From Spartobacteria bacterium LR76 (GTDB taxonomy: Bacteria > Verrucomicrobiota > Verrucomicrobiia > Chthoniobacterales > Terrimicrobiaceae), in assembly GCA_003054655.1 (NCBI GenBank), contig QAYZ01000016.1:310001-374000 (forward strand): a stretch of 64,000 nt of DNA. Reading direction: 5' to 3'. Position 1 is the stretch's first letter; each line of letters opens with the position of its first letter. Positions 1 to 64,000 of this stretch are shown here, piece after piece. The notes beneath the pieces are model-generated. The model was not told the origin of the DNA and did no database searches. It was given only the letters and a program-made list of their open reading frames with translations. The position numbers were made by a program, and so were the translations under genes.

Positions 1-1
1 T

Positions 2-2263
2 GGCTTCAACGAGATCGCTACGGAAAGCCTGACCCGCCATCATATGGCATTCGGCGAGGCTGTCCCGGTTGAGGAAGGCAAGCTGGAAGACCCCGGTTAC
101 TACCGCGTGCGCCGCGGTGGCGAGCTCCACGCCGTCACTCCGCCGGTGCTCCAGAGCTTCCACACCTTCGTCGGCATCAAGGGCGAAGACAAAGCCGGCA
201 AGTGGGAGGATTACCAGAAGTACGTCGACGCCGTGCTGACGAACCGTCCGCACTCGCTCCGCAACCTTCTGGACATGATTCCCGCCCCGACCGGCCCGGT
301 GCCGATCGAGGAGGTCGAACCTATTGAGGATATCCGCCGCCGCTTTACCTCGGCGGGCATGTCGCTCGGCGCGTTGAGTCCCGAGGCTCACGAGGCCCTG
401 GCCATCGCCATGAACCGCATCGGCGGCAAGTCGAACAGCGGTGAGGGTGGCGAGGACCCGGTGCGCTTCAAGCGCCGCGAGGACGGCGATTGGGCCAACA
501 GCGCCATCAAGCAGATCGCAAGCGGTCGCTTCGGCGTCACGGCGGCCTATCTCGCCAGCGCGAAGGAAATCGAGATCAAGATGGCTCAGGGTGCCAAGCC
601 CGGCGAGGGCGGTCAGTTGCCCGGCCACAAGGTCAATGCGTACATTGCCAAGCTCCGCCACTCGGTGCCCGGCGTCACGCTCATCTCGCCTCCGCCGCAC
701 CACGACATTTACTCGATCGAGGATCTGGCTCAGCTCATCTATGACCTGAAGCAGGTGAACCCGCGCGCCCGTGTTTGCGTGAAGCTCGTCGCCGAGGCTG
801 GCGTCGGCACCATCGCGGCTGGCGTGGCCAAGGCTCATGCCGACATCATTCTGGTCAGCGGCCACGACGGCGGCACCGGTGCTTCTCCGCTCAGTTCGGT
901 GAAGAACGCTGGCGGTGCCTGGGAAATGGGCGTGGCGGAAACCCATCAGGTTCTGCTGCTCAATGGCCTGCGCAATCGCGTCACGCTCCGCACTGACGGC
1001 GGCATGCGCACGGGTGAGGACATCGTTTACGCGACCCTGCTCGGCGCTGAGGAATATAACTTCGGCACCGCTGCGCTCATCGCGCTCGGCTGCGTCTACG
1101 TGCGCCAGTGTCACCTGAATACCTGCCCGGTCGGCGTTGCCACCTCGCAGGAGAAGCTTCGCGCGAAGTTCAAGGGCACGCCCGACAACCTCGTCCGGTT
1201 CTTCAACGCCGTGGCGCAGGAAGTCCGCGAGATCATGGCCAAGCTCGGCTATCGCACGATCAATGAAATGATCGGCCGCACCGAGTCGCTGCGCCAGCGC
1301 GTGGTGCCCGATCATCCGAAGGCGAACACCCTCGACCTCAGCCCGCTCCTCGTGGACGTGGCCAAGGGCGACTCGACCATGGTGCGTTATGCCACCCGCT
1401 CCCGCAACGATGCTCCCGAGGATCGCACTCTCGACGACATCATCATGCAGGACGCGAAGGAGGCCATCAACGACGCCCAGCCGATCACGCTTTCTTACAA
1501 GATTACCAACGTCAACCGCTCCGCCGGCACCATGGTATCGGGTGAGATCGGCTACCAGTGGGGTGAGGAAGGTCTGCCTCCGGGCACAATCAACCTGCTC
1601 CTCCATGGCAGCTCGGGCCAGAGCTTCGGTGCGTTCCTCGCGCCGGGCGTGCGGCTCGTTCTCACGGGTGAGGCCAACGACTATGTCGGCAAGGGCATGA
1701 GCGGTGGCGAGATCGTTATCAAGCCGGTCACTCCGCGGAAGTACACTCCGTCCGAGTGCATCGTCCTCGGCAACACCGTCATGTACGGTGCGACCGGCGG
1801 TGCCTTGTACGCGAATGGCCGCGGCGGCGAGCGTCTCTGCGTCCGCAACTCCGGCGGCACTGCCGTCGTCGAGGGCGTGGGTGACCACTGCTGCGAATAC
1901 ATGACCAACGGCACCGTTGTGGTCCTCGGTCCGACCGGAAAGAACTTCGGCGCGGGCATGACGGGCGGCGTGGCTTATGTGCTCGACGAAGGCAACACCT
2001 TCCTCGATCGCTACAACCCGCAGCTCATCACTCCGGCCCGCCTGGAGAATGCCGATGACATCACGACGCTGAAGGAATTCATCTACAAGCACCTGGAGCT
2101 CACCGAAAGCGCCAAGGCCCAGGCCATCCTGGCCGACTGGCCGGCTTACGAGGGCAAGTTCTGGAAGGTCAGCCCGACCGTCCCGGCGGCTGCTCCCGCT
2201 CCTGTGGAGGAGAAGCCCAAGGACGAACAGGTGATCAACGAGAACGTCACCGCCTCGCGGTAA
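2..2263 (+). CDS. gltB: Glutamate synthase large subunit, C-terminal part (5' end outside window)
   Basis: The frame is open from base 2, so the N-terminal glutaminase domain lies outside the window; 753 residues are visible. GltB makes glutamate from 2-oxoglutarate and glutamine-derived ammonia in the cytoplasm. The visible part holds the FMN-binding synthase barrel, with HDGGTGASP near visible residue 287. Three cysteines at about 364, 370 and 375 (C-X5-C-X4-C, in RQCHLNTCPVG) are the ligands of the 3Fe-4S cluster. The C-terminal GXGXG beta-helix follows (for example GNTVMYGATGG and GAGMTGGVAYV). The end is an Ala/Pro/Glu-rich tail of about 40 residues. It is closed by a strong hairpin shared with the convergent glycosylase gene. 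The small subunit gltD is not seen. Confidence 0.96.
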   Translation, partial: GFNEIATESLTRHHMAFGEAVPVEEGKLEDPGYYRVRRGGELHAVTPPVLQSFHTFVGIKGEDKAGKWEDYQKYVDAVLTNRPHSLRNLLDMIPAPTGPVPIEEVEPIEDIRRRFTSAGMSLGALSPEAHEALAIAMNRIGGKSNSGEGGEDPVRFKRREDGDWANSAIKQIASGRFGVTAAYLASAKEIEIKMAQGAKPGEGGQLPGHKVNAYIAKLRHSVPGVTLISPPPHHDIYSIEDLAQLIYDLKQVNPRARVCVKLVAEAGVGTIAAGVAKAHADIILVSGHDGGTGASPLSSVKNAGGAWEMGVAETHQVLLLNGLRNRVTLRTDGGMRTGEDIVYATLLGAEEYNFGTAALIALGCVYVRQCHLNTCPVGVATSQEKLRAKFKGTPDNLVRFFNAVAQEVREIMAKLGYRTINEMIGRTESLRQRVVPDHPKANTLDLSPLLVDVAKGDSTMVRYATRSRNDAPEDRTLDDIIMQDAKEAINDAQPITLSYKITNVNRSAGTMVSGEIGYQWGEEGLPPGTINLLLHGSSGQSFGAFLAPGVRLVLTGEANDYVGKGMSGGEIVIKPVTPRKYTPSECIVLGNTVMYGATGGALYANGRGGERLCVRNSGGTAVVEGVGDHCCEYMTNGTVVVLGPTGKNFGAGMTGGVAYVLDEGNTFLDRYNPQLITPARLENADDITTLKEFIYKHLELTESAKAQAILADWPAYEGKFWKVSPTVPAAAPAPVEEKPKDEQVINENVTASR

Positions 2264-2290
2264 GTTCCCGGGTTACGCCAGCTTCAACAA

Positions 2291-2320
2291 AAAAGGGCGG
2301 ACAGCAATGTCCGCCCTTTT
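2291..2320. terminator. Bidirectional intrinsic terminator between gltB and the UDG gene
   Basis: A perfect 13-bp inverted repeat (2291-2303 and 2308-2320) around a GCAA loop has A-runs on the left and T-runs on the right. It can therefore terminate transcription from both sides: gltB from the left, and the convergent minus-strand operon ending at 2388. Confidence 0.85.
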
Positions 2321-2387
2321 TCTTTGAAAATGGAAGGAGGGAAGAGGAAATACTGTGCGCAGTCTTGATCTGCGGCCATGTGCCGCC

Positions 2388-3266
2388 TTAAGCCGACTGC
2401 GTGAAAAATCGCCGCTGCTTCTCCGAGATCGGACGTCCGAGATGTTCGAGCACGAGCAGCATATCTTCCCACACCTTGCGTTTCTCGCTGATGAGCTGAT
2501 TGCGCAGGAGATAGGCCGGGTGGTAGGTCGCCATCACCGGAATACCGCGAAACTCGAACCACTTTCCGCGCATCTTGCCGACCGGTCCATTGGAACCAAG
2601 CAGGCCTTCGACCGCCGTGGCACCGAGCGCGACCATGGCCTTGGGCTTTACCAGGGCGATCTGCTGCTCCAGCCACGGAATGCACGTTTGCATCTCCTCA
2701 GGCTTCGGCTTGCGATTGCCCGTCGATCCCCCCGGCATGTCGGGGCGGCATTTCAAAATGTTGGCGATATAGACATCGTCCCGGCTGTATCCCATGGCCT
2801 GGATGATCTTGGTCAGGAGCTGCCCGGCCTTCCCAACAAAGGGCTCGCCCTGCAAATCCTCATCGGCCCCCGGAGCTTCGCCGACAAACATTAACTCGGC
2901 GTTACGATTCCCCACGCCGAAAACAACCTGCGTGCGGGAACGCACCAGATGCTCGCATTTCGTGCAATTCAGCGCGGCGGCCTCCAGTGTTTCCCATGTC
3001 CAGACGGTTGATACAGTCGGCACGACCTCGGGACTCCCGGCGACGATGGTGATCTGCGGCGGCAGGGAGGGCTTGGTTTCCGCGGGAGCCGACTTGGCGA
3101 CAGGTGCGGGTGCTGTGGCCTTGGCTGCTTTGGCGGCTTCCGCCGCCAGGGTGTGCAAAGCCGCAAGACTCTGCTCTGACGCGCTGACCTTGGGGCCGAA
3201 GCCGTTCCTGATCTGTTGCAGCATCGGCAGGGTCTCTGCCAGGGCTTGTTGGAATACGTCGCTCAC
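2388..3266 (-). CDS. Uracil-DNA glycosylase, family 4 (iron-sulfur type)
   Basis: This enzyme removes uracil from DNA in the first step of base-excision repair. Family 4 marks are visible: the [20 protein letters not shown] block (uracil pocket), the HPAYLLRN block near the C-terminus, and four cysteines suited to a 4Fe-4S cluster. Two of these are C101 and C104 (CTKC); the others are in LKCRPD and QTCIPW. The first ~85 residues are a helical, Ala/Pro/Lys-rich extension not needed by the family. I chose the GTG at 3266, preceded by GGAGA at about 11 bases, because a longer frame would run into the upstream gene ending at 3301. It is the last gene of the minus-strand peptide-importer operon, an unrelated job for that context. 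Confidence 0.88.
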
Positions 3267-3300
3267 CGTTCCGATATTCTCCAATTCTCCGCCGCTTGAC

Positions 3301-4521
3301 TCAAGGCTTCTCCGGCAGCGAGGCGCGAATCTTGAAAAACTGGCTCTCGACCGAGTCCTGCGCCCGGGGAAAGGGGACTTCCTTGCCGCCAATATGCAGG
3401 ATGGGGGTGAGAAAATCGTTATCCGCCGTCATCACGACTGTCACCATCGACGGATGGAGCGGCGGGACGATCACGATCCCCTCCCACTTCGCCGCGAGGC
3501 GCTTTGGATCGGGAACGATTGAGGGCAGATTGAAAAGCAGCGTCTTGGCGACGGGGCGGGCCGTGGCGGCGCTTCCGTGATCGAGGATGTTTGTCGCCAT
3601 GGAGAGATCGGCGATCCATACCGCCTTGTTGCGGGCGGCCGGATAATCGAGGCTGCCGTTGCGTCCGCGGTTATCACGTTCCAGGACGAGAAGGCGGGTC
3701 TGGCTCAACGCCGCCAGATCATTCACCGAAACCTTGTCGAGGTCCTGCGGTTCGTTTGTCTCCGGCACCACTTTGGAAAACGGGTAGGCATAAAGTGCGG
3801 TCGGCTTTCCGGTTTCCAGATCGAGAATCAGCAGATTGGTCGTCGGTGACTTGGAAGCTCCCTCCTGCATCAGTCCGCTCTGGAAAATCAGCACCACCGA
3901 TTTTCCGTCCGGCAGCAGGCACATGCCTTCAGGGCCTTGGTTCACGGCCCGGCCATGGACGAGCTTGTCGGTATTGGTGAAATCGACCTGCCCGTCGGCA
4001 CGCCGAGGACGAAACATCTCCGGCAACTCGATACGCTGGATCATCTTCCCGTCGCGCGCAAACTGATAAAGCAGCGGCCCGTATTCATCCGTTACGTAGA
4101 GCGTTCCATCCGGGGCAGTGGCGATGGCTTCCGGGTCGAGGCAGGTGCGTCCGTCCTTGAGCTTGGGGATCTCCGACTTCGGATCATCGGGAATCAAACC
4201 GCTCATCTCGCGTCCTTGCTCGTCGCGGAAGAGCACGGATTCCACGACCTGGGGATTCAGGTCGTCGCCTTCCAGATCGAGGCGCACTTTGATGTAGCGC
4301 GGGCGAAAGTCGATGGTGCCGTCTCCCGCGCCGCGATCCGGGATGCAAAAGAACAGCCCGGTTTCGGGATCGTGAGCGATGCCGGAGCCCAAGCCACCGA
4401 CGGTGTCGCCAAGGTTATCGCGGGCATCGGACGGGATGGAACCCGCGGCAAGTACCAGCGCTTCCGCCCGGGCGGATTGGATGAGAACCAGCGACAGGAG
4501 GAGAGAGAGGATCGGCTTCAC
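3301..4521 (-). CDS. Secreted esterase-like phytase-domain protein
   Basis: A 406-residue protein beginning with a clear signal peptide (hydrophobic stretch [11 protein letters not shown], then ARAEA). Its beta-propeller-like body resembles the 'esterase-like activity of phytase' family, as in [57 protein letters not shown] and [20 protein letters not shown]. The acidic and glycine-rich turns fit calcium-dependent phosphoester hydrolases, but the substrate cannot be read. The start is GTG at 4521, inside the stop of the ABC ATPase gene (GTGA overlap), so the two are translationally coupled. That places it with the peptide importer. Supply of an imported product is a guess. Confidence 0.75.
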
Positions 4522-5363
4522 GATTTTGCGGCGAGTTTGGAGTAGTCGATCGTCTTGAGACGCTTTTCCTTCGAACCCAGTCGCGGGATGCACGCCATGA
4601 GCGCCTTGGTGTATTCGTGCTGGGGAGAGCGGAGAATGCTCTGCGTGTCGCCGTACTCGACGACTTCACCGCGGAACATCACCGCCATCCGGTCGCAGAG
4701 TCCCTGCGTGATGGCGATGTTGTGCGTGATAAGGATGAGCGACATGTTGAACTCGGCCCGCAGGCGCTTGAGCTCCGCCAGGATCTGAGCCTGGATCGTT
4801 ACGTCGAGCGCCGTGGTCGGTTCGTCCGCGACCAGCAGGCTGGGGCGGCAGCTTAGGGCCATCGCGATCATCGCACGTTGCTGCATGCCGCCGCTGAGCT
4901 GATGAGGGTAATCGTGCATCCGCTTCTCGGGATTCACGATTCCCACGGTCTTCAGCCAGTGAACGATCTCCGCGTCGACGTCCTTCACCTCAGGACGATG
5001 GAGGCGGATCGCCTCGGCAATCTGGCTGCGGATCGAGTAGACGGGATTCAGCGACGTGGAGGGCTCCTGGAAGATGTAGGCAATACCTCCGCCGCGGATC
5101 TTGCGCAGACGGTCCGGCGGCATGGTGAGGACGTTCTCGCCCTTAAAGAAGATGTCGCCGCCCGCATACAGCGCGGGAGGCGAGGGGAGCAGGCGCGTGA
5201 GCGACAGCGCGGTCACGCTCTTGCCGCTGCCGCTTTCGCCCACGATGGCCAGCGAGGAGCCCTCCTTGAGCGAAAGGGACACATGCTTCACGGCCTCCGT
5301 CACCCCGTGCTCGGTGCGGAAGTTGATGGACAGGTCTCGGATTTCCAGCAGGGAAGGACTCAT
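4518..5363 (-). CDS. Peptide/oligopeptide ABC transporter ATPase (OppD/DppD-type, short)
   Basis: The ATPase of a peptide-type importer, 281 residues. Walker A is GESGSGKS, the signature motif LSGGMQQR and Walker [13 protein letters not shown]; the H-loop is ITHN. Typical OppD/DppD proteins are about 320-335 residues and end in a cysteine-containing oligopeptide tail. Here the chain stops soon after [15 protein letters not shown] and lacks that cysteine cluster. No second ATPase (OppF/DppF) lies in the operon, so the protein may act as a homodimer or use a partner encoded elsewhere. It starts 3 bases after the permease gene ends. Confidence 0.9.
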
Positions 5364-5366
5364 GGA

Positions 5367-6287
5367 TTACTTGCGTTCGGATCGGCTTTCGGCGGCCTGA
5401 CGCAGCGCGTCACCCGCGAGGTAAAAGGCCAGGGCGGCAATGAAGATGGCCATGCCTGGGAAAACAATCAGCCACCACGCATCGAGGAGGTACGTCTTGC
5501 CGTCGGAAATGATGTTGCCCCACGTGGCCTGTGGCGGCTGTACGCCGAAGCCGAGGAAGCTCAGCCCTGCCTCGGTCAGGATGGCGTCGGGAATACCCAC
5601 GACCGCCGTCACGATGATCGGCGCGGCGGCATTGGGCAGGATGTGGCGGAAGATGATGCCCGGCGTGCGGATTCCCAGCGCCTTGGCCGCGCGTACATAC
5701 TCGGTCTCGCGCAGCGTCAGAAACTCCGCCCTCACGAGGCGAGCCGTGCCGGTCCAGCTCACCAGGCCGATCACGACGATGATGTTCATGATGTTCGGCC
5801 CGAGCAGGGCGACCGCAGTCAGGATCAGGAAAAACGAGGGGAAGCACAGGATGGCGTCCACGACGCGCATGATGATGTTGTCGATCCAGCCTCCGAAGTA
5901 CCCCGAGATCGCTCCCACCGTTACGCCGATGAAGAGCGATACCGCTACCGCGACGAAGCCGACCGTGAGCGATATGTACGATCCATTTAGCAGCCGCGAG
6001 AGCACATCGCGCCCGAGATTATCCGTTCCGAGCCAATGCGCCGCCGAGGGCGGCAGGAGCTTCTGCGTCAGCTCGGTGGTGTTCGGGTTGTACGGAAAAT
6101 AGATGCCGAGCATCGAGCAGATGCCCATCACCAGCGCAACCGTGAAGAACAGCACGATCACGATGGACGAGGTGACCCCCACGGGATTCTTGAGGAAGCG
6201 CCGCCACATGCGGCGGCCCGGACTTTCCAAAAGCAGGGGCAGGTCGGCGACTTCGGCGGAACTGGCGGTGGATGCGGTCGTCGTCAT
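5367..6287 (-). CDS. Peptide ABC transporter permease, DppC/OppC family
   Basis: An inner-membrane permease of 306 residues with an N-terminal cytoplasmic segment ending WRRFLKNPVG, a first membrane helix, a periplasmic loop with LGTDNLGRDVLSRLL (typical of DppC/OppC) and about five further helices. The coupling motif EYVRAAKALGIRTPGIIFRH is the EAA loop that contacts the ATPase. Its ATG overlaps the TAA of the upstream permease by one base (TAATG), so translation is coupled. It pairs with the DppB-type protein to form the channel. Confidence 0.92.
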   Translation of the reverse strand: MTTTASTASSAEVADLPLLLESPGRRMWRRFLKNPVGVTSSIVIVLFFTVALVMGICSMLGIYFPYNPNTTELTQKLLPPSAAHWLGTDNLGRDVLSRLLNGSYISLTVGFVAVAVSLFIGVTVGAISGYFGGWIDNIIMRVVDAILCFPSFFLILTAVALLGPNIMNIIVVIGLVSWTGTARLVRAEFLTLRETEYVRAAKALGIRTPGIIFRHILPNAAAPIIVTAVVGIPDAILTEAGLSFLGFGVQPPQATWGNIISDGKTYLLDAWWLIVFPGMAIFIAALAFYLAGDALRQAAESRSERK

Positions 6288-7249
6288 TATTCGAGTCGCA
6301 CTCGGGGATCGACCACGGCGTAGAGCACGTCGGAGATCAGGTTTCCTAGGAGAATCAGGGCAGCCACGATAAAGTTGATCGCCACCAGCGTCGGATAATC
6401 GCGCTCCAGCACCGCCTCGTAACCGAGCCGGCCCAGCCCGGGATAGGCGAAGATGGTTTCAATGATCACCGAGCCTCCGATGAGTCCCGGCAGCAATCCG
6501 CCGATTCCTGTGATGAGCGGACGGATCGAGTTGCGCAGCGCATGCTTGAAAAACACCGTATCCGGCTCCAGCCCCTTGGCCCGGGCGGTGCGAATGTAAT
6601 CCTCTCGCAGTGTCTCGATCATGCTGGCCCGGATGAAGCGCGACTGCACCGCGATGCCGCCGATGGAAAGCACCACCGCAGGCAGCGCGATATGCCAGAA
6701 GCGATCCAGCCACAGCGACGCCGAGTTGGTAAAGATCACGCCATAGCTCTGCGTGCCCAGGATCGGCACATCGGTAAACCGCACCAGCCCGATCACTATC
6801 AGGTACGAAATCCAGAACCCTGGCATCGCGATGAAGATAAATGCGAGGATGGATGTCAGCAGGTCGGGCGTCTTGCCCGCGTGCTTGGCGGCATAAACGC
6901 CGAGTGCGAGGCCGAAGCTAAGCGAAATCACCGCCGCCAGCACATTGAGCGATATCGTCGCAGGCAGGCGCTCGCCGATCTTTTGCAACACGGGCCGGTC
7001 GTCCTTGATGCTCTTCAGGTTGCCGTTGAAGAGATCGCGCATGTTGAGCCAGTACTGCTCGATGAGCGGGCGATCGAGGTGAAACTTCTTTTTGAACGCC
7101 TCCTTCACCTGCGGGGTGATTTTCGGATTCAGCTCGCCCCAGGGATACGGGCTTCCGGGCGTCAGCGTGATAATGAAAAACGAGATCAGGCTGATGAGGA
7201 AGGCCAGTACGACCGAGATGGCGAGGCGGCGAATGATGAAATTCAGCAT
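6287..7249 (-). CDS. Peptide ABC transporter permease, DppB/OppB family
   Basis: A 320-residue inner-membrane permease. The N-terminus MLNFIIRRLAISVVLAFLIS is the typical DppB first helix. It is followed by a periplasmic region with the family's LDRPLIEQYW block, and then by helices carrying the EAA loop DYIRTARAKGLEPDTVFFKH. The C-terminus DVLYAVVDPRVRLE matches the usual end (DP R). It begins one base after the binding-protein stop and ends in a one-base overlap with the DppC-type gene. Confidence 0.92.
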   Translation of the reverse strand: MLNFIIRRLAISVVLAFLISLISFFIITLTPGSPYPWGELNPKITPQVKEAFKKKFHLDRPLIEQYWLNMRDLFNGNLKSIKDDRPVLQKIGERLPATISLNVLAAVISLSFGLALGVYAAKHAGKTPDLLTSILAFIFIAMPGFWISYLIVIGLVRFTDVPILGTQSYGVIFTNSASLWLDRFWHIALPAVVLSIGGIAVQSRFIRASMIETLREDYIRTARAKGLEPDTVFFKHALRNSIRPLITGIGGLLPGLIGGSVIIETIFAYPGLGRLGYEAVLERDYPTLVAINFIVAALILLGNLISDVLYAVVDPRVRLE

Positions 7250-7250
7250 G

Positions 7251-9320
7251 TCAGCGAGGAAGTTTGTCCGCGTATTCTGGACGGTAAAACCACTCGGAGT
7301 AATAACTCCAGCCGGCCTTGGTCATTTCCACCGGCGAGTCGATCCAGCCGCCTTTTCCGTCGGGGCGGCGGATGCGGTAGCTGTCTTTCCACAGCACCGA
7401 GGTTCCCTGCGGGACGAAAAGAAAGAGATAGGGTTGGTCTTTATAAATGATGCTCTGGAGCTTGCCTGCCATCTCGATGATCTTGTCGCGGTTGTACTCC
7501 TGCCGGATATCGACGAGCAGCTTGTCGACCTCGGGGTTCTTGTAGCCCACGACATTGAGCTGCTCCGGGTTGTTCTGCGACGAATGCCAGATCTGATACT
7601 GGTCGTAATCCGGCCCGAGTGCCCAGCCGAGTACCATGGCGTCGAAGTCCCCCTTGTTGATGAAGTTCTTCAAAAACACCGCCCACTCGTAGAGCTCGAT
7701 CTTCACCTCGATCCCGATCTGGCGGAAGTTGTCCTGGATGAGCGTGGCGATGTCCCGGCGAACCTCCGTGCCGTTGTTGGTGATGATCGTAAAGGTGAAC
7801 CTCTGGCCGTCCTTCGTGAGGATACCATCGGCCCCTGGTTTCCATCCCGCCTCGGCCAGCAACTGGCGGGCTTTTTCCACGTCGTAAGGAATCGGCTTCA
7901 CATCGGGGTTGAAGAACCACATCTGTGGCAGGAAGATTCCGGTGCTTTGCACCCCGTAGCCGTAAAGGATGTACTTGATCATCTCCGGCACGTTGACCGC
8001 ATGGGCCAGCGCTCGCCGCACCCGCTCGTCCTGGAAAATCGGTCGCTTCAGGTTCCAGCCCACATAAGAGTAGGAACTGCTCGGATACGAAAACAGGTCA
8101 AAACGCTTGTCCTTCTGAAACTCGCTCACTGCCCAGGGATCGACGCCCCAGAAATCGATCTGCCTGGTTTCAAAGGCCAGCCGCAGCGAAAGCTGATCAC
8201 TCAGCACCCGGTACACCATGGAATCCAGCCACGGCCCCGGTGCGCCGAAGTAATCCGGGTTACGCACCAGCCGCACGTACTCATTCGTCTTCCACTCTGA
8301 GAATTTGAACGGCCCAGTGCCGATGGGATTACGGTTGAAATTCTGCGCCCACCATTCCGGCGACTTTCCTTCCAGCAGATGCGACGGTAGCAGACCGATC
8401 ATCCAGCTTTGCAGGGCGGGGGAGTACGGTTTGCGGTAGACCACGCGCACGGTGTGCGGATCGGGAGTCTCCACCGCCTGGATATAAAGGAAGTCTGGCT
8501 TGCGCGGAGATGCCACCGCATCGTCCATGATCGCCCGGTAGGTGAAAACCACATCCGCCGAGGTGAAGGGCGCTCCATCATGCCATTTGACATCGTCGCG
8601 CAGGGTGAAATCCACGATCGGCTCGGCCAGGAACGGCAGCACGTCTCCCACCGTAACCGTTCCTTTTTGCGTCCTACCGGCTAGGAAGTCCTGCAAATCC
8701 TTTACCACCGGCGCGGGGTCTCCCACCGCCGTCACCTCAAAGGCTGCATCGGATTCCACCCAATCGCGCACCGCCCTGGCCCCGGTCTCCGTGGCTCGCC
8801 ACGCCTTGAGCGTCTCAACCGCTTTTCCCTCGAGGTCGACGCGTATGATCGTCGAGGGAATCAGGGTTTTGGCATCGAAAAGCCCCAGGATCTCCTGCGA
8901 AGCCGCCATCCCCGGCTCGGAGAAGGTCAACACCAGCGAGGAACCATCCTGCCGCACGTCGGTGAGCTTCCAGTCCGCCCAGCGTCCGCGCATGAAAAAC
9001 AGCTTTCCCATCGCGCCTGGCACCGTCTTCGGGTCGTCAAAGAAGATCGTCGTGTGCTGGCTCAGGGTGAAGGACTTGGCGAGATCCGTGGTGATCTCGA
9101 GGTCGGCGCTGTATTTGAGCAGGCCGTTGAAAATCATCCCGCCCACGTCGCTCGCGGCGGCATCCGCCTGCTGGATCGGGTTGAGCATGGACGGCTCGGC
9201 GATGGAGCCGATCGTCATCTCATTCTTTTTGTCGGAACTGAGCCGCGTCTCGTTGAAGAACGCCACCGCGATGGCAACGATCAACAACGCCGGGAGGCCA
9301 TGAAGGAAAAACCGAATCAC
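7251..9320 (-). CDS. Peptide ABC transporter substrate-binding protein, family 5
   Basis: A large (about 689 residues) extracytoplasmic binding protein of the family 5 solute-binding group. Recognisable blocks are EPIVDFTLRDDVKWHDGAPF, TSADVVFTYRAI, NPIGTGPFKFSEW and DERVRRALAHAVN. E. coli DppA/OppA are about 540 residues; the excess lies mainly between residues 80 and 230, before the family block. The N-terminus is an uncleaved-looking hydrophobic anchor with no lipobox. I chose GTG at 9320 because a longer frame would run through the divergent promoter region into the MFS gene. It is the first gene of the operon. The ligand (peptide, opine or sugar) cannot be told. Confidence 0.88.
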   Translation of the reverse strand: MIRFFLHGLPALLIVAIAVAFFNETRLSSDKKNEMTIGSIAEPSMLNPIQQADAAASDVGGMIFNGLLKYSADLEITTDLAKSFTLSQHTTIFFDDPKTVPGAMGKLFFMRGRWADWKLTDVRQDGSSLVLTFSEPGMAASQEILGLFDAKTLIPSTIIRVDLEGKAVETLKAWRATETGARAVRDWVESDAAFEVTAVGDPAPVVKDLQDFLAGRTQKGTVTVGDVLPFLAEPIVDFTLRDDVKWHDGAPFTSADVVFTYRAIMDDAVASPRKPDFLYIQAVETPDPHTVRVVYRKPYSPALQSWMIGLLPSHLLEGKSPEWWAQNFNRNPIGTGPFKFSEWKTNEYVRLVRNPDYFGAPGPWLDSMVYRVLSDQLSLRLAFETRQIDFWGVDPWAVSEFQKDKRFDLFSYPSSSYSYVGWNLKRPIFQDERVRRALAHAVNVPEMIKYILYGYGVQSTGIFLPQMWFFNPDVKPIPYDVEKARQLLAEAGWKPGADGILTKDGQRFTFTIITNNGTEVRRDIATLIQDNFRQIGIEVKIELYEWAVFLKNFINKGDFDAMVLGWALGPDYDQYQIWHSSQNNPEQLNVVGYKNPEVDKLLVDIRQEYNRDKIIEMAGKLQSIIYKDQPYLFLFVPQGTSVLWKDSYRIRRPDGKGGWIDSPVEMTKAGWSYYSEWFYRPEYADKLPR

Positions 9321-9328
9321 CAGCGCGC

Positions 9329-9356
9329 AACATAGCGCGTCCTCCGACTCTGGAAA
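9329..9356 (-). promoter_or_regulatory. Possible sigma-70 promoter of the peptide-importer operon
   Basis: On the minus strand TTTCCA, 16 bases, TATGTT (4/6 matches each) ends 8 bases before the GTG at 9320. Transcription would then start 1-2 bases before the start codon, giving an almost leaderless message. The matches are modest. Confidence 0.3.
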
Positions 9357-9429
9357 GCGGGAAGTGACCGCGAAAATAACCGATTTTTCTGCTATGCGGC
9401 TGCGGGTGCGAGTTGCACAGTCTCGGCGC

Positions 9430-10683
9430 ATGACGGCCTCCACCCGCTCATCCGGCGCCCGCCGCACCCTGGCCCTCCTGCTGAGCCTGAATCTTCTTTG
9501 CTACATCGACCGCTACATCGTCGCTGCGGTGGAGCCGGATATCCGCGAAGCTTTTTTTGCTGGTGATCCCAACGCCCTCGCCAAGACGGGAAGTCTCGCG
9601 ACGGCTTTTCTCCTGAGCTACATGATTCTGGCTCCGATTTTCGGCTTTCTGGCTGATCGCGTGTCCCGGTGGGTCATCATTGCTTTCGGGGTGGCTGTCT
9701 GGAGTCTTGCCACTGCGGGATCGGGGCTGGCTGCGACTTTTGGTATTCTGTTGCTCGCCCGCATTCTGGTCGGCACCGGTGAGGCGGCCTATGGGCCTTC
9801 CTCGGCTACGATTATCTCGGATATGTATCCGATAGAGCGCCGGGGGCAGGTGCTGGCGTGGTTCTTTGCCGCCATACCCGTGGGAAGCGCTCTTGGCTAT
9901 GTGTTTGGCGGCATGGTGGCGGATATTTTTGATTGGCGGACGCCCTTTTTATGGGCGGCCATTCCCGGGGTGGTCCTTGCGGTGATATGTCTGTTTTTCA
10001 AGGACCCGCGTTCTTGCGGCACAGAGAAGCCGAGGCATGCTTCCCTGCGGGATTACCTGGGTCTCCTGAAAATCCCCTCCTACGTGCTGAATGTTGCAGC
10101 GCAAACCGCCATGACCTTTGCCATCGGCGGCATGTCGTTCTGGGCTCCGGCTTACTTCTCCGGTCGCCCCGGCGCGCCCGATCTCGGTCAGGTGAATCTC
10201 ATCTTTGGCGGCATCACCGCCGTGGCGGGATTGCTTTCGACCCTCTTCGGCGGCTGGCTGGGCGACCGGCTGGCGCAGCGGTTGCCCGGAGCCTATTTCT
10301 GGGTCTCCTCCGGAGGCATGCTGCTGGCCTTTCCTTGCACGATTGCCATGCTTTTTGTGCCGTTTCCGTGGGCGTGGGTGCTCTGTTTCTTCGCTGTGTC
10401 GTTTCTTTTTATGAACATCGGCCCAGCCAATACAGCTATCGCCAACGTGACCGATCCCGCGGTGCGCTCGACGGCGTTTGCCTTGAATATCTTTGTCATT
10501 CACGCCTTGGGCGATGCCATCTCTCCGCCGCTTATCGGGGCGGTGGCCGACTCTTCCAGTCTCACAGCCGGGTTCCTCGTGGTTTCCCTCGCGATGTTTT
10601 TGGCTGGCGTGATCTGGCTTTTTGCTGCTCGCTATTTGGGGAGGGATACCCTGCGGGTGCGCGAGGATTTTGCCAGCGACTGA
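9430..10683 (+). CDS. MFS transporter (spinster/hexuronate-like group)
   Basis: A 417-residue protein with about 12 membrane helices. The first helix carries LNLLCYIDRYIVAAVEPDI, typical of the spinster-like/hexuronate group. The loop between helices 2 and 3 has the MFS motif A variant GFLADRVSRW, and helix 4 has LVGTGEAAYGPSSATIISD. The start is ATG 9430; an upstream in-frame start at 9364 would add 22 polar residues. It is divergent from the peptide importer. Its last 52 bases overlap the 3' end of the convergent AraC-type gene. The substrate is unknown; a sugar acid or glycoside fits the neighbouring GH4 enzyme. Confidence 0.85.
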   Translation: MTASTRSSGARRTLALLLSLNLLCYIDRYIVAAVEPDIREAFFAGDPNALAKTGSLATAFLLSYMILAPIFGFLADRVSRWVIIAFGVAVWSLATAGSGLAATFGILLLARILVGTGEAAYGPSSATIISDMYPIERRGQVLAWFFAAIPVGSALGYVFGGMVADIFDWRTPFLWAAIPGVVLAVICLFFKDPRSCGTEKPRHASLRDYLGLLKIPSYVLNVAAQTAMTFAIGGMSFWAPAYFSGRPGAPDLGQVNLIFGGITAVAGLLSTLFGGWLGDRLAQRLPGAYFWVSSGGMLLAFPCTIAMLFVPFPWAWVLCFFAVSFLFMNIGPANTAIANVTDPAVRSTAFALNIFVIHALGDAISPPLIGAVADSSSLTAGFLVVSLAMFLAGVIWLFAARYLGRDTLRVREDFASD

Positions 10684-11441
10684 AGCGCCCGGTTCATCGC
10701 CTTCACCGAGGCAAACCCGCTGCGCAGCGCAGCCTCGGTGAGCGTCATCCCCGGCCGGTCGAGGAGTTGACGCGCCTCTTTCGCGCGCAGCCTGCGCAGA
10801 TACGCCGCCGGGGCCGTCTTCATGCGGGCGGAAAAGAGCCGGGTGAAATGCTCGCGGGAAAGCCCGGTTTCCGCCGCGAGCTCTTTGATGCCGATGGGTT
10901 CGCGGAATCGTCGCTCGCAGATCAGTTTTGCCGCCTGCACCGGATCGAGCGTGCGGGCGACCGGCGTGCTTGCCTCGCGGGTCCACGCCGCGAGGAATGA
11001 AAAACATTGGGTGCTGGCTGTGAAAGGATCGACTGAGACGCGCTGCTCCGCCTGCCGGATGAGCGAAAAGAATAGCGTTGCCGCCTCCCCGGTGCGTGTC
11101 ATGGGAATCACTGGCCCGAAGGCCTCGCGCATTTCCCGGCAGAGCTGGATGCCCAGTTCTCCATACAGGTTCAGCCACGCCAGTTCCCATGGCCCCTGGG
11201 GATTCTCTGGCAGTCCGTACTCGCTCTTCTCAGGAACCAGCACGATGAAGGCATGGCCTTCCGGCACCTCGTGCTCGCGATCCTGATAAATCACGCGCCC
11301 CTTTCCGTGCTGCGTGCGCTGGATGATCACGAAGGCGTCCTCGCTCCGATTGTCGTTGTTCCAGTGATAGCGGCTGTGAACCACCTGGCGTGAAGCGCCG
11401 AAGGGAACTGAGATTTCCAGCGGGTTTTTCGGCAGGGCCAT
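10632..11441 (-). CDS. AraC-family transcriptional regulator
   Basis: A 269-residue regulator. The N-terminal half is a cupin-like sensor (HGKGRVIYQDREHEVPEGHA, then LVPEKSEYGLP). The C-terminal ~95 residues are the double helix-turn-helix: IKELAAETGLSREHFTRLFS (helix 1) and LTEAALRSGFASVKAMNRAL (helix 2). The second helix departs from the usual YFxRxFK pattern. The start is ATG 11441, since upstream in-frame codons run into the divergent GH4 gene region. Its 3' end lies 52 bases inside the convergent MFS gene. Two operator-like repeats sit directly upstream, between it and GH4, so control of itself and of the glycosidase is likely. Confidence 0.86.
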   Translation of the reverse strand: MALPKNPLEISVPFGASRQVVHSRYHWNNDNRSEDAFVIIQRTQHGKGRVIYQDREHEVPEGHAFIVLVPEKSEYGLPENPQGPWELAWLNLYGELGIQLCREMREAFGPVIPMTRTGEAATLFFSLIRQAEQRVSVDPFTASTQCFSFLAAWTREASTPVARTLDPVQAAKLICERRFREPIGIKELAAETGLSREHFTRLFSARMKTAPAAYLRRLRAKEARQLLDRPGMTLTEAALRSGFASVKAMNRALQSLAKSSRTRRVSLPK

Positions 11442-11447
11442 GGGGGG

Positions 11448-11480
11448 GTGAATATCACAAAATGACCTGTGAATGTCACA
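11448..11480. promoter_or_regulatory. Tandem operator-like repeats between araC-type gene and GH4 gene
   Basis: GTGAATATCACA at 11448-11459 and GTGAATGTCACA at 11469-11480 are direct repeats with one mismatch. They are offset by 21 bases, which is two helical turns. Each is itself an inverted repeat (GTGA-N3-TCAC). Their place between a divergent regulator gene and its likely target fits binding by the AraC-type protein. Confidence 0.65.
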
Positions 11481-11524
11481 CCTGAATTCTGGATGAAGTG
11501 AGGCGAGTTTTGTACAAAGCTCCC

Positions 11525-12955
11525 ATGGCAAAGCCATCTTCCAAGAAGTCACTCGGCCACGCCGAGCATTCGAAAGCCGCCCATACTCACAGTTTGGCCG
11601 GTGAATTCCTGCGTCCCATTAAAATCACGATGCTCGGTGCGGGCAGCGGGTTTACGCCCAAGCTGGTCAACGACGTCCTGCGCACCCCCGGCAACAAGGG
11701 CGGCGTCATCGCGCTGGTCGACATCGACCTCAAGCGTCTCAGCGCCATGAAGCGACTCATCGGCAAGGTCATCGACCTCGTCGGTGCCAAGGGCTGGAAG
11801 GTCATCGCCTCGCCGGACCGCCGCGCGATGCTGAAGGGTTCGGACTATATCGTGAACTGCATCGAGGTCAGTGGCCTCGAGTGCGTGCGGCACGATAACG
11901 ACATTCCGGCGAAATACGGCGTCAACCAGTGCATTGGCGACACCATTGGGCCAGGAGGCTTGTTCAAGGCTCTGCGCACCATTCCAGTCTGGCTCGATGT
12001 CCTGCGCGATGCCGAGGAGCTTTGCCCTGAGGCCATCGTGCTGAACTACACGAATCCGATGAACATGCTCTGCCTCGCCGCCCAGCGGACCTCGGCCATG
12101 TCGGTGGTCGGTCTCTGCCATTCCGTCCAGGGAACCAGCCACCTTCTCTCGAAGCGGGCGGGCATTCCATACGACGAGATGGAATGGGAGTGTGCGGGCA
12201 TCAACCACCTCGCGTGGTTCGTGAAGCTCCGCCATCAGGGCAAGGACCTTTACCCGCTCCTTAAAAAACTGGCCGCGCAGGACATCGCCGGGAAGCCGTC
12301 GAATCCCGACGACATCGGGGACATCGTGCGCAAGGACATGATGCTGCATTTCGGCGCCTTCATCACGGAATCCAGCGGACACCTTTCCGAGTACCTTCCG
12401 TACTACCGCAAGAGGCCCGAGATTCTGGAGAAATACGGGCGTTCCGGATACGACGGCGAGACTTCGTTCTATGCCGACAACTGGCCGACCTGGCGGAAAA
12501 ACGCCGACGCCACCCGCGAAGCCATGCTCAAGGGCAAGGAGTCCATCACCTGGGATCGTACCTGGGAGTACGCGAGCTGGATCATCGAGGCCCGGGAAAA
12601 GGATTCGCCGTTCCGCATCCATGGCAATGTCTCCAACAATGTGGCAGGCGGCGGAGCGCTCATCACCAACCTCCCGGCCAGCGGCTGCGTCGAGGTGGCG
12701 TGCATGATCGACCGCAACGGCATCAATCCGACGCGTTTCGGAGCCCTGCCGTCCCAGATGGCAGCCCTCTGCGCCTCGAACATGAGCATGTTCGAACTCG
12801 GAGCCACCGCCGCCATCGAGCGCAGCAAGGAGGCCGCCATTTACGCCCTCATGCTCGACCCGCTCACGGCCGCCATGTGCAGCCCGGCGGAGATCAAAAA
12901 GATGACGCTTGAGCTGTTCGAGGCCGAAAAAGCCTTCCTGCCAAAGTACAAGTAA
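11525..12955 (+). CDS. Glycoside hydrolase family 4 (alpha-galactosidase / alpha-galacturonidase type)
   Basis: GH4 enzymes cleave glycosides by an NAD-dependent redox mechanism with a divalent metal. This 476-residue protein shows the NAD fold (KITMLGAGSGFTPKLV, glycines near 38-42), the NYTNPMNM block, the metal Cys/His pair C198-H199 in GLCHSVQGT and the metal His228 in CAGINHLAWF. CHSVQG with GINH resembles the MelA/galacturonidase subgroup more than the phospho-glucosidases. No phosphate-specific residues were verified. ATG 11525 is preferred; an in-frame GTG at 11498 would add 9 residues. The N-terminal ~30 residues are an Ser/His/Lys-rich extension. It is likely regulated by the divergent AraC-type protein. 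Confidence 0.88.
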   Translation: MAKPSSKKSLGHAEHSKAAHTHSLAGEFLRPIKITMLGAGSGFTPKLVNDVLRTPGNKGGVIALVDIDLKRLSAMKRLIGKVIDLVGAKGWKVIASPDRRAMLKGSDYIVNCIEVSGLECVRHDNDIPAKYGVNQCIGDTIGPGGLFKALRTIPVWLDVLRDAEELCPEAIVLNYTNPMNMLCLAAQRTSAMSVVGLCHSVQGTSHLLSKRAGIPYDEMEWECAGINHLAWFVKLRHQGKDLYPLLKKLAAQDIAGKPSNPDDIGDIVRKDMMLHFGAFITESSGHLSEYLPYYRKRPEILEKYGRSGYDGETSFYADNWPTWRKNADATREAMLKGKESITWDRTWEYASWIIEAREKDSPFRIHGNVSNNVAGGGALITNLPASGCVEVACMIDRNGINPTRFGALPSQMAALCASNMSMFELGATAAIERSKEAAIYALMLDPLTAAMCSPAEIKKMTLELFEAEKAFLPKYK

Positions 12956-12961
12956 CGAAAA

Positions 12962-13009
12962 AACGTCTTCGGCGGGGGCAAACTCATCTATTGTCCCCGC
13001 CGGGACGTT
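12962..13009. other. Long stem-loop between the GH4 gene and tig
   Basis: Outer arms AACGTC (12962-12967) and GACGTT (13004-13009) enclose inner arms at 12971-12980 and 12992-13001 (10 pairs, one G-U), with a 3/2-base internal loop and an 11-base hairpin loop. No T-run follows. It may end the GH4 transcript or act in the tig leader. A weak promoter (TTGTCC-17-TTAACT, 12991-13019) overlaps its right arm. Confidence 0.55.
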
Positions 13010-13032
13010 GTGCTTAACTGGACCGTTTACCG

Positions 13033-14370
13033 ATGAACGTTCTAGTAGAAAACCAGCCCAACTGCCTCGTCTCCCTTCAGGTCGAACTGCCCGCCGACCG
13101 TGTTTCCCGTGAATGGCAGACCGTGGCCGAGCAATTTCAGCGCAACGTGCGCATCCCTGGCTACCGCCCGGGCAAGGCCCCGAAATCTCTCGTCGACACC
13201 CGTTTCGCCAAGGACATCAAGGAAGAGCTCACCAACCGTCTCCTCCGCGAAAGCCTCAACGAAGCGATCAAGGAAAAGAATATCCAGGTCATCTCCGTCT
13301 CGCAGGTCGAGAACGTGGAGATCGGCTCCGACAACGTGCTCCGCTATCGCGCCACGGTCGTGACCGCCCCGGATTTCGAACTTCCTGACTACGCCAGCAT
13401 CCCGGCGGAAATCGCCCTTGAGGAGGTCAACGACGAGCATGTCCAGCGCTGGGTCGACCAGCTCCGCGAGCCGCATGCCACCTACACTCCGGTGGAGGAT
13501 CGCGCCCTGGCCTTCGGCGACTACGCTGTGGTCAGCTATGAGGGCAAGATCGACGGCACCCTGCTCGCCGAGGCCATCCCGTCCTCGCCGCAGCAGCTCC
13601 AGGGCCGCCGCAATGCCTGGATCTTTATCGACGAAAAGAGCCTCCTTCCCGGTTTTTGCGCCGCTCTCGTCGGTCAGAACGTGAATGAGGAGCGCACTTT
13701 CTCGCTCGAACTTCCCGCCGATTTCCCGATTGCCGATCTCGCTGGCAAGAAGGTCGATTACACGGTCACGCTCCACGGCATCAATTCCAAGAGCCTCCCG
13801 GAGTTTACCGACGAACTCGCCGCCAAGCTCGATCCGGGTTCCAATGCCGAACAGGTACGTACCAAGATCCGCGAGCAGCTCGAGCAGCTCGCGCAGAATC
13901 AATTTGAATCCAACAAGCGCCAGGCTGCGGTGAAGTACCTCCTCTCCAAGGTGGAGTGCGAGCTTCCCGCCAGCATCGTCGAGCGCGAAATGGCCGGCAT
14001 CCTCAAGGACATCGTCCGCGAGAATCAGGGCCGCGGCGTGAGCGATGAGGAGCTCCGCAATCACCAGGACGAACTCCTCGGTGCCGCCCAGCAGAGCGCC
14101 CGCGACCGTGTGCGTACGAATTTCCTGCTCCTCCGCATCGCGGAGAAGGAGAAGATCGAGGTCGGCGAGCAGGACATCGCACAGCGCGTTTACGAGATGG
14201 CCGCCCGCTATGAGATTCCCGTGAAGAAGCTCATCAAGGATCTTCAGCGCCGCGACGGCTTCGGCCCGCTGCGTGAGCAGATCCTCGCAGGCAAGGCTCT
14301 TGATTTGCTGGCCGCGAATGTTACGGTTACGCAACCCGCTGCAACAGGAGAGACTCCGGCCAACGCCTGA
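13033..14370 (+). CDS. tig: Trigger factor
   Basis: A ribosome-bound chaperone and peptidyl-prolyl isomerase that receives nascent chains. It is 445 residues, usual length. The N-terminal ribosome-binding signature is [13 protein letters not shown] (residues ~40-52). The central FKBP-like isomerase region is about 155-240 ([13 protein letters not shown] to [12 protein letters not shown]). The C-terminal helical arms span about 255-430. It lies 5 bases upstream of clpP and in the classic tig-clpP-clpX order, so the three are probably cotranscribed. No Shine-Dalgarno sequence is visible before the ATG. Confidence 0.96.
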
Positions 14371-14375
14371 CATTT

Positions 14376-15005
14376 ATGACGAATTCTTATCTGATTCCCA
14401 CGGTCATCGAACAGACCGGTCGTGGCGAGCGCGCTTACGACATCTACTCCCGACTCCTCAAGGATCGCATCATCTTCATCGGCACGCCGATCGACGATCA
14501 TGTGGCCAATATCGTGATCGCGCAGATGCTCTTCCTTCAGATGGAGGACGCTAAGAAAGACATCAGCATTTACATCAACTCCCCTGGCGGTTCCGTCACG
14601 GCGGGTCTCGCGATCTACGACACGATGCAATTCGTGACCTGTGACGTGAATACCTACTGCATGGGCATCGCCGCCAGCATGGGAGCTGTCCTGCTCTGCG
14701 CCGGCACGAAAGGCAAGCGCTATGCGCTGCCCAACTCCGACATCATGATCCACCAGGTCTCGGGCGGCGCCCAGGGCCAGGCCAGCGATGTCGAGCGCCA
14801 GGTCGAGTTCATGTTCAAGCTCAAGAAGCGTCTCAACGGCATCCTCTCCCATCACACCGGCAAATCGGTGGAGCAGGTGGAGAGGGACGCCGACCGTGAC
14901 AACTATATGACCGCCGAGGAGGCGTGTGCTTATGGTCTGGTCGACGAAGTCGTCAAGTCCCGCAAGGAAATCAAAGAGCTTCCCGTCGAAAAGGCTTCCG
15001 AGTAG
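14376..15005 (+). CDS. clpP: ATP-dependent Clp protease proteolytic subunit
   Basis: The serine peptidase subunit of ClpXP/ClpAP, forming a double heptameric ring in the cytoplasm. It is 209 residues, normal length. The catalytic Ser101 lies in [11 protein letters not shown] and His126 in IMIHQVSGG; the third residue is the Asp in the ERDADRD segment. The C-terminus AYGLVDEVV is typical. It starts 5 bases after tig and 11 bases before clpX, with no recognisable ribosome-binding sequence of its own. Confidence 0.97.
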
Positions 15006-15016
15006 TATTTCTATAG

Positions 15017-16291
15017 ATGGCCAGGGCTAGCAATCTGACAATGTGCTCCTTCTGTGGCAAAAGCCACGCGGAGGTAAGGAAACTTATTGCCGGCCCCGGC
15101 GTCTATATTTGCGACAGTTGCATTACTGTTTGCAAAGGCATCCTGGACAAAGAGCTTAACGACGAAGCTCGTAAGCAAAAGACCACGATCCAGGTGCCGA
15201 AGCCCGCAGACATCATGCGGGCGCTCGACCAGCATGTGATCGGGCAGCAGGGCGCGAAGAAAGTTCTCTCTGTTGCCGTTCACAATCATTACAAGCGTCT
15301 CATCAGCGGGGAAAGCACCTCCGATGGGGCGCTCATGCTCGACCCGCTTTCCGAGGTCGAGATCGAGAAGAGCAATATCCTGCTCATCGGCCCCACGGGC
15401 TCGGGCAAGACCCTTCTTGCCCGCACGCTCGCCCGCATCCTCGATGTTCCTTTCTGCATCGCCGACGCCACCACCATCACGGAGGCGGGCTACGTCGGTG
15501 AGGATGTGGAAAACATCGTGCTCCGCCTCCTGCAAAACGCCGATTACGACGTAAAGCGCACCGAGATGGGCATCGTCTACATCGACGAAATCGACAAGAT
15601 CGGCCGCAAGACCGACAACGTCTCCATCACCCGCGATGTTTCTGGCGAGGGCGTCCAGCAGGCGCTCCTCAAGATTTTGGAAGGCACCGTCTGCAACGTG
15701 CCTCCGCAGGGCGGTCGCAAGCATCCGCACCAGGAATACATCCAGATCAACACCGAGAAGATCCTCTTCATCTGCGGTGGTGCCTTTGTCGGCTTGGACA
15801 AGATCGTCCAGCGCCGCATCGGTGGCCGCTCGATGGGCTTTCATGCCCGCGACCTCCGCGATCCTGACGAGATCGCGACCGAGGCCGTTCATTCCGTTGA
15901 GCCGGAGGATCTCCTTGGCTTTGGCCTCATCCCCGAGTTTATCGGTCGTCTCCCCATCGTCAGCACACTCGACGCGCTGACCGAGGACGAATTGATGACC
16001 ATCCTGACCGAACCCAAAAACGCCATGACCAAGCAGTACACCAAGCTGCTCGCCATGGATGGAGTGGGACTCACTTTCTCCAAGGATGCTTTGCGCGCCC
16101 TGGCCGCCGAGGCCGTGCGCAAAGGCACTGGCGCCCGCGCTTTGCGCGCCCTGCTCGAGCGGATCATGCTCGATATCATGTACGATGTTCCCAGCCGCGA
16201 CGACATTGCCGAGGTGACGATCAATCGCACTGTGGTGGAAGGAAAACGCTCGCCGTTGATCCGGAGACGGCAGGATAAGGATGCCGCCTGA
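15017..16291 (+). CDS. clpX: ATP-dependent Clp protease ATP-binding subunit ClpX
   Basis: The hexameric unfoldase that feeds ClpP. It is 424 residues. The N-terminal zinc-binding domain has C10, C13, C32 and C35 (CSFC and CDSC). The AAA+ domain carries Walker A GPTGSGKT, Walker [11 protein letters not shown], the pore-loop neighbourhood and the sensor/IGF-like segment EFIGRLPIV. The C-terminal domain has [13 protein letters not shown]. It is the last gene of the tig-clpP-clpX set; the next gene, a glycosyltransferase, starts 18 bases later on the same strand and may be read through. Confidence 0.97.
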
Positions 16292-16309
16292 GGCGGTTTA
16301 GGGTTCCCC

Positions 16310-17551
16310 ATGGATGAATCCACAAAGGCAGGCGGGTTTGCCTACCTTTTTGAGAAATTTCCGTCTTTCAGCCAGACCTTCTGTTTTCGGGAGGTCGCTG
16401 AGATGCGCCGTCAGGGAATCAAATGTCCCGTCTATTCGATCAGGGAACCCAGCGGCGAACCCGCCCAGGATTTTCCGGAGGGATTGAGGGAGGCGATTAT
16501 GTACCTTCCCGCCTGCTTTCACGAATGGACCGGCTCCGTCCGTCATCGTCGCAAAACCCTGCAACATACCGTTCCCAAGATGGTGAAGCGATGGGGCGAC
16601 GAGGTGGAGAAGCGCCGCATCCATGAGGCGCTCTGGCTGGCGGAGGATTTCAAGCGCCGCGGCATCTGCCATGTCCATGCCCATTTCGCGGGATTGGCGG
16701 CGCGCACCGCCTATTGGCTGAACGACCTTCACGGCGTTTCCTACAGCTTCACCGCCCACGCCAATGACGTTTTCTGTGACGAACCCAAGCACCGGCTTGA
16801 AACCATGGTGGCACAGGCAAAGGTGATCGCTACCGAGACCGAGTACAGCCGCAAGTTCCTTCAGGATCTTTTCCCGAAGCACGCCGGCAAGGTGTACCGC
16901 ACCTACAATGGCATCGATATCGGACGCTTCAGACCGGGCGCCGAGAAGTCTGCCCCTCCTGTCATCATCAGCGTCGGTCGCTATATTGAGAAGAAGGGAT
17001 TTGCCGATCTCATCACCGCCTGCGCCCGGTTGAAGGATCTGTCTTTTGTTTGCCAGATCGTGGGGAGGGGACCGCTGGAGGAGGAGCTCAAGAATCAGGC
17101 CGCTGCCATGGGAGTCGCCGACAGGGTTCAGATCACCGGGCCGCGCAGCGAATCCGACATCATTGAAATGCTCTCCCGCGCATCGCTCTTTGTCCTGCCC
17201 TGTGTGAAGTCCTGCGATGGCGGTTCGGATAACCTGCCGACCGTGATCATGGAGGCCATGGCGATGGCTCTGCCGGTCATCTCAACTCCGATCGCCGGTG
17301 TCCCTGAGATGGTGATCGATGGGCAGACGGGTTACCTTATCCCAGAGCACGATCCCGACGCTCTGGCTCGTTCCATGCGTGACATTCTCTCCGATCCGGC
17401 CCGGGCTGGCGAGTTTGGCAAGGCGGGGCGCGCCTTGGCGGAAGGCCGTTTCGACATTGCGCGAACCGTTCAGACGCTGCGGGATGTACTCGCGCAGCAC
17501 GAGGCCTTCCTGCCTCCCTCGCGCAGCATCTTGTCGAGTTTCTGGTCATGA
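16310..17551 (+). CDS. Glycosyltransferase family 4
   Basis: A cytoplasmic retaining glycosyltransferase of 413 residues, likely for surface polysaccharide or glycolipid. The N-terminal half has HVHAHFAGLAARTAYWL and YSFTAHANDVF. The C-terminal nucleotide-sugar domain has SVGRYIEKKGFADLI, IVGRGPLEEELKN and EAMAMALPVISTPIAGVPE (the E-X7-E-type donor motif). It resembles colanic-acid-type WcaL enzymes in layout. Its stop overlaps the start of trmB by four bases (ATGA). Acceptor and donor are unknown. A second GT4 gene lies just beyond trmB on the other strand. Confidence 0.85.
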   Translation: MDESTKAGGFAYLFEKFPSFSQTFCFREVAEMRRQGIKCPVYSIREPSGEPAQDFPEGLREAIMYLPACFHEWTGSVRHRRKTLQHTVPKMVKRWGDEVEKRRIHEALWLAEDFKRRGICHVHAHFAGLAARTAYWLNDLHGVSYSFTAHANDVFCDEPKHRLETMVAQAKVIATETEYSRKFLQDLFPKHAGKVYRTYNGIDIGRFRPGAEKSAPPVIISVGRYIEKKGFADLITACARLKDLSFVCQIVGRGPLEEELKNQAAAMGVADRVQITGPRSESDIIEMLSRASLFVLPCVKSCDGGSDNLPTVIMEAMAMALPVISTPIAGVPEMVIDGQTGYLIPEHDPDALARSMRDILSDPARAGEFGKAGRALAEGRFDIARTVQTLRDVLAQHEAFLPPSRSILSSFWS

Positions 17552-18108
17552 TCGCAGATATCTCTCCACTCCCTGCCGGGTGGATCGAGAGCGGACGACC
17601 GCTGGAGATCGACGTTGGCTGTCATAAAGGGTTGTTTCTAGCCGAAATGGCCGCCCTTTACCCGGACCGCAATTTTCTCGGAATCGAGCGGCAGGCCAAG
17701 CGTGTCGAGCGCACCAATCGCAAGATCCAGCGCCTCGAGATGCGCAATGCCGCAGTCATCTGCGGTGAAGGGCACGAGACCCTTCGCTCCTTGCCATCCC
17801 GTGTTGCCGACCACATTCATGTCCTGTTTCCCGACCCTTGGCCGAAGCGGCGACACCACATCAGGCGGTTGATTCAGCCCTCCTTCATCGAAACCTGCCT
17901 GCGTCTCCTGAGGCCCGGCGGACTTCTGCGTCTGGTGACAGATGATGAACCTTACGCCCGCGATGTTCGCCTCCACGCGGCGACCGTGCCGGAGCTTGTG
18001 GAGTGCCCGGATGATCGCGAGTACCCGCTGACGGAATTTCAGAAGAAATTCCTCGTCGACGGTCGTCCGGTCTACGCGCTGATCCTGCGCAAGCCGGGCA
18101 ACGATTAA
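17548..18108 (+). CDS. trmB: tRNA (guanine-N7-)-methyltransferase
   Basis: This enzyme methylates G46 in the variable loop of tRNA using S-adenosylmethionine. It is 186 residues, slightly short because the N-terminal extension found in E. coli is missing. The SAM-binding motif is EIDVGCHKGLFLAEM, and the TrmB-specific block is HVLFPDPWPKRRHHIRRL. The C-terminus TEFQKKFLVDGRPVYAL is also typical. Translation is coupled to the upstream glycosyltransferase by an ATGA overlap. The 3' end overlaps the convergent glycosyltransferase by four bases through a shared TTAA. Confidence 0.93.
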   Translation: MIADISPLPAGWIESGRPLEIDVGCHKGLFLAEMAALYPDRNFLGIERQAKRVERTNRKIQRLEMRNAAVICGEGHETLRSLPSRVADHIHVLFPDPWPKRRHHIRRLIQPSFIETCLRLLRPGGLLRLVTDDEPYARDVRLHAATVPELVECPDDREYPLTEFQKKFLVDGRPVYALILRKPGND

Positions 18109-19271
18109 GCGGTCGCCTTGGGCGAACTGCCCAGCAGCTCCCGGTACGCGTCTTCCAACCGGGCAATCGACTGGCTTTGCTCGAAATTCTGGCGCACGCT
18201 TTCCGCGGCGTTTCGCGAGAGCGTCTGGTAGAGCGCTCTGTCACCGCAGAGCCGCTCCAGCGCGGCAGTGAAGGCATCGACGTCACGTTCCGGCACGAGC
18301 AGGCCGGTGCTCTCCGAGGTCACGGCCTCCGGGATTCCTCCATGCAGGGTGGCGACCACGGGCAGGCCCATCGCCATCGCCTCGAGCATCGCATTGGGGA
18401 CTCCCTCCTGATCGCCGGTTTCCGTCGTCTGGCTGGGATGCACAAAAACATGAGCCTCGCGGTAGGCTTTGGCCAGAGCCTCCTGGTCGAGGAAGCCGGT
18501 AAAGGTCACCGAGGAGAGAATCCCAAGTTCCGTTGCCTGCCGCTTGAGGCTTTCCTCCAGCGGCCCGGCTCCGGCCAGGATCAACTCGGCTGCCGGATAG
18601 GTTTTCTTGACACGGGCAAAGCTCGCCAACGTCACTTCCAACCCCTTCTTGGCAATAAAACGGGAGGCCTGGATGAATTTCCAGGCACCGTCGACGGGAG
18701 GCTGCCGCTCCTGATAGGGGAAGCCATCGAGCGGGATGCTCGTCCGGTTCAGGCGGATCTTGCCCCGGTCGCAACCCAGGGCCACCAGCCTGTCGGCGAG
18801 AGACTCACTGCGAGCCAGCACCATCGGCACGGTTTGGAGCAAATCCTTGAGCTTCCCGGCATAGCTCGGCTGCTCCTCCCGGGTCATGATATCCATGCCG
18901 TGGAACGATACGAGCGCCGGAATGGGCCACGCTTGCAGAAAGGGCAGGAGATGGACGCCTGTATGGCCGAAATACACATGCATCAGGTCGACTTCCCGGC
19001 GGCGCAGCACCTCGATCAACTGGTCGTACTCCCCGCGATAATGGATCGCGGGCATGCGCCGGATATGCTTCCGGTAGAAGCGGCGGAGGAAATTGGTCCG
19101 AGGCTTCAACAGGATCTCAACGTCATCAAACGGGTAAACATCCTCATTTTCCCGGCAGCGTGTCAGGACGAACGTCTTGAACTCCTTCAGGCCGGTGACC
19201 TGGCGGTAAATATGCCGCATTTCCTTTTTGAGAAACGTGGTGCAGTAACTGGCGACGACCGGCTGGGACAT
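18105..19271 (-). CDS. Glycosyltransferase family 4 (second copy, divergent sequence)
   Basis: A 388-residue GT4 enzyme. The N-terminal domain includes LMHVYFGHTGVHLLPFL and ALVSFHGMDIM. The donor-binding domain includes SRFIAKKGLEVTLASFARV, LILAGAGPLEESLKR and LEAMAMGLPVVATLHGGIPE. It is only distantly like the plus-strand GT4 at 16310. ATG 19271 is chosen; the frame extends to a TTG at 19310, but the family starts with the short strand that follows MSQPVVAS. It is convergent with trmB. The nearby sigma-factor gene is divergent. Confidence 0.85.
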   Translation of the reverse strand: MSQPVVASYCTTFLKKEMRHIYRQVTGLKEFKTFVLTRCRENEDVYPFDDVEILLKPRTNFLRRFYRKHIRRMPAIHYRGEYDQLIEVLRRREVDLMHVYFGHTGVHLLPFLQAWPIPALVSFHGMDIMTREEQPSYAGKLKDLLQTVPMVLARSESLADRLVALGCDRGKIRLNRTSIPLDGFPYQERQPPVDGAWKFIQASRFIAKKGLEVTLASFARVKKTYPAAELILAGAGPLEESLKRQATELGILSSVTFTGFLDQEALAKAYREAHVFVHPSQTTETGDQEGVPNAMLEAMAMGLPVVATLHGGIPEAVTSESTGLLVPERDVDAFTAALERLCGDRALYQTLSRNAAESVRQNFEQSQSIARLEDAYRELLGSSPKATA

Positions 19272-19382
19272 GAACGATCCATTCAACGGAACTCCGCCCG
19301 CTTTAGCCAAGAGATTTTCTGCGTCTTTTTATCATTTGCCGGGTTAAATATCTGGTAAACTGTGATTTCCTATCTCCCGGCG

Positions 19383-19982
19383 ATGAATTTGGATGCTCCT
19401 ACCCCCGATGACTCGTCGTCGACGGAGGACGTAAAGATCATGCTCCGGGTGCGCGACGGCGATATCGATGCCTTCGAGATGCTCGTCGAAAAACACCAGC
19501 ACAGCGTCGTGGGCACAGTCGCCCGCATGTTGGGAAACCCCTCGGATGCCGAGGACATCGCCCAGCAGGTTTTCATCCGGGTCTGGAAGTCGGCCGCCCG
19601 CTATGAGCCGAGTGCGAAATTCACCACCTGGTTGATGACCATCACCCGGAATCTGGTCTTCAACGAATCCCGCCGCCGGAGCCGAGCCCGGATCGTTCCG
19701 CTGCATGATGAGAATGACGATGGCCCGGTCGTTCAGCACGCAGATCCCGACGCCAGTTCGCCTGCGGATGAGCTTCTTGATGCGGAACTGCGTGAAGCCG
19801 TGGATGCCGCCATCTCGGAACTGCCGGAAAAGCATCGTCTCGCCATCGTCCTGCGCCGGTACGAGAACATGGCCTATGAGGAGATTGCCAAGGTTCTCAA
19901 GACCAGCGTACCTGCCGTGAAAAGCATCCTTTTCCGCGCCCGCGCTGATCTGAAGGAAAAGCTCCAGCGCTATCTCGGGTAA
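19383..19982 (+). CDS. RNA polymerase ECF sigma factor
   Basis: A 199-residue sigma-70 family protein with only regions 2 and 4. Region 2 is about residues 20-95 (DAFEMLVEKHQHSVVGTVAR, then DAEDIAQQVFIRVWKSA). Region 4 is about 140-198 (ISELPEKHRLAIVLRRYENM, then YEEIAKVLKTSVPAVKSILF). ATG 19383 is chosen over an in-frame GTG 7 codons upstream. No anti-sigma gene follows: the next gene is a convergent sulfatase whose stop codon directly abuts this one. How its activity is controlled is not visible here. Confidence 0.92.
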   Translation: MNLDAPTPDDSSSTEDVKIMLRVRDGDIDAFEMLVEKHQHSVVGTVARMLGNPSDAEDIAQQVFIRVWKSAARYEPSAKFTTWLMTITRNLVFNESRRRSRARIVPLHDENDDGPVVQHADPDASSPADELLDAELREAVDAAISELPEKHRLAIVLRRYENMAYEEIAKVLKTSVPAVKSILFRARADLKEKLQRYLG

Positions 19983-21272
19983 TCAGCAAAGGCGACCGGT
20001 TTCCTGGATCGTACGGAATTCCTTCAGTTTCCGCCGCATCTCATCGAGGCGGGGCGCATGCTCGGCGGAATGCCGGAGATTGATCGACTCTGCCGGATCG
20101 CTCGCAAGGTCGAATAACGCTTCTTCTCCCTCGGGAAATGCCATGTATTTCCATTTCCCATCGCAGGCCATGAGCTTGTCCGCCTGGTACTGGCTGAACG
20201 TGATTCCCGGCGGATCGGTGAGCAGGTCATGGCCGTCCACGCCCTCCGGGCGGGGCAGTCCAGCCAGCCCGCAGAGGGTGGGGAAGAGATCCACGAGGTT
20301 GGCGGGAGTGGAGTTCACGCCCGGTTCCAGCTCTGGAGCTCGCAGGTAGAGGGGTATGCGCGCACTTCCGTCGTAGAACTTCCGCTTCTCCCAGAGTCCA
20401 TGCTGGCCCAGCATGTCACCGTGATCGGAGGTAAAAACCACGATCCACTCGTCGAGATCCTGCCCCACTTCCTCCAGGGCGCGAATGACCCGGCCGAGCC
20501 GCTGGTCGGTTTTCTCGACCATGGCGTAATACGCCGCCGTAGCGCGCCGGATATCCTCTTTTCCGATGCCGTCATCCTCCCCGATGCGGCCCACGTTCAG
20601 CGCATGGAGATCCGGGCGCGGCTGGTCCGTGAAGACTGGGACTCGGTCGTGATAGTAGTCGTAAAGATCGCGATCCGCGAGCAAAGGGAAGTGCGGCTGC
20701 TGGAGGCTCACCATCAGGAGCAGCGGCGTCTCCGGGGGCAGGTCATACATCCCGCCAAAGTGGATGCGGAGGAAATCGCAGGCCCCCTGCACCGTATAGT
20801 CGTCCTGAATGCCCAGCGGAGATACTCCCGGCCCCGCCTTGCGCAGATCGTCGGCTCCCTGCCACTTGCGCCGGCCGATCTGGTTGCGCTCGGTAAAGGC
20901 CTCCGGCCAGCGAACAGCCGTTTCCGATCCGATGCGGTGCAGCCATCCCTGCATCTGGTCCGGCCCCCGGTGGTGCAGCTTGCCGCAGGCCACCGTGTAG
21001 TACCCGTGATCGGAGAACCACCGGGCAAAGGTGGGCGATCCCGGCGGGATGTCGGAAAGAAACTGTGTGCACCCTGCACGCTCCGGATACCGTCCTGTCG
21101 CCATGCACTGGCGGGCAGGCACGCAGACCGGCGAGGGCGTGTAGGCCCGGTCAAATCGCAGCGCATTCGCTGCCAGCTTGTCCAGATACGGCGTGCGGGC
21201 GACCGGGTTTCCCGCGAATCCCGCGATGTTGTAGCGGAACTCATCCGCCATCAGGAACAGGATGTTCTTCAC
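19983..21272 (-). CDS. Sulfatase (formylglycine-dependent, apparently cytosolic)
   Basis: A type I sulfatase of 429 residues that hydrolyses sulfate esters. The formylglycine precursor is C50 in PVCVPARQC (C-X-P-X-R). Metal ligands are seen at the N-terminus (LMADEFRYN) and in VFTSDHGDMLGQHG. There is no signal peptide, because the chain begins directly with the first strand, so the enzyme should act in the cytosol. The start is GTG 21272, which follows the cyclase stop with no gap (TGAGTG) and a GGAGGG just before it. It ends the ribE-cyclase-sulfatase operon. The substrate is unknown. Confidence 0.9.
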   Translation of the reverse strand: MKNILFLMADEFRYNIAGFAGNPVARTPYLDKLAANALRFDRAYTPSPVCVPARQCMATGRYPERAGCTQFLSDIPPGSPTFARWFSDHGYYTVACGKLHHRGPDQMQGWLHRIGSETAVRWPEAFTERNQIGRRKWQGADDLRKAGPGVSPLGIQDDYTVQGACDFLRIHFGGMYDLPPETPLLLMVSLQQPHFPLLADRDLYDYYHDRVPVFTDQPRPDLHALNVGRIGEDDGIGKEDIRRATAAYYAMVEKTDQRLGRVIRALEEVGQDLDEWIVVFTSDHGDMLGQHGLWEKRKFYDGSARIPLYLRAPELEPGVNSTPANLVDLFPTLCGLAGLPRPEGVDGHDLLTDPPGITFSQYQADKLMACDGKWKYMAFPEGEEALFDLASDPAESINLRHSAEHAPRLDEMRRKLKEFRTIQETGRLC

Positions 21273-22199
21273 TCAGCCCTCCGCTGCCATGCCGAAGAGA
21301 CCCACATGCTGATTCTTGCCCTTGAGCTGGTGCTCTCCGAGGTCTTTCGCGTCGGCGGGAGGGGCTGGGAGCGTGGAGATCAGGTCGTGCGAGGCCACCA
21401 GGCGGTAGCCGCCCAGTTGCTTCATCACGCTCTCGATGCGGAAGACGGTATTGACTGTGTCTCCGATGATCGTCGCATCGCGCTGGGCGACGAGCCCGAT
21501 ATTGCCGCAGGTGACCGGGCCGTGATGCAGGGCGACGGCGATGCGGAAGGGCTTTCGCTCCACGCCGGGCCAGAAGCGCTTTTGCGCAGCCTCCAGCAGG
21601 GCGAGGCCGCTCTTCATCGCGCTTTCCGCCTCGTTCTTCGCATTCTCCTCCCGCGTCCAGTAGGCGAGCACGGCATCGCCGATGAATTTGTCGATCGTCC
21701 CTCCGCTCGCATGGATGACGTCTCCGGCATCCCGGAACCACTCGCCCAGCATACGGGCAAGGTGCTCCTCGGGGAGGATCTCCGACATCGTCGAGAAGCC
21801 CCGGATGTCGCACACCATCACCGCGACGACGGCGCTCTGGTCCTCGCTGGCATCGGTGCCTGCCGCCATGGTCACTTCATTGGCCATGTCGGCGGGAGCG
21901 TCTTCGTTTTGCTCAAAAATGATCTCGTTGTTGGTGATGCGAATCACCGCCCCGTGGTTGAGCAGGGTGGGGGTGATGACCCGGCGGCCGTTGACGAATG
22001 TCCCATTGCGGCTGCCCAGGTCCATGATCTGATACTGGAAGGCATTGTGGCAGCGGATGATCGCATGCTGTCGGGACACGTGCTGGCTGAAGTGCAGACT
22101 CACCGTGTTGTCCCGGCTGCGGCCGATCGTAGCCGTGTTGCCTACGTCGACGGTGAAGGGTTCACCTTCCGCCGGGCGGATTTTCAACCTTGCTCGCAT
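21273..22199 (-). CDS. FHA domain-adenylate cyclase fusion
   Basis: A 308-residue cytoplasmic protein. The FHA domain (residues ~20-85) has the phosphothreonine-binding set G26-R27, S42, H45 and N65 (TIGRSRDN, SRQHAII, GSRNGTFVN). The class III nucleotide cyclase domain (~122-295) has the metal aspartates D131 (VCDIRGFST) and D175 (KFIGDAV), N250 and R254 (GDTVNTVFR). Lys171 and Asp241 at the base-recognition sites favour ATP, so cyclic AMP is the likely product. FHA binding suggests recruitment by a phosphorylated partner. It lies 32 bases after ribE and abuts the sulfatase. Confidence 0.9.
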   Translation of the reverse strand: MRARLKIRPAEGEPFTVDVGNTATIGRSRDNTVSLHFSQHVSRQHAIIRCHNAFQYQIMDLGSRNGTFVNGRRVITPTLLNHGAVIRITNNEIIFEQNEDAPADMANEVTMAAGTDASEDQSAVVAVMVCDIRGFSTMSEILPEEHLARMLGEWFRDAGDVIHASGGTIDKFIGDAVLAYWTREENAKNEAESAMKSGLALLEAAQKRFWPGVERKPFRIAVALHHGPVTCGNIGLVAQRDATIIGDTVNTVFRIESVMKQLGGYRLVASHDLISTLPAPPADAKDLGEHQLKGKNQHVGLFGMAAEG

Positions 22200-22231
22200 G
22201 GGGCTATGATACTCGGTTCCGGGTCAATGCG

Positions 22232-22828
22232 CTACTCGCGCCGGCCGTTCAGGATTCGCTCGGCGTATTTCGCCAGGATGTCAAATTCCAGGTTCACCGC
22301 ATCTCCGACCTGGAGAGCGCTGAGGTTCGTATGCGACCGCGTGTGGGGGATGATCCATACGGCAAAGGTCGTGTCGTTCACCTCGGCGACGGTGAGGCTT
22401 ACGCCGTTGATCCCGATCGATCCCTTGTAGGCAATGTACTGGGAAAAACCCTCCGGGATGGTGACCTCGATCCGCAGGTCGCCCCGGCGCTCCAGAAGAT
22501 CCTTCACCTCGCCGATCCCATCGACATGGCCCTGGACAAAGTGCCCGCCCAGCCGGCCGTCGGCGGCCATCGCTCGCTCCAGATTCACCGGGGAGCCGGG
22601 CCTGAGCTTCCCGAGATTCGTGCGCTGGAGGGTCTCCTCGAGGAGATCGAAGGCGAGCTGGTCTTTGCGATGAGCGGTGACTGTCAGGCAGCAGCCGTTG
22701 ACGGCGACGCTATCCCCGGTGCGTACGCTCTTGGGGATCATGTTTGCGGCTATCGTCAACTGCACGGCATCCGTGGTGCGCCGCAGCCACTGACACTCGC
22801 CAACTTCTTCTACCAGACCAGTAAACAT
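22232..22828 (-). CDS. ribE: Riboflavin synthase alpha chain
   Basis: The enzyme converts two 6,7-dimethyl-8-ribityllumazine molecules to riboflavin in the last step of the pathway. It is 198 residues, normal length, with two lumazine-binding repeats. The first begins MFTGLVEEVG with DSVAVNGCCLTV; the second has GGHFVQGHVDGIGEV and GSIGINGVSLTVAEV. The ATG at 22828 is fixed by the invariant MFTGL start; the frame itself runs 26 codons further. No other rib gene is adjacent. It heads a minus-strand set with an adenylate cyclase and a sulfatase. Confidence 0.95.
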   Translation of the reverse strand: MFTGLVEEVGECQWLRRTTDAVQLTIAANMIPKSVRTGDSVAVNGCCLTVTAHRKDQLAFDLLEETLQRTNLGKLRPGSPVNLERAMAADGRLGGHFVQGHVDGIGEVKDLLERRGDLRIEVTIPEGFSQYIAYKGSIGINGVSLTVAEVNDTTFAVWIIPHTRSHTNLSALQVGDAVNLEFDILAKYAERILNGRRE

Positions 22829-22928
22829 TGCAGCCAGGGAGAATCTCAAAGTCACGGCCTCCGTAAACGCAAAATCGTACCGCATTTTCATCGACTTTGT
22901 GTTCATCGGGTCCCATCAAGTGCCGGTG

Positions 22929-23609
22929 ATGATGTCGCGGCTGATTTTTGCGGGTATTTCGCTGGCACTCTGCTCGTGCGCCTCGGTAGGAGTGCGCTCG
23001 GCCCGGCAGGTTTCCGAGATGCCGCCTCGCAAGGTTCCCTCCGCCATCTTTGTGAAGCCGCTTGCATACTACGACCCCAATGTGGCGGTGGATCGCAGCG
23101 GAACGAAACTCAGCGGGTTTCAGTACGAGTATCAGGAAAAATTCACCCGCTTTCTCACCAGCCGCCTCTCGGATGGCATCGCTCCTGCCTCGGCCATGGC
23201 TGCGACTGCACCGCCCAGGAGGGGCAACTACTGGCTGATTACGGGACAGTTTGACCGGGTGGTCCAGGGAAGCCGGTTTCTGCGCTCGGTCATTGGCTTT
23301 GGGCTGGGAGGAACGAAGCTCGATACCACGGTGGTGGTGTCGGACATGTCAGGTCCGACCCCCCGCCCGTTCCTCGTCATTCGCACCTCTGGAGGCTCGA
23401 ATGCCGTGCCCCTCTTGCTGGGCTTCCCCCGCTCGGGCCTGACCTTCGATGCCCAGCGCACCGCCCGCGAGGTCACGGCGGCAATTTCCGAGTTTCTCTA
23501 CCAGCAAGGGGCGGTCCCCTACGAATATGCCGTCGCCCCGCGAAGGCTCTCGGAGACTGCCCCGGCGACATACGATCCTCGAGCCTGGGTGCATCCCTCC
23601 GCTCCATAG
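22929..23609 (+). CDS. Lipoprotein, DUF4410-like
   Basis: A 226-residue exported protein. It begins with a short signal sequence and a lipobox (SLALCSCAS), so it is probably lipidated and kept in the envelope. The body resembles the DUF4410 family: KVPSAIFVKPLAYYD, a central ITGQFDRVVQGSRFLRSVIG, and GFGLGGTKLDTTVVVSDMS. The first of two tandem ATGs (22929) is taken as the start; an upstream GTG would precede the signal sequence. The function of the family is not known. It is followed 41 bases later by an SGNH hydrolase on the same strand. Confidence 0.65.
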   Translation: MMSRLIFAGISLALCSCASVGVRSARQVSEMPPRKVPSAIFVKPLAYYDPNVAVDRSGTKLSGFQYEYQEKFTRFLTSRLSDGIAPASAMAATAPPRRGNYWLITGQFDRVVQGSRFLRSVIGFGLGGTKLDTTVVVSDMSGPTPRPFLVIRTSGGSNAVPLLLGFPRSGLTFDAQRTAREVTAAISEFLYQQGAVPYEYAVAPRRLSETAPATYDPRAWVHPSAP

Positions 23610-23650
23610 TCTTGCACTCCGTCGGGCGCTGTGCTCGTACTGGAGCTGCC

Positions 23651-24274
23651 ATGATTCTCTCGAAGAATTCTCATGTGCTGTTCTATGGAGACAGCATCAC
23701 CGATTGTGGCCGCAATCGGGACGACATCAACTCCCTTGGCGGCGGCTACGCCTATCTCATCGCCGGTCGACTTCAGTCGGCCTACCCGGGTTGGAACCTC
23801 AAGTTCACCAACAAGGGCATCGGCGGCAACCGTGTCTTTGATCTCGAGGAACGTCTGGAAAAGGACGTGCTCGCTCTCAAGCCCGACGTCGTTTCCATCC
23901 TTATCGGGATCAATGACACCTGGCGGCGCTACGACAGCAATGTGATCTCCCAGATCGATGAGTTTCAAGCCTCCTACGACCGCATCCTCACCCGGATCAC
24001 TGCCGAACTCACCTCGCGAGTCATCCTGCTGGAGCCGTTCCTTCTGCCCGTGCCGGAGGATCGCAAAAAGTGGCGCGAGGATCTCGATCCCCGCATCACC
24101 GCAGTCCGCGAACTCGCCTGGAAGTACAAGGTGCCCTATGTGGCGCTCGACGGCATCTTTGCCACCGCCGCCACCATGGCTCCCGCCGATTACTGGCTGC
24201 CGGATGGCGTGCATCCCAGCCTGGCAGGCCATGGCCTGATCTCCTCCGCCTGGATCCGCGCGATCAAGAACTGA
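23651..24274 (+). CDS. SGNH/GDSL hydrolase
   Basis: A 207-residue esterase of the SGNH superfamily. Block I is FYGDSITDCGR (catalytic Ser), block II the glycine in KGIGGNRV, block III IGINDTW (Asn) and block V LPDGVHPSLAGH (Asp and His). There is no signal peptide, so it is probably cytosolic. Carbohydrate deacetylation is a common role in this group but is not proven. The ATG at 23651 has GGAG 5 bases upstream. Its stop codon directly abuts that of the convergent cvpA-like gene. Confidence 0.87.
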   Translation: MILSKNSHVLFYGDSITDCGRNRDDINSLGGGYAYLIAGRLQSAYPGWNLKFTNKGIGGNRVFDLEERLEKDVLALKPDVVSILIGINDTWRRYDSNVISQIDEFQASYDRILTRITAELTSRVILLEPFLLPVPEDRKKWREDLDPRITAVRELAWKYKVPYVALDGIFATAATMAPADYWLPDGVHPSLAGHGLISSAWIRAIKN

Positions 24275-24817
24275 TCACTTCCAGCTTACCGTACCGACCT
24301 GGGGGTCCCATTCCGCAACCGGAGTGCGGACCCCGAAGGGTTTTTGCACCGCGTGCAGCAGCGCAGCAGGCGCCCGGTCGATTCTCAACGGCAGGCGATT
24401 TGCCTCGTACGGACGGTTGGCGAGCGTCGTCCACAGCAGGCCGACCAGAGTAAGGGCGATCCCGGCGACGAGGACTCCTCCGCCCAGACCGAGGACGAGT
24501 CCAAGAATGCTGTCGAAGATATTGGTCTCGGTGTCTTTTTGATGACGTTTGCGGATATTGACCGCGAGGCACGCCAGGAGAGCGCCGATTGCGAACAGGA
24601 TGAGAAAGACGGCGGATGACACCACCCCGGGCGATGCGGGAATGATCGGGATCAGGCGCGTGGCCACCTCCGACCAGAGACGCTCGGCGAAGATCGTGGC
24701 GAGGGCGATGCCAACCACGTATTGGAGCACCACAAAGGCGCCATGGCGCCAGCCCAGGTAGGCACCGAGCAGGATCGGGAGCAGACTGGCGAGGAAAATG
24801 ATGAATTCGGTAGCCAT
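24275..24817 (-). CDS. CvpA-family membrane protein
   Basis: A 180-residue inner-membrane protein with four hydrophobic segments (about residues 4-20, 27-45, 66-86 and 105-130) and a conserved start LPILLGAYLGWRHGAFVVLQY. A glycine-rich third or fourth segment (ILGLVLGLGGGVLVAG) is typical of the CvpA family, named for colicin V production and linked to envelope integrity. It starts 6 bases after the secretion ATPase gene on the same strand, so the two are cotranscribed. Confidence 0.75.
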   Translation of the reverse strand: MATEFIIFLASLLPILLGAYLGWRHGAFVVLQYVVGIALATIFAERLWSEVATRLIPIIPASPGVVSSAVFLILFAIGALLACLAVNIRKRHQKDTETNIFDSILGLVLGLGGGVLVAGIALTLVGLLWTTLANRPYEANRLPLRIDRAPAALLHAVQKPFGVRTPVAEWDPQVGTVSWK

Positions 24818-24823
24818 GATGTT

Positions 24824-26761
24824 TTAAACAGCCTGTAGCACTTCCTCGACGGTGGTGATGCCCATGAGGACTTTGAGCGCGCCATCCTGGCGGTAGCTCC
24901 GGAACCCTCTTTCCTCGGCCATGGCAAGGAACGTCGACTCATCGGCGTCATCTCCGACGGCTTTGCGCAAGTCGTCGTCGAGCACGAGGAGTTCGAAAAG
25001 GCCGGTACGCCCTTTGAACCCCGTACCGTCGCAGTCCGGGCAGCCTCGTGATCGATAAATCGGCGTCCCTGGATCAAAGCTGAACCCGATGGATGCAAGC
25101 TCCTCCCCCTCGCAGGCGACTTCCTCGCGGCATGCCGGGCAGAGGACTCGCACCAGGCGCTGCCCGACGATCATGAGGAGCGCCGTGCCGAGCTTGTAAC
25201 GCTCCAGCCCCATGTCCTTCAATCGCGCCAGCGTGCCCGGCGCATCCTTCGTATGCAGGGTGCTGAGGACGAGGTGACCCGTCAGGGCCGCGCTCACCGC
25301 GACCTGTGCGGCTTCCGCATCGCGCATTTCCCCGACCAGGATGACATCGGGGTCCTGTCGAAGGATCGAGCGCAACCCGCTTTCATACGTCACCCCGGCT
25401 TTGACATTCACCGCGATCTGCGTGGCTCCCGCGAGTTCGTACTCGGCGGGGTCTTCGATCGTCATGATGTTGATACGGGAGGCGTCGAGCTGGCGCAGGG
25501 CGGCATAAAGAGTCGATGTCTTGCCAGATCCAGTCGGTCCCGTGGCAAGGATCATCCCGTTGCGCGAATGAATCACCTGCTGGAAGGTCTCAAGCATCTC
25601 AGGCGACATCCCCAGCGCCGTCAGGTCAAAAATCCCCCGGCTGTGGTCGAGCACGCGGATGACGAGCTTTTCCCCGTGGATGGAGTTGGCCGTGGCCACG
25701 CGGAAATCCACGCCGGCTCCACCGAGCCGCGCGCGAAATCGCCCGTCCTGCGCCTTGCGCTTCTCCGAGATGTCGATCTGAGCCAGAGACTTGATCGCTG
25801 TGACAATGCGCCGTCCATCGTCGGTTGCGAAGGCGAATCTCTCGTGCATGATGCCGTCGAGACGGAAACGCACCCGGTATTCCTCGCTGCCCGGCTCGAT
25901 ATGGATGTCGCTCGCCCTTTGATCGAGAGCGGTTTCGAGGATGTCGCCTGCCAGATCGAGGCCGGTGGAAAGGTCGTTTTTCTTTTTGAGCTTGAGCGCA
26001 CGCTGGTCCTCATCGAGGAACTCGATGTTCCGCGCCCCCCGGCGTTTCGGCGCATTGTCGGCAGGTTTTGTCCGTGGCCGTAGCTTTGCGCCCAGCGTCG
26101 ACCAGGGGGACCATGGGGAGCCTTGCTTTGGCAGGAAGGGCTGTACGGCAATGTATAATCCGTAAAGTATCGACCCAAGGATCGGCAGCACGATTGCAAT
26201 ATTGGTCCACATTCCAGGATCGACTCTCCGGTGAACGAGCGAGCGCCTGACCCACTGGAGGCTGTAAATCCAGACAGCCGTAAGCAGAAACAGGGCCGCG
26301 ATTGCGATATCGGCTTTCCACTGAGGATGAGCTGGGGCGTTCCCCGCCGCCAGAGTCGGCTGAGGTGCTGCGGGAGGCGGAGTCGGGACGACTCGCAGAC
26401 GGTCCTGGATCTGCTGCACCTCGGGCACCATGCCGGGAACGACTTCATCCGGTGTGGCGGTTGGCGTTGCTTTAGGAGTCTGGGCGGGAGTCGCCGACGT
26501 GCCGGTCGGCAAGGGAGCGGACCCGGGGATGGTTTTTGCCGGCCCGGGAGCCTTGCCATTGATCGACTTGATCGCCTGCCGGGGGAACTCCGCAACGCCC
26601 TTTGGCATGTGGATGATGACATGGGTCTCCGTCAGGACGGTGCGCACGTCGTGCATTTTCGTTCCATCTTGGAATACCACCTCATCCGCAAGGATGTTTG
26701 CATGTCCCAGAATCAGAGCTGCCAGAATGAGTGCGCCGGTGAGCCGACGTGAAATTGCCAC
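24824..26761 (-). CDS. GspE/PilB-type secretion ATPase with exported-type N-terminus
   Basis: A 645-residue protein. Residues 1-26 look like a cleavable signal peptide (RRLTGALILAALILG, then NILA). Residues 27-70 are a small beta module (DEVVFQDGTKMHDVRTV) and 75-145 a Pro/Thr-rich linker. Hydrophobic segments are at about 152-169 and 187-208. The GspE/PilB ATPase is about 265-640: Walker A GPTGSGKT (408-415), the Asp box IEDPAEYE, Walker B DVILVGEMRD (472-481), the His box THTKD-like LHTKD, and a zinc tetracysteine C541, C544, C574 and C577. No pilus or type II secretion genes adjoin. It starts at GTG 26761. Normal GspE proteins are soluble, so the topology is odd. Confidence 0.85.
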   Translation of the reverse strand: MAISRRLTGALILAALILGHANILADEVVFQDGTKMHDVRTVLTETHVIIHMPKGVAEFPRQAIKSINGKAPGPAKTIPGSAPLPTGTSATPAQTPKATPTATPDEVVPGMVPEVQQIQDRLRVVPTPPPAAPQPTLAAGNAPAHPQWKADIAIAALFLLTAVWIYSLQWVRRSLVHRRVDPGMWTNIAIVLPILGSILYGLYIAVQPFLPKQGSPWSPWSTLGAKLRPRTKPADNAPKRRGARNIEFLDEDQRALKLKKKNDLSTGLDLAGDILETALDQRASDIHIEPGSEEYRVRFRLDGIMHERFAFATDDGRRIVTAIKSLAQIDISEKRKAQDGRFRARLGGAGVDFRVATANSIHGEKLVIRVLDHSRGIFDLTALGMSPEMLETFQQVIHSRNGMILATGPTGSGKTSTLYAALRQLDASRINIMTIEDPAEYELAGATQIAVNVKAGVTYESGLRSILRQDPDVILVGEMRDAEAAQVAVSAALTGHLVLSTLHTKDAPGTLARLKDMGLERYKLGTALLMIVGQRLVRVLCPACREEVACEGEELASIGFSFDPGTPIYRSRGCPDCDGTGFKGRTGLFELLVLDDDLRKAVGDDADESTFLAMAEERGFRSYRQDGALKVLMGITTVEEVLQAV

Positions 26762-26768
26762 GTTGGGG

Positions 26769-26798
26769 CGTATAGACTTGGGAAGGTTGCCGAGTCAA
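26769..26798 (-). promoter_or_regulatory. Sigma-70-like promoter giving a leaderless gspE-type message
   Basis: On the minus strand TTGACT (26798-26793), an 18-base spacer and TATACG (26774-26769) lie so that the start point falls at about 26762, next to the GTG at 26761. The message would have no 5' leader. Confidence 0.6.
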
Positions 26799-26974
26799 GC
26801 CGCGGCGATGATTCGCTTTCGGGAAGATGCTGGCGGAGACTGTGCCAAAACGTATCGGCTTGGTATTCTGGGGATTATGGAGGCATTTCAGATTGCCGCC
26901 TGCCTCGTTGCTGCGACCCGGGATGACTGAAAGCTGGGGAAATTCCCGATGGTTGGGGATTCTACGTAATCCGA

Positions 26975-29900
26975 TCAGGCGTTGGCCTTGGTGCGACGCG
27001 CCACGATGTACCGGGCGATGCTCGCTTCGAGATCGGCCTTGCGGTAGGGTTTCGTCAGATAGTCGTTCATTCCCGCGATCTGGCATTTGAGCCGGTCGTC
27101 AGGCATGGCGGCGGCTGTCAGGGCGGATATCCACGTCTTTTTTCCCGCAGCCCGCAATCGTGCCGTCGTTTCGAATCCGTCCAGACCGGGCATCTGCACG
27201 TCCATGAAGATGAGGTCATACTCCTCGCGTTCACAGGCCTCGAGACACTCGAATCCATCTCCGACGAGGGTGGCCGAGTATCCCAGGGAGAGCAGCATCC
27301 GGGAAATCACCTTGCGATTGATGGCGTTGTCTTCCGCCACGAGGATCTTCAAGGAAGGATGCGCCGCGAGCTCCACCTTGGATTCCTGGGTGGCGGGTGG
27401 TAAGGACGATTCGCTATCCGGGGCGGCTGATTGCCGGAACGGCAGGGTGAAGGAGAAACAGGACCCATGTCCGGGTTCGCTCATTACGGTAAGTTTTCCT
27501 CCCATGAGCTCGACGACACGTGCGGATATGGCCAGGCCAAGTCCCGTACCGCCGTAGCGTCGGGTGGTCGACGAATCCGCCTGACTGAATGGCTTGAACA
27601 GGCGCGACTGGGCGTCCTTGTCAATACCGATGCCCGAGTCGAGGATCTCGACCTTGATGTGATCGGGCTGCTCCGAGGGGGGAGCGGCGGGAGCCAGCGT
27701 TACGCGGAGTTCCACCCAGCCGCGTTCGGTGAATTTGACCGCATTCCCGACCAGATTTAGCAGCACCTGGCGGAATCGCGTGCTGTCGCCCAGGACTTGA
27801 TCAGGCACTTTCGGGTCGATCTGGGCCGAGAGCGCGATCTCTTTGGCGGTAGCAGTCGGCAGGTTCAGGCTGATAACCTCCGCGGCGCATTGACGGATTG
27901 AGAACGGCCGCTGCTCCAGCTCCACCCGGCTGCTTTCCATTTTGGAAAAATCGAGGATGTCATTCAGGAGCCGCAGCAGGGTGTCCCCGCAGCCTTTGAC
28001 CGTTTCCACATATTCCCGCTGCTGCTCGGTCAAGCCGGTTTCTCCGAGTAGTTGGGCAAACCCGATGACGCCATTCATCGGCGTGCGGATTTCGTGGCTC
28101 ATGACTGCAAGGAACTCGCTCTTTGCGCGATCCGCCGCCTCCGCCGCCTCCTTGGCCGCGATGATCTCCTGCTCGGTCTTCCTCCGCGCAGTGATGTTGG
28201 TCAAGGTTCCGCTGATGCCCACCTGGCGTCCGGATGAGTCGTAACGCGGCCGCCACTCGGCCTCCACCCATATCTCAATGCCCGTGGAGCCGACGATGCG
28301 GAAGGGGGCGCTGTCAGGCTTCCCGCCATTCCATGCTCTCAAGACACGCTCCCGGTCATCCGGCCAGATAAAGGGATCGATCGGTCGTCCGAGGCAGTTG
28401 GTGATGCGGTAGCCAGTGGTCTCCTCCCAGGCGGGATTCAGGAACATCCAATGCCCGTTCTGGTTGGTCTGGAAGACGATCTGATCGAGTCCTTCGACGA
28501 GCTCGCGGTATTTCTTTTCGCTGAAAGCCAGTTCTCTCTGCGCGTGCTTGATTTTCCGCAGGTCATGCCAGACGACGAGCATGATCTCCTCTCCCGAGAT
28601 CGTGAGGTGAGTATTGGTCACGTCGACCGGGATCAGCTCGCCGGAAATGTGCTTTTTGTAGCTTTCAAATCGATGCAATCCGCGGAATACCGTGGTGTCC
28701 CAGGAGGAGGTCTCATCGAGGTCCGGCCAGTGGATGGCCAGAGGTTGACGGAGGACGTCGGCTTTGGTTTCCAGGCCGAGCATCTCGATGGTTGCCTGAT
28801 TGCAATCGATGACCCGGTTGCGTGCGACCAGCATGTGGGGATCGGTGGACGCTTCAAAGACCGTCCGGAAACGCTCGTCGCTTACCTTGCGCTCCGTGAC
28901 ATTGAGCAGGGTGCCGTCGACGAGCAGCGGCGAGCCGGAGGCGTCTCGCAGGATCAGGCAGCGATCAAGCAGCCAGATGTAGCGCCCGTCGGCATGTCGG
29001 AAGCGGTACTCCCCTTCATAGGATGTTGCCCTGCCTTTGATCGCCGCCAGGAAGGCCGTCGTCTCGCGCGCCCGGTCGTCGGGATGGAGGAAGCTGAACC
29101 AATCCTCCGTTTTCCGCGGCATCTCGCTGGATTTATAACCGAGGAGGGCTTCGGTCTCGCCCTCCCAGATGATCTCGTCCCCTCCTTGGGGCATGGCAAA
29201 GTTATGCCGGTAGACGATCTGCCCCAGGGATTGGATGACCCGCCGGTCGCGCGCCTCCAGATCGGCCTTTTCCTTGGTGGCCTGCCATTTCCCCTGCTCA
29301 TGCCGCAGGGCCTGCCGGGCATGCCACCAGACAAGCACCCCCAGCAGCATGCCGGTAAAGGCGGAAATCACCGCGGAGAGGAAGCCGGTTTTCTTGAGGT
29401 CCGAGAGCCTGCTCTCATAATCGGCGACGCTCATGTCGATCCCGAGCGAGGCGACAACTTTTCCCTGGGAGTCCCGGATGGGGGCGAGCGCGGAGAGAAA
29501 GGAGCCATACTCGTCGGTGAACGGCTTACGGCTCACAAAGTTCAGCCCTTCTCTGACGGCCTGGACCTCGGCGGCATCCTCATTCGGTGAGAAGCTGCTG
29601 TAGGGTTCCAGGAAACCGGATGGCTTCATGGGACGGGAGAACTCCAGGCTCTTTGCGGAGGTAGCCGTATCGAGAACGAAGTAAAGCTGCCCGTCTTTTT
29701 CGATGAGCGTATAAAGATAGGCGATTTCCGGCGCACGATGATGGAACTTCACGAGCGGCGCGATCAGCCTTTCATAGGTCGCCGGCTCGACCTTCCCACT
29801 CCGTACCATCTCCTGATGAGCATCTCCATCGACCAGACCTGCCGCCGTCCGGGCGGTTCGCTCCAGGCTGTCCTTGATCGTGATGCGCTGCTGGCGCAGC

Positions 29901-30082
29901 GCCTCAATATCCATCAGGAGCAGGCTCGACAGCGCGATGACAAATACAGCGAGTCCCGCCAGAATTCCGTCCCGGACAGGGATGGGTATCCGGGGAAACA
30001 GGTGTTCTTTGGTGTGGTCTGACGACGAACCCACTCGCGGAGAATAGGCACACCTCAGGCAATTTCCAACGTAAACATGCAA
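26975..30082 (-). CDS. Hybrid sensor histidine kinase with three PAS domains
   Basis: A membrane sensor of up to 1035 residues. TM1 is at about 40-60, a periplasmic sensor at 60-230 (cache-like, with PIRDSQGKVVASLGIDMS) and TM2 at about 233-257. Three PAS/PAC modules follow (about 280-400, 400-515 and 515-635; for example YEGEYRFRHADGRYIWLLDR). HisKA has H663 in VMSHEIRTPMNG; the HATPase has DSGIGIDKDAQ and GGTGLGLAI. The C-terminal receiver has the acceptor D961 in IFMDVQMPGLDG. The frame begins at TTG 30082; GTG 30034 (residue 17) is an equally possible start. No output regulator is adjacent, and the partner is unknown. Confidence 0.92.
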   Translation of the reverse strand: MHVYVGNCLRCAYSPRVGSSSDHTKEHLFPRIPIPVRDGILAGLAVFVIALSSLLLMDIEALRQQRITIKDSLERTARTAAGLVDGDAHQEMVRSGKVEPATYERLIAPLVKFHHRAPEIAYLYTLIEKDGQLYFVLDTATSAKSLEFSRPMKPSGFLEPYSSFSPNEDAAEVQAVREGLNFVSRKPFTDEYGSFLSALAPIRDSQGKVVASLGIDMSVADYESRLSDLKKTGFLSAVISAFTGMLLGVLVWWHARQALRHEQGKWQATKEKADLEARDRRVIQSLGQIVYRHNFAMPQGGDEIIWEGETEALLGYKSSEMPRKTEDWFSFLHPDDRARETTAFLAAIKGRATSYEGEYRFRHADGRYIWLLDRCLILRDASGSPLLVDGTLLNVTERKVSDERFRTVFEASTDPHMLVARNRVIDCNQATIEMLGLETKADVLRQPLAIHWPDLDETSSWDTTVFRGLHRFESYKKHISGELIPVDVTNTHLTISGEEIMLVVWHDLRKIKHAQRELAFSEKKYRELVEGLDQIVFQTNQNGHWMFLNPAWEETTGYRITNCLGRPIDPFIWPDDRERVLRAWNGGKPDSAPFRIVGSTGIEIWVEAEWRPRYDSSGRQVGISGTLTNITARRKTEQEIIAAKEAAEAADRAKSEFLAVMSHEIRTPMNGVIGFAQLLGETGLTEQQREYVETVKGCGDTLLRLLNDILDFSKMESSRVELEQRPFSIRQCAAEVISLNLPTATAKEIALSAQIDPKVPDQVLGDSTRFRQVLLNLVGNAVKFTERGWVELRVTLAPAAPPSEQPDHIKVEILDSGIGIDKDAQSRLFKPFSQADSSTTRRYGGTGLGLAISARVVELMGGKLTVMSEPGHGSCFSFTLPFRQSAAPDSESSLPPATQESKVELAAHPSLKILVAEDNAINRKVISRMLLSLGYSATLVGDGFECLEACEREEYDLIFMDVQMPGLDGFETTARLRAAGKKTWISALTAAAMPDDRLKCQIAGMNDYLTKPYRKADLEASIARYIVARRTKANA

Positions 30083-30093
30083 CGTTTCATGTT
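30074..30093. promoter_or_regulatory. Inverted repeat in the divergent histidine kinase / ABC importer region
   Basis: AACATG (30074-30079) and CATGTT (30088-30093) are exact inverted arms around 8 bases. They sit between the divergent starts of the hybrid kinase and the ABC ATPase gene, so an operator is possible. The repeat is short and could arise by chance. Confidence 0.3.
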
Positions 30094-30141
30094 AGTTCCC
30101 TCTTCAAAGTCGCGGCGGAATCGACTAGGTCACCGGATGGA

Positions 30142-31206
30142 ATGATCGCGATCTCGATTGAAGCCCTGACCAAGCGGTTCGGCAGCCAGGCGGCGCTTGA
30201 TGATATTTCGCTGCGGATCGAACCCGGGGAGCTCTTCTTTCTCTTGGGGCCGAGCGGGTGTGGGAAGACCACGCTGCTGCGTGCCATCGCAGGATTTGTC
30301 GCGCCTGATACCGGCAGGGTGCTTTTTGATCGCGAGGACGTCACAAACCTGCCGCCGCACAAGCGCCGCACCGGCATGATGTTCCAGAGCTACGCGCTCT
30401 GGCCGCATCTCTCGGTGGCGCGCAATGTGGCTTTTGGCTTGGAAGAGCAGGGCGTGCCTGCGCCAGAACGCGAAAGGCGTGTCCGGGAAGCGCTCGCCTC
30501 TGTGCGGATGGAGACCTATGCCGAGCGAAGGATCGGCCAGCTTTCCGGAGGGCAGCAGCAGCGTGTGGCCCTCGCACGTGCGTTGGTGGTGCGTCCGCGC
30601 GCCTTGCTGCTCGATGAGCCGCTTTCCAACCTCGACGCCAAGCTCCGCCTGGAAATGCGCTCGGAGATTCGCCGGGTTTGCAAGGAGTTTGGCCTTACCG
30701 CCGTTTACGTGACTCACGATCAGAAGGAAGCCCTTTCCGTGGCAGACCGCCTGGCGGTGATGGCCGAGGGGCGCATCGCGCAGATCGGTCGACCGGAGGA
30801 GGTTTACCGGCGTCCGCACTCCCGGCTCGTGGCTGAGTTCATCGGAGAAACCAACATCCTGCGCGGCGAGGTGGTGTCGCGGGTGGGGGATGAAATTCTG
30901 GTCGCCACCCGGGCGGGACGATTTTCTGCTCTGGCGGCGGGCGCTCTGGCGGCGTCGCCTGGGGTGAATGTCCTGGTTTCCATCCGCCCGGAGGGGTGGA
31001 GGATTTCCGATGCCAACACAGAGCGCACGGTTCCCGCCACTCTGCGATCCACAGTGTATCTCGGGGAGTTCGCCCAACATGAGTTCGCTGCCGGTGGAGA
31101 AATGCTCAAGGTTCTGGAACTCAATCCCCATCTGGCGCACCGTGTGATCGGACGCCAGTATTATCTCGAGCCGCTTGATGCCGTGATCCTCAACGACACG
31201 CCATGA
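30142..31206 (+). CDS. ABC transporter ATPase (FbpC/PotA-like importer)
   Basis: A 354-residue ATPase. Walker A is GPSGCGKTT (36-44), the Q-loop lies in MMFQSYALWPHLSV, the signature is LSGGQQQRVALARAL and Walker B is LLLDEPLSNLDAKLR; the H-loop is THDQKEAL. A C-terminal TOBE-like regulatory domain follows from about residue 240 (TNILRGEVVS, SIRPEGWRIS). This layout is shared by iron(III), spermidine and sulfate importers. It starts with GGATGGA just before the ATG. Its stop overlaps the next start (ATGA). Confidence 0.92.
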   Translation: MIAISIEALTKRFGSQAALDDISLRIEPGELFFLLGPSGCGKTTLLRAIAGFVAPDTGRVLFDREDVTNLPPHKRRTGMMFQSYALWPHLSVARNVAFGLEEQGVPAPERERRVREALASVRMETYAERRIGQLSGGQQQRVALARALVVRPRALLLDEPLSNLDAKLRLEMRSEIRRVCKEFGLTAVYVTHDQKEALSVADRLAVMAEGRIAQIGRPEEVYRRPHSRLVAEFIGETNILRGEVVSRVGDEILVATRAGRFSALAAGALAASPGVNVLVSIRPEGWRISDANTERTVPATLRSTVYLGEFAQHEFAAGGEMLKVLELNPHLAHRVIGRQYYLEPLDAVILNDTP

Positions 31207-32774
31207 GGAACCTCCTTGCCATCGGTGTGGTCGTCGTCGTCCTGGCGCTGCCTTTCGTCCTGCGCCCCAAGCAGAACCTGCTGGCGGAGGCGGATGATAC
31301 GCTGGTCCTGATCAGCCCTCATAACGAGGCGATTCGCTACGAGTTTACCCGGGCATTCTCCGAGAAGTATCATCGCGACACGGGACGCACCGTACGGCTC
31401 GACTGGAGAACCCCGGGAGGCGGAAGCGAGATCGCACGCTACATCAAGAGCGAGTTCTACAACTCCTTTGAGAACTACTGGCGTTCCCTTGGCCGGGCGT
31501 GGACTCCTGACGTCATCGGGGCTTTTGACAATCCCAGGGTGACTCCGTCGGCCAGTCCGGCTGAAGACTCTCCGGCGCAGGCAGCCCGGCGAAGCTTTCT
31601 GGACTCCAGCGTGGGCATCGGTATTGACGTGATGTTTGGCGGCGGCTCGTATGATTTCATCCAGCAGGCGGATGCCGGTCGCCTGGTCGCAGGCGATCTC
31701 ATGCGACGCCATCCGGACTGGTTCTCGGAAAACTCGATCCCGCAATCCGTCTCGGGCGAGGTGTTTTACGATCCCAAGGGCCGCTGGATCGGTGCGGCCC
31801 TCTCGTCGTTCGGCATTTGCTACAATACGGACTCTCTGCACCGCCTCGGTGTGACCAGGGTCCCGTCCGGCTGGGACGATCTGGCCGATCCGGTGTATTG
31901 GAACGAAGTGGCATTGACCGATCCTTCCAAGAGCGGGTCCGCCGCCAAGGCCTTTGAGATGATCCTCCAGCAAAAGATGCAGCAGGCTGGGGAGGATCGG
32001 CTCGGCGAGGGCTGGGCCGCCGGACTCAATCTCATCCAGGCCGCCGCAGCCAATGCGCGATATTTCACCGATGCGGCGGGCCGGGTGCCCATGGATGTGG
32101 CGGCGGGCGATGCCGCCATCGGGATGTGTATTGACTTTTATGGCCGCTTTCAGAGCGAGTATATCGCCGCGCCTGGCGGGGTCTCCCGGCTGGTCTATGT
32201 CACTCCCTCGGGCGGGTCTTCGGTCGGAGTCGACCCCATCGCGATTTTACGAGGCGCCCCGAATCGCGCCATTGCGGAGCGTTTCGTTGAGTTTGTCCTG
32301 TCGATCGAAGGGCAGAAGCTCTGGAATTTCCGGGTCGGCACGCCGGGCGGCCCGGTGAAGTATGCTCTGCGCCGCCTGCCGGTCCGCAAGGAACTCTACT
32401 CGGAGGAATACACCGCCTTCCGTTCCGATCCCACGGTGTTCCCTTATGAGGACGCCCGCCTCTTCACTTATCACGCCGCCTGGACGGCTCCGCTCTTTCG
32501 CGTGATCGGTTTGATCGTTCGAGTGATGACCCAGGACAGTCATGATGAACTCGCCGCTGCGTGGGAGGCGCTTATCGCCGCCGGATTCCCGCCCGAGGCC
32601 ACCAGAAAGTTCCACGATGTCAGCTCGGTGAGCTACGCCGCGGCCAAGGAAAAGCTGCGGCCCGTCCTGTCGTCGCCGGATCGCATCGCCGAGGTCGCCC
32701 TGACCCGCGAACTGACCGAAGCCTTCCGGCGTCAATACCGTGAGGCGGCGCAACTGGCGAGGGAGGGAAAATGA
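31203..32774 (+). CDS. ABC transporter substrate-binding protein (iron/thiamine-like family)
   Basis: A 523-residue binding protein with an N-terminal hydrophobic anchor (LLAIGVVVVVLALPFVL) and no lipobox. The body resembles the family 1 group of iron(III)-type binding proteins: DTLVLISPHNEAIRYEFTRA, then FGGGSYDFIQQADAGRL, KSGSAAKAFEMIL and DAAIGMCIDFYG. The last ~130 residues (after the GTPGGPVKYALRR segment) exceed the ~340 residues typical of FbpA. They are helical (AAWEALIAAGFPPEATRKF). Translation is coupled on both sides by ATGA overlaps with the ATPase and permease genes. The ligand is uncertain; iron is one option among several. Confidence 0.83.
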   Translation: MRNLLAIGVVVVVLALPFVLRPKQNLLAEADDTLVLISPHNEAIRYEFTRAFSEKYHRDTGRTVRLDWRTPGGGSEIARYIKSEFYNSFENYWRSLGRAWTPDVIGAFDNPRVTPSASPAEDSPAQAARRSFLDSSVGIGIDVMFGGGSYDFIQQADAGRLVAGDLMRRHPDWFSENSIPQSVSGEVFYDPKGRWIGAALSSFGICYNTDSLHRLGVTRVPSGWDDLADPVYWNEVALTDPSKSGSAAKAFEMILQQKMQQAGEDRLGEGWAAGLNLIQAAAANARYFTDAAGRVPMDVAAGDAAIGMCIDFYGRFQSEYIAAPGGVSRLVYVTPSGGSSVGVDPIAILRGAPNRAIAERFVEFVLSIEGQKLWNFRVGTPGGPVKYALRRLPVRKELYSEEYTAFRSDPTVFPYEDARLFTYHAAWTAPLFRVIGLIVRVMTQDSHDELAAAWEALIAAGFPPEATRKFHDVSSVSYAAAKEKLRPVLSSPDRIAEVALTRELTEAFRRQYREAAQLAREGK

Positions 32775-34465
32775 GCCGGGCCACCGCCATAGCTGTCTTC
32801 GGATTCAGTGCCCTGTTTTTCTTCTTCTTTTTCCTCTGGCCCATTGGGGAGACGGTTCGCGGGGCGTTTGCCACGCCCGGGCAGGGATTCACTCTCGCCT
32901 ACATCTTCGAGGTCTTTCGCAATCCGGTGTACGTTGAGGGATTGGTCAATGCGCTGATCCTGGCGATTGTGAGCACGGCGCTGACGTTGCTGATCGCTCT
33001 GCCGCTGGCCCTGATCTCGGACCGCTCCCGTTTTCCCGGCAGGACCCTGCTCTCGGCGCTGGTGCTCGTGCCGATGATTCTGCCTCCCTTTGTGGGTGCC
33101 ATCGGTGTGCGGCAGATCCTCGGCCAGCAGGGAGCGTTGAATGCCTTGCTGGAAGCCCTCGGCCTGGTGGATGTGGCTGCGCCGATCGACTGGCTGGGGC
33201 AGGGGAGGTTCTGGGGCGTGGTCATCATGAACGCCCTGCATCTTTACCCGGTGCTGTTTCTCAACATCACGGCGTCTCTTTCCAATGTCGACCCAGCCAT
33301 GGAGGAGGCGGCGGAGAATCTCGGCTGCACAGGCTTGAGGAAGTTTCGGCGGATCACGCTCCCGCTCATCATGCCGGGCGTCTTTGCCGGCGGGGCCATC
33401 GTTTTCATCTGGGCGTTTACCGAGCTCGGCGTACCCCTGATGTTTGAATATACGCGGGTGACGCCGGTGCAGATCTTTTATGGCATCCGCGATATTTCGG
33501 GGAATCCCTTTCCCTACGCCCTCGTGGTCGTGATGCTCGTCTCCACTGTCCTGTTGTATGCCGCGAGCCGTTACGTCCTCGGCAACAGCGCCCACGGGAT
33601 GATGCCCAAGGCTACGAGCCAGGGCGGCCCGCGACCGCTGGGGACGCTGGCAGCATGGGGCTGCACTGCATTCTTTGGCGGCGTCACCGCTCTCGCCCTG
33701 CTGCCGCATCTCGGCGTGATCCTCGCGGCCTTCTCGTCCAACTGGTACGGCACCATTCTGCCCTCAAGCTGGACGCTGGAGCACTTCGAGGGTGCCCTGG
33801 GGCACAGCCTTACGCTTCTTTCGATCCAGAACAGCCTGAAATACGCCTCGCTGGCTACCATTCTCGACGTCGTGCTCGGGATCGGCATCGCCTATGTCGT
33901 GACGCGGACCACGCTGCCGGGTCGCGGTTTTCTCGATGCGATGGCGATGCTTCCCCTCGCAGTCCCGGGGCTGGTGCTGGCGTTTGGATACCTCGCGATG
34001 ACCCAGCCGGGAAAGACCTTCGAGTTTCTCAATCCCGTCGTCGATCCGCTGGCCATCATCGTCATCGCCTATGCCGTCCGGCGGTTGCCTTACGTGGTGC
34101 GCTCCGTGGCGGCGGGATTGCAGCAAACCAGCGTGACTCTGGAGGAGGCGGCGCAGAATCTCGGTGCCTCGCCGCTTCGCGCCTTGCGGCGCGTAACCCT
34201 GCCGCTCATCCTCGCCAACATCCTCGCCGGAGGACTGCTCGCGTTTTCCTTTGCGATGCTCGAGGTGAGCGATTCGCTCATCCTCGCCCAAAGGATGAAG
34301 GATTACCCGATCACCAAGGCCATTTTTGAACTTTATCAACTCCTCGGGGAAGGCCCGTATCTGGCCTGCGCCCTCGGTGTCTGGGCGATGCTGTTCCTCG
34401 CAGCCACCGTGTTTGCGGCCAATCTTCTCCTCGGGAAAAAACTTGGAGGAATGTTCCGGCTATAG
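32771..34465 (+). CDS. ABC transporter permease, two fused membrane modules (FbpB-like)
   Basis: A 564-residue inner-membrane protein with about 12 helices, formed by two permease modules in one chain, as in FbpB/ThiP. Each half has an EAA coupling loop: EEAAENLGCTGLRKFRRITL in the first and EEAAQNLGASPLRALRRVTL in the second. It completes an ATPase, binding-protein and permease operon with four-base overlaps. About 80 bases separate it from the protease gene downstream, so that gene could have its own promoter. Confidence 0.92.
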   Translation: MSRATAIAVFGFSALFFFFFFLWPIGETVRGAFATPGQGFTLAYIFEVFRNPVYVEGLVNALILAIVSTALTLLIALPLALISDRSRFPGRTLLSALVLVPMILPPFVGAIGVRQILGQQGALNALLEALGLVDVAAPIDWLGQGRFWGVVIMNALHLYPVLFLNITASLSNVDPAMEEAAENLGCTGLRKFRRITLPLIMPGVFAGGAIVFIWAFTELGVPLMFEYTRVTPVQIFYGIRDISGNPFPYALVVVMLVSTVLLYAASRYVLGNSAHGMMPKATSQGGPRPLGTLAAWGCTAFFGGVTALALLPHLGVILAAFSSNWYGTILPSSWTLEHFEGALGHSLTLLSIQNSLKYASLATILDVVLGIGIAYVVTRTTLPGRGFLDAMAMLPLAVPGLVLAFGYLAMTQPGKTFEFLNPVVDPLAIIVIAYAVRRLPYVVRSVAAGLQQTSVTLEEAAQNLGASPLRALRRVTLPLILANILAGGLLAFSFAMLEVSDSLILAQRMKDYPITKAIFELYQLLGEGPYLACALGVWAMLFLAATVFAANLLLGKKLGGMFRL

Positions 34466-34547
34466 CGGCGAGGGGAGAACGGCGGCGGCTGCCCGTCCAT
34501 TTCACTTGCCGCGTCTGGACTTTCCTCGCTTTAGTACGGCTCGCCCC

Positions 34548-35651
34548 ATGAAGAGCGTCCTGCGATTTCTCATATTTGCCGTTATTCTCTTCGGAGCGGT
34601 GCTGCTGCTGTACGTCACTCGTACGAAGCCGGCGACTTCCGGATCTCCCTCAGCGCCGGTCGTGACGACCCGCTACGCCGCTCTGGAGGCGGTTGATCGC
34701 GAGTTTACCGACCTGGTCTCCCATGTGCTTCCTTCCGTGGTCAGCATCACCGCCATCCCGTCCGATACGACCAACCCCCGCATCCAGTATCTGCGGCGTC
34801 TCTTCGGGTTTCAACCAGGGGCTACGCCTCCTCAACTCGGCTCCGGCGTGATCGTCTCTCCCGAGGGGCATATCGTGACCAATTTTCACGTGATCCAGGG
34901 TGCTGGCTCCGCCGAGGTCACTCTCAATGACGGGCGCGTGCTTCCGGCGAAATTCCTTGGCGCGGATATCCCATCCGACATCGCCATCCTTCAGATTTCT
35001 CCGGAGAACATCTCTCCGATCGCGTGGGGAAACTCCGATGATGTGAAAGTGGGCCAGATGGTCTTTGCGGTGGGGAATCCGCTTGGTCTCCAGGAAACCG
35101 TCACCCAGGGAATCATCAGCGCCCGCGGTCGCCGGGCGGCCAGTGAGGCGGCCAATGAGTTTTTCCAGACCGACGCAGCGATCAACCGGGGCAACTCCGG
35201 CGGGCCGCTGGTCAGCCTGCGCGGCGAGCTGATCGGCATCAATAACATGGTCGCCGCCCAGACACAGACGCAGGGCATCGCATTTTCCATCCCGGCAAAT
35301 ACCGTGCGGCGGGTTTTTGAGAGCATCCGCGATCATGGGCGCTTCATCCGCCCGTGGTTCGGCGTCTCAACCCTCCCGCTTTCGCCCATGATCGTGCGCC
35401 AGCTCAACCTGCCCGACGACATCACCGGGGCGCTTGTCCAGGTCACCCAGGCGGACTCCCCGGCGGAGAAGGCGGGACTCGAACCCGGCGACGTCATTGT
35501 GGAGTACGGCGGCAAACCGGTGCGTGACGCAGCCGACCTCCGGAGCCGCGTGGTGGACACCCCAATCGGCGACGCGGTGGAGATCAAAGTACGGCGTGAC
35601 GGGCGGATCATCCCGCTCAAAGTCACCATCGCTCCAGAGCCCGGGAGCTGA
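34548..35651 (+). CDS. Periplasmic HtrA/DegS-like serine protease
   Basis: A 367-residue trypsin-like protease anchored by an N-terminal membrane helix (FLIFAVILFGAVLLLYV), acting in the periplasm. The catalytic triad is His114 (TNFHVIQG), Asp144 (SDIAIL) and Ser217 (RGNSGGPLV). A single PDZ domain occupies about 275-365 (GALVQVTQADSPAEKAGLEP, GDVIVEYGGKPV). One anchor plus one PDZ is the DegS layout, suggesting regulated cleavage rather than bulk degradation. ATG 34548 is chosen; the frame extends upstream into the permease gene. It lies 64 bases before a three-gene coupled cassette on the same strand. Confidence 0.93.
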   Translation: MKSVLRFLIFAVILFGAVLLLYVTRTKPATSGSPSAPVVTTRYAALEAVDREFTDLVSHVLPSVVSITAIPSDTTNPRIQYLRRLFGFQPGATPPQLGSGVIVSPEGHIVTNFHVIQGAGSAEVTLNDGRVLPAKFLGADIPSDIAILQISPENISPIAWGNSDDVKVGQMVFAVGNPLGLQETVTQGIISARGRRAASEAANEFFQTDAAINRGNSGGPLVSLRGELIGINNMVAAQTQTQGIAFSIPANTVRRVFESIRDHGRFIRPWFGVSTLPLSPMIVRQLNLPDDITGALVQVTQADSPAEKAGLEPGDVIVEYGGKPVRDAADLRSRVVDTPIGDAVEIKVRRDGRIIPLKVTIAPEPGS

Positions 35652-35715
35652 CCGTTCAGACTTCACGTGAGAGCAAGGCTTTGCAAAAGCCACAAAAATG
35701 TTATTCTAGCCTGCT

Positions 35716-36756
35716 GTGTCGACTGCCACCCCTCATCCTCCCTTACCCAAGCAGCCTTTGGGGAAGACGTTTACCGTCGCGATTTCTCTTTTGGGGCTTC
35801 TTGCCATAGTCCAGTTGCTCGCGGTGATCTTTCATTTTGGCCCGATGGTCGGGCAGCAGATCAGCGATACGGCGCTCGCTGCCTCAAGGCAGAGTGAACC
35901 CCGGGCGGCCGCTGCCGTTCCCACCCCCTCGCAGGCAGACTTTCCTCCCTCCCAGCCAGCGCAGGCCCCGGCGGTTTCCATCTCGGATCGCCAGCAGTTG
36001 AAAGACCTTAATGATGAGGCTGCGAGCAAACTGCGGGTGGGTGAGTACGACGCGGCGTTGAAAATCCTGGATGAGGCCGAGGCGATTGTGCCGGGCGATC
36101 CTGCGGTTCTCTGGCTCAAGGCCAAGGCATTTGAGGGTTCCGACCAGCCTGGCGAGGCCTTGGCTGCCCTGGAGGCGGCTTCGAGGTATCCCGACCTGCC
36201 TCCTCAAGTGCGAGCCAATATCCAGAAGGACATGAATCGGCTTTCCCAGTTGGTCGATGCCGTTCCGGGTGCGCGTAAGCGCACGGCTCAGCCTTCCGCC
36301 CTCGAGTCCGGTGGTGAGCAGGAATTGCGGGAAAACGGCCTCCAGCCGGGTTCCTCGCTGGGAATCGTCGACATCCGCCTCCGGGACGTGAAGCCCGGTA
36401 TCAAGGGACTCAAGGTCGCCGTAAAGGCTCGTCCGGGCTCCACCATCAATGTCAAGGACGTCAAGCTCCTCGCTTTCTTCTACGAGCAGACGGAGGACGG
36501 CGAGGTCCAGCTCACGGAATCCAAGGTCGTGCCTCAATGGCTCAGCCCCCCGATCGACTGGGCTGGCAATGATTTTGAGTTGCTCGAGCTTCAATACACG
36601 ACGCCCGACGCCAGCGGGGACGCCTCGGGGCGCAAGTACTTCGGCTACGTCGTCGGCATTTACTATAACAACGAACTGCAGGATTTCCGCGCCGACCCAG
36701 GCAAGCTCGCGAAAGACTTCCCCCTTCCCCTCTATCTTAAGCAAGGCAACGAATGA
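35716..36756 (+). CDS. Membrane-anchored TPR-like envelope protein, function unknown
   Basis: A 346-residue protein starting at GTG. It has a short N-terminal cytoplasmic tail, a membrane helix at about 19-42 (FTVAISLLGLLAIVQLLAVIF) and a Pro/Ala-rich stretch at 55-85. A helical TPR-like region follows at about 90-185 ([39 protein letters not shown]). A beta-rich domain with no name I recognise runs from about 210 to 340 (SLGIVDIRLRDV, then FGYVVGIYYNNELQDFRADP). Most of it should face the periplasm. Its stop overlaps the start of the receiver-pseudokinase gene (ATGA). A scaffold role is inference. Confidence 0.7.
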   Translation: MSTATPHPPLPKQPLGKTFTVAISLLGLLAIVQLLAVIFHFGPMVGQQISDTALAASRQSEPRAAAAVPTPSQADFPPSQPAQAPAVSISDRQQLKDLNDEAASKLRVGEYDAALKILDEAEAIVPGDPAVLWLKAKAFEGSDQPGEALAALEAASRYPDLPPQVRANIQKDMNRLSQLVDAVPGARKRTAQPSALESGGEQELRENGLQPGSSLGIVDIRLRDVKPGIKGLKVAVKARPGSTINVKDVKLLAFFYEQTEDGEVQLTESKVVPQWLSPPIDWAGNDFELLELQYTTPDASGDASGRKYFGYVVGIYYNNELQDFRADPGKLAKDFPLPLYLKQGNE

Positions 36757-39230
36757 AAATTTTGATCGTAGACGATGAACCCGGATTGGCTTCCGGGCTG
36801 GCTGGTTGGTTGACAGAGAATGGCTGGCCGCAGGCCGGAGTGGCGACCAATGCCGACGAAGCCACAGCCTGGGTGGATCAACAAGGCCGTCTGGACGTTC
36901 TGGTGACCGATGTGGTGATGCAGCCGACGGATGGGTTCACTCTGCGGGAAACCCTGCAAGCGCGGTTCCCGAAGCTCAAGGTGGTCTTCATCTCCGGCTA
37001 TGACCTGAGCGATTACGGCTCGCGCATGGAAGGTGCGCGTTTTCTGCCCAAGCCTGTTTCCGGTTACGACATCGACGGGGCGATCCGTGCGCTTTTTGAA
37101 CAGCCAGCGCCTGTTGTTGCTCAACCCGTGGCCGAGCCACCGACGGCGGCTCCCGCTGTCGCTCAACCCGCTCCGGTCTCTGCACAACCGACGCCCGTCG
37201 TCGCCCAGGCGGCTCCCGCCGCCGCGCCGGTTGGCGCTGTCGGCACGGCTGGTGCCCCTGTTGGAGCCAAGGTGGCCGCTGTCGCGGTCAAGGCCGCAAC
37301 CCCGACGGCCACGCCCACGCCGGTTGCGACGCCCAAACCCGTTGCCGCTGTGGCGACACCCGTGGCAGCAGCGCCAAAGGCTGTCGCCGCCGCATCTCCG
37401 CAGGCAGTCGCGCCTGCTGCCGGACAGCCGGTCGTTGCCAAACTTTCCGCCGCTCCCAAAGTCGCTGCCGCCCCGCAGGCCAAGCCTGCCGCGGTCGCAG
37501 CCAAAGCCGGAGCTCCTCGTCCGGCTGTCGCTCCCGCCGTGGCTGGCCCCCGCCCGGCAGCCCCCGCCGCCCCGATCGCTCAACCGGCGGATAATTCCGA
37601 GGTGGAACTCCCCCCCGATCAATATGTCGGCACGGCCATAGGCAACTATCAGGTCGAAGCCAAGATCGGCCAGGGGTCTCGCAGCGGGATCTATCGTGCG
37701 CAGCAGACAAACATCGGGCGCCCGGTGCGTCTTTACATCCTCGATCCGGAGCGTTCCCACGACCAGGAGGAGGTGAAGAGCTTTATCTCCGATGCAAGCG
37801 TGAAGGCCAATGTGTCCCATCCCTACATCTTTGCGGTGTACGAGGCTGGACAGTCGAATGGCTCCTACTTCTACTCTTGCGAATACGTTCCCTGCCGCTC
37901 CCTGAAACAGATCATCCAGGCCGGGCAGTTTCTGGACGAAGCAACCGCCGTGCAGGCCATGAAGGTCGCCGCCGAGGTGCTGGCTTACTTCGAGAAGGAG
38001 AAGATTTCGCACAACCTCATCGGGGAAAACACGGTGTTGATCGGGGAAAAGAACAAGGCCCGCATCGCCAACATCGCCACGTATCACCCCGATGCAGCCT
38101 TCGACATGAAGCGCGAGATGGTGGAAATCGGGCGTGTTTTTGCCGCCGCTCTTCCCGAGCATTCGCAGGCGCTGGGCATCCGCGCACTGGCCGCCGGCCT
38201 GGCCGATGGCTCGCGAGAGTTTCCGACCTGGCAGGCGCTTATCGACGCGGTGACGGCACTGGAACCCAAGGTCGCTCCACAGGATGCCTACAAGCTGGAC
38301 GCCCAGGAGCGTGCAGCCATTCGCATGGTCGAGGAGGCCAAGAAGCGCCAGAAGCGCGGCATGTATATCAGCACCGCCGTCTCGCTGACCCTGCTGGCCG
38401 TCGCCCTCGGGGTGGTCTATTTCTTCATCTCGCGTTCGAATACCAAGGGGACGGACTTCGACAAGATGATCGAGATCCCCGCTGGGGAGTTCGTCTACCA
38501 GGATGGACTGAAAGAAACCCTTCCGACCTTCTACATCGACGAGTACGAGGTCACGATCGGCCAGTATGCGAGGTTCCTCGAGTACCTGAAGGCACACCCC
38601 GACGAGACCACGAAGTTTGACCATCCCGATCAGCCCAAGGGTAAATCGCACGTCCCGGAAAAATGGGCCGATGAGGATCTGCCCACTGGCTGGATGCCCG
38701 GCTACTACACCCGCTCCAAACGCTGGGGCAAATATCACGACGCCAAGCTCGACGTAAACAGCCCGGTCTTTGGCGTGGATTGGTACGACGCCTATGCCTA
38801 CGCCAAGTGGAAGGGCCATCGCCTGCCAACGGAGAAAGAATGGGAAAAGGCGGCTCGCGGCACGCAGGGCTTTCTCTACCCATGGGGCGGCGAACCCGAC
38901 AACAAAAAGGTCAACAGTGGTATCGACACCAACCGCGATCCCTCCAAGGGCGGCGAGGTGGATGGCTGGGACGGATGGAACCCCGTGGACGCAATCAAGA
39001 CCGATAAAAGCCCGTTCAATGTCTACGGCATGGGCGGAAACGTCTCGGAGTGGACGGCGACGCTCGACGCCGATCCCATGTTGCCGAGCCAGAAGGTCCC
39101 TGTGATCCGTGGCGGCAACTGGCGCACTCCGGATTACAAGCTGACCCGTCGCGTCCTCAAATTGAGCGAGATTCAGAATGACGAGGCGCTGGGATTCCGT
39201 ACGGTATCGGATACACCTCCCGCTAAATGA
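36753..39230 (+). CDS. Response-regulator receiver / pseudokinase / TM / SUMF1 fusion
   Basis: An 825-residue multidomain protein. Residues 1-115 are a receiver with all key residues (D7, D8, acceptor D53, S81, K100). Residues 118-282 form an Ala/Pro/Val-rich linker. A protein kinase-like fold occupies about 290-535: a glycine loop KIGQGSRSG, but the VAIK lysine is replaced (VRLYIL), HRDLKPEN reads SHNLIGEN and DFG is lost, so it should not phosphorylate. One membrane helix lies at 536-562. A periplasmic SUMF1/FGE-sulfatase domain is at 575-820 (RLPTEKEWEKAARGT, PWGGEPDN, NVYGMGGNVSEW, IRGGNW). The catalytic cysteine pair of true formylglycine enzymes is missing. It overlaps the genes on both sides by four bases. 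Confidence 0.85.
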   Translation: MKILIVDDEPGLASGLAGWLTENGWPQAGVATNADEATAWVDQQGRLDVLVTDVVMQPTDGFTLRETLQARFPKLKVVFISGYDLSDYGSRMEGARFLPKPVSGYDIDGAIRALFEQPAPVVAQPVAEPPTAAPAVAQPAPVSAQPTPVVAQAAPAAAPVGAVGTAGAPVGAKVAAVAVKAATPTATPTPVATPKPVAAVATPVAAAPKAVAAASPQAVAPAAGQPVVAKLSAAPKVAAAPQAKPAAVAAKAGAPRPAVAPAVAGPRPAAPAAPIAQPADNSEVELPPDQYVGTAIGNYQVEAKIGQGSRSGIYRAQQTNIGRPVRLYILDPERSHDQEEVKSFISDASVKANVSHPYIFAVYEAGQSNGSYFYSCEYVPCRSLKQIIQAGQFLDEATAVQAMKVAAEVLAYFEKEKISHNLIGENTVLIGEKNKARIANIATYHPDAAFDMKREMVEIGRVFAAALPEHSQALGIRALAAGLADGSREFPTWQALIDAVTALEPKVAPQDAYKLDAQERAAIRMVEEAKKRQKRGMYISTAVSLTLLAVALGVVYFFISRSNTKGTDFDKMIEIPAGEFVYQDGLKETLPTFYIDEYEVTIGQYARFLEYLKAHPDETTKFDHPDQPKGKSHVPEKWADEDLPTGWMPGYYTRSKRWGKYHDAKLDVNSPVFGVDWYDAYAYAKWKGHRLPTEKEWEKAARGTQGFLYPWGGEPDNKKVNSGIDTNRDPSKGGEVDGWDGWNPVDAIKTDKSPFNVYGMGGNVSEWTATLDADPMLPSQKVPVIRGGNWRTPDYKLTRRVLKLSEIQNDEALGFRTVSDTPPAK

Positions 39231-40153
39231 CGAAATCCCGGTATTGGCTCATTGCGATTGCCCTCTGGGCCGCGCTTAGTCCGCTGTCGGCCCAGGTCCT
39301 GGTCGACATCAAGTTCAAGCGCAACCTCTACGTCGTCTACGAGCCGATCATCTGCACCGTTACGATCACGAACCAGAGCGGGCGCACGCTCACTCTGGCG
39401 GATACTCCGAGGAACCAGTGGTTCAGCTTTCAGATTGAGACGGGCAAGGGTCGGCCGATACCGCCGATCGATCCGAATTACGAGAATCAGCCGCTCGTCC
39501 TGCCTGCGGGTGAGAAGGTCGTGCGCGCCGTCAATCTCACCCCGCTCTTTCCCCTCGGGGAGTTTGGCACTTATCGGGTGAGGGGAGCGGTCTACTCGGA
39601 GGAGTTGAAGCAGTATTTTTCCTCTCCCATCCTCAATATTGAGATTACGGAAGGCCGCCTCCTCTGGCAGGATACGGTCGGAGTACCCGAGGGCGCGGGA
39701 GCCGGCAAGACCCGGCGCATCTCCGTCCTGGCCCATCGCCTGCCCAGTACGAGCATGCTGTACCTGCGGGTGGAAGATGCCGATGCAGGCGTCATCTATT
39801 GCACGACGCAACTGGGTCGCTTCATCGCCTTCAATAACTCGGATATCGAGATGGATGGCTCAAACAATATTCACATCCTCCAGAATACCGCTCCCAAGGC
39901 CTTCCTCTATTCGCAGTTCGACATCAATGGCAAGCTGGTCAACCAGCAGGGCTATCAGGCCGGATCACAGCGCCCGATCCTGGTGCGTTCGCAAGGAGTG
40001 GTGTCTGTGAGCGGAGGCATGGAGTACGATCCCCGGGCGACCCCGCCTGAGAAGCAGCTTCCCAAGCTGGGCGACCGGCCCGTGCCGCTGCCCACTCCGC
40101 AGTCAGCGCCCACTCCAGAGGACAAGCGGCCGGAGAATCTCCTTTCGCGCTAG
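39227..40153 (+). CDS. Secreted beta-rich protein, function unknown
   Basis: A 308-residue protein with a clear signal peptide (YWLIAIALWAALSPLSAQ). The first ~120 mature residues look like an Ig-like beta sandwich (IICTVTITNQSGRTLTLAD, FPLGEFGTYRVRGAVYS). A second domain follows with the HILQNTAPKAFLYSQFDING segment. The C-terminal ~50 residues are Pro-rich and probably flexible. There is no lipobox, TM or outer-membrane anchor. It overlaps the receiver-SUMF1 gene by ATGA and ends the cassette, so it is probably a ligand or client of the periplasmic SUMF1 or TPR parts. I do not recognise the family. Confidence 0.65.
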   Translation: MTKSRYWLIAIALWAALSPLSAQVLVDIKFKRNLYVVYEPIICTVTITNQSGRTLTLADTPRNQWFSFQIETGKGRPIPPIDPNYENQPLVLPAGEKVVRAVNLTPLFPLGEFGTYRVRGAVYSEELKQYFSSPILNIEITEGRLLWQDTVGVPEGAGAGKTRRISVLAHRLPSTSMLYLRVEDADAGVIYCTTQLGRFIAFNNSDIEMDGSNNIHILQNTAPKAFLYSQFDINGKLVNQQGYQAGSQRPILVRSQGVVSVSGGMEYDPRATPPEKQLPKLGDRPVPLPTPQSAPTPEDKRPENLLSR

Positions 40154-40237
40154 GCCGGATTCTGCGGTTTTGCCGGAGAGTTTTTTCTTCGAGAGAAGGA
40201 GACGCCTGCCGGGCAATATGCTAAAAGCCGGGGCGTA

Positions 40238-42874
40238 ATGGCAGGTGTTGAAAATCAGCGGCTGTCCGAGCACTCCTCCGGATCGGTAAACTGGCTCTTG
40301 TGGGGGCCCTATCTGAGCGAACGCCAGTGGGGTACCGTGCGGGAGGATTACAGTGCGAGCGGAGATGCCTGGAATGACTTTCCCCATGAGCAGGCCCGCA
40401 GCAGGGCGTATCGCTGGGGCGAGGATGGCCTGGGCGGCTGGTCTGATGACCGGCAGCGGCTCTGCCTCGGTATCGCCTTGTGGAATGGACAGGATGCGAT
40501 TCTCAAGGAGCGTCTCTTTGGTGTGACCAATGCCCAGGGCAACCATGGCGAGGACGTCAAGGAATCCTATTTCTTTCTCGATGGCACGCCGACACATTCC
40601 TACCAGCGGATGCTCTACAAGTATCCGCAGCGGGCCTTTCCGTACGAGGAACTCATCCGGGCAAATCAAAGTCGCTCCCGTCTGGAGGAGGAGTTTGACC
40701 TCACGCAGTCCGGCATCTTTCGCGAGCACCGCTATTTCGATGTCTTCATCGAGTATGCCAAGGCCGATCTGCGCACGACCTGCCAGCGGATCACGGTGAC
40801 CAATCGCGGCCCGGAGTCGGCTCCGCTGACTTTGCTCGCGCAACTGTGGTGCCGCAACGTCTGGTCGTGGGGCGAACCCGAGCGCAAGCCAGCGCTGCGT
40901 TTTGCGGATGGGGGAATACGTGCATCGAATCCCGAGATCGGCGCTTATCGATTCGAGGCGGAAGGCGCGCAGGAATGGCTCTTCACCGACAACGAGACGA
41001 ACTTCACCCGCCTCTTTCGGGCAGGCGAATGCACCTGGCCCAAGGATGCGTTTCACGACTATGTCATCCAGGGAAATGCGGATGGTGTAAACCCGGACAG
41101 GGAAGGCACCAAGGCCGCTGCGATTTGGCGTTGCACGCTCGGGCCGGGTGAAACGAAAGTATTTCACGCTGCGCTCCGTCCCATCGATGAAGCTGCTCCG
41201 GATGTTGCCGACGTGGTGACCAAGCGACAGGCGGAGGCCGGTGAGTTCTTCCGCCAGAGGACGGACGACCTCTCGGAGGAACGCGCCGAGATCTATCGGC
41301 AGGCGGCCGCCGGGCTGACGTGGAGCAAACAGTTTTACCGCTTCAACGTTCGCCGTTGGATCGACGGCGACCCCACGGGGCCGAAGCCGCCCGCCTCACG
41401 CGCCGCGGGGCGCAACTCGCGCTGGCAGCATGTAAATGCGGGCGAGATCATCCTCATGCCGGATACGTGGGAGTATCCGTGGTTTGCCGCGTGGGATCTC
41501 GCTTTTCATGCCGTGGCCTATGCGCCCATCGATCCGGCCTTTGCCAAGGAGCAGCTTTTACACATCACCAACGAGTGGTATCTGCACCCGAACGGGCAGT
41601 TGCCAGCGTACGAATGGGCCTTTGATGATGCCAATCCTCCGGTCCATGGCTGGGCGGCCTGGCGGGTGTTTCTCATCGATCGCGAGCGGCGGGGGGATCG
41701 CGGCGACATCGAGTTCCTCGAGCGCGTTTTCCACAAGCTCATCCTGAACTTCGGCTGGTGGATCAACCGCAAGGACGCCGACGGGCAGAATATCTTCGAA
41801 GGCGGCTTCCTCGGCATGGACAACCTCGGAGTCTTTGACCGCAGCCAGCCGCTTCCTCCGGGCTTGAAGCTTCACCAGTGTGACGCCACGGCCTGGATGG
41901 CGATGTGCTCGCTCAACCTCATGCGCATCGCCGCCGAGCTCGCGCTGACGAATCCCGCCTACGAGGACATCGCCGCCAAGTTCCTCGATCACTTCCTGCG
42001 CATTGCCTCGGCGATGAACGACGTAAGCGGGCAGGGGTTGGGGCTATGGGATGAGGAGGATCAGTTCTTCTACGATGTCGTGACAAAGGAGGACGGGCAG
42101 CCGTTTCCCCTCAAGGTGCGCTCCATCGCGGGGTTGCTTCCCTTGCTGGCCGTGGAGACCCTGGAGGCCGAGCATATCGAGCGTCTGCCGAGATTTGCCC
42201 AACGACTCGATTTCATCCTCAAACACGAGCCGGGCCTGGCCTCGCTCGTCTCGCGCTGGCAGAGGACGGGACGGAAGGAGCGCAGGTTGTTTTCCCTGCT
42301 CCGCGTGCATCGGATGAAAAGCCTGCTGCACCGCATGTTTGACCCCGAGGAGTTTCTGTCCCCCTATGGCATCCGGGCACTGTCCCGTTACCATCTGGAG
42401 CATCCGTATGTATTGCCTTATGATGGGCGCAATCTCACTGTCGGATATGATCCGGGGGAATCAAAAATCGGCGCCTTTGGAGGAAACTCGAACTGGCGCG
42501 GTCCGATCTGGATGCCCGTGAATTACCTGCTCGTGGAGGCTCTGTTGCAGTTTCATCAATACTACGGCGACTCCATCACGGTGGAGTGTCCCTGCGCGGG
42601 TGGAAACGCCAGTTTGCGCGATTGGGCGGTAGAGCTGGCGAGCCGGCTGGTCTATCTCTTCGAGCGCAACGAGGCGGGGTGCCGTCCCATCTTTGCCGAT
42701 GACGATCTGCTGCAGCGCGACCCGCACTTTCGCGATTATCTGCTCTACCCCGAGTACTTTCACGGAGACACGGGGCGCGGGCTGGGAGCGATGCACCAGA
42801 CGGGTTGGACCGCGCTCATCATGCCGCTGCTCAAGCTGGCCTCGGGTTCGCAGGAGGATATCCCGCTGCGATGA
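40238..42874 (+). CDS. Glycoside hydrolase family 63-like glucosidase
   Basis: An 878-residue cytosolic enzyme (no signal peptide) of the bacterial 'glucosidase/mannosylglycerate hydrolase' branch of GH63. The N-terminal beta domain has LLWGPYLSERQWGTVREDYS, NDFPHEQARSRAYRWGEDG and LKERLFGVTNAQGNHGEDVK. The C-terminal (alpha/alpha)6 barrel has YPWFAAWDLAFHAVAYAPID with the likely general-acid Asp, GWWINRKDADGQNIFEGGFL, and NSNWRGPIWMPVNYLLVEAL. Likely substrates are alpha-glucosyl or mannosyl compounds such as mannosylglycerate or glucosylglycerate. The gene is 84 bases after the signalling cassette and five bases short of the convergent holA. Confidence 0.85.
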   Translation: MAGVENQRLSEHSSGSVNWLLWGPYLSERQWGTVREDYSASGDAWNDFPHEQARSRAYRWGEDGLGGWSDDRQRLCLGIALWNGQDAILKERLFGVTNAQGNHGEDVKESYFFLDGTPTHSYQRMLYKYPQRAFPYEELIRANQSRSRLEEEFDLTQSGIFREHRYFDVFIEYAKADLRTTCQRITVTNRGPESAPLTLLAQLWCRNVWSWGEPERKPALRFADGGIRASNPEIGAYRFEAEGAQEWLFTDNETNFTRLFRAGECTWPKDAFHDYVIQGNADGVNPDREGTKAAAIWRCTLGPGETKVFHAALRPIDEAAPDVADVVTKRQAEAGEFFRQRTDDLSEERAEIYRQAAAGLTWSKQFYRFNVRRWIDGDPTGPKPPASRAAGRNSRWQHVNAGEIILMPDTWEYPWFAAWDLAFHAVAYAPIDPAFAKEQLLHITNEWYLHPNGQLPAYEWAFDDANPPVHGWAAWRVFLIDRERRGDRGDIEFLERVFHKLILNFGWWINRKDADGQNIFEGGFLGMDNLGVFDRSQPLPPGLKLHQCDATAWMAMCSLNLMRIAAELALTNPAYEDIAAKFLDHFLRIASAMNDVSGQGLGLWDEEDQFFYDVVTKEDGQPFPLKVRSIAGLLPLLAVETLEAEHIERLPRFAQRLDFILKHEPGLASLVSRWQRTGRKERRLFSLLRVHRMKSLLHRMFDPEEFLSPYGIRALSRYHLEHPYVLPYDGRNLTVGYDPGESKIGAFGGNSNWRGPIWMPVNYLLVEALLQFHQYYGDSITVECPCAGGNASLRDWAVELASRLVYLFERNEAGCRPIFADDDLLQRDPHFRDYLLYPEYFHGDTGRGLGAMHQTGWTALIMPLLKLASGSQEDIPLR

Positions 42875-42879
42875 GAACG

Positions 42880-43989
42880 CTAGTGGGGCTTGCGGGCCAT
42901 CAGCCCGATCAATAGCCGGGTGATGATGGTCTCGTCATTCAGGCTGCCGCTCAGGAGTCGCTGGTTCGCCTCGGCGCAGGCGGCGAAGCCTGTCTCCAGC
43001 TCGGGCAGCGTGTAGTGCGAGGCATTCATCGCTGCAATCCCGAGCGGATAGGCGTTGAGTGTGCCGTCCTTTTTCTTCGGCAGATGCGAGAGAGCGCTTT
43101 CCGGCAGGCGTTTGAGCGAGGAGGCGAAGAAGTGCGGCTGCGATGGCGGGGGAACCTTGTGGCGGATGATGAGATCCTTGGCCAGCAGGAGGTTCCTTAC
43201 GGTGGGAACAACGGACGCGAGCAGGATGCCGACGCCTTTTTCTCCCTGTCGGAATAGCTGGGCGAGGGTGTCGAGCGCCAGCGGCAGGTCGCGGCGGGAA
43301 ACCGCCTCGCTCAGGTCGAAGATGCCGCCCTCGCGGGTTTGCGGCACCAGATCGCGGATGTCCTCGGCCTCGATGGCCCGGCTCTTGCCGAAGGCGGTCT
43401 CCAGCTTCTCCAGCTCCGTGTCGAGCTGGCGGGTGTCCAGGCCAACACGAGCGGTGAGGGCCTCGATGGCTGCCGGGCTCATCTGGAGATCGCGGGCGTG
43501 CACTCGCGACGTCGTCCACTCGATCATCTCCTCCTCGCCAGCATTGAACCCGAGGTCGGGCAGGTCATGCACCGTGGTCTGGGCGAGCTTGGTGAGAGTC
43601 TTGTAGATGCCCCGGCGTTTGTCGGGCTGGGGGGCGCTGAGGACAAAGGTGATGCCATCGGGCAGTCCCTCGGTGAGCAGCTTGGAAAGGCTCTCCAGGT
43701 TGTCGGCAACAGTTTCCGATCGGCCCATCACGCTGTCGGAGAGGAAGGTGGCGCTTTTCAGCCAGACGAGCTTGGACCCCGCCAGAAAAGGCATGGTCAG
43801 CAGCGCCTGCATGGTGCTTTGAATGGCCGTGGCCGCGGCGTCGACGGTATCGACCGCGCCGTCGATCGTCTCCAGGCCGAAGGCGTCGGCTCCGGGCGCG
43901 AGCTTCTGGACCAGCGCCGAGGCGGCCTTCTTGACACCCGACTCGTCGGAGCCGGTAATAAAATGGATGGGTGAGGCCTTGGAGGGCAT
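42880..43989 (-). CDS. holA: DNA polymerase III delta subunit
   Basis: A clamp-loader subunit that opens the beta clamp. It is 369 residues, near the usual length. The N-terminal RecA-like domain starts PIHFITGSDESGVKKAASAL and includes MPFLAGSKLVWLKSATFLSD. The central domain has VGLDTRQLDTELEKLETAFG, and the C-terminal collar helices have LPLALDTLAQLFRQGEKGVG. There is no functional Walker motif, as expected. Its ATG directly follows the uvrB stop (TAA-ATG), so it is cotranscribed with uvrB. It is convergent with the GH63 gene. Confidence 0.88.
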   Translation of the reverse strand: MPSKASPIHFITGSDESGVKKAASALVQKLAPGADAFGLETIDGAVDTVDAAATAIQSTMQALLTMPFLAGSKLVWLKSATFLSDSVMGRSETVADNLESLSKLLTEGLPDGITFVLSAPQPDKRRGIYKTLTKLAQTTVHDLPDLGFNAGEEEMIEWTTSRVHARDLQMSPAAIEALTARVGLDTRQLDTELEKLETAFGKSRAIEAEDIRDLVPQTREGGIFDLSEAVSRRDLPLALDTLAQLFRQGEKGVGILLASVVPTVRNLLLAKDLIIRHKVPPPSQPHFFASSLKRLPESALSHLPKKKDGTLNAYPLGIAAMNASHYTLPELETGFAACAEANQRLLSGSLNDETIITRLLIGLMARKPH

Positions 43990-46170
43990 TTAAAACGAGC
44001 CGGCTTTTTTTCGTCCGCCGCGCTTTGCCGGGTATTTCGACGGGCGCTGGCGAGGCTCAATCTTTGAAACCCCGGAACCATTTTTCAACTCCAGAATTTG
44101 ATCTCGTAACAAGGCGGCCTTTTCGTACTCCAGCGAGGCAGCAGCGGAGGCCATTTCCTGTTCCAGTTCGCGAATGACCTCGTGGAGGTCAAAGTCTGCC
44201 GGGGTTTCCTTCACGATGCCCTGTTCCAGCTCGCGGCCTTTCAGGATGACGTGGAGGCTTTCCTGCACGGCGCGTTTCACGCTCGTGGGCGTAATGCCGT
44301 GCTCTTCATTGTACGCGATCTGCCGGGCGCGGCGGTATTCCGTCACGTCGATGAGGGCCTGCATGCTGCCCGTGACCTGATCGGCGAAGAGGACGACCTC
44401 GCCGTTGACGTGACGCGCGGCGCGACCTGCGGTCTGGATGAGGCTCGTCTGGCTGCGCAGGTAGCCCTCCTTGTCGGCGTCGAGAATGCAGACGAGGCTC
44501 ACCTCGGGAAGGTCGAGGCCTTCGCGCAGGAGGTTGATGCCCACCAGGATGTCGCATTCCCCGGCCCGGAGGCCGCGCAGGATCTCCACCCGCTCGATGG
44601 TGTCGATGTCGCTGTGGAGGTAGCGAACTTTCAGGCCGATGTCGCGGAGGTAGTCCGCGAGATCCTCGGCGGTGCGCTTGGTCAGGGTGGTGACGAGAAC
44701 ACGCTCGCCGATGTCGATGCGCTGGCGGCAAAGCTCAATCGTCGCGTCGATCTGGCCCTTGAGCGGCTTGATCGTGATTTTCGGATCGATGAGGCCGGTC
44801 GGGCGAATGATCTGCTCCACGATGAGCGGGGAACCCGGCGTGATCGGGTCGAACGTCTCTTCCCCGGCCTTGCCGTTGCGGGATTTTTTGCCGCTCAGAC
44901 GGGCCGCGGATTTCTGCTCCTTGAACCCCTCGGCATTGGCCAGATAGCTCGTATTGCCGACGATGCTGTTGCGCATTTCAAATTCCCCCGGTGTCGCGCT
45001 CACGTAGATGACCTGATTGGTCATGTCCATGAACTCGGGGAAATTCAGCGGCCGGTTGTCGAGCGCGCTCGGGAGGCGGAATCCGTAGTTTACGAGCACC
45101 GACTTGCGCGAGCGATCTCCCGCAAACATCCCGCCGATTTGCGGCACGGTGGCGTGCGACTCGTCGATGACGAGGAGGAAGTCCTCGGGCATGAAATCCA
45201 TCAGCGTGTAGGGACGCGATCCCGGCGGGCGTCCAGTAAGATGGCGCGAGTAGTTCTCGATGCCGTTGCAGAATCCCATCTCCTGCATCATCTCCAGGTC
45301 AAACTCCGTTCGCTGTTTGATGCGCTGGGCCTCGATGAGCTTGTTGTCCCGCTCGAACTCCATCACCCGCTGGTCGAGTTCCTCGCGAATGGCTCGGGCG
45401 GCGCGCTGGAGCTTGTCGTAGGGAGTGACGAACTGCTTGGCCGGGTAAATCGTCAGCGTCGTCAGCGTGGCTGTGACATTGCCGGTGAGGGGGTCGAACT
45501 GCGAAATCCGGTCGATCTCGTCGCCGAAGAACTCCACACGGATCGCCTCGTCATCCACCTGGGCCTGATGCACCTCGACCACGTCGCCGCGCACGCGGAA
45601 CTTGCCACGGCCAAAGGCGATGTCGTTGCGCTCGTAGAGCATGTCGACCAGCTTGGCCAGGAAGGCCTCTCGGGTCATGGTCTGTCCCGTCTTGATCGTG
45701 ACGAGCATCTGGAGAAAGTCCTCCGGCGAGGCCAGGCCGTAAATGCAGGATACGCTCGCCACCACGATCGTGTCGCGGCGCGAGAGCAGTGAACTCACCG
45801 TCGACAAACGCAGACGCTCGATCTCCTCGTTGATCGAGCTGTCCTTCTCGATGTAGGTATCCGTGCGCGGGATGTACGCTTCGGGCTGGTAGTAATCGAA
45901 ATAACTGACGAAATACTCCACCGCATTGCGGGGGAAGAATTGCTTGAACTCGCTGTAAAGCTGCGCCGCCAGCGTCTTGTTGTGCGACATGACGAGGGTG
46001 GGGCGGTCCAGCTCCTTGATCACATTGGCGGCGGTAAAGGTTTTCCCTGAGCCGGTCACGCCGAGCAGCGTCTGGTGGCGGTTTCCCGCCTGGAGCGAGC
46101 GAAGCAATTTGTCGATCGCCTGTCCCTGATCTCCGCGGGGTTCGTAGTTCGACGCCAGCTCAAAAGCCAT
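43990..46170 (-). CDS. uvrB: Excinuclease ABC subunit B
   Basis: The damage-verifying helicase subunit of nucleotide excision repair, 726 residues. Walker A is GVTGSGKT (37-44). The damage-probing hairpin region is YFVSYFDYYQPEAYIPRTDT, and the helicase motifs include VIYVSATPGEFEM and LVGINLLREGLDLPEVSLV. The C-terminal UVR motif is LEQEMASAAASLEYEKAALL. Compared with E. coli UvrB there is an extra Lys/Ser-rich stretch at about 403-440 (EQKSAARLSGKKSRNGKAG) and a basic tail. ATG 46170 is set by the family start (FELASNYEPRGDQ); the frame extends into the rpsO region. It precedes holA in the operon. Confidence 0.96.
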   Translation of the reverse strand: MAFELASNYEPRGDQGQAIDKLLRSLQAGNRHQTLLGVTGSGKTFTAANVIKELDRPTLVMSHNKTLAAQLYSEFKQFFPRNAVEYFVSYFDYYQPEAYIPRTDTYIEKDSSINEEIERLRLSTVSSLLSRRDTIVVASVSCIYGLASPEDFLQMLVTIKTGQTMTREAFLAKLVDMLYERNDIAFGRGKFRVRGDVVEVHQAQVDDEAIRVEFFGDEIDRISQFDPLTGNVTATLTTLTIYPAKQFVTPYDKLQRAARAIREELDQRVMEFERDNKLIEAQRIKQRTEFDLEMMQEMGFCNGIENYSRHLTGRPPGSRPYTLMDFMPEDFLLVIDESHATVPQIGGMFAGDRSRKSVLVNYGFRLPSALDNRPLNFPEFMDMTNQVIYVSATPGEFEMRNSIVGNTSYLANAEGFKEQKSAARLSGKKSRNGKAGEETFDPITPGSPLIVEQIIRPTGLIDPKITIKPLKGQIDATIELCRQRIDIGERVLVTTLTKRTAEDLADYLRDIGLKVRYLHSDIDTIERVEILRGLRAGECDILVGINLLREGLDLPEVSLVCILDADKEGYLRSQTSLIQTAGRAARHVNGEVVLFADQVTGSMQALIDVTEYRRARQIAYNEEHGITPTSVKRAVQESLHVILKGRELEQGIVKETPADFDLHEVIRELEQEMASAAASLEYEKAALLRDQILELKNGSGVSKIEPRQRPSKYPAKRGGRKKAGSF

Positions 46171-46275
46171 AGCCGACCAACATGACCTCAACTCGGCCTG
46201 AGCGCAAATCCTGCTTTTTACGGTTGCCAAGGCCCTGATTGCGTGGCAATATCGCCGATTCGAATTAACGAAGAA

Positions 46276-46536
46276 ATGGCAAAAGCAGAAGCAATTGAAG
46301 TTGGAACGCTGCGACTTCACGAAAAAGATACCGGCAGTGCGGATGTGCAAATCGCCCTGTTGACCAAGCGAATCAACGATCTCACGGAGCACCTCAAGGG
46401 GCACTCCAAGGATCACGCCTCCCGTCGTGGACTGCTCAAGCTGGTTGCCCAGCGTCGCAGCCTCCTCGACTACCTCAAGAATACAGCTTCTGACCGCTAT
46501 AGCTCGGTCGTCGAGAAGCTCGGCTTGCGTAAATAG
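46276..46536 (+). CDS. rpsO: 30S ribosomal protein S15
   Basis: The 86-residue S15 protein binds the central domain of 16S rRNA and is an early assembly protein. The family signature is visible: [20 protein letters not shown], then [20 protein letters not shown], and [19 protein letters not shown] 46276 is chosen over an in-frame GTG at 46243, which would add 11 atypical residues. The 105-base region shared with the divergent uvrB start must hold both promoters. It is followed by a terminator and by pnp, the usual rpsO-pnp order. Confidence 0.96.
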
Positions 46537-46551
46537 CAAGTCAAAGACCGC

Positions 46552-46579
46552 AAAGCCCCGTCATTTGGCGGGGTTTTTT
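46552..46579 (+). terminator. Intrinsic terminator after rpsO
   Basis: AAAGCCCCG (46552-46560) pairs with CGGGGTTTT (46569-46577, one G-T) around an 8-base loop, followed by further T. It separates rpsO from pnp, so pnp probably needs its own promoter or read-through. Confidence 0.8.
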
Positions 46580-46642
46580 GCGTAATCCCGGCGTCGGCCC
46601 ACAGGGGGTTCGGCGCCTCATCCCTACACGTACGTATATAAT

Positions 46643-48769
46643 ATGCCTCATTCCGTAACGGCCAACGTTGGCCACTCCCCCCTCCTGATCGAAACCGGTA
46701 AACTCGCCCGTCTGGCTGACGGTGCAGTGACGGTTCGCTCCGGCGACACGATTGTCCTCGTGACCGCTGTCTCCGCCACCACTGTCAAGGAAGGACAGGA
46801 CTTCTTCCCGCTCACCGTCGACTACCGCGAAAAGGCGGCTGCCGTGGGCAAATTCCCCGGTGGATACTTCAAGCGTGAAGGCCGCCCTTCCGAGAAGGAA
46901 ATCCTCACCGCCCGCATGACGGACCGTCCGCTCCGTCCGCTCTTCCCGAAGGGCTACCTCTACGACACCCAGATCATCGGTGTGTTGATGAGCGCTGACG
47001 GCGAGATCGATCCCGACATTCTCTTCATCAACGGCGCCAGCGCCGCTCTTTGCGTTTCCGACATCCCGTTCGCCGGTCCCGTGGCCGCCGTCCGCGTCGG
47101 TCGCATCAATGGCCAGTTCGTCGCCAACCCGACCCACGCCCAGCGTGCGGATAGCGATCTCGATCTCGTCTACGTCGGCACCGAGCACGACGTGATCATG
47201 ATCGAAGGTGAGGCCAATGAGCTTCCCGAAGTCGAGTTCGTCGCCGCCCTCAAGTTCGCCCACGAGTCGGCCGCCCCGATCATCCAGGCCCAGAAGGAAC
47301 TCGCCGCCGCTGCCGGCAAGGAGAAGCGTGTTGCTCCTCTCTTCGTTGTTCCCGAGGAACTCCTCGAGATCGCCTACCAGGTCGCCGGTGATCGCATCGA
47401 GGCCGCGCTTTACACCCCGAGCAAGGTCGCTCGTGGCAAGGCTGTCGGCGCTCTTCGCGACGAAGTGGCCGCCGCCATTGTGGCCAAGTTCCCGGAAGCC
47501 TCGAAGTTCGAGATCAGCCAGGCGTTCGACTATCTCCAGAAGAAGGCCTTCCGCATCAGCATCCTCGACAAGCAGGTGCGTTGCGACGGTCGCGGTTACG
47601 ACCAGATCCGTCCGCTCGCCGCTGAGACGGGCCTCCTCCCGCGCAGCCACGGCAGCGCGCTCTTCCAGCGTGGTGAGACCCAGGCCGTCTGTCTGGCGAC
47701 GCTCGCCCCGGCGGACGAAGCCCAGGAGCTCGACGGTTACACCGGCGGTGAGACGACCAAGCGTTTCATCCTGCACTACAACTTCCCGCCGTTCAGCGTG
47801 GGCGAGACCGGCCGCACCGGCAGCCCGGGCCGCCGCGAAATCGGCCACGGCGCTCTCGCCGAGCGCAGCATCGCCCCGGTCATCCCGGACGTGAGCGACT
47901 TCCCGTACGCCATCCGCGTGAGCAGCGAGATCATGGAGTCCAATGGCTCCACCTCGATGGCCAGCGTGTGCGCCGGTGTGCTCTCCCTCATGGATGCGGG
48001 CGTGCCGATCAAGAAGCCGGTGGCTGGCATCTCCTGCGGTCTCGTCACCGAGTACAATGGCAGCCAGCTCAGCCGCTACACCATGCTCACCGACATCATC
48101 GGCAGCGAGGATCACTTCGGCGACATGGACTTCAAGCTTTGCGGCACCGACAGCGGTGTGACGGGCTTCCAGCTCGACCTGAAGCTCCCGGGCATCAGCC
48201 TCCAGCTCATGGAAGAGGCCATCTATCGCACCCGCGACGCGCGCTATCGCGTGCTCGAGGTGATGAATGCTGCGCTCTCCGCTCCGCGCACAGAACTCAG
48301 CGCCTATGCTCCGCGCATCGAGACCATCCGCATCAGCCCCGACAAGATCGGTCTCCTCATCGGCCCTGGCGGCAAGACCATCAAGGGTATCGTGGCTGAA
48401 ACCGGCGCCGAGATTAACATCGAGGACGACGGCTCGGTACACATCTACTCGAATAACGGCGAGAGCCTGAAGCGTGCCAAGGAGATCATCAATGGCATGA
48501 CCAAGGAAATCTCCATCGGCGAGCTCTACCAGGGCACGGTCGTCTCCATCAAGGAGTTCGGTGCCTTCGTGGAAGTGCTCCCGGGCAAGGACGGCCTCGT
48601 GCATATCTCCGAGCTGGCGGACTTCCGCGTCAACAAGGTGCAGGACGTGGTCCAGGTGGGTGATTCCGTCTGGGTCAAGTGCATCGGCGTCGACGACAAG
48701 GGTCGCGTAAAGCTCAGCCGCAAGGCGGCAATGAAAGATCGCGACGAAGCTGCTGGTCAGCCCGCCTAA
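46643..48769 (+). CDS. pnp: Polyribonucleotide nucleotidyltransferase (PNPase)
   Basis: A trimeric phosphorolytic 3'-5' exoribonuclease, 708 residues. There are two RNase PH-like domains; the first starts [20 protein letters not shown] and has [15 protein letters not shown]. The second, catalytic one has [17 protein letters not shown] and [19 protein letters not shown], with [23 protein letters not shown] domain ([14 protein letters not shown], near 570) and an S1 domain ([20 protein letters not shown], near 627-700) follow. The ATG is preceded by the AT-rich TACGTATATAAT and no Shine-Dalgarno sequence. It closes with a strong terminator. Confidence 0.97.
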
Positions 48770-48790
48770 GTCGTTCACTATCAATAACCG

Positions 48791-48825
48791 AAAAAGCCCG
48801 ACCTTGACAGAGGTCGGGCTTTTTT
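48791..48825 (+). terminator. Intrinsic terminator after pnp
   Basis: A 13-bp perfect stem (48791-48803 with 48812-48824) surrounds an 8-base loop. The right arm ends in a run of six T. Confidence 0.9.
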
Positions 48826-48845
48826 CGTTGATACGCGGATCCTAT

Positions 48846-48863
48846 TGTTACGGAATTGTAACA
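48846..48863. promoter_or_regulatory. Inverted repeat upstream of the porin gene
   Basis: TGTTAC (48846-48851) and GTAACA (48858-48863) are exact inverted arms with a 6-base spacer, centred about 70 bases before the OprB start. The place suits an operator for sugar-responsive control. The regulator is not identified. Confidence 0.4.
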
Positions 48864-48924
48864 TTAGACGCCTTTGCCCAAGGCCCCACGACTTGCAGGC
48901 TCGGCACCGCCTTAAATCTCTCCT

Positions 48925-50382
48925 ATGAAATTACCGACAAGCCTGCCGTGGCGCTCATTTTTCAGCGCCGCAGTCTGTTCAACCCTTATCGCAACCGCCG
49001 CTCACGCTGGGACGCCCACGACGACAGTCGCCGAGGAATCTTCCTCCTCCGACTCGTTGCTCAAGACTTGGTGGGATGGCAAATACATGACTGGCAACTG
49101 GTTCGGTCTGCGCGACACCCTCGAAGAAAATGGCCTCACCCTCGGCGGAAAATATGAAGGAGCCTACTTTGGCGTGGTCGATAGCGCGGGGGGGGCCCGC
49201 GGTTTCTACGACCAGCAACTGACCTTCACGGGTGACCTCAATTTCGGCAAGCTCCTCAAGACGGAAGCTCTTGAGGGCGTCAAAGCCTTCGGTGTGGTGC
49301 GCTGGCGCGATCCTCGTCAGGCCTCGAACCCGAATCAGTTCGTCGACGCCTCCAGCATGTTCAACCCGTCGAACTGGCAGTCCGGAACCCAGTGGCGCAT
49401 GATGTCCTTCGGCATGGAACTCGGCACGGCCAACCTCCTGCCGGTCAAGGACATGATCGTACTGCGCGGCGGCTGGCTCCAGCCGAACCGTGAGTTCATC
49501 GATCAGCCGCTCTCCAAGCTCTTTTCGAACAACGCGATCAACAGCGCCAAGGGTGTGGGTGGCAACATCCCGTTCTCTTCCAGCTTCTCGACTTGGGGCG
49601 GTACTTTGAAGATCAAGCCGGTGGAGTGGCACTATGCCAAGGCTGGTTTGTTCATGTCCTACCCGCAGGCCACATCGAGCGGCAACCATGGTCTCGCTTT
49701 CCAGGGTTATGCTCCTGATCAAAGCCTGAACGGTCTCTTCTTCATGGGTGAGACCGGCTTCACGCCGAAAATCGGTTCGTCCAAGCTACCGGGCAAATAC
49801 GCTTTCGGCGGCTACTACTACGAGCAGGAAAACAACTCTTACTACGGCCAGAACTACAACGGTCGCTATGGCTTCTACTTCCAGGCCGACCAGATGGTTT
49901 ATCGCGAACCTTCGGCCGAGGCTCCGGCTCCTATGGGCAAAGGACCGTCCGATGGCAAGTCGGTCGTTGATGGCAAGGACGCCAAGAGCTTCAAGGCTCC
50001 GGTGGCAGCCAAGCCTGAGCTCTCCAAGCAGGGTCTCTCGCTTTTCAATCTCATCAGCTTCGCTCCGAAGTACAACAACCTTTATCCCTTCTACTTCCAG
50101 TCGGGTGCTGTTTACACCGGTCTCATCCCGTCCCGCGACGAGGATCAGCTCGCCTTCGCGATTGGCTACGGTTCGTACAGCTTCAACAACATTCAGGCCC
50201 TTCAGGATCGCGGTGTTGTGAATCAGCCGAACTACTCGATCGTTCTGGAGTGGGATTACCGCATCCAGATCAACAAGTGGGCGTACTTCCAGCCGATGGC
50301 TCAGTACATCATCCAGCCGAATGGTACCGGCGCTGTCCAAAATGCGACCGTCCTAGGCTTCACCTACGGTCTGACCTTCTAA
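48925..50382 (+). CDS. Carbohydrate-selective porin, OprB family
   Basis: A 485-residue outer-membrane beta-barrel with a signal peptide (residues ~1-28, ending TAAHA). OprB-type blocks are MTGNWFGLRDTLEENGLTLG near the mature N-terminus, GRYGFYFQADQMVYRE in the middle and FAIGYGSYSF. The chain ends with an aromatic terminal strand (GFTYGLTF), as needed for barrel insertion. A low-complexity stretch of about 45 residues (positions ~330-375, rich in Ala, Pro, Lys and Gly) interrupts the barrel and may be an extended loop. It probably lets mono- or disaccharides cross the outer membrane. It is a single-gene unit between terminators. Confidence 0.87.
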   Translation: MKLPTSLPWRSFFSAAVCSTLIATAAHAGTPTTTVAEESSSSDSLLKTWWDGKYMTGNWFGLRDTLEENGLTLGGKYEGAYFGVVDSAGGARGFYDQQLTFTGDLNFGKLLKTEALEGVKAFGVVRWRDPRQASNPNQFVDASSMFNPSNWQSGTQWRMMSFGMELGTANLLPVKDMIVLRGGWLQPNREFIDQPLSKLFSNNAINSAKGVGGNIPFSSSFSTWGGTLKIKPVEWHYAKAGLFMSYPQATSSGNHGLAFQGYAPDQSLNGLFFMGETGFTPKIGSSKLPGKYAFGGYYYEQENNSYYGQNYNGRYGFYFQADQMVYREPSAEAPAPMGKGPSDGKSVVDGKDAKSFKAPVAAKPELSKQGLSLFNLISFAPKYNNLYPFYFQSGAVYTGLIPSRDEDQLAFAIGYGSYSFNNIQALQDRGVVNQPNYSIVLEWDYRIQINKWAYFQPMAQYIIQPNGTGAVQNATVLGFTYGLTF

Positions 50383-50405
50383 TCACTCTCTAGGTAGCTA
50401 GTGTG

Positions 50406-50443
50406 AACCGCCGCCGGGTCTCTCCTCCCGGCGGCGGTTTCTT
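50406..50443 (+). terminator. Intrinsic terminator after the porin gene
   Basis: A 13-bp perfect GC-rich stem (50406-50418 with 50427-50439) surrounds an 8-base loop, followed by TCTTTT. The next 190 bases, up to the ptsI stop, show no gene or RNA that I recognise. Confidence 0.9.
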
Positions 50444-50632
50444 TTATGTCAGGGGCGACCACGGGATGCCGGGAGCGAAAGGAATGTCGACCAATCGCAG
50501 GAAATGGCCGGGAGGAGACAGCGAGGGTTCTGCCCTGGACGAGAAGCTTTAGGGCCGACTACGCAATGCAGGCCGGGAAGCGTTGTTGCCATTCCCGCCG
50601 CGTGGTGCTCCCTCTCGGTTTGAGGAAACTCC

Positions 50633-52405
50633 CTAGTCGAGCAGCTCGCCGTAATGAGCGCGAGCGATATCGAGGCACTTTTTCAGAATGACGTCGGCCG
50701 TATCGGCCTCGAAGACTTCATTGGCGAGCGCCTGGCATGTGGCAAGGGAAAGGGACTGCACCGCCTTTTTCACCCTCGGCACCACAGAGGAGCTGGCGCT
50801 CAATTCATCCACTCCCAAGCCGATCAAAAGAGGGGTGTACTGGATGTCGCCGGCCATCTCGCCGCAGACGCCCACCCAGATGGTATTCCGGTGTGCGGCA
50901 TCGATCACGGATTTGATCAGGCGGAGAACGGCAGGGTGGGCGGGTTCGTAGAGGTGAGCGATCTTGTCGTTTCCTCGATCGACGGCGATGGAATACTGGA
51001 TGAGGTCGTTTGTGCCGATGCTGAAGAACTTTGCCTCGCGGGCGAGAAGGTCGGCGCACAGGGCCGCACTGGGCACTTCGATCATGATGCCGACTTCGAT
51101 GTCGGGATTGAACTCCACACCTCGCTCACGCAACTCGGCTTTGCATTCCTCCAGGAGGGCATTGGCCTGACGGAGTTCGTTCACGCCCGATATCATCGGG
51201 TACATGATGCGGACATTGCCCAGGGCTGCGGCGCGCAGGATGGCGCGGAGCTGGGTTTTGAAAATGTCTGGATTCTGTAGGCAGAACCGGATGGCTCGGC
51301 ACCCGAGGAAGGGATTTTCCTCCTCCTCCAGCTCCAGACTCTCGGAGAGTTTATCGCCGCCGATATCCAGGGTGCGGATAATGACCGAGTGAGGTTTTGC
51401 CCGCTCGGCGACGAGGCGGTAGTTCTCAAACTGCTCCTCTTCGTCTGGCGGCTCCTCACGGTTTAAGTAGAGGAACTCGGTGCGATAAAGTCCCACGCCT
51501 TCCGCTCCGCTCGAGATGACATCGTCGACCTCCTCGGGAAGCTCGATATTGGCGGAAAGGATGATATGGCGGCCTTCCTGGGTCGCAGAAACCGTGTCGC
51601 GGATGAGTTCGAGGCGTTCCTCGACCTCTTCCTTCCGGCTTTCGATCTTGCCGTATTCCTGCAGCGTATCCGCTGTCGGGTTGATGATCAGCAGGCCGGT
51701 GTAGCCGTCGATGAGGATATCGTCGCCGGTGGAGAGCCTGGAGCAGACACCGTGCAGCCCGACAATGGCCGGGATATCCAGCGAGCGGGCCATGATGGCC
51801 GTGTGCGAAGTCTTGCTCCCCACCTCGGTGGCAAAGCCCAGGACCAGCGAGCGATTGAGCGACGCTGTGTCGGATGGCGTCAGATTGTGCGAGACAATGA
51901 TGTGGGGCTTGTCGTTGGACGTATACCCCTGAGGGCCTTTGCCCAGCAGGTGACGGATGACGCGCCGGGCCACGTCCTCGATATCCACGACTCGCTCGCG
52001 CAGGTAGGGATCGTCGATCTGGCTGAGCGTCTGGCAGTATTTCTCCGAGACCTGATGAAAGACGTACTCGATGTTGTTGCGCTGCTTCTCGAGATTGCGC
52101 AGCACCTCGTCGATCAAGGTGCGATCCTCGACCACGAGCAGGTGGGCGTCGAAGATGCTGGCATCCTTGGCTCCGATGGCGTCGGCGATGCGCTGCTGGA
52201 TCTCCAGGAGCTCGGCACGCGTCGCGATGAGGGCGGCTTCAAAGCGCGCTATCTCCTCGGGCAATTCGTCGTTCGTGATTTTACGGAGAGGAATCTCCTC
52301 TTCATCGACCCAGTGAATTACGGCCTGCGCATGGGCGATGCCCGGGGCTACTCCCACTCCTTGAAAGCGCTGCTCTGGCTTTGGAGTGGTCGCTGTTTCG
52401 CTCAC
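50633..52405 (-). CDS. ptsI: Phosphoenolpyruvate-protein phosphotransferase, PTS Enzyme I
   Basis: Enzyme I takes phosphate from phosphoenolpyruvate and passes it to HPr. It is 590 residues, normal length, without an N-terminal GAF domain, so it is the PtsI rather than the PtsP type. The phospho-acceptor His201 is in GSKTSHTAIMARSLDIPAIV. The PEP-binding barrel has LYRTEFLYLNREEPPDEEEQ, MYPMISGVNELRQA and IEVPSAALCADLL, and the catalytic Cys is in WVGVCGEMAGD. It starts at GTG 52405, 331 bases after ptsH on the same strand. No EIIA, EIIB or EIIC gene occurs in the window. Confidence 0.96.
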   Translation of the reverse strand: MSETATTPKPEQRFQGVGVAPGIAHAQAVIHWVDEEEIPLRKITNDELPEEIARFEAALIATRAELLEIQQRIADAIGAKDASIFDAHLLVVEDRTLIDEVLRNLEKQRNNIEYVFHQVSEKYCQTLSQIDDPYLRERVVDIEDVARRVIRHLLGKGPQGYTSNDKPHIIVSHNLTPSDTASLNRSLVLGFATEVGSKTSHTAIMARSLDIPAIVGLHGVCSRLSTGDDILIDGYTGLLIINPTADTLQEYGKIESRKEEVEERLELIRDTVSATQEGRHIILSANIELPEEVDDVISSGAEGVGLYRTEFLYLNREEPPDEEEQFENYRLVAERAKPHSVIIRTLDIGGDKLSESLELEEEENPFLGCRAIRFCLQNPDIFKTQLRAILRAAALGNVRIMYPMISGVNELRQANALLEECKAELRERGVEFNPDIEVGIMIEVPSAALCADLLAREAKFFSIGTNDLIQYSIAVDRGNDKIAHLYEPAHPAVLRLIKSVIDAAHRNTIWVGVCGEMAGDIQYTPLLIGLGVDELSASSSVVPRVKKAVQSLSLATCQALANEVFEADTADVILKKCLDIARAHYGELLD

Positions 52406-52736
52406 TCAATCAGCGGTAGCAGCAAACGGCTTTCACGTCAAAACGTCTTCAACCATCGGTGTTTGAAGATTTGCCGTTCCCTGATTGACGAAGAACGTTT
52501 CTTGAGGCTTTCCGAGGTGATTTCAGGTCGGGCGACAGCCGTCAGCTCCGATGGCCCGAGATGAGTTTTTTTCGGGAAATCAGGCAAATACGTATCTCCC
52601 GCCTCCCGGTGGATCGGAAGGCGCTGCAAAGACTGTGGTCGTGGATGGGAGCGGAGGAAGAACTCCGCTGGTCGCAGTGTCGCTTGGGAGAAGATACTCC
52701 GGATGCGCGGGAAAACCCCGCCCGTCCGGGAGCAGG
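52406..52736 (-). other. 331-base spacer between ptsH and ptsI with two hairpins
   Basis: No convincing gene is present; short frames at 52438-52629 and 52580-52813 lack family features. A hairpin at 52699-52729 (13-base arms, 11 paired, 5-base loop) lies just after the ptsH stop without a T-run. A second, at 52446-52469 (TCTTCAA/TTGAAGA on either strand), is followed on the minus strand by CGTTTTG and could be a weak terminator. So ptsI probably has its own promoter. Confidence 0.45.
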
Positions 52737-53045
52737 TTATTCCTCTCCGAAACGGGTCTGAACCAGGTTGTCGAGTTCGGCGACGACCTTGTCGGCGTCG
52801 GCTCCCTCGGCAACGATGTGGAGCTTCGATCCCTTGCCGGCTGCCAGCATCATGAGTCCCATGATGCTCTTGCCGTTGACTCGCTCGCCATCCTTTTCGA
52901 CCCAGACTTCCGCTCGATAACGACTGGATATCTTCACGAACATGGCCGCCGGCCGGGCGTGCAAGCCGTTCCGATTTTGGATCACGATCTCCTTGGTGCA
53001 GCGGAGAACGTCGTCGTTTGATTTCTTGCGAGAAAGTAGGCCCAT
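52737..53045 (-). CDS. ptsH: Phosphocarrier protein HPr
   Basis: A 102-residue HPr-type protein. The catalytic His29 (the equivalent of His15) is in NGLHARPAAMFVK, and the regulatory Ser60 (the equivalent of Ser46) is in VNGKSIMGLMMLAAGKGS. Keeping both sites, with hprK beside it, means it can take phosphate from Enzyme I and from HPr kinase. An N-terminal extension of about 15 residues (MGLLSRKKSNDDVLR) is unlike typical 85-90-residue HPr. Its ATG overlaps the hprK stop by one base (TAATG). It is the last gene of the kdsA-lpt-hprK operon. Confidence 0.92.
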   Translation of the reverse strand: MGLLSRKKSNDDVLRCTKEIVIQNRNGLHARPAAMFVKISSRYRAEVWVEKDGERVNGKSIMGLMMLAAGKGSKLHIVAEGADADKVVAELDNLVQTRFGEE

Positions 53046-54022
53046 TATCTGATACGTCTTTCGCTCATCATTTGCAGTAGTCGCTGGTTAAATTCAACTG
53101 CACTGTTTTGACCCATGCTTTTTAGTTTCTGATCAAGCGCGGCAACCTCAACCAGCCTTCCGACGTCGCGCCCGGTGCGGACCGGGATGATAACGTGCGG
53201 GATCTTGATGCCAAGGATTTCATAATACTCACGATCAAGACCGATGCGATCAACATTTTCCAGTTCCGCCCATTCTTTCAGTGTGACTACGAAATCCAGT
53301 CGCTTTTCACTCCGGACGCTTCCGACACCGAAGATCGAGCTGAGGTTGATCACCCCGATGCCTCGAACCTCCATGTGGAAGCGGGTAAGATCCGCCGCCA
53401 TGCCGATGAGCTCGCGGCCCTCCACGGAGCGCACCTTGGTGATGTCGTCGCTCACGAGGCTGTAGCCGCGCTCGATCAGGGACAGTACGCATTCGCTTTT
53501 GCCAATGCCGCTGTCGCCGCGGATCAAAGTGCCGATGCCCTGGATGTCCACCATGCTGCCGTACTCACTGGCCGAGGGCGCGAAGTCAAACTCCAGCGCG
53601 ATCGTGGCGGCATTGATGAACTTCATGGTGATCATGTGCGTCCGAAACACCGGGGTCTCAAACTCGGCTGCCGTGTCGAGCAGGGCGTTGGGGATCGGAG
53701 CGTTTCGCGCAATGACCAGGCAGGGGATATTGCGGGAAAAGAGCTGCTTGAGACGATCCTGCATGGTCGTCGAGTTCAAGCTGCGCAGGTAGCTGAGCTC
53801 GGCTGCGCCGAGAACCTGGATGCGTTTGCCCGCGAAATAGTTGTAGAAGCCGCTGATGGCCAGCCCGGGCCGGTTGATGGTGGGCTCGCGGATCTTCCGG
53901 TTCAAGCCGCGCGACGCGCCCTCCAGTCGCAGACCAAGAGTCTCCGCGTGGTTGGCGTAGAAATGACCGACCGTGATGTGCGGAACCTGATGGGAGGTGG
54001 AGGCGACCGATTTGCGCGGCAT
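53045..54022 (-). CDS. hprK: HPr kinase/phosphorylase
   Basis: A bifunctional enzyme that phosphorylates HPr on the regulatory serine or removes that phosphate. It is 325 residues, usual length. The P-loop is GDSGIGKSE (169-177), and the family signature lies around RFHMEVRGIGVINLSSIFG (~214-232). The N-terminal domain includes LPVITV-like VPHITVGHFY and the segment SRNIPCLVIARN. It begins 9 bases after lptB ends and overlaps ptsH by one base. In Gram-negatives this enzyme links the energy state to PTS signalling; here it is embedded with lipopolysaccharide genes. Confidence 0.95.
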   Translation of the reverse strand: MPRKSVASTSHQVPHITVGHFYANHAETLGLRLEGASRGLNRKIREPTINRPGLAISGFYNYFAGKRIQVLGAAELSYLRSLNSTTMQDRLKQLFSRNIPCLVIARNAPIPNALLDTAAEFETPVFRTHMITMKFINAATIALEFDFAPSASEYGSMVDIQGIGTLIRGDSGIGKSECVLSLIERGYSLVSDDITKVRSVEGRELIGMAADLTRFHMEVRGIGVINLSSIFGVGSVRSEKRLDFVVTLKEWAELENVDRIGLDREYYEILGIKIPHVIIPVRTGRDVGRLVEVAALDQKLKSMGQNSAVEFNQRLLQMMSERRIR

Positions 54023-54031
54023 TTGGGGGAA

Positions 54032-54811
54032 TTACATGGTAAAGTTTTCGCCGAGGTACAGCTTGCGGCTGATCGGGTCGTTGAGGAGGAAGTCCTTCGT
54101 GCCCTGGCTCTCGACGCGGCCTTCAAAGATGAGATAGGCGCGATCCACGATGTTCAGCGTTTCGCGGACATTGTGGTCGGTGATGAGAATGGCCAGACCC
54201 TGTGTGCGGAGATCCTGGATGATCTGCTGCACGTCATACACAGCGATCGGATCGACGCCGCTGAAAGGTTCGTCGAGCATTAGCAGCGAAGGATTGGTCA
54301 CCAGCGAGCGGGCGATGGTAAGGCGGCGCTTTTCACCGCCGGAGAGGGTGAGGGCCACGTTCTTGGCCAGGTGCTCGATGCCAAACTTGGTGAGCAGTTC
54401 CTCGCAGCGTTCCTTGCGCTCCTTGCGGGTGGACTTGGTGGTCTCGAGGATGGCCATGATGTTTTCCTCGACCGTGAGCTTGCGGAAAATGGATTCCTCC
54501 TGCGGCAGATAACCCATGCCCTGGCGTGCGCGGCGAAACATCGCCATGCTCGTGACATCCTTGTCCTCAAACAAGACCCGCCCGCCATTGGGTCGCACGA
54601 GGCCGACGATCATGTAGAAAGTCGTCGTCTTGCCCGCGCCATTGGGGCCGAGGAGACCGACGATCTCGCCCCGGCGAACATTGATGTCCACCCCGTTGAC
54701 GACGGATCGACCGTTGTAGATTTTTACCAGTTTGTCGGTTTGCAGCAGCGGCTTGGAGGTGTTTCCGACCGGAGCTGTCTTGGGCTCGGGAGAGCTGGCG
54801 GCTGCGCTCAT
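54032..54811 (-). CDS. lptB: Lipopolysaccharide export ATPase LptB
   Basis: The cytoplasmic ATPase driving lipopolysaccharide from the inner membrane to the Lpt bridge. It is 259 residues. Walker A is GPNGAGKTTT (55-64), the signature LTLSGGEKRRLTIARSL and Walker B LLMLDEPFSGVDPIAV, a sequence characteristic of LptB; the H-loop is ITDHNVRET. The N-terminal ~22 residues are an Ala/Ser/Pro-rich extension. It overlaps the lptA stop by one base (TGATG). The membrane partners lptF and lptG are not in the window. Confidence 0.95.
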   Translation of the reverse strand: MSAAASSPEPKTAPVGNTSKPLLQTDKLVKIYNGRSVVNGVDINVRRGEIVGLLGPNGAGKTTTFYMIVGLVRPNGGRVLFEDKDVTSMAMFRRARQGMGYLPQEESIFRKLTVEENIMAILETTKSTRKERKERCEELLTKFGIEHLAKNVALTLSGGEKRRLTIARSLVTNPSLLMLDEPFSGVDPIAVYDVQQIIQDLRTQGLAILITDHNVRETLNIVDRAYLIFEGRVESQGTKDFLLNDPISRKLYLGENFTM

Positions 54812-55401
54812 CAGTACTTCTGCTCTGAGGTTTCGACGATGACGGTGGTGCTGCCTCCGATGGTCTTGGAGGTGCCCGATCGGTTGAGGATCATGATCGC
54901 ACCCTCTTCGGTAGCCTTCTGCATGTTGACGTCGTGTTGGATGGATGGCCAGATGGAAAGGGTCACGTCGCCGGATTTCGGCTCGTAGACAGCCTTGCCG
55001 GCACGGCCGGTAGCCTTGGAGGTTTTGCCGTTTTGGTCGGTGTTGTTCTGGACGATGATGACGTTGCCCATCGCCTCGGCGAGTTGCAGGCCCTTGCGGT
55101 CACTGCTGAGTGTAACCCGGAGCTTATCGCAGAAAAGGGTGAATTGGGGGTCCTGGACGACCACATTGCCCTCAAACTCCGCCGTGTTGGCGTTGTTATC
55201 GAATGTGGCCTGCTTCTTCGCGGTGATCTCGGTCTTCGCGTTCTTGGGGCGATCCTTCATGAGCGGGCTCATGCCGAAGGGATCTTTTTTGTCACTCTTC
55301 GCGGCATCGGGGTCCATCGAGGCTCCGGAGTTGGTCTGCGCCCAGGCTGGGGCAGACAGGAGAACGACGCAGAGAGAACAGAGGAAATGCTTGATTATCA
55401 T
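54811..55401 (-). CDS. lptA: LptA/OstA-like periplasmic lipopolysaccharide transport protein
   Basis: A 196-residue protein with a signal peptide (FLCSLCVVLLSAPAWA) and the beta-jellyroll typical of LptA: ITAKKQATFDNNANTAEFEG, NVVVQDPQFTLFCDKLRVTL and AMGNVIIVQNN. It should form the periplasmic bridge for lipopolysaccharide. The central part is followed by a variable tail ending in Thr/Val-rich strands. It lies between the lptC-like gene and lptB, both on the same strand, in the usual order. Confidence 0.82.
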   Translation of the reverse strand: MIIKHFLCSLCVVLLSAPAWAQTNSGASMDPDAAKSDKKDPFGMSPLMKDRPKNAKTEITAKKQATFDNNANTAEFEGNVVVQDPQFTLFCDKLRVTLSSDRKGLQLAEAMGNVIIVQNNTDQNGKTSKATGRAGKAVYEPKSGDVTLSIWPSIQHDVNMQKATEEGAIMILNRSGTSKTIGGSTTVIVETSEQKY

Positions 55402-55404
55402 GAA

Positions 55405-55926
55405 TTATTGAAAATTGTCGGCGCTGTAGATGATCATCTGAACGTTGCCGATCACCTTGGCAAAACGGGTTTTGGTTTCGAATTCCCCCTGATCGCCTCG
55501 AATTTCGAAATCTTCACGCCGAATGAGCACGCGATCATTACCGGTCAGCACTCGGTTTTCGAGATTAAAAACCGACTTGGGCAGCTCGATATAGAACTTC
55601 TTTCCATCGTCGGAATAGGCGTCGATTTTGAGATTTTCCATTTCGATGTGGGTGTCGTCGGTCTTCCGGGCCACATCGGCGTTCATGAGCATGATCAGTT
55701 GGCCATTCTCGCCGTAATGAGGAATCTGGATGCCCTTTACCGGGACATTTACCGGCATCGGAATATCAAAGTCCTTGGCGGCTCCGCTGTCGTCGCCACC
55801 TTTTTTCTTGGATTTTTCCTCCTTCCTGGCCTCGGGTTGAGGGGAGGGCTGGGGTTTCTGCTCCTGCGCTGCGAGCGGCGAAAGCGCGACAGACGAGGCG
55901 AGGAGGAGGCTAGCGAAGAATCTCAT
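55405..55926 (-). CDS. lptC: LptC-like periplasmic protein
   Basis: A 173-residue exported protein with a signal peptide (FFASLLLASSVALSPLAAQ), a Pro/Lys/Glu-rich linker (~22-50) and an OstA-like beta fold (LIMLMNADVARKTDDTHIEM, then NLENRVLTGNDRVLIRREDF, GEFETKTRFAKVIGNVQMI). Position between kdsA and lptA suggests LptC, but LptC usually keeps an uncleaved membrane anchor and has a weak sequence, so the name is an inference. It overlaps the kdsA 3' end by 17 bases, giving coupled translation. Confidence 0.65.
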   Translation of the reverse strand: MRFFASLLLASSVALSPLAAQEQKPQPSPQPEARKEEKSKKKGGDDSGAAKDFDIPMPVNVPVKGIQIPHYGENGQLIMLMNADVARKTDDTHIEMENLKIDAYSDDGKKFYIELPKSVFNLENRVLTGNDRVLIRREDFEIRGDQGEFETKTRFAKVIGNVQMIIYSADNFQ

Positions 55927-56731
55927 TGCGAATGCCTTTGAGTTGCCGGATCAGCTTGGGAAGCTGGCGGAGCGGGATTTGGTTGGGGCCATCGGAGAGC
56001 GCCTTGGCGGGATTTTCGTGGGTCTCAATAAAGATGCCATCGCACCCTGCGGCGACAGCCGCACGAGCGAGGACCGGGGCAAGCTCTCCGTCCCCGCCTG
56101 TACGGTCACCGGCACCGCCGGGACGCTGGACGGAGTGTGTGGCGTCGAAGACCACCTGGTAGTTGAGCTGTTGCATCCAGTAAATCGAGCGCATGTCCGC
56201 CACCAGGTTGTTGTACCCGAAAGTGGCTCCGCGTTCCGTGAAGAAAAATCCCGCAGATTTCGCGTTTTTCAATTTTTCCCCGATGTTTTTTACATCCCAT
56301 GGGGCAAGAAACTGACCTTTTTTGACATTTACGATGCGTCCGGATTGAGCCGCAGCCACGATCAGGTCTGTCTGGCGACACAGGAAGGCGGGGATTTGCA
56401 GGATATCGATGTACTGGGCGGCGATCTCGATGTCCTCGGGGGAGTGCACATCCGTGGTTACAGGTACTCCGAGATCGGCGCCGATCTCGGCCAGCAGCGC
56501 GCAGCCATCCTTGACGGTGGTGCCCCGGAAGGAACTGATCGAGGTGCGGTTGGCTTTGTCGTAAGAGGCCTTGAAAATGAACTGAACCCCCTCGGCCTGA
56601 CAGATGGCATGCAGCTTGCGGGCCATGCGGCGGGTGAATGCCGGCGTCTCAATCACGCACGGGCCCAGAATGAAAAGGAGCGATTTGCCGCCAATAGACT
56701 GGCGACCGATCTTCACTGCAGGTCGGGACAT
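55910..56731 (-). CDS. kdsA: 3-deoxy-8-phosphooctulonate synthase
   Basis: The enzyme condenses arabinose 5-phosphate and phosphoenolpyruvate to Kdo 8-phosphate for lipid A-core synthesis. It is 273 residues, normal length. Key blocks are ILGPCVIET, FKASYDKANRTSISSFRG, TDVHSPEDI, QIPAFLCRQTDLI and VVFDATHSVQRPGG. Cys25 in GPCVIE replaces the Asn of the E. coli type, indicating the metal-dependent class. It is the first gene of the operon running through lptC, lptA, lptB, hprK and ptsH. recQ ends 40 bases upstream on the same strand. Confidence 0.96.
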   Translation of the reverse strand: MSRPAVKIGRQSIGGKSLLFILGPCVIETPAFTRRMARKLHAICQAEGVQFIFKASYDKANRTSISSFRGTTVKDGCALLAEIGADLGVPVTTDVHSPEDIEIAAQYIDILQIPAFLCRQTDLIVAAAQSGRIVNVKKGQFLAPWDVKNIGEKLKNAKSAGFFFTERGATFGYNNLVADMRSIYWMQQLNYQVVFDATHSVQRPGGAGDRTGGDGELAPVLARAAVAAGCDGIFIETHENPAKALSDGPNQIPLRQLPKLIRQLKGIRNEILR

Positions 56732-56771
56732 CCGGGAAACCTAGCGAGGTTAACGATTTTCGCCAAGTCTC

Positions 56772-58598
56772 TTACGCGGGTTGCGCAAGTTTTGGGTAAA
56801 CCGAGAGGTGTTCGGAGATGGCGTCGCAGAAAATCTCGCCATACTCCCCCAGTTTTTTCTCTCCCACGCCGGGGATGAGCGCCATTTCGCGCTCAGTGGT
56901 CGGGTATTTTCGGGCCATTTCCCGCAGGGTGGCATCGCCAAAGATGATGTAGGCGGGCACCTGATGCTCATCGGCGAGTTTCTTGCGCACGGAGCGCAGG
57001 CGGGAAAAGAGGAGTTCGTCGCAGGAAATCTCGCCGGAGCGGCTGCGGGCGCGTTTTTTCGGAGAGGTGAGCGGCTTGGTTAGCGAGATGATGCGCCGGG
57101 ATTTCAGCGCATCCAAGCCGAGTTCGGTGATTTCCCACTGGGGATACTCCCCCGGGGTTTGCTGGACAAGACCGAGGCGCAACAATTCACGACCGATGGC
57201 GGCCCACTCGGCCCTGGGCAGGTCCTTGCCGATGCCGTACGTGCTGAGGGTATTGTGACCCCATCGGCGGATTTTCTCGGTTTCCGCCCCGGTGAGGACT
57301 TCGATGATGTGATTCATTCCGACGCCGAAGGGCGTGGCTTTGCGGATGCGGAGGATACAGGAAAGGAATTTTTGAGCCGGGATCGTGCCGTCGTAGGTCT
57401 CGCGGGGTTCCAGGCAGTTGTCGCATCCCTCGCAGTTTGTCTCCTCGACTTCCTCGCCGAAGTACCGCAGCAGGGAGCGGCGGCGGCAATTCGAGGTCTC
57501 GGCGTACTCAAGCATCTGGCGAAGCTGATCCCGGGCGATCTGCTTCTCCTTGGGATTCGTCATTTCATCGATGAAATGCATCTGCTTGGCGACATCTCCG
57601 GGGCTGAAGAGAAGCAGGCAATCCGAGGGCAGGCTGTCGCGTCCGGCGCGGCCGGTTTCCTGGTAGTAGCCCTCGACGTTCTTGGGCAGGTCGTAGTGCA
57701 GGACCCAGCGCACGTTGGGTTTGTTGATGCCCATGCCGAATGCGATGGTGGCGCAGATGATGCGCACTTCGTCGCGGAGGAAGAGCTCCTGGTTGAGGGC
57801 GCGCTCCTCGGCGGAGAGACCGGCGTGATACGGGCGGGCGGTCAGGCCTCGGTTGGAGAGAGCCTCCGCGACGCGCTCGGTCGTGGCGCGGGTGGCGCAG
57901 TAGACGATGCCGCTTTCCTCCCGGCGGCTGGAGACGAAGTCCGCGATCTGCTTCGCTGGCTGGTCCTTGGCGATGACGCGGTAGAGCAGGTTGGGCCGGT
58001 TGAAGCTGGCGACGAAGACATCGGGGTCGCGGAGTTTCAGATGCTTGATGATGTCATCGCGCACACGCTCCGTCGCCGTGGCGGTGAGGGCGGTGACCGG
58101 GATATCAGGCAGGAGCTCGCGGAGCTTGGAGATCTGGCGATACTCGGGGCGGAAGTCGTGACCCCATTCCGAGATGCAATGCGCCTCGTCGATCGCTAGG
58201 GCGGAGACATTCCAGGAAAGAAGGTTGTCCCTCCAGTTATCGAGCATCAGGCGCTCGGGGGCGACATAGAGCAGGCGATACTCGCCATTGTGCAGGCCGC
58301 GCAGGCGGTTCTTGGACTCGGCGGCACCGAGGGTGGAGTTCAGAAAGGTTGCTGACACGCCCGCCGCCTGGAGCTGGTCGACCTGATCCTTCATCAGCGC
58401 GATGAGCGGCGACACCACGACCGTCAGGCCCGGTCGAATGAGGGCGGGAAGCTGAAAACAGAGCGATTTGCCGCCGCCCGTCGGGAGCAGGGCAAAGACA
58501 TCTCTTCCAGCCAGCGAGGCCTCCATGATCTCACGCTGCAACGGTCGGAAGGTGGAGTAGCCGAACGTGCGATGGAGCGTATCTTCGAGGCTGGGCAT
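56772..58598 (-). CDS. recQ: ATP-dependent DNA helicase RecQ
   Basis: A 3'-5' helicase of recombination and repair, 608 residues. Walker A is LLPTGGGKSLCF (38-49), the DExH box AIDEAHCISEWGHDF, and helicase motifs IVYCATRATTERVAEAL and YQETGRAGRDSLPSDCLLLF. The RQC domain carries the zinc ligands (CRRRSLLRYFGEEV with CEGCDNC). A C-terminal HRDC domain (LFSRLRSVRKKLADEHQVPA) is present. ATG 58598 is set by the family start (SLEDTLHRTFGYSTFRPLQ); the open frame begins 27 codons earlier. Confidence 0.96.
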   Translation of the reverse strand: MPSLEDTLHRTFGYSTFRPLQREIMEASLAGRDVFALLPTGGGKSLCFQLPALIRPGLTVVVSPLIALMKDQVDQLQAAGVSATFLNSTLGAAESKNRLRGLHNGEYRLLYVAPERLMLDNWRDNLLSWNVSALAIDEAHCISEWGHDFRPEYRQISKLRELLPDIPVTALTATATERVRDDIIKHLKLRDPDVFVASFNRPNLLYRVIAKDQPAKQIADFVSSRREESGIVYCATRATTERVAEALSNRGLTARPYHAGLSAEERALNQELFLRDEVRIICATIAFGMGINKPNVRWVLHYDLPKNVEGYYQETGRAGRDSLPSDCLLLFSPGDVAKQMHFIDEMTNPKEKQIARDQLRQMLEYAETSNCRRRSLLRYFGEEVEETNCEGCDNCLEPRETYDGTIPAQKFLSCILRIRKATPFGVGMNHIIEVLTGAETEKIRRWGHNTLSTYGIGKDLPRAEWAAIGRELLRLGLVQQTPGEYPQWEITELGLDALKSRRIISLTKPLTSPKKRARSRSGEISCDELLFSRLRSVRKKLADEHQVPAYIIFGDATLREMARKYPTTEREMALIPGVGEKKLGEYGEIFCDAISEHLSVYPKLAQPA

Positions 58599-58697
58599 GG
58601 GCAGAAACGGGGAGCTTACTCCCGGTAGGAAAAAGGTCAAAACCCGCGCCAATCTTTCGAGGGAGAAATTTAATCGCAACAGGTTGGAAAACGAAAA

Positions 58698-58724
58698 AGC
58701 CCCGGGCCTTGCGGCACCGGGGCT
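58698..58724 (-). terminator. Intrinsic terminator downstream of the glutaredoxin gene
   Basis: AGCCCCGG (58698-58705) pairs with CCGGGGCT (58717-58724). Read on the minus strand the hairpin is followed by TTTTTCG, so it ends the rpsA-glutaredoxin transcript. Confidence 0.8.
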
Positions 58725-58751
58725 CTTAGCGGGAGGGAAATCCTCGCGTAC

Positions 58752-59087
58752 TTAAAACTTGAGTTTCACCATAGCCTCATGCTGCTCGTCTGTGCAAGCA
58801 GCATTTAGCGGAACGTCGGTGGTTTTATCCGACGTCCCGACGAGGCCTTTCTCGAGCAGGTATTGCTCAAGCTCCTCGCCGCTGATGTCTGCAAGCATCG
58901 TGTCATTCACGACGACGCAGGGCGACAGCGGCTGCCCGCTCAGTTGCTCCATCTCGAAGCGCAACTCCGGATTCTTGATGATGTCCTTCTCCGTGTAGGG
59001 GAGGTCATACTTCGAGAGAACGGCGCGAACGCCGTTGCTCCATCCGCAGAAGGTCTTGAGGTAAGCTGTGATGACGGGTTTTTCCAT
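58752..59087 (-). CDS. Glutaredoxin-like protein (monothiol CGWS)
   Basis: A 111-residue thioredoxin-fold protein. The active-site motif is CGWS at 14-17 (TFCGWSNGV), with only one redox cysteine in that motif. The cis-proline region is QLSGQPLSPCVVVNDTML and the end of the fold ISGEELEQYLLEKG. About 28 residues follow the glutaredoxin fold (VGTSDKTTDVPLNAACTDEQ) and include a further cysteine. It lies 36 bases after rpsA on the same strand, so it is probably cotranscribed. It may act in iron-sulfur or glutathione-linked redox control. Confidence 0.8.
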   Translation of the reverse strand: MEKPVITAYLKTFCGWSNGVRAVLSKYDLPYTEKDIIKNPELRFEMEQLSGQPLSPCVVVNDTMLADISGEELEQYLLEKGLVGTSDKTTDVPLNAACTDEQHEAMVKLKF

Positions 59088-59123
59088 GGCTTTAAGCTAC
59101 GCAGGTTTTGGACCAGGCAAGGG

Positions 59124-60818
59124 TTATTTCTTCTTCTTGCTTTCGCCGGGACGATATTCTTCCTCGGCGAACTCGAAGGCCTGAGCCAGGCCGACCATGT
59201 CCTCGCCCGGACGCAGCGTGTCGAGAGTCTCGGCTTCGCGGCGGAGGGCATCCTGGTCGTAGTTGGCGGCCTTGATGGAAAGACCGATGCGACGCTCGGC
59301 CTTGTCGACCTTGATGACGCGGGCTTCGACTTCCTGGCCGATCTTGAGGGCGTCCTTGACCTTGTCGACACGGTCCTCGCTGATCTGCGAGATGTGCACG
59401 AGGCCGTCGATGTCGTCCTGGAGCTGAACGAAAGCGCCGAAGTTCGTGATCTTGGTGACGGTCCCCTTGACGAGGTCGCCGATCTTGAACTTGCCGTCGA
59501 TTTCCTTCCAGGGATCGTTCTCGAGCTGCTTGATGCCGAGGCTGATGCGCTGGTTGACCTTGTCGATGTCGATGACCACCGCCTCGAGTTCGTCGCCCTT
59601 CTTGAGGACTTCGCTCGGGTGGTTGATCTTGCGGGTCCAGGAGAGGTCGGAGACGTGGATCATGCCGTCGATGCCTTCCTCGAGTTCGACGAATGCGCCG
59701 TAGGCGGTCATGTTGCGGACCTTGCCCTTGACCTGCTTGCCGATCATGTAGCGGACTTCGATTTCGTCCCAAGGATTCGGCTCGAGCTGGCGAACGCCGA
59801 GCGAGATCTTCTGCTCTTCCTTGTTAACGCCGAGGACGAGAGCCTCGATCTCCTGGCCGAGCGTGAGCACGTCGGAAGGACGGGCAATGCGCTTGGTCCA
59901 CGAGAGTTCGGAAACGTGGATGAGACCTTCGACGCCTTCCTCGATCTGGACGAAAGCACCGTAAGGCATGAGGCTCGTGACCTTGCCCTTGATCTTCTGG
60001 CCGACCGGGAAGCGCTCTTCGATGCGATCCCAGGGATTGGACTGCATCTGCTTGATGCCGAGCGAAACGCGCTCCTTGTCCTTGTTGATGTCGAGGATCT
60101 GCACGTCGACCTGCTGGCCGACCTTGAGGAGCTCGCCGGGGTGGGTGAGGCGGGCCCAGGACATGTCGGTGACGTGGAGGAGGCCGTCGATGCCGTCGAG
60201 GTCGATGAACGCACCGAAGTCGGTGATGTTCTTGACGACGCCCTGGACGCGATCGCCGACGTTTACGCTGCCGAGGAAGCGCTGGCGTTTCTCGGAGCGT
60301 TCCTGCTCGATGATCTCGCGGCGGCTGAGAACGACGTTCTTACGGTCTTCGTTGATCTTGACGATCTTGAAGTCGTAGGTGTTGGCGACGAACTGCTGGA
60401 GATCCTTCGGCGGGATGATGTCGATCTGGGAAGCGGGGAGGAAAGCCTCGACGCCGACATTGACGGTGAGACCGCCCTTGACCACGGCCTTGACCTTGCC
60501 CTTGATGAGGCCTTCGCCCTTGAACACGGAGACGATTTTCTCCCAGTTCTGGCGCGCGGCGGCCTTTTCCTTGGAGAGAACAACCATGCCCTCATCGTTT
60601 TCGAGGCGTTCGAGAAGAACCTCGATTTCGTCGCCTACCTCGACCTCCGACGGGTCGTCAAATTCGCTGGCGGGGATTACGCCCTCGCTCTTGTATCCGA
60701 TGTCTACGAGAAATTCCCGGGGACGGACTTCAAGAATGTGTCCTTTTACAATGCTACCCTCGCGGTAATTCTTTACGGAGTTAGCGATGAGTTGCTGGAG
60801 TTCTGCCATTATGGCCAT
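59124..60818 (-). CDS. rpsA: 30S ribosomal protein S1
   Basis: A 564-residue mRNA-binding ribosomal protein with six S1 repeats, the full complement. Repeat cores are seen in GSIVKGHILEVRPREFLVDI, GDRVQGVVKNITDFGAFIDL, GQKIKGKVTSLMPYGAFVQI, GKQVKGKVRNMTAYGAFVEL and GDLVKGTVTKITNFGAFVQL; the C-terminal tail is Lys-rich. Two in-frame ATGs (60818 and 60809) are both possible starts. As most genes here lack Shine-Dalgarno sequences, S1-mediated mRNA binding may matter. A small hairpin at 60874-60890 lies in the leader. Confidence 0.97.
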   Translation of the reverse strand: MAIMAELQQLIANSVKNYREGSIVKGHILEVRPREFLVDIGYKSEGVIPASEFDDPSEVEVGDEIEVLLERLENDEGMVVLSKEKAAARQNWEKIVSVFKGEGLIKGKVKAVVKGGLTVNVGVEAFLPASQIDIIPPKDLQQFVANTYDFKIVKINEDRKNVVLSRREIIEQERSEKRQRFLGSVNVGDRVQGVVKNITDFGAFIDLDGIDGLLHVTDMSWARLTHPGELLKVGQQVDVQILDINKDKERVSLGIKQMQSNPWDRIEERFPVGQKIKGKVTSLMPYGAFVQIEEGVEGLIHVSELSWTKRIARPSDVLTLGQEIEALVLGVNKEEQKISLGVRQLEPNPWDEIEVRYMIGKQVKGKVRNMTAYGAFVELEEGIDGMIHVSDLSWTRKINHPSEVLKKGDELEAVVIDIDKVNQRISLGIKQLENDPWKEIDGKFKIGDLVKGTVTKITNFGAFVQLQDDIDGLVHISQISEDRVDKVKDALKIGQEVEARVIKVDKAERRIGLSIKAANYDQDALRREAETLDTLRPGEDMVGLAQAFEFAEEEYRPGESKKKK

Positions 60819-60940
60819 ACTGTTGAGTTTGTTGATGTTATGCCGCTCGTGGTGGGCTGAGGCCCAATGACTTCCGGATTCCTCATCCGGTAGAAGCGGG
60901 TCGTGAAGAATACTCCCCCCTTAGGGAATGGCAATCTAAA

Positions 60941-62488
60941 TCAACTGGTCGGGGAGGCGGGGGCATCCGTGCCGACCGGGATCCGGATTTCGGGCAGCGG
61001 AGCCCGCAGACCGAGGATTTCCGATGTCCAGCTTCGCACTCGGTCAAAGAGGGCGCGATTCTCCAGCAGGTGCTCGCCGTAGGAGGGAATGAGCGCCTGA
61101 AGGCTGGTGATCCATTTCTCACTGGAGATCTGTTGCGGAAAGCACTTGGCCAGCAATTCGAGCATGATCGAGATGGAGGTCGAGGCCCCAGGAGACGCTC
61201 CCAGCAGGGCGGCCAGCGAGCCATCCCCGGAGGCGACCACCTCGGTGCCAAACTCCAGCACGCCGCCGAGCTTCGGGTGTTTTTTGATCACCTGAACGCG
61301 CTGGCCGGCATCGACGAGCCTCCAGTCCTCAGGCTTCGCCATGGGAATGAAGGCCTGGAGGGCTTGGAAACGCTTCTCGGGCGACTGGAGCACCTGGCCG
61401 ATTAGGTACTGGGTGAGGGGAATGTTCTGCGCCCCGGCGGCCAGCATCGGAATCACGTTGTCCGGGCGGAACGAGAGCGGCATGTCCAGGATCGAACCGT
61501 GGCGGAGATATTTTGTGGAGAACGTGGCATAAGGGCCGAAAAGCAGGCCGCGTTTGCCATCGATCACGCGGGTATCGAGGTGGGGGACCGACATGGGCGG
61601 GGTGCCGACCTCGGCCTTGCCGTACACCTTGGCGTAATGACGCTCCGCCAGGGCCGGGTCGTCGCAGCGGAGCCATTGGCCGCCGACGGGGAATCCGCCA
61701 TAGCCCTTGCCCTCCGGGATGCCGGATTTTTGCAGAAGGGGCAGGGCGCCGCCGCCTGCTCCGAGGAAAACGAAGGGGGCGCGGAATTCGCGTTTGCCGC
61801 CGCCCGCGAGATTCTTTGCCGTGATGCGCCAGCCGGAGGCCTCGCGGGCGACGCCGGTGACTTTGTGACGGAGCAGAACCTCGGCTCCCTGCTTGCGCAG
61901 ATAGTCGATGAACTGGCGGCAAAGCTCGCCGAAATTCACATCCGAGCCGATGGCCATGCGCGTCGCGGCGATCTTCCCTGTCTTTTCCCGCCCATCCATC
62001 ATGAGCGGGAGCCACTCGGCAATTTCCTCCGCGGTATTGGCAAACTGCATGCCGTCAAAGGCATGGTGGCCTTTCAAAGCTTCAAAGCGCCTGCGCAGAA
62101 AAGAGGTATTGGCTTCTCCCCGGACGAAGCTGTGATGTGGCACCCGGTGGATGAATTTCTCGGGCGAGGCAATAACTCCCCGCTGAGCGAGGGTGGACCA
62201 GCACTGCTTCGAGATTTCGAAGGCCTCGTTGATTTTCAAGGCCTTGGAGACATCGACTGATCCGTCGGCCCGCTCGGGCGTGTAGTTCAACTCGCAGAGG
62301 GCGGCATGCCCTGTTCCCGCGTTATTCCACGCGAGGCTGCTCTCCTGGGAAACGTCGTCGAGCGACTCCAGGATCAAAATTTTCCAATCTGGTTCCAGCG
62401 CATTGAGGATGACCCCCAGCGTGCTGCTCATGATACCCGCCCCGACGAGGATGACGTCGGCGGCCCCTTCTCCCTTCCCGCTTGGCAT
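60941..62488 (-). CDS. mqo: Malate:quinone oxidoreductase
   Basis: An FAD-dependent membrane-associated enzyme that oxidises malate to oxaloacetate and feeds electrons to quinone. It is 515 residues. The dinucleotide motif is VILVGAGIMSSTLGVILNAL near the N-terminus. Family blocks are ESSLAWNNAGTGHAALCELN, GANTSFL-like RGEANTSFLRRRFEALK and YGGFPVGGQWLRC. It implies an aerobic or respiratory citric acid cycle that bypasses or supplements NAD-dependent malate dehydrogenase. It lies between carB and rpsA on the same strand, with terminators or gaps on each side. Confidence 0.94.
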   Translation of the reverse strand: MPSGKGEGAADVILVGAGIMSSTLGVILNALEPDWKILILESLDDVSQESSLAWNNAGTGHAALCELNYTPERADGSVDVSKALKINEAFEISKQCWSTLAQRGVIASPEKFIHRVPHHSFVRGEANTSFLRRRFEALKGHHAFDGMQFANTAEEIAEWLPLMMDGREKTGKIAATRMAIGSDVNFGELCRQFIDYLRKQGAEVLLRHKVTGVAREASGWRITAKNLAGGGKREFRAPFVFLGAGGGALPLLQKSGIPEGKGYGGFPVGGQWLRCDDPALAERHYAKVYGKAEVGTPPMSVPHLDTRVIDGKRGLLFGPYATFSTKYLRHGSILDMPLSFRPDNVIPMLAAGAQNIPLTQYLIGQVLQSPEKRFQALQAFIPMAKPEDWRLVDAGQRVQVIKKHPKLGGVLEFGTEVVASGDGSLAALLGASPGASTSISIMLELLAKCFPQQISSEKWITSLQALIPSYGEHLLENRALFDRVRSWTSEILGLRAPLPEIRIPVGTDAPASPTS

Positions 62489-62526
62489 AGCGGGATAGGG
62501 GAAGCAGGTTGTATTCCAGTTGGCAA

Positions 62527-62555
62527 GAAAGCCGTCGAAAAAATCGACGGCTTTC
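62527..62555 (-). terminator. Intrinsic terminator downstream of carB
   Basis: A perfect 12-bp stem (62527-62538 with 62544-62555) has an A5/T5 loop. It lies 12 bases beyond the carB stop and upstream of mqo, so it ends the carB transcript. Confidence 0.8.
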
Positions 62556-62566
62556 GGGGTTAGTCC

Positions 62567-64000
62567 TTACGCGTGGTATTCCTGGATGCTCTTGACGGCA
62601 TAGCCGGCCTGTTGCAGGGCGCGAATGGCGGCGGCGCTGGCGCGGGCGCCGCGGAGAGTCGTCATCGTGGCGACGCGACCGGCGACGGCCGCGCTGCGGA
62701 TCACCACCTCGTCGCGGCGAGGCTGCTGGCCGCTCGGGGTGTTGATGATGAACTGGATATCTCCGTTCTTGATCAGGTCGAGCACGTTGGGACGGCCTTC
62801 CTGGAGCTTAAGGAGATTTTTCACCGGCACTCCGGCCTGGGTCAGCACTTTTGCCGTTCCGCTTGTGGCGTGAATGACAAAGCCGAGTTCGGAAAACTCC
62901 CTTGCGATTGGTATTACCGCATCCTTGTCGGCATCCTTCACGCTGATGAAGACATTACCCTTGGTTGGGAGCGGCGGTTGGGCCGACATCTGGCTCTTGG
63001 CGTAGGCAATGCCGAGATCGGCGTCGATGCCCATGACCTCGCCGGTCGAGCGCATCTCGGGGCCGAGGATGATGTCGACGCCCGGGAACTTGATGAACGG
63101 GAAGACGGCTTCCTTGACCGAGAAATGGGTCGGGATGATCTCCTCCGTGAAGCCGAGTTCGCGCAGCGTCTGGCCCGCCATGATCTTGGCGGCGAGCTTG
63201 GCGAGCGGCTTGCCGATGGCCTTGCTGACAAAGGGAACCGTGCGCGACGCGCGCGGGTTGACCTCCAGCACATAGACCTGCTCGTCCTTGACGGCGAACT
63301 GCACGTTCATGAGGCCGCGGACCTGAAGTTCGCGGGCCATGGCCTTCGTGGCGCTCTTGATCGTCTCAAGTACGGTCGCGGAGAGCGAAAAGCTCGGGAT
63401 CACGCAGGCACTGTCGCCGGAGTGAATGCCAGCCTGCTCGATGTGCTCCATCACGCCGCCGATCACGCAGGTTTCCCCGTCGGCGATGCAATCCACGTCG
63501 ACCTCGGTGGCGTCCTCAAGGAAGCGGTCCACGAGTACCGGACGTTCCGGGCTGGCGGCGACGGCCGTGCGGATGTAGTGGCGCAGTTCCTCTTCGTTAT
63601 GAACGATCTGCATGGCGCGGCCGCCGAGAACGAAGGACGGACGCACGAGCACCGGGTATCCGATCCCGGAGGCGACGGAAACGGCCTCCTGTTCATTGGT
63701 GGCCGTGGCACCCTCGGTCTGCTTGAGGCCGAGCTTGCTGAGCATCGCGGCGAAGTGCTTGCGATCCTCCGCCATCTCGATGCTGCTCGGCTGCGTGCCG
63801 ATGATCTTGCAACCATTGGCGGCGAGGCCAGCGGCGAGGTTCAGTGGCGTCTGACCGCCGAACTGCACGATGATCGCGTCGGCGCGCTCGCGCTCGTAGA
63901 TGTTGAGCACGTCCTCGAGGGTGAGGGGTTCAAAGTAGAGCTTGTCGCTGGTATCGTAATCGGTCGAGACGGTCTCCGGGTTGGAGTTGACCATGATTGT
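62567..64000 (-). CDS. carB: Carbamoyl-phosphate synthase large subunit, C-terminal part (5' end outside window)
   Basis: The frame runs off the right edge: two more codons (Thr, Ile) precede the internal Met of TIMVNSNPETVSTDYD, so this is not the true start; 478 residues are visible. CarB makes carbamoyl phosphate for pyrimidines and arginine. Visible parts are the second ATP-grasp module (IIVQFGGQTPLNLAAGL, YPVLVRPSFVLGGRAMQIV, VYVLEVNPRASRTVPFVSKA) and the C-terminal methylglyoxal synthase-like regulatory domain (GFVIHATSGTAKVL, IINTPSGQQPRRDEVVIR). A hairpin terminator follows the stop. Confidence 0.97.
   Translation of the reverse strand, partial: TIMVNSNPETVSTDYDTSDKLYFEPLTLEDVLNIYERERADAIIVQFGGQTPLNLAAGLAANGCKIIGTQPSSIEMAEDRKHFAAMLSKLGLKQTEGATATNEQEAVSVASGIGYPVLVRPSFVLGGRAMQIVHNEEELRHYIRTAVAASPERPVLVDRFLEDATEVDVDCIADGETCVIGGVMEHIEQAGIHSGDSACVIPSFSLSATVLETIKSATKAMARELQVRGLMNVQFAVKDEQVYVLEVNPRASRTVPFVSKAIGKPLAKLAAKIMAGQTLRELGFTEEIIPTHFSVKEAVFPFIKFPGVDIILGPEMRSTGEVMGIDADLGIAYAKSQMSAQPPLPTKGNVFISVKDADKDAVIPIAREFSELGFVIHATSGTAKVLTQAGVPVKNLLKLQEGRPNVLDLIKNGDIQFIINTPSGQQPRRDEVVIRSAAVAGRVATMTTLRGARASAAAIRALQQAGYAVKSIQEYHA

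Follow-up and report, generated by a model that had tools for sequence, protein, structure and literature searches.

A conserved subfamily of GspE/PilB-type ATPases with a predicted membrane anchor and a CvpA partner gene in one verrucomicrobial class

Introduction

Type IV pilus assembly ATPases are generally described as cytoplasmic proteins recruited by PilM. The same picture is drawn for GspE in an excerpt of PMC6882859, where GspL recruits this cytoplasmic protein to the membrane, contact is made between N1E and GspL's cytoplasmic part, and a flexible linker joins N1E to N2E. Two further described proteins bear on the locus reported here. Loss of CvpA leads to deoxycholate sensitivity in enteric bacteria, with export suggested, according to an extract of PMC6705877. 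For the cardiolipin synthase ClsA, passages of PMC9385802 give two predicted helices, the second with a conserved motif of unknown function, and state that the first hydrophobic region of the E. coli protein is possibly lost after synthesis; part of a review places the ClsA active site on the periplasmic side. A search of the open-access literature, with subscription journals outside its scope, found no report of a signal-peptide or transmembrane GspE/PilB protein in Verrucomicrobia.

The DNA analyzed (the window) is a stretch of 64,000 nucleotides from Spartobacteria bacterium LR76 (assembly GCA_003054655.1, contig QAYZ01000016.1, positions 310,001 to 374,000). It encodes an ATPase of the GspE/PilB type that belongs to a conserved, anchored subfamily, unlabelled in the libraries searched. 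If this account is true, self-anchoring would be a second way of coupling an assembly motor to the envelope and would offer a simplified system for studying ring action beneath the membrane. It would also make the topology of a PLDc_N-like hairpin testable through a reporter of easily read location, and would give the poorly understood CvpA family a candidate physical partner.

Results

The ATPase gene forms a single intact frame with its stop codon at 24824–24826. The layout proposed by a sequence-only reading of this DNA (signal-peptide-like start, beta module, Pro/Thr linker, two hydrophobic segments, ATPase) was borne out by the open reading frame, Pfam and calculated insertion energies (dG; Hessa-type scale, approximate coefficients). 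The features are listed below.

24824..26761, minus strand: GspE/PilB-type ATPase gene, 645 aa, predicted membrane-anchored; GTG start, stop included
26687..26761, minus strand: signal-peptide-like start, residues 1–25; RR, hydrophobic run, ILA immediately ahead of DEV
26552..26686, minus strand: five-stranded small beta barrel, SH3/Sm-like (predicted fold), residues 26–70; dN/dS 0.007
26324..26551, minus strand: Pro/Thr/Ala-rich linker of low conservation, residues 71–146
26249..26320, minus strand: first membrane segment (segment 1), residues 148–171; dG -1.17 for 148–168
26213..26248, minus strand: short basic inter-segment loop, residues 172–183
26144..26212, minus strand: second hydrophobic segment (segment 2), PLDc_N-like, residues 184–206
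26174..26188, minus strand: LPxxG motif inside segment 2, residues 192–196; invariant in 14/14 alignment rows
25967..26143, minus strand: basic, fast-evolving linker from the membrane pair to the ATPase, residues 207–265
25607..25966, minus strand: N2-type domain of GspE/PilB ATPases, residues 266–385
24827..25606, minus strand: catalytic domain, residues 386–645, with Walker A, Walker B/Glu, His box and two CxxC pairs
25517..25540, minus strand: Walker A, GPTGSGKT, residues 408–415
24275..24817, minus strand: CvpA-family (PF02674) membrane protein gene, conserved partner, 6 nt downstream of the ATPase gene
26769..26798, minus strand: conserved stretch ttgact-18 nt-tatacg upstream of the ATPase start, tentative promoter candidate; identical in G002, similar in G001

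The Pfam family T2SSE matched residues 272–642 (E 2e-119, 398.9 bits vs a cut-off of 24.9), with weaker generic AAA matches inside the same region; no Pfam family was found ahead of it at E 0.001, and no Pfam cut-off was reached anywhere before residue 265. Among NCBIfam models the best score was that of GspE (463 bits, below its cut-off of 630), and PilB scored 424 bits (cut-off 676, also not reached). GspE (PDB 1p9r) aligned with residues 265 to 643. The protein shares with GspE and PilB the N2 and catalytic domains, Walker A and B motifs, His box and CxxC pairs, but in place of N1E/MshEN it carries some 265 residues that comprise the signal-like start, the barrel with its linker, and the membrane pair. 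It is a member of the T2SSE / GspE-PilB superfamily but no canonical GspE or PilB equivalog. N1E/MshEN was not found at E 0.001 in the whole protein or at E 10 in the first 265 residues, and MshEN (N1) was present in three of the four other GspE/PilB paralogs tested from the same genome. By these profile searches the docking domain is gone, and the predicted N-terminal modules occupy its place.

Walker A, Walker B/Glu and both CxxC pairs were kept in 14/14 copies of the family; the histidine of the His box was kept in 13 and replaced in the G005 copy. The His box reads SLHA in L248, L249, L250 and L251 (the G618, G629, G591 and G599 copies) in place of SLHT or TLHT, the histidine being retained. 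Because the catalytic motifs are kept and dN/dS lies near 0.03 (below), these sequences are most simply read as those of an active enzyme that uses ATP. A soluble ATPase would be free of membrane segments; in this family segment 1 is hydrophobic in every copy (14/14, dG from -2.6 to 0.02).

The sequence-only reading had proposed looking for the same architecture in related genomes, and it was found. When 58 relatives were searched, long matches were obtained at 89, 82, 55, 56, 49 and 53% identity, the last beginning at residue 125. Named relatives, 'Verrucomicrobia bacterium' (81%) and 'uncultured Spartobacteria bacterium' (74%), place the host among the Verrucomicrobia. With frames read, the full layout was present in 12 genomes, which belong to two orders of a single verrucomicrobial class; like the other counts for this family, 12 is a lower bound (the best 13 or fewer, or best three or fewer, candidates per genome were scored). 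The complete copies come from the window's order (G000, G001, G002, G027, G043, G044, G051 and G078) and from another order of the class (G591, G599, G618 and G629). Five further genomes hold partial copies. That of G009 is without the N2 domain; that of G005 is without a recognizable beta module, segment 2, N2 and the His-box histidine, and may be decaying; that of G006 (L152:6435-7509) has an in-frame TGA within the membrane pair, and its catalytic domain was not found; those of G094 and G110 are cut by contig ends. The ATPase and CvpA unit seems to be decaying in the genus of G006, and the gene is dispensable in genera g4 and g5, because their copies are shortened or broken. Two relatives in the window's family of genomes, G005 among them, carry open frames without N2 in which Walker A is kept (L126:9225-10574 and L127:8926-10338).

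Across 384 genomes of the class, with the best three or fewer candidates per genome scored, members of the family scored 683–1138 bits, and no other listed ATPase exceeded 462. Ten members formed one side of a branch with 100/100 support in a tree of 75 ATPases. Values of dN/dS between G000 and G002 show purifying selection on the beta module (0.007) and the membrane pair (0.046), with N2 at 0.029 and the catalytic domain at 0.028; the two linkers, at 0.25 and 0.23, are relaxed.

These data also settle whether the protein is an artefact, two genes fused by sequencing error or chimera, for which the odd layout is the sole support. The sequence-only reading had named a frameshift near codon 150–260 as a way in which its account could fail. 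Genomes of three other families align across those codons at 49–56% identity, the layout is kept in the 12 complete genomes of two orders, and purifying selection acts on both sides of the join; a frameshift or chimera was rejected on these grounds and is practically negligible. A translation start downstream of the hydrophobic region, its other named way of failing, is unlikely from the cross-genome identity and dN/dS. This is a real, conserved protein family.

The first 24 codons, too few and too alike between G000 and G002 for dN/dS, had a pS of 0.09 vs 0.48–0.63 in the other six segments. The ttgact...tatacg stretch ends about 7 nt ahead of the GTG; a consensus scan found no promoter-like site. 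This stretch might possibly be a promoter yielding a near-leaderless message, and with the low pS it would be compatible with a regulatory overlap or near-leaderless start.

Judged by eye, the last residue of the signal-like start is small (A or G) in 14/14 copies, and the start directly precedes the beta module in all 13 copies that possess one; its cleavage and export are putative. The hydrophobic stretch 2–25 has a dG of +0.29 kcal/mol. AlphaFold, applied to 14 N-terminal rows, gave five strands at 26–67 and a helix at 147–178 (block pLDDT 65–85); the full-length model, at a mean pLDDT of 52, was too low for use. The nearest solved fold to the barrel was that of YgdI/YgdR (DUF903) lipoproteins (Z 4.9, 47 residues aligned, rmsd 1.9), at an identity of only 6–15% and a Z low enough to reflect mere common arrangement. 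Likeness to Hfq was nearly equal (Z 4.5, within a tie margin of 1, with others tied too), and Foldseek returned nothing under E 0.001 for the barrel, its top ranks being Hfq. Barrel-like modules also follow signal-like starts in other verrucomicrobial proteins, as found with a search model that contained the signal and is biased to that extent.

In the window's protein dG was -1.17 kcal/mol for segment 148–168 and +0.16 kcal/mol for 184–206; segment 2 ranged from -1.1 to +1.8 across copies, several being hydrophobic enough for crossing. In the AlphaFold model of the N-terminal rows segment 2 is a helix broken at 192 (182–191 and 193–209) with no clear hairpin (block pLDDT 75–78), and in the low-confidence full-length model it is one straight helix.

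The membrane pair resembles the PLDc_N hairpin of cardiolipin synthases, to judge by profile comparison and a shared pattern. Both have two segments and a W...LPxxG...Y pattern, but the ATPase family is without the phospholipase domain of PLDc_N proteins. PF13396 (PLDc_N) matched 8/14 members at E up to 1 (best 0.0077) and did not match the window's ATPase; two membrane pairs scored 15.4 and 16.4 bits against a cut-off of 23.3. With hhalign, the family membrane-pair profile matched a six-row PLDc_N-type set at 96.8% (E 2.7e-10) and a CvpA control at 0.5%. The six rows had been chosen via the family profile, so the match is supportive and not independent; one of the six exceeds the Pfam PLDc_N cut-off alone. 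The cardiolipin synthases among the profile matches were recognized by eye from their HKD motifs, and the N-terminal pair of ClsA is taken here to be PLDc_N. The comparison with ClsA is loose, because that protein may shed its first hydrophobic region. A stand-alone PLDc_N protein gene lies directly after a pilT gene in G093 (L182:3896-5422). A general link between the two was dropped: the arrangement was seen in G093 only, and up to 1.5 kb on each side of 30 other pilT loci the best PLDc_N match had E 0.75.

The CvpA gene 6 nt from the ATPase gene scored 43.3 bits against PF02674 (cut-off 29.3), and the window's genome has no second PF02674 match at E 0.001. In a profile search at E up to 1, a CvpA gene or remnant directly followed 13 of the 15 ATPase copies with readable downstream DNA. 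It is whole in G000, G001, G002, G027, G043, G051, G078, G591, G599, G618 and G629, split in two in G009 and reduced to a remnant in G006. The search profile consisted of nine of the CvpA neighbours, and G001, G009, G629 and G006 were new to it; eight neighbours exceeded the PF02674 cut-off and that of G078 fell below it (E 6e-5). No CvpA gene was found downstream at E up to 1 in G005 or G044, the latter with a complete ATPase and no CvpA gene within 3 kb downstream. CvpA is a conserved partner of the anchored ATPase.

Fourteen neighbours of the window's ATPase were classified with Pfam: CvpA, DUF4410, GDSL lipase, sensor kinase, sulfatase, FHA-cyclase, lumazine-binding, ABC transporter genes, glycosyltransferases, a sigma factor and a methyltransferase. 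No pilin, PilC/GspF or secretin gene was among them, in agreement with the earlier statement that only a CvpA-like gene is coupled. The neighbours of orthologs were judged by eye, except CvpA and two pilT-like genes in G027, which the ATPase gene directly follows on the same strand.

The window's genome encodes four T2SSF/PilC-like proteins. One short PilC/GspF-like gene lies beside ribD (L252 9489-10466), unlinked to the window's ATPase gene, and no assembly ATPase was found within 1.5 kb of it. This gene was matched in 46/213 genomes of the order: in 13/13 genomes with a complete or partial ATPase (G110 being counted by an N-terminal part at a contig end only) vs 33/200 others (Fisher 5e-10, kinship ignored), or by genus 7/7 vs 11/38 (Fisher 7e-4, kinship ignored). 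The idea of this association arose from the same data. All 12 genomes chosen from those 33 were without the ATPase; two of the 12 are less than 90% complete. The co-occurrence runs one way only and makes the ribD-linked gene a weak lead as a candidate platform partner of the ATPase.

Discussion

The sequence-only reading had posed a sound paradox: an exported start followed by two crossing segments would leave the ATPase outside. It offered two ways out, a re-entrant segment or an N-terminus that is not exported. Both are sound, and the family data lean toward the first, because the signal-like start is present in 14/14 copies and the net charge, averaged over the 13 copies with both segments, is -0.9 ahead of segment 1, rises to +1.2 between the segments and reaches +2.5 in the 25 residues that follow segment 2. 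That reading had overlooked the replacement of the usual N1/MshEN domain, the likeness of the pair to PLDc_N and the conservation of CvpA as a partner. The account preferred here, given a probability of roughly 0.5 as a whole, is a self-anchored assembly ATPase with a cytosolic catalytic core and the barrel outside. If the signal is used, the barrel would lie outside the inner membrane, segment 1 would cross from outward to inward and the LPxxG segment would enter the membrane without crossing it. It would follow that the ATPase is in the cytosol, where it would work as a ring held beneath the membrane by its own subunits. The family-wide charges fit such a layout, which would have loop and ATPase inside. 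Segment 1 as the crossing segment is supported by the G005 copy, which has one segment and would, with an exported start, leave the ATPase inside. Against this account stand ties in K/R counts, a segment 2 that is modelled as helical and in several copies is hydrophobic enough for crossing, and the periplasmic location reported for the ClsA active site.

Were the N-terminus not exported, the barrel would be cytosolic, the segments an in-out-in hairpin and the ATPase again inside. Such an arrangement would suit the K/R counts, which are higher in the flanks (N plus C) than in the loop in 11/13 copies, tied in two (G000 and G001, the window's own protein being one of these) and lower in none, and it would suit a helical segment 2 as predicted. 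It is nevertheless judged unlikely: the hydrophobic start and its small final residue persist in 14/14 copies of otherwise differing letters, the stretch ahead of segment 1 is net acidic on average, the barrel resembles lipoprotein domains (though Hfq nearly equally), and similar modules follow signal-like starts in other verrucomicrobial proteins (with the biased model). A working signal with both segments crossing would put the ATPase outside the inner membrane, as simple counting of the signal-like start and membrane pair would have it. The ClsA active site, with the pair of that protein taken as PLDc_N, could be read in the same way, and so could the basic loop of the window's protein, where the earlier remark that basic residues flank both sides of segment 2 was right (RRSLVHRR in the loop, K/R after residue 206). 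Conserved catalytic motifs and a dN/dS of about 0.03 make little sense without ATP, however; the residues following segment 2 are, on the mean over copies, more basic than either of the other two regions, with RRRRR in G618, and both CxxC pairs are kept. An external ATPase is held to be very improbable, and so is its specific form, a PLDc_N-like hairpin running out-in-out with an intact ATPase outside that would have an unknown nucleotide supply or act as a nucleotide-binding scaffold.

As to function, the self-anchored ATPase would most likely drive or modulate a pilus or pseudopilus platform encoded elsewhere in the genome, a role that rests on homology because no pilin, PilC or secretin gene adjoins. 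The outside barrel and CvpA could take over the docking, sensing or gating done elsewhere by GspL or PilM/N/O. The purpose would be the one served by GspL or PilM-PilN-PilO, a ring tied to the membrane and to something outside, but here the tie would be covalent and the outside part a small beta barrel, with no actin-like domain. A protein that is no longer a pilus motor and works only with CvpA, for example as an energized export or envelope-homeostasis unit, is quite doubtful. The two-gene unit kept across two orders, the sole CvpA match in the genome, the absence from the window of adjoining pilin, PilC or secretin genes, and the reported deoxycholate phenotype would all be in keeping with it. 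Speaking against it, all 12 complete copies retain the entire T2SSE core, N2 and CxxC pairs included, the G027 gene follows pilT-like genes, and G044 has its complete ATPase without CvpA in the 3 kb downstream.

Several minor observations were made alongside. An anti-phage role was dropped, PADLOC giving no match for the ATPase or CvpA. A separate cluster in the same genome (L183:1739-19001 and L184:285-2570) holds several prepilin-like starts (by eye) together with a PilC, a secretin and a PilB-type ATPase of 761 aa that lacks MshEN. Positions 21273–22199 of the window encode an FHA domain fused to an adenylate/guanylate cyclase catalytic domain. Upstream of the ATPase gene and on the same strand, positions 26975–30082 encode a 1035-aa hybrid sensor kinase (PAS, HisKA, receiver), which adjoins the ATPase in only three genomes, all of the genus, among the nine compared.
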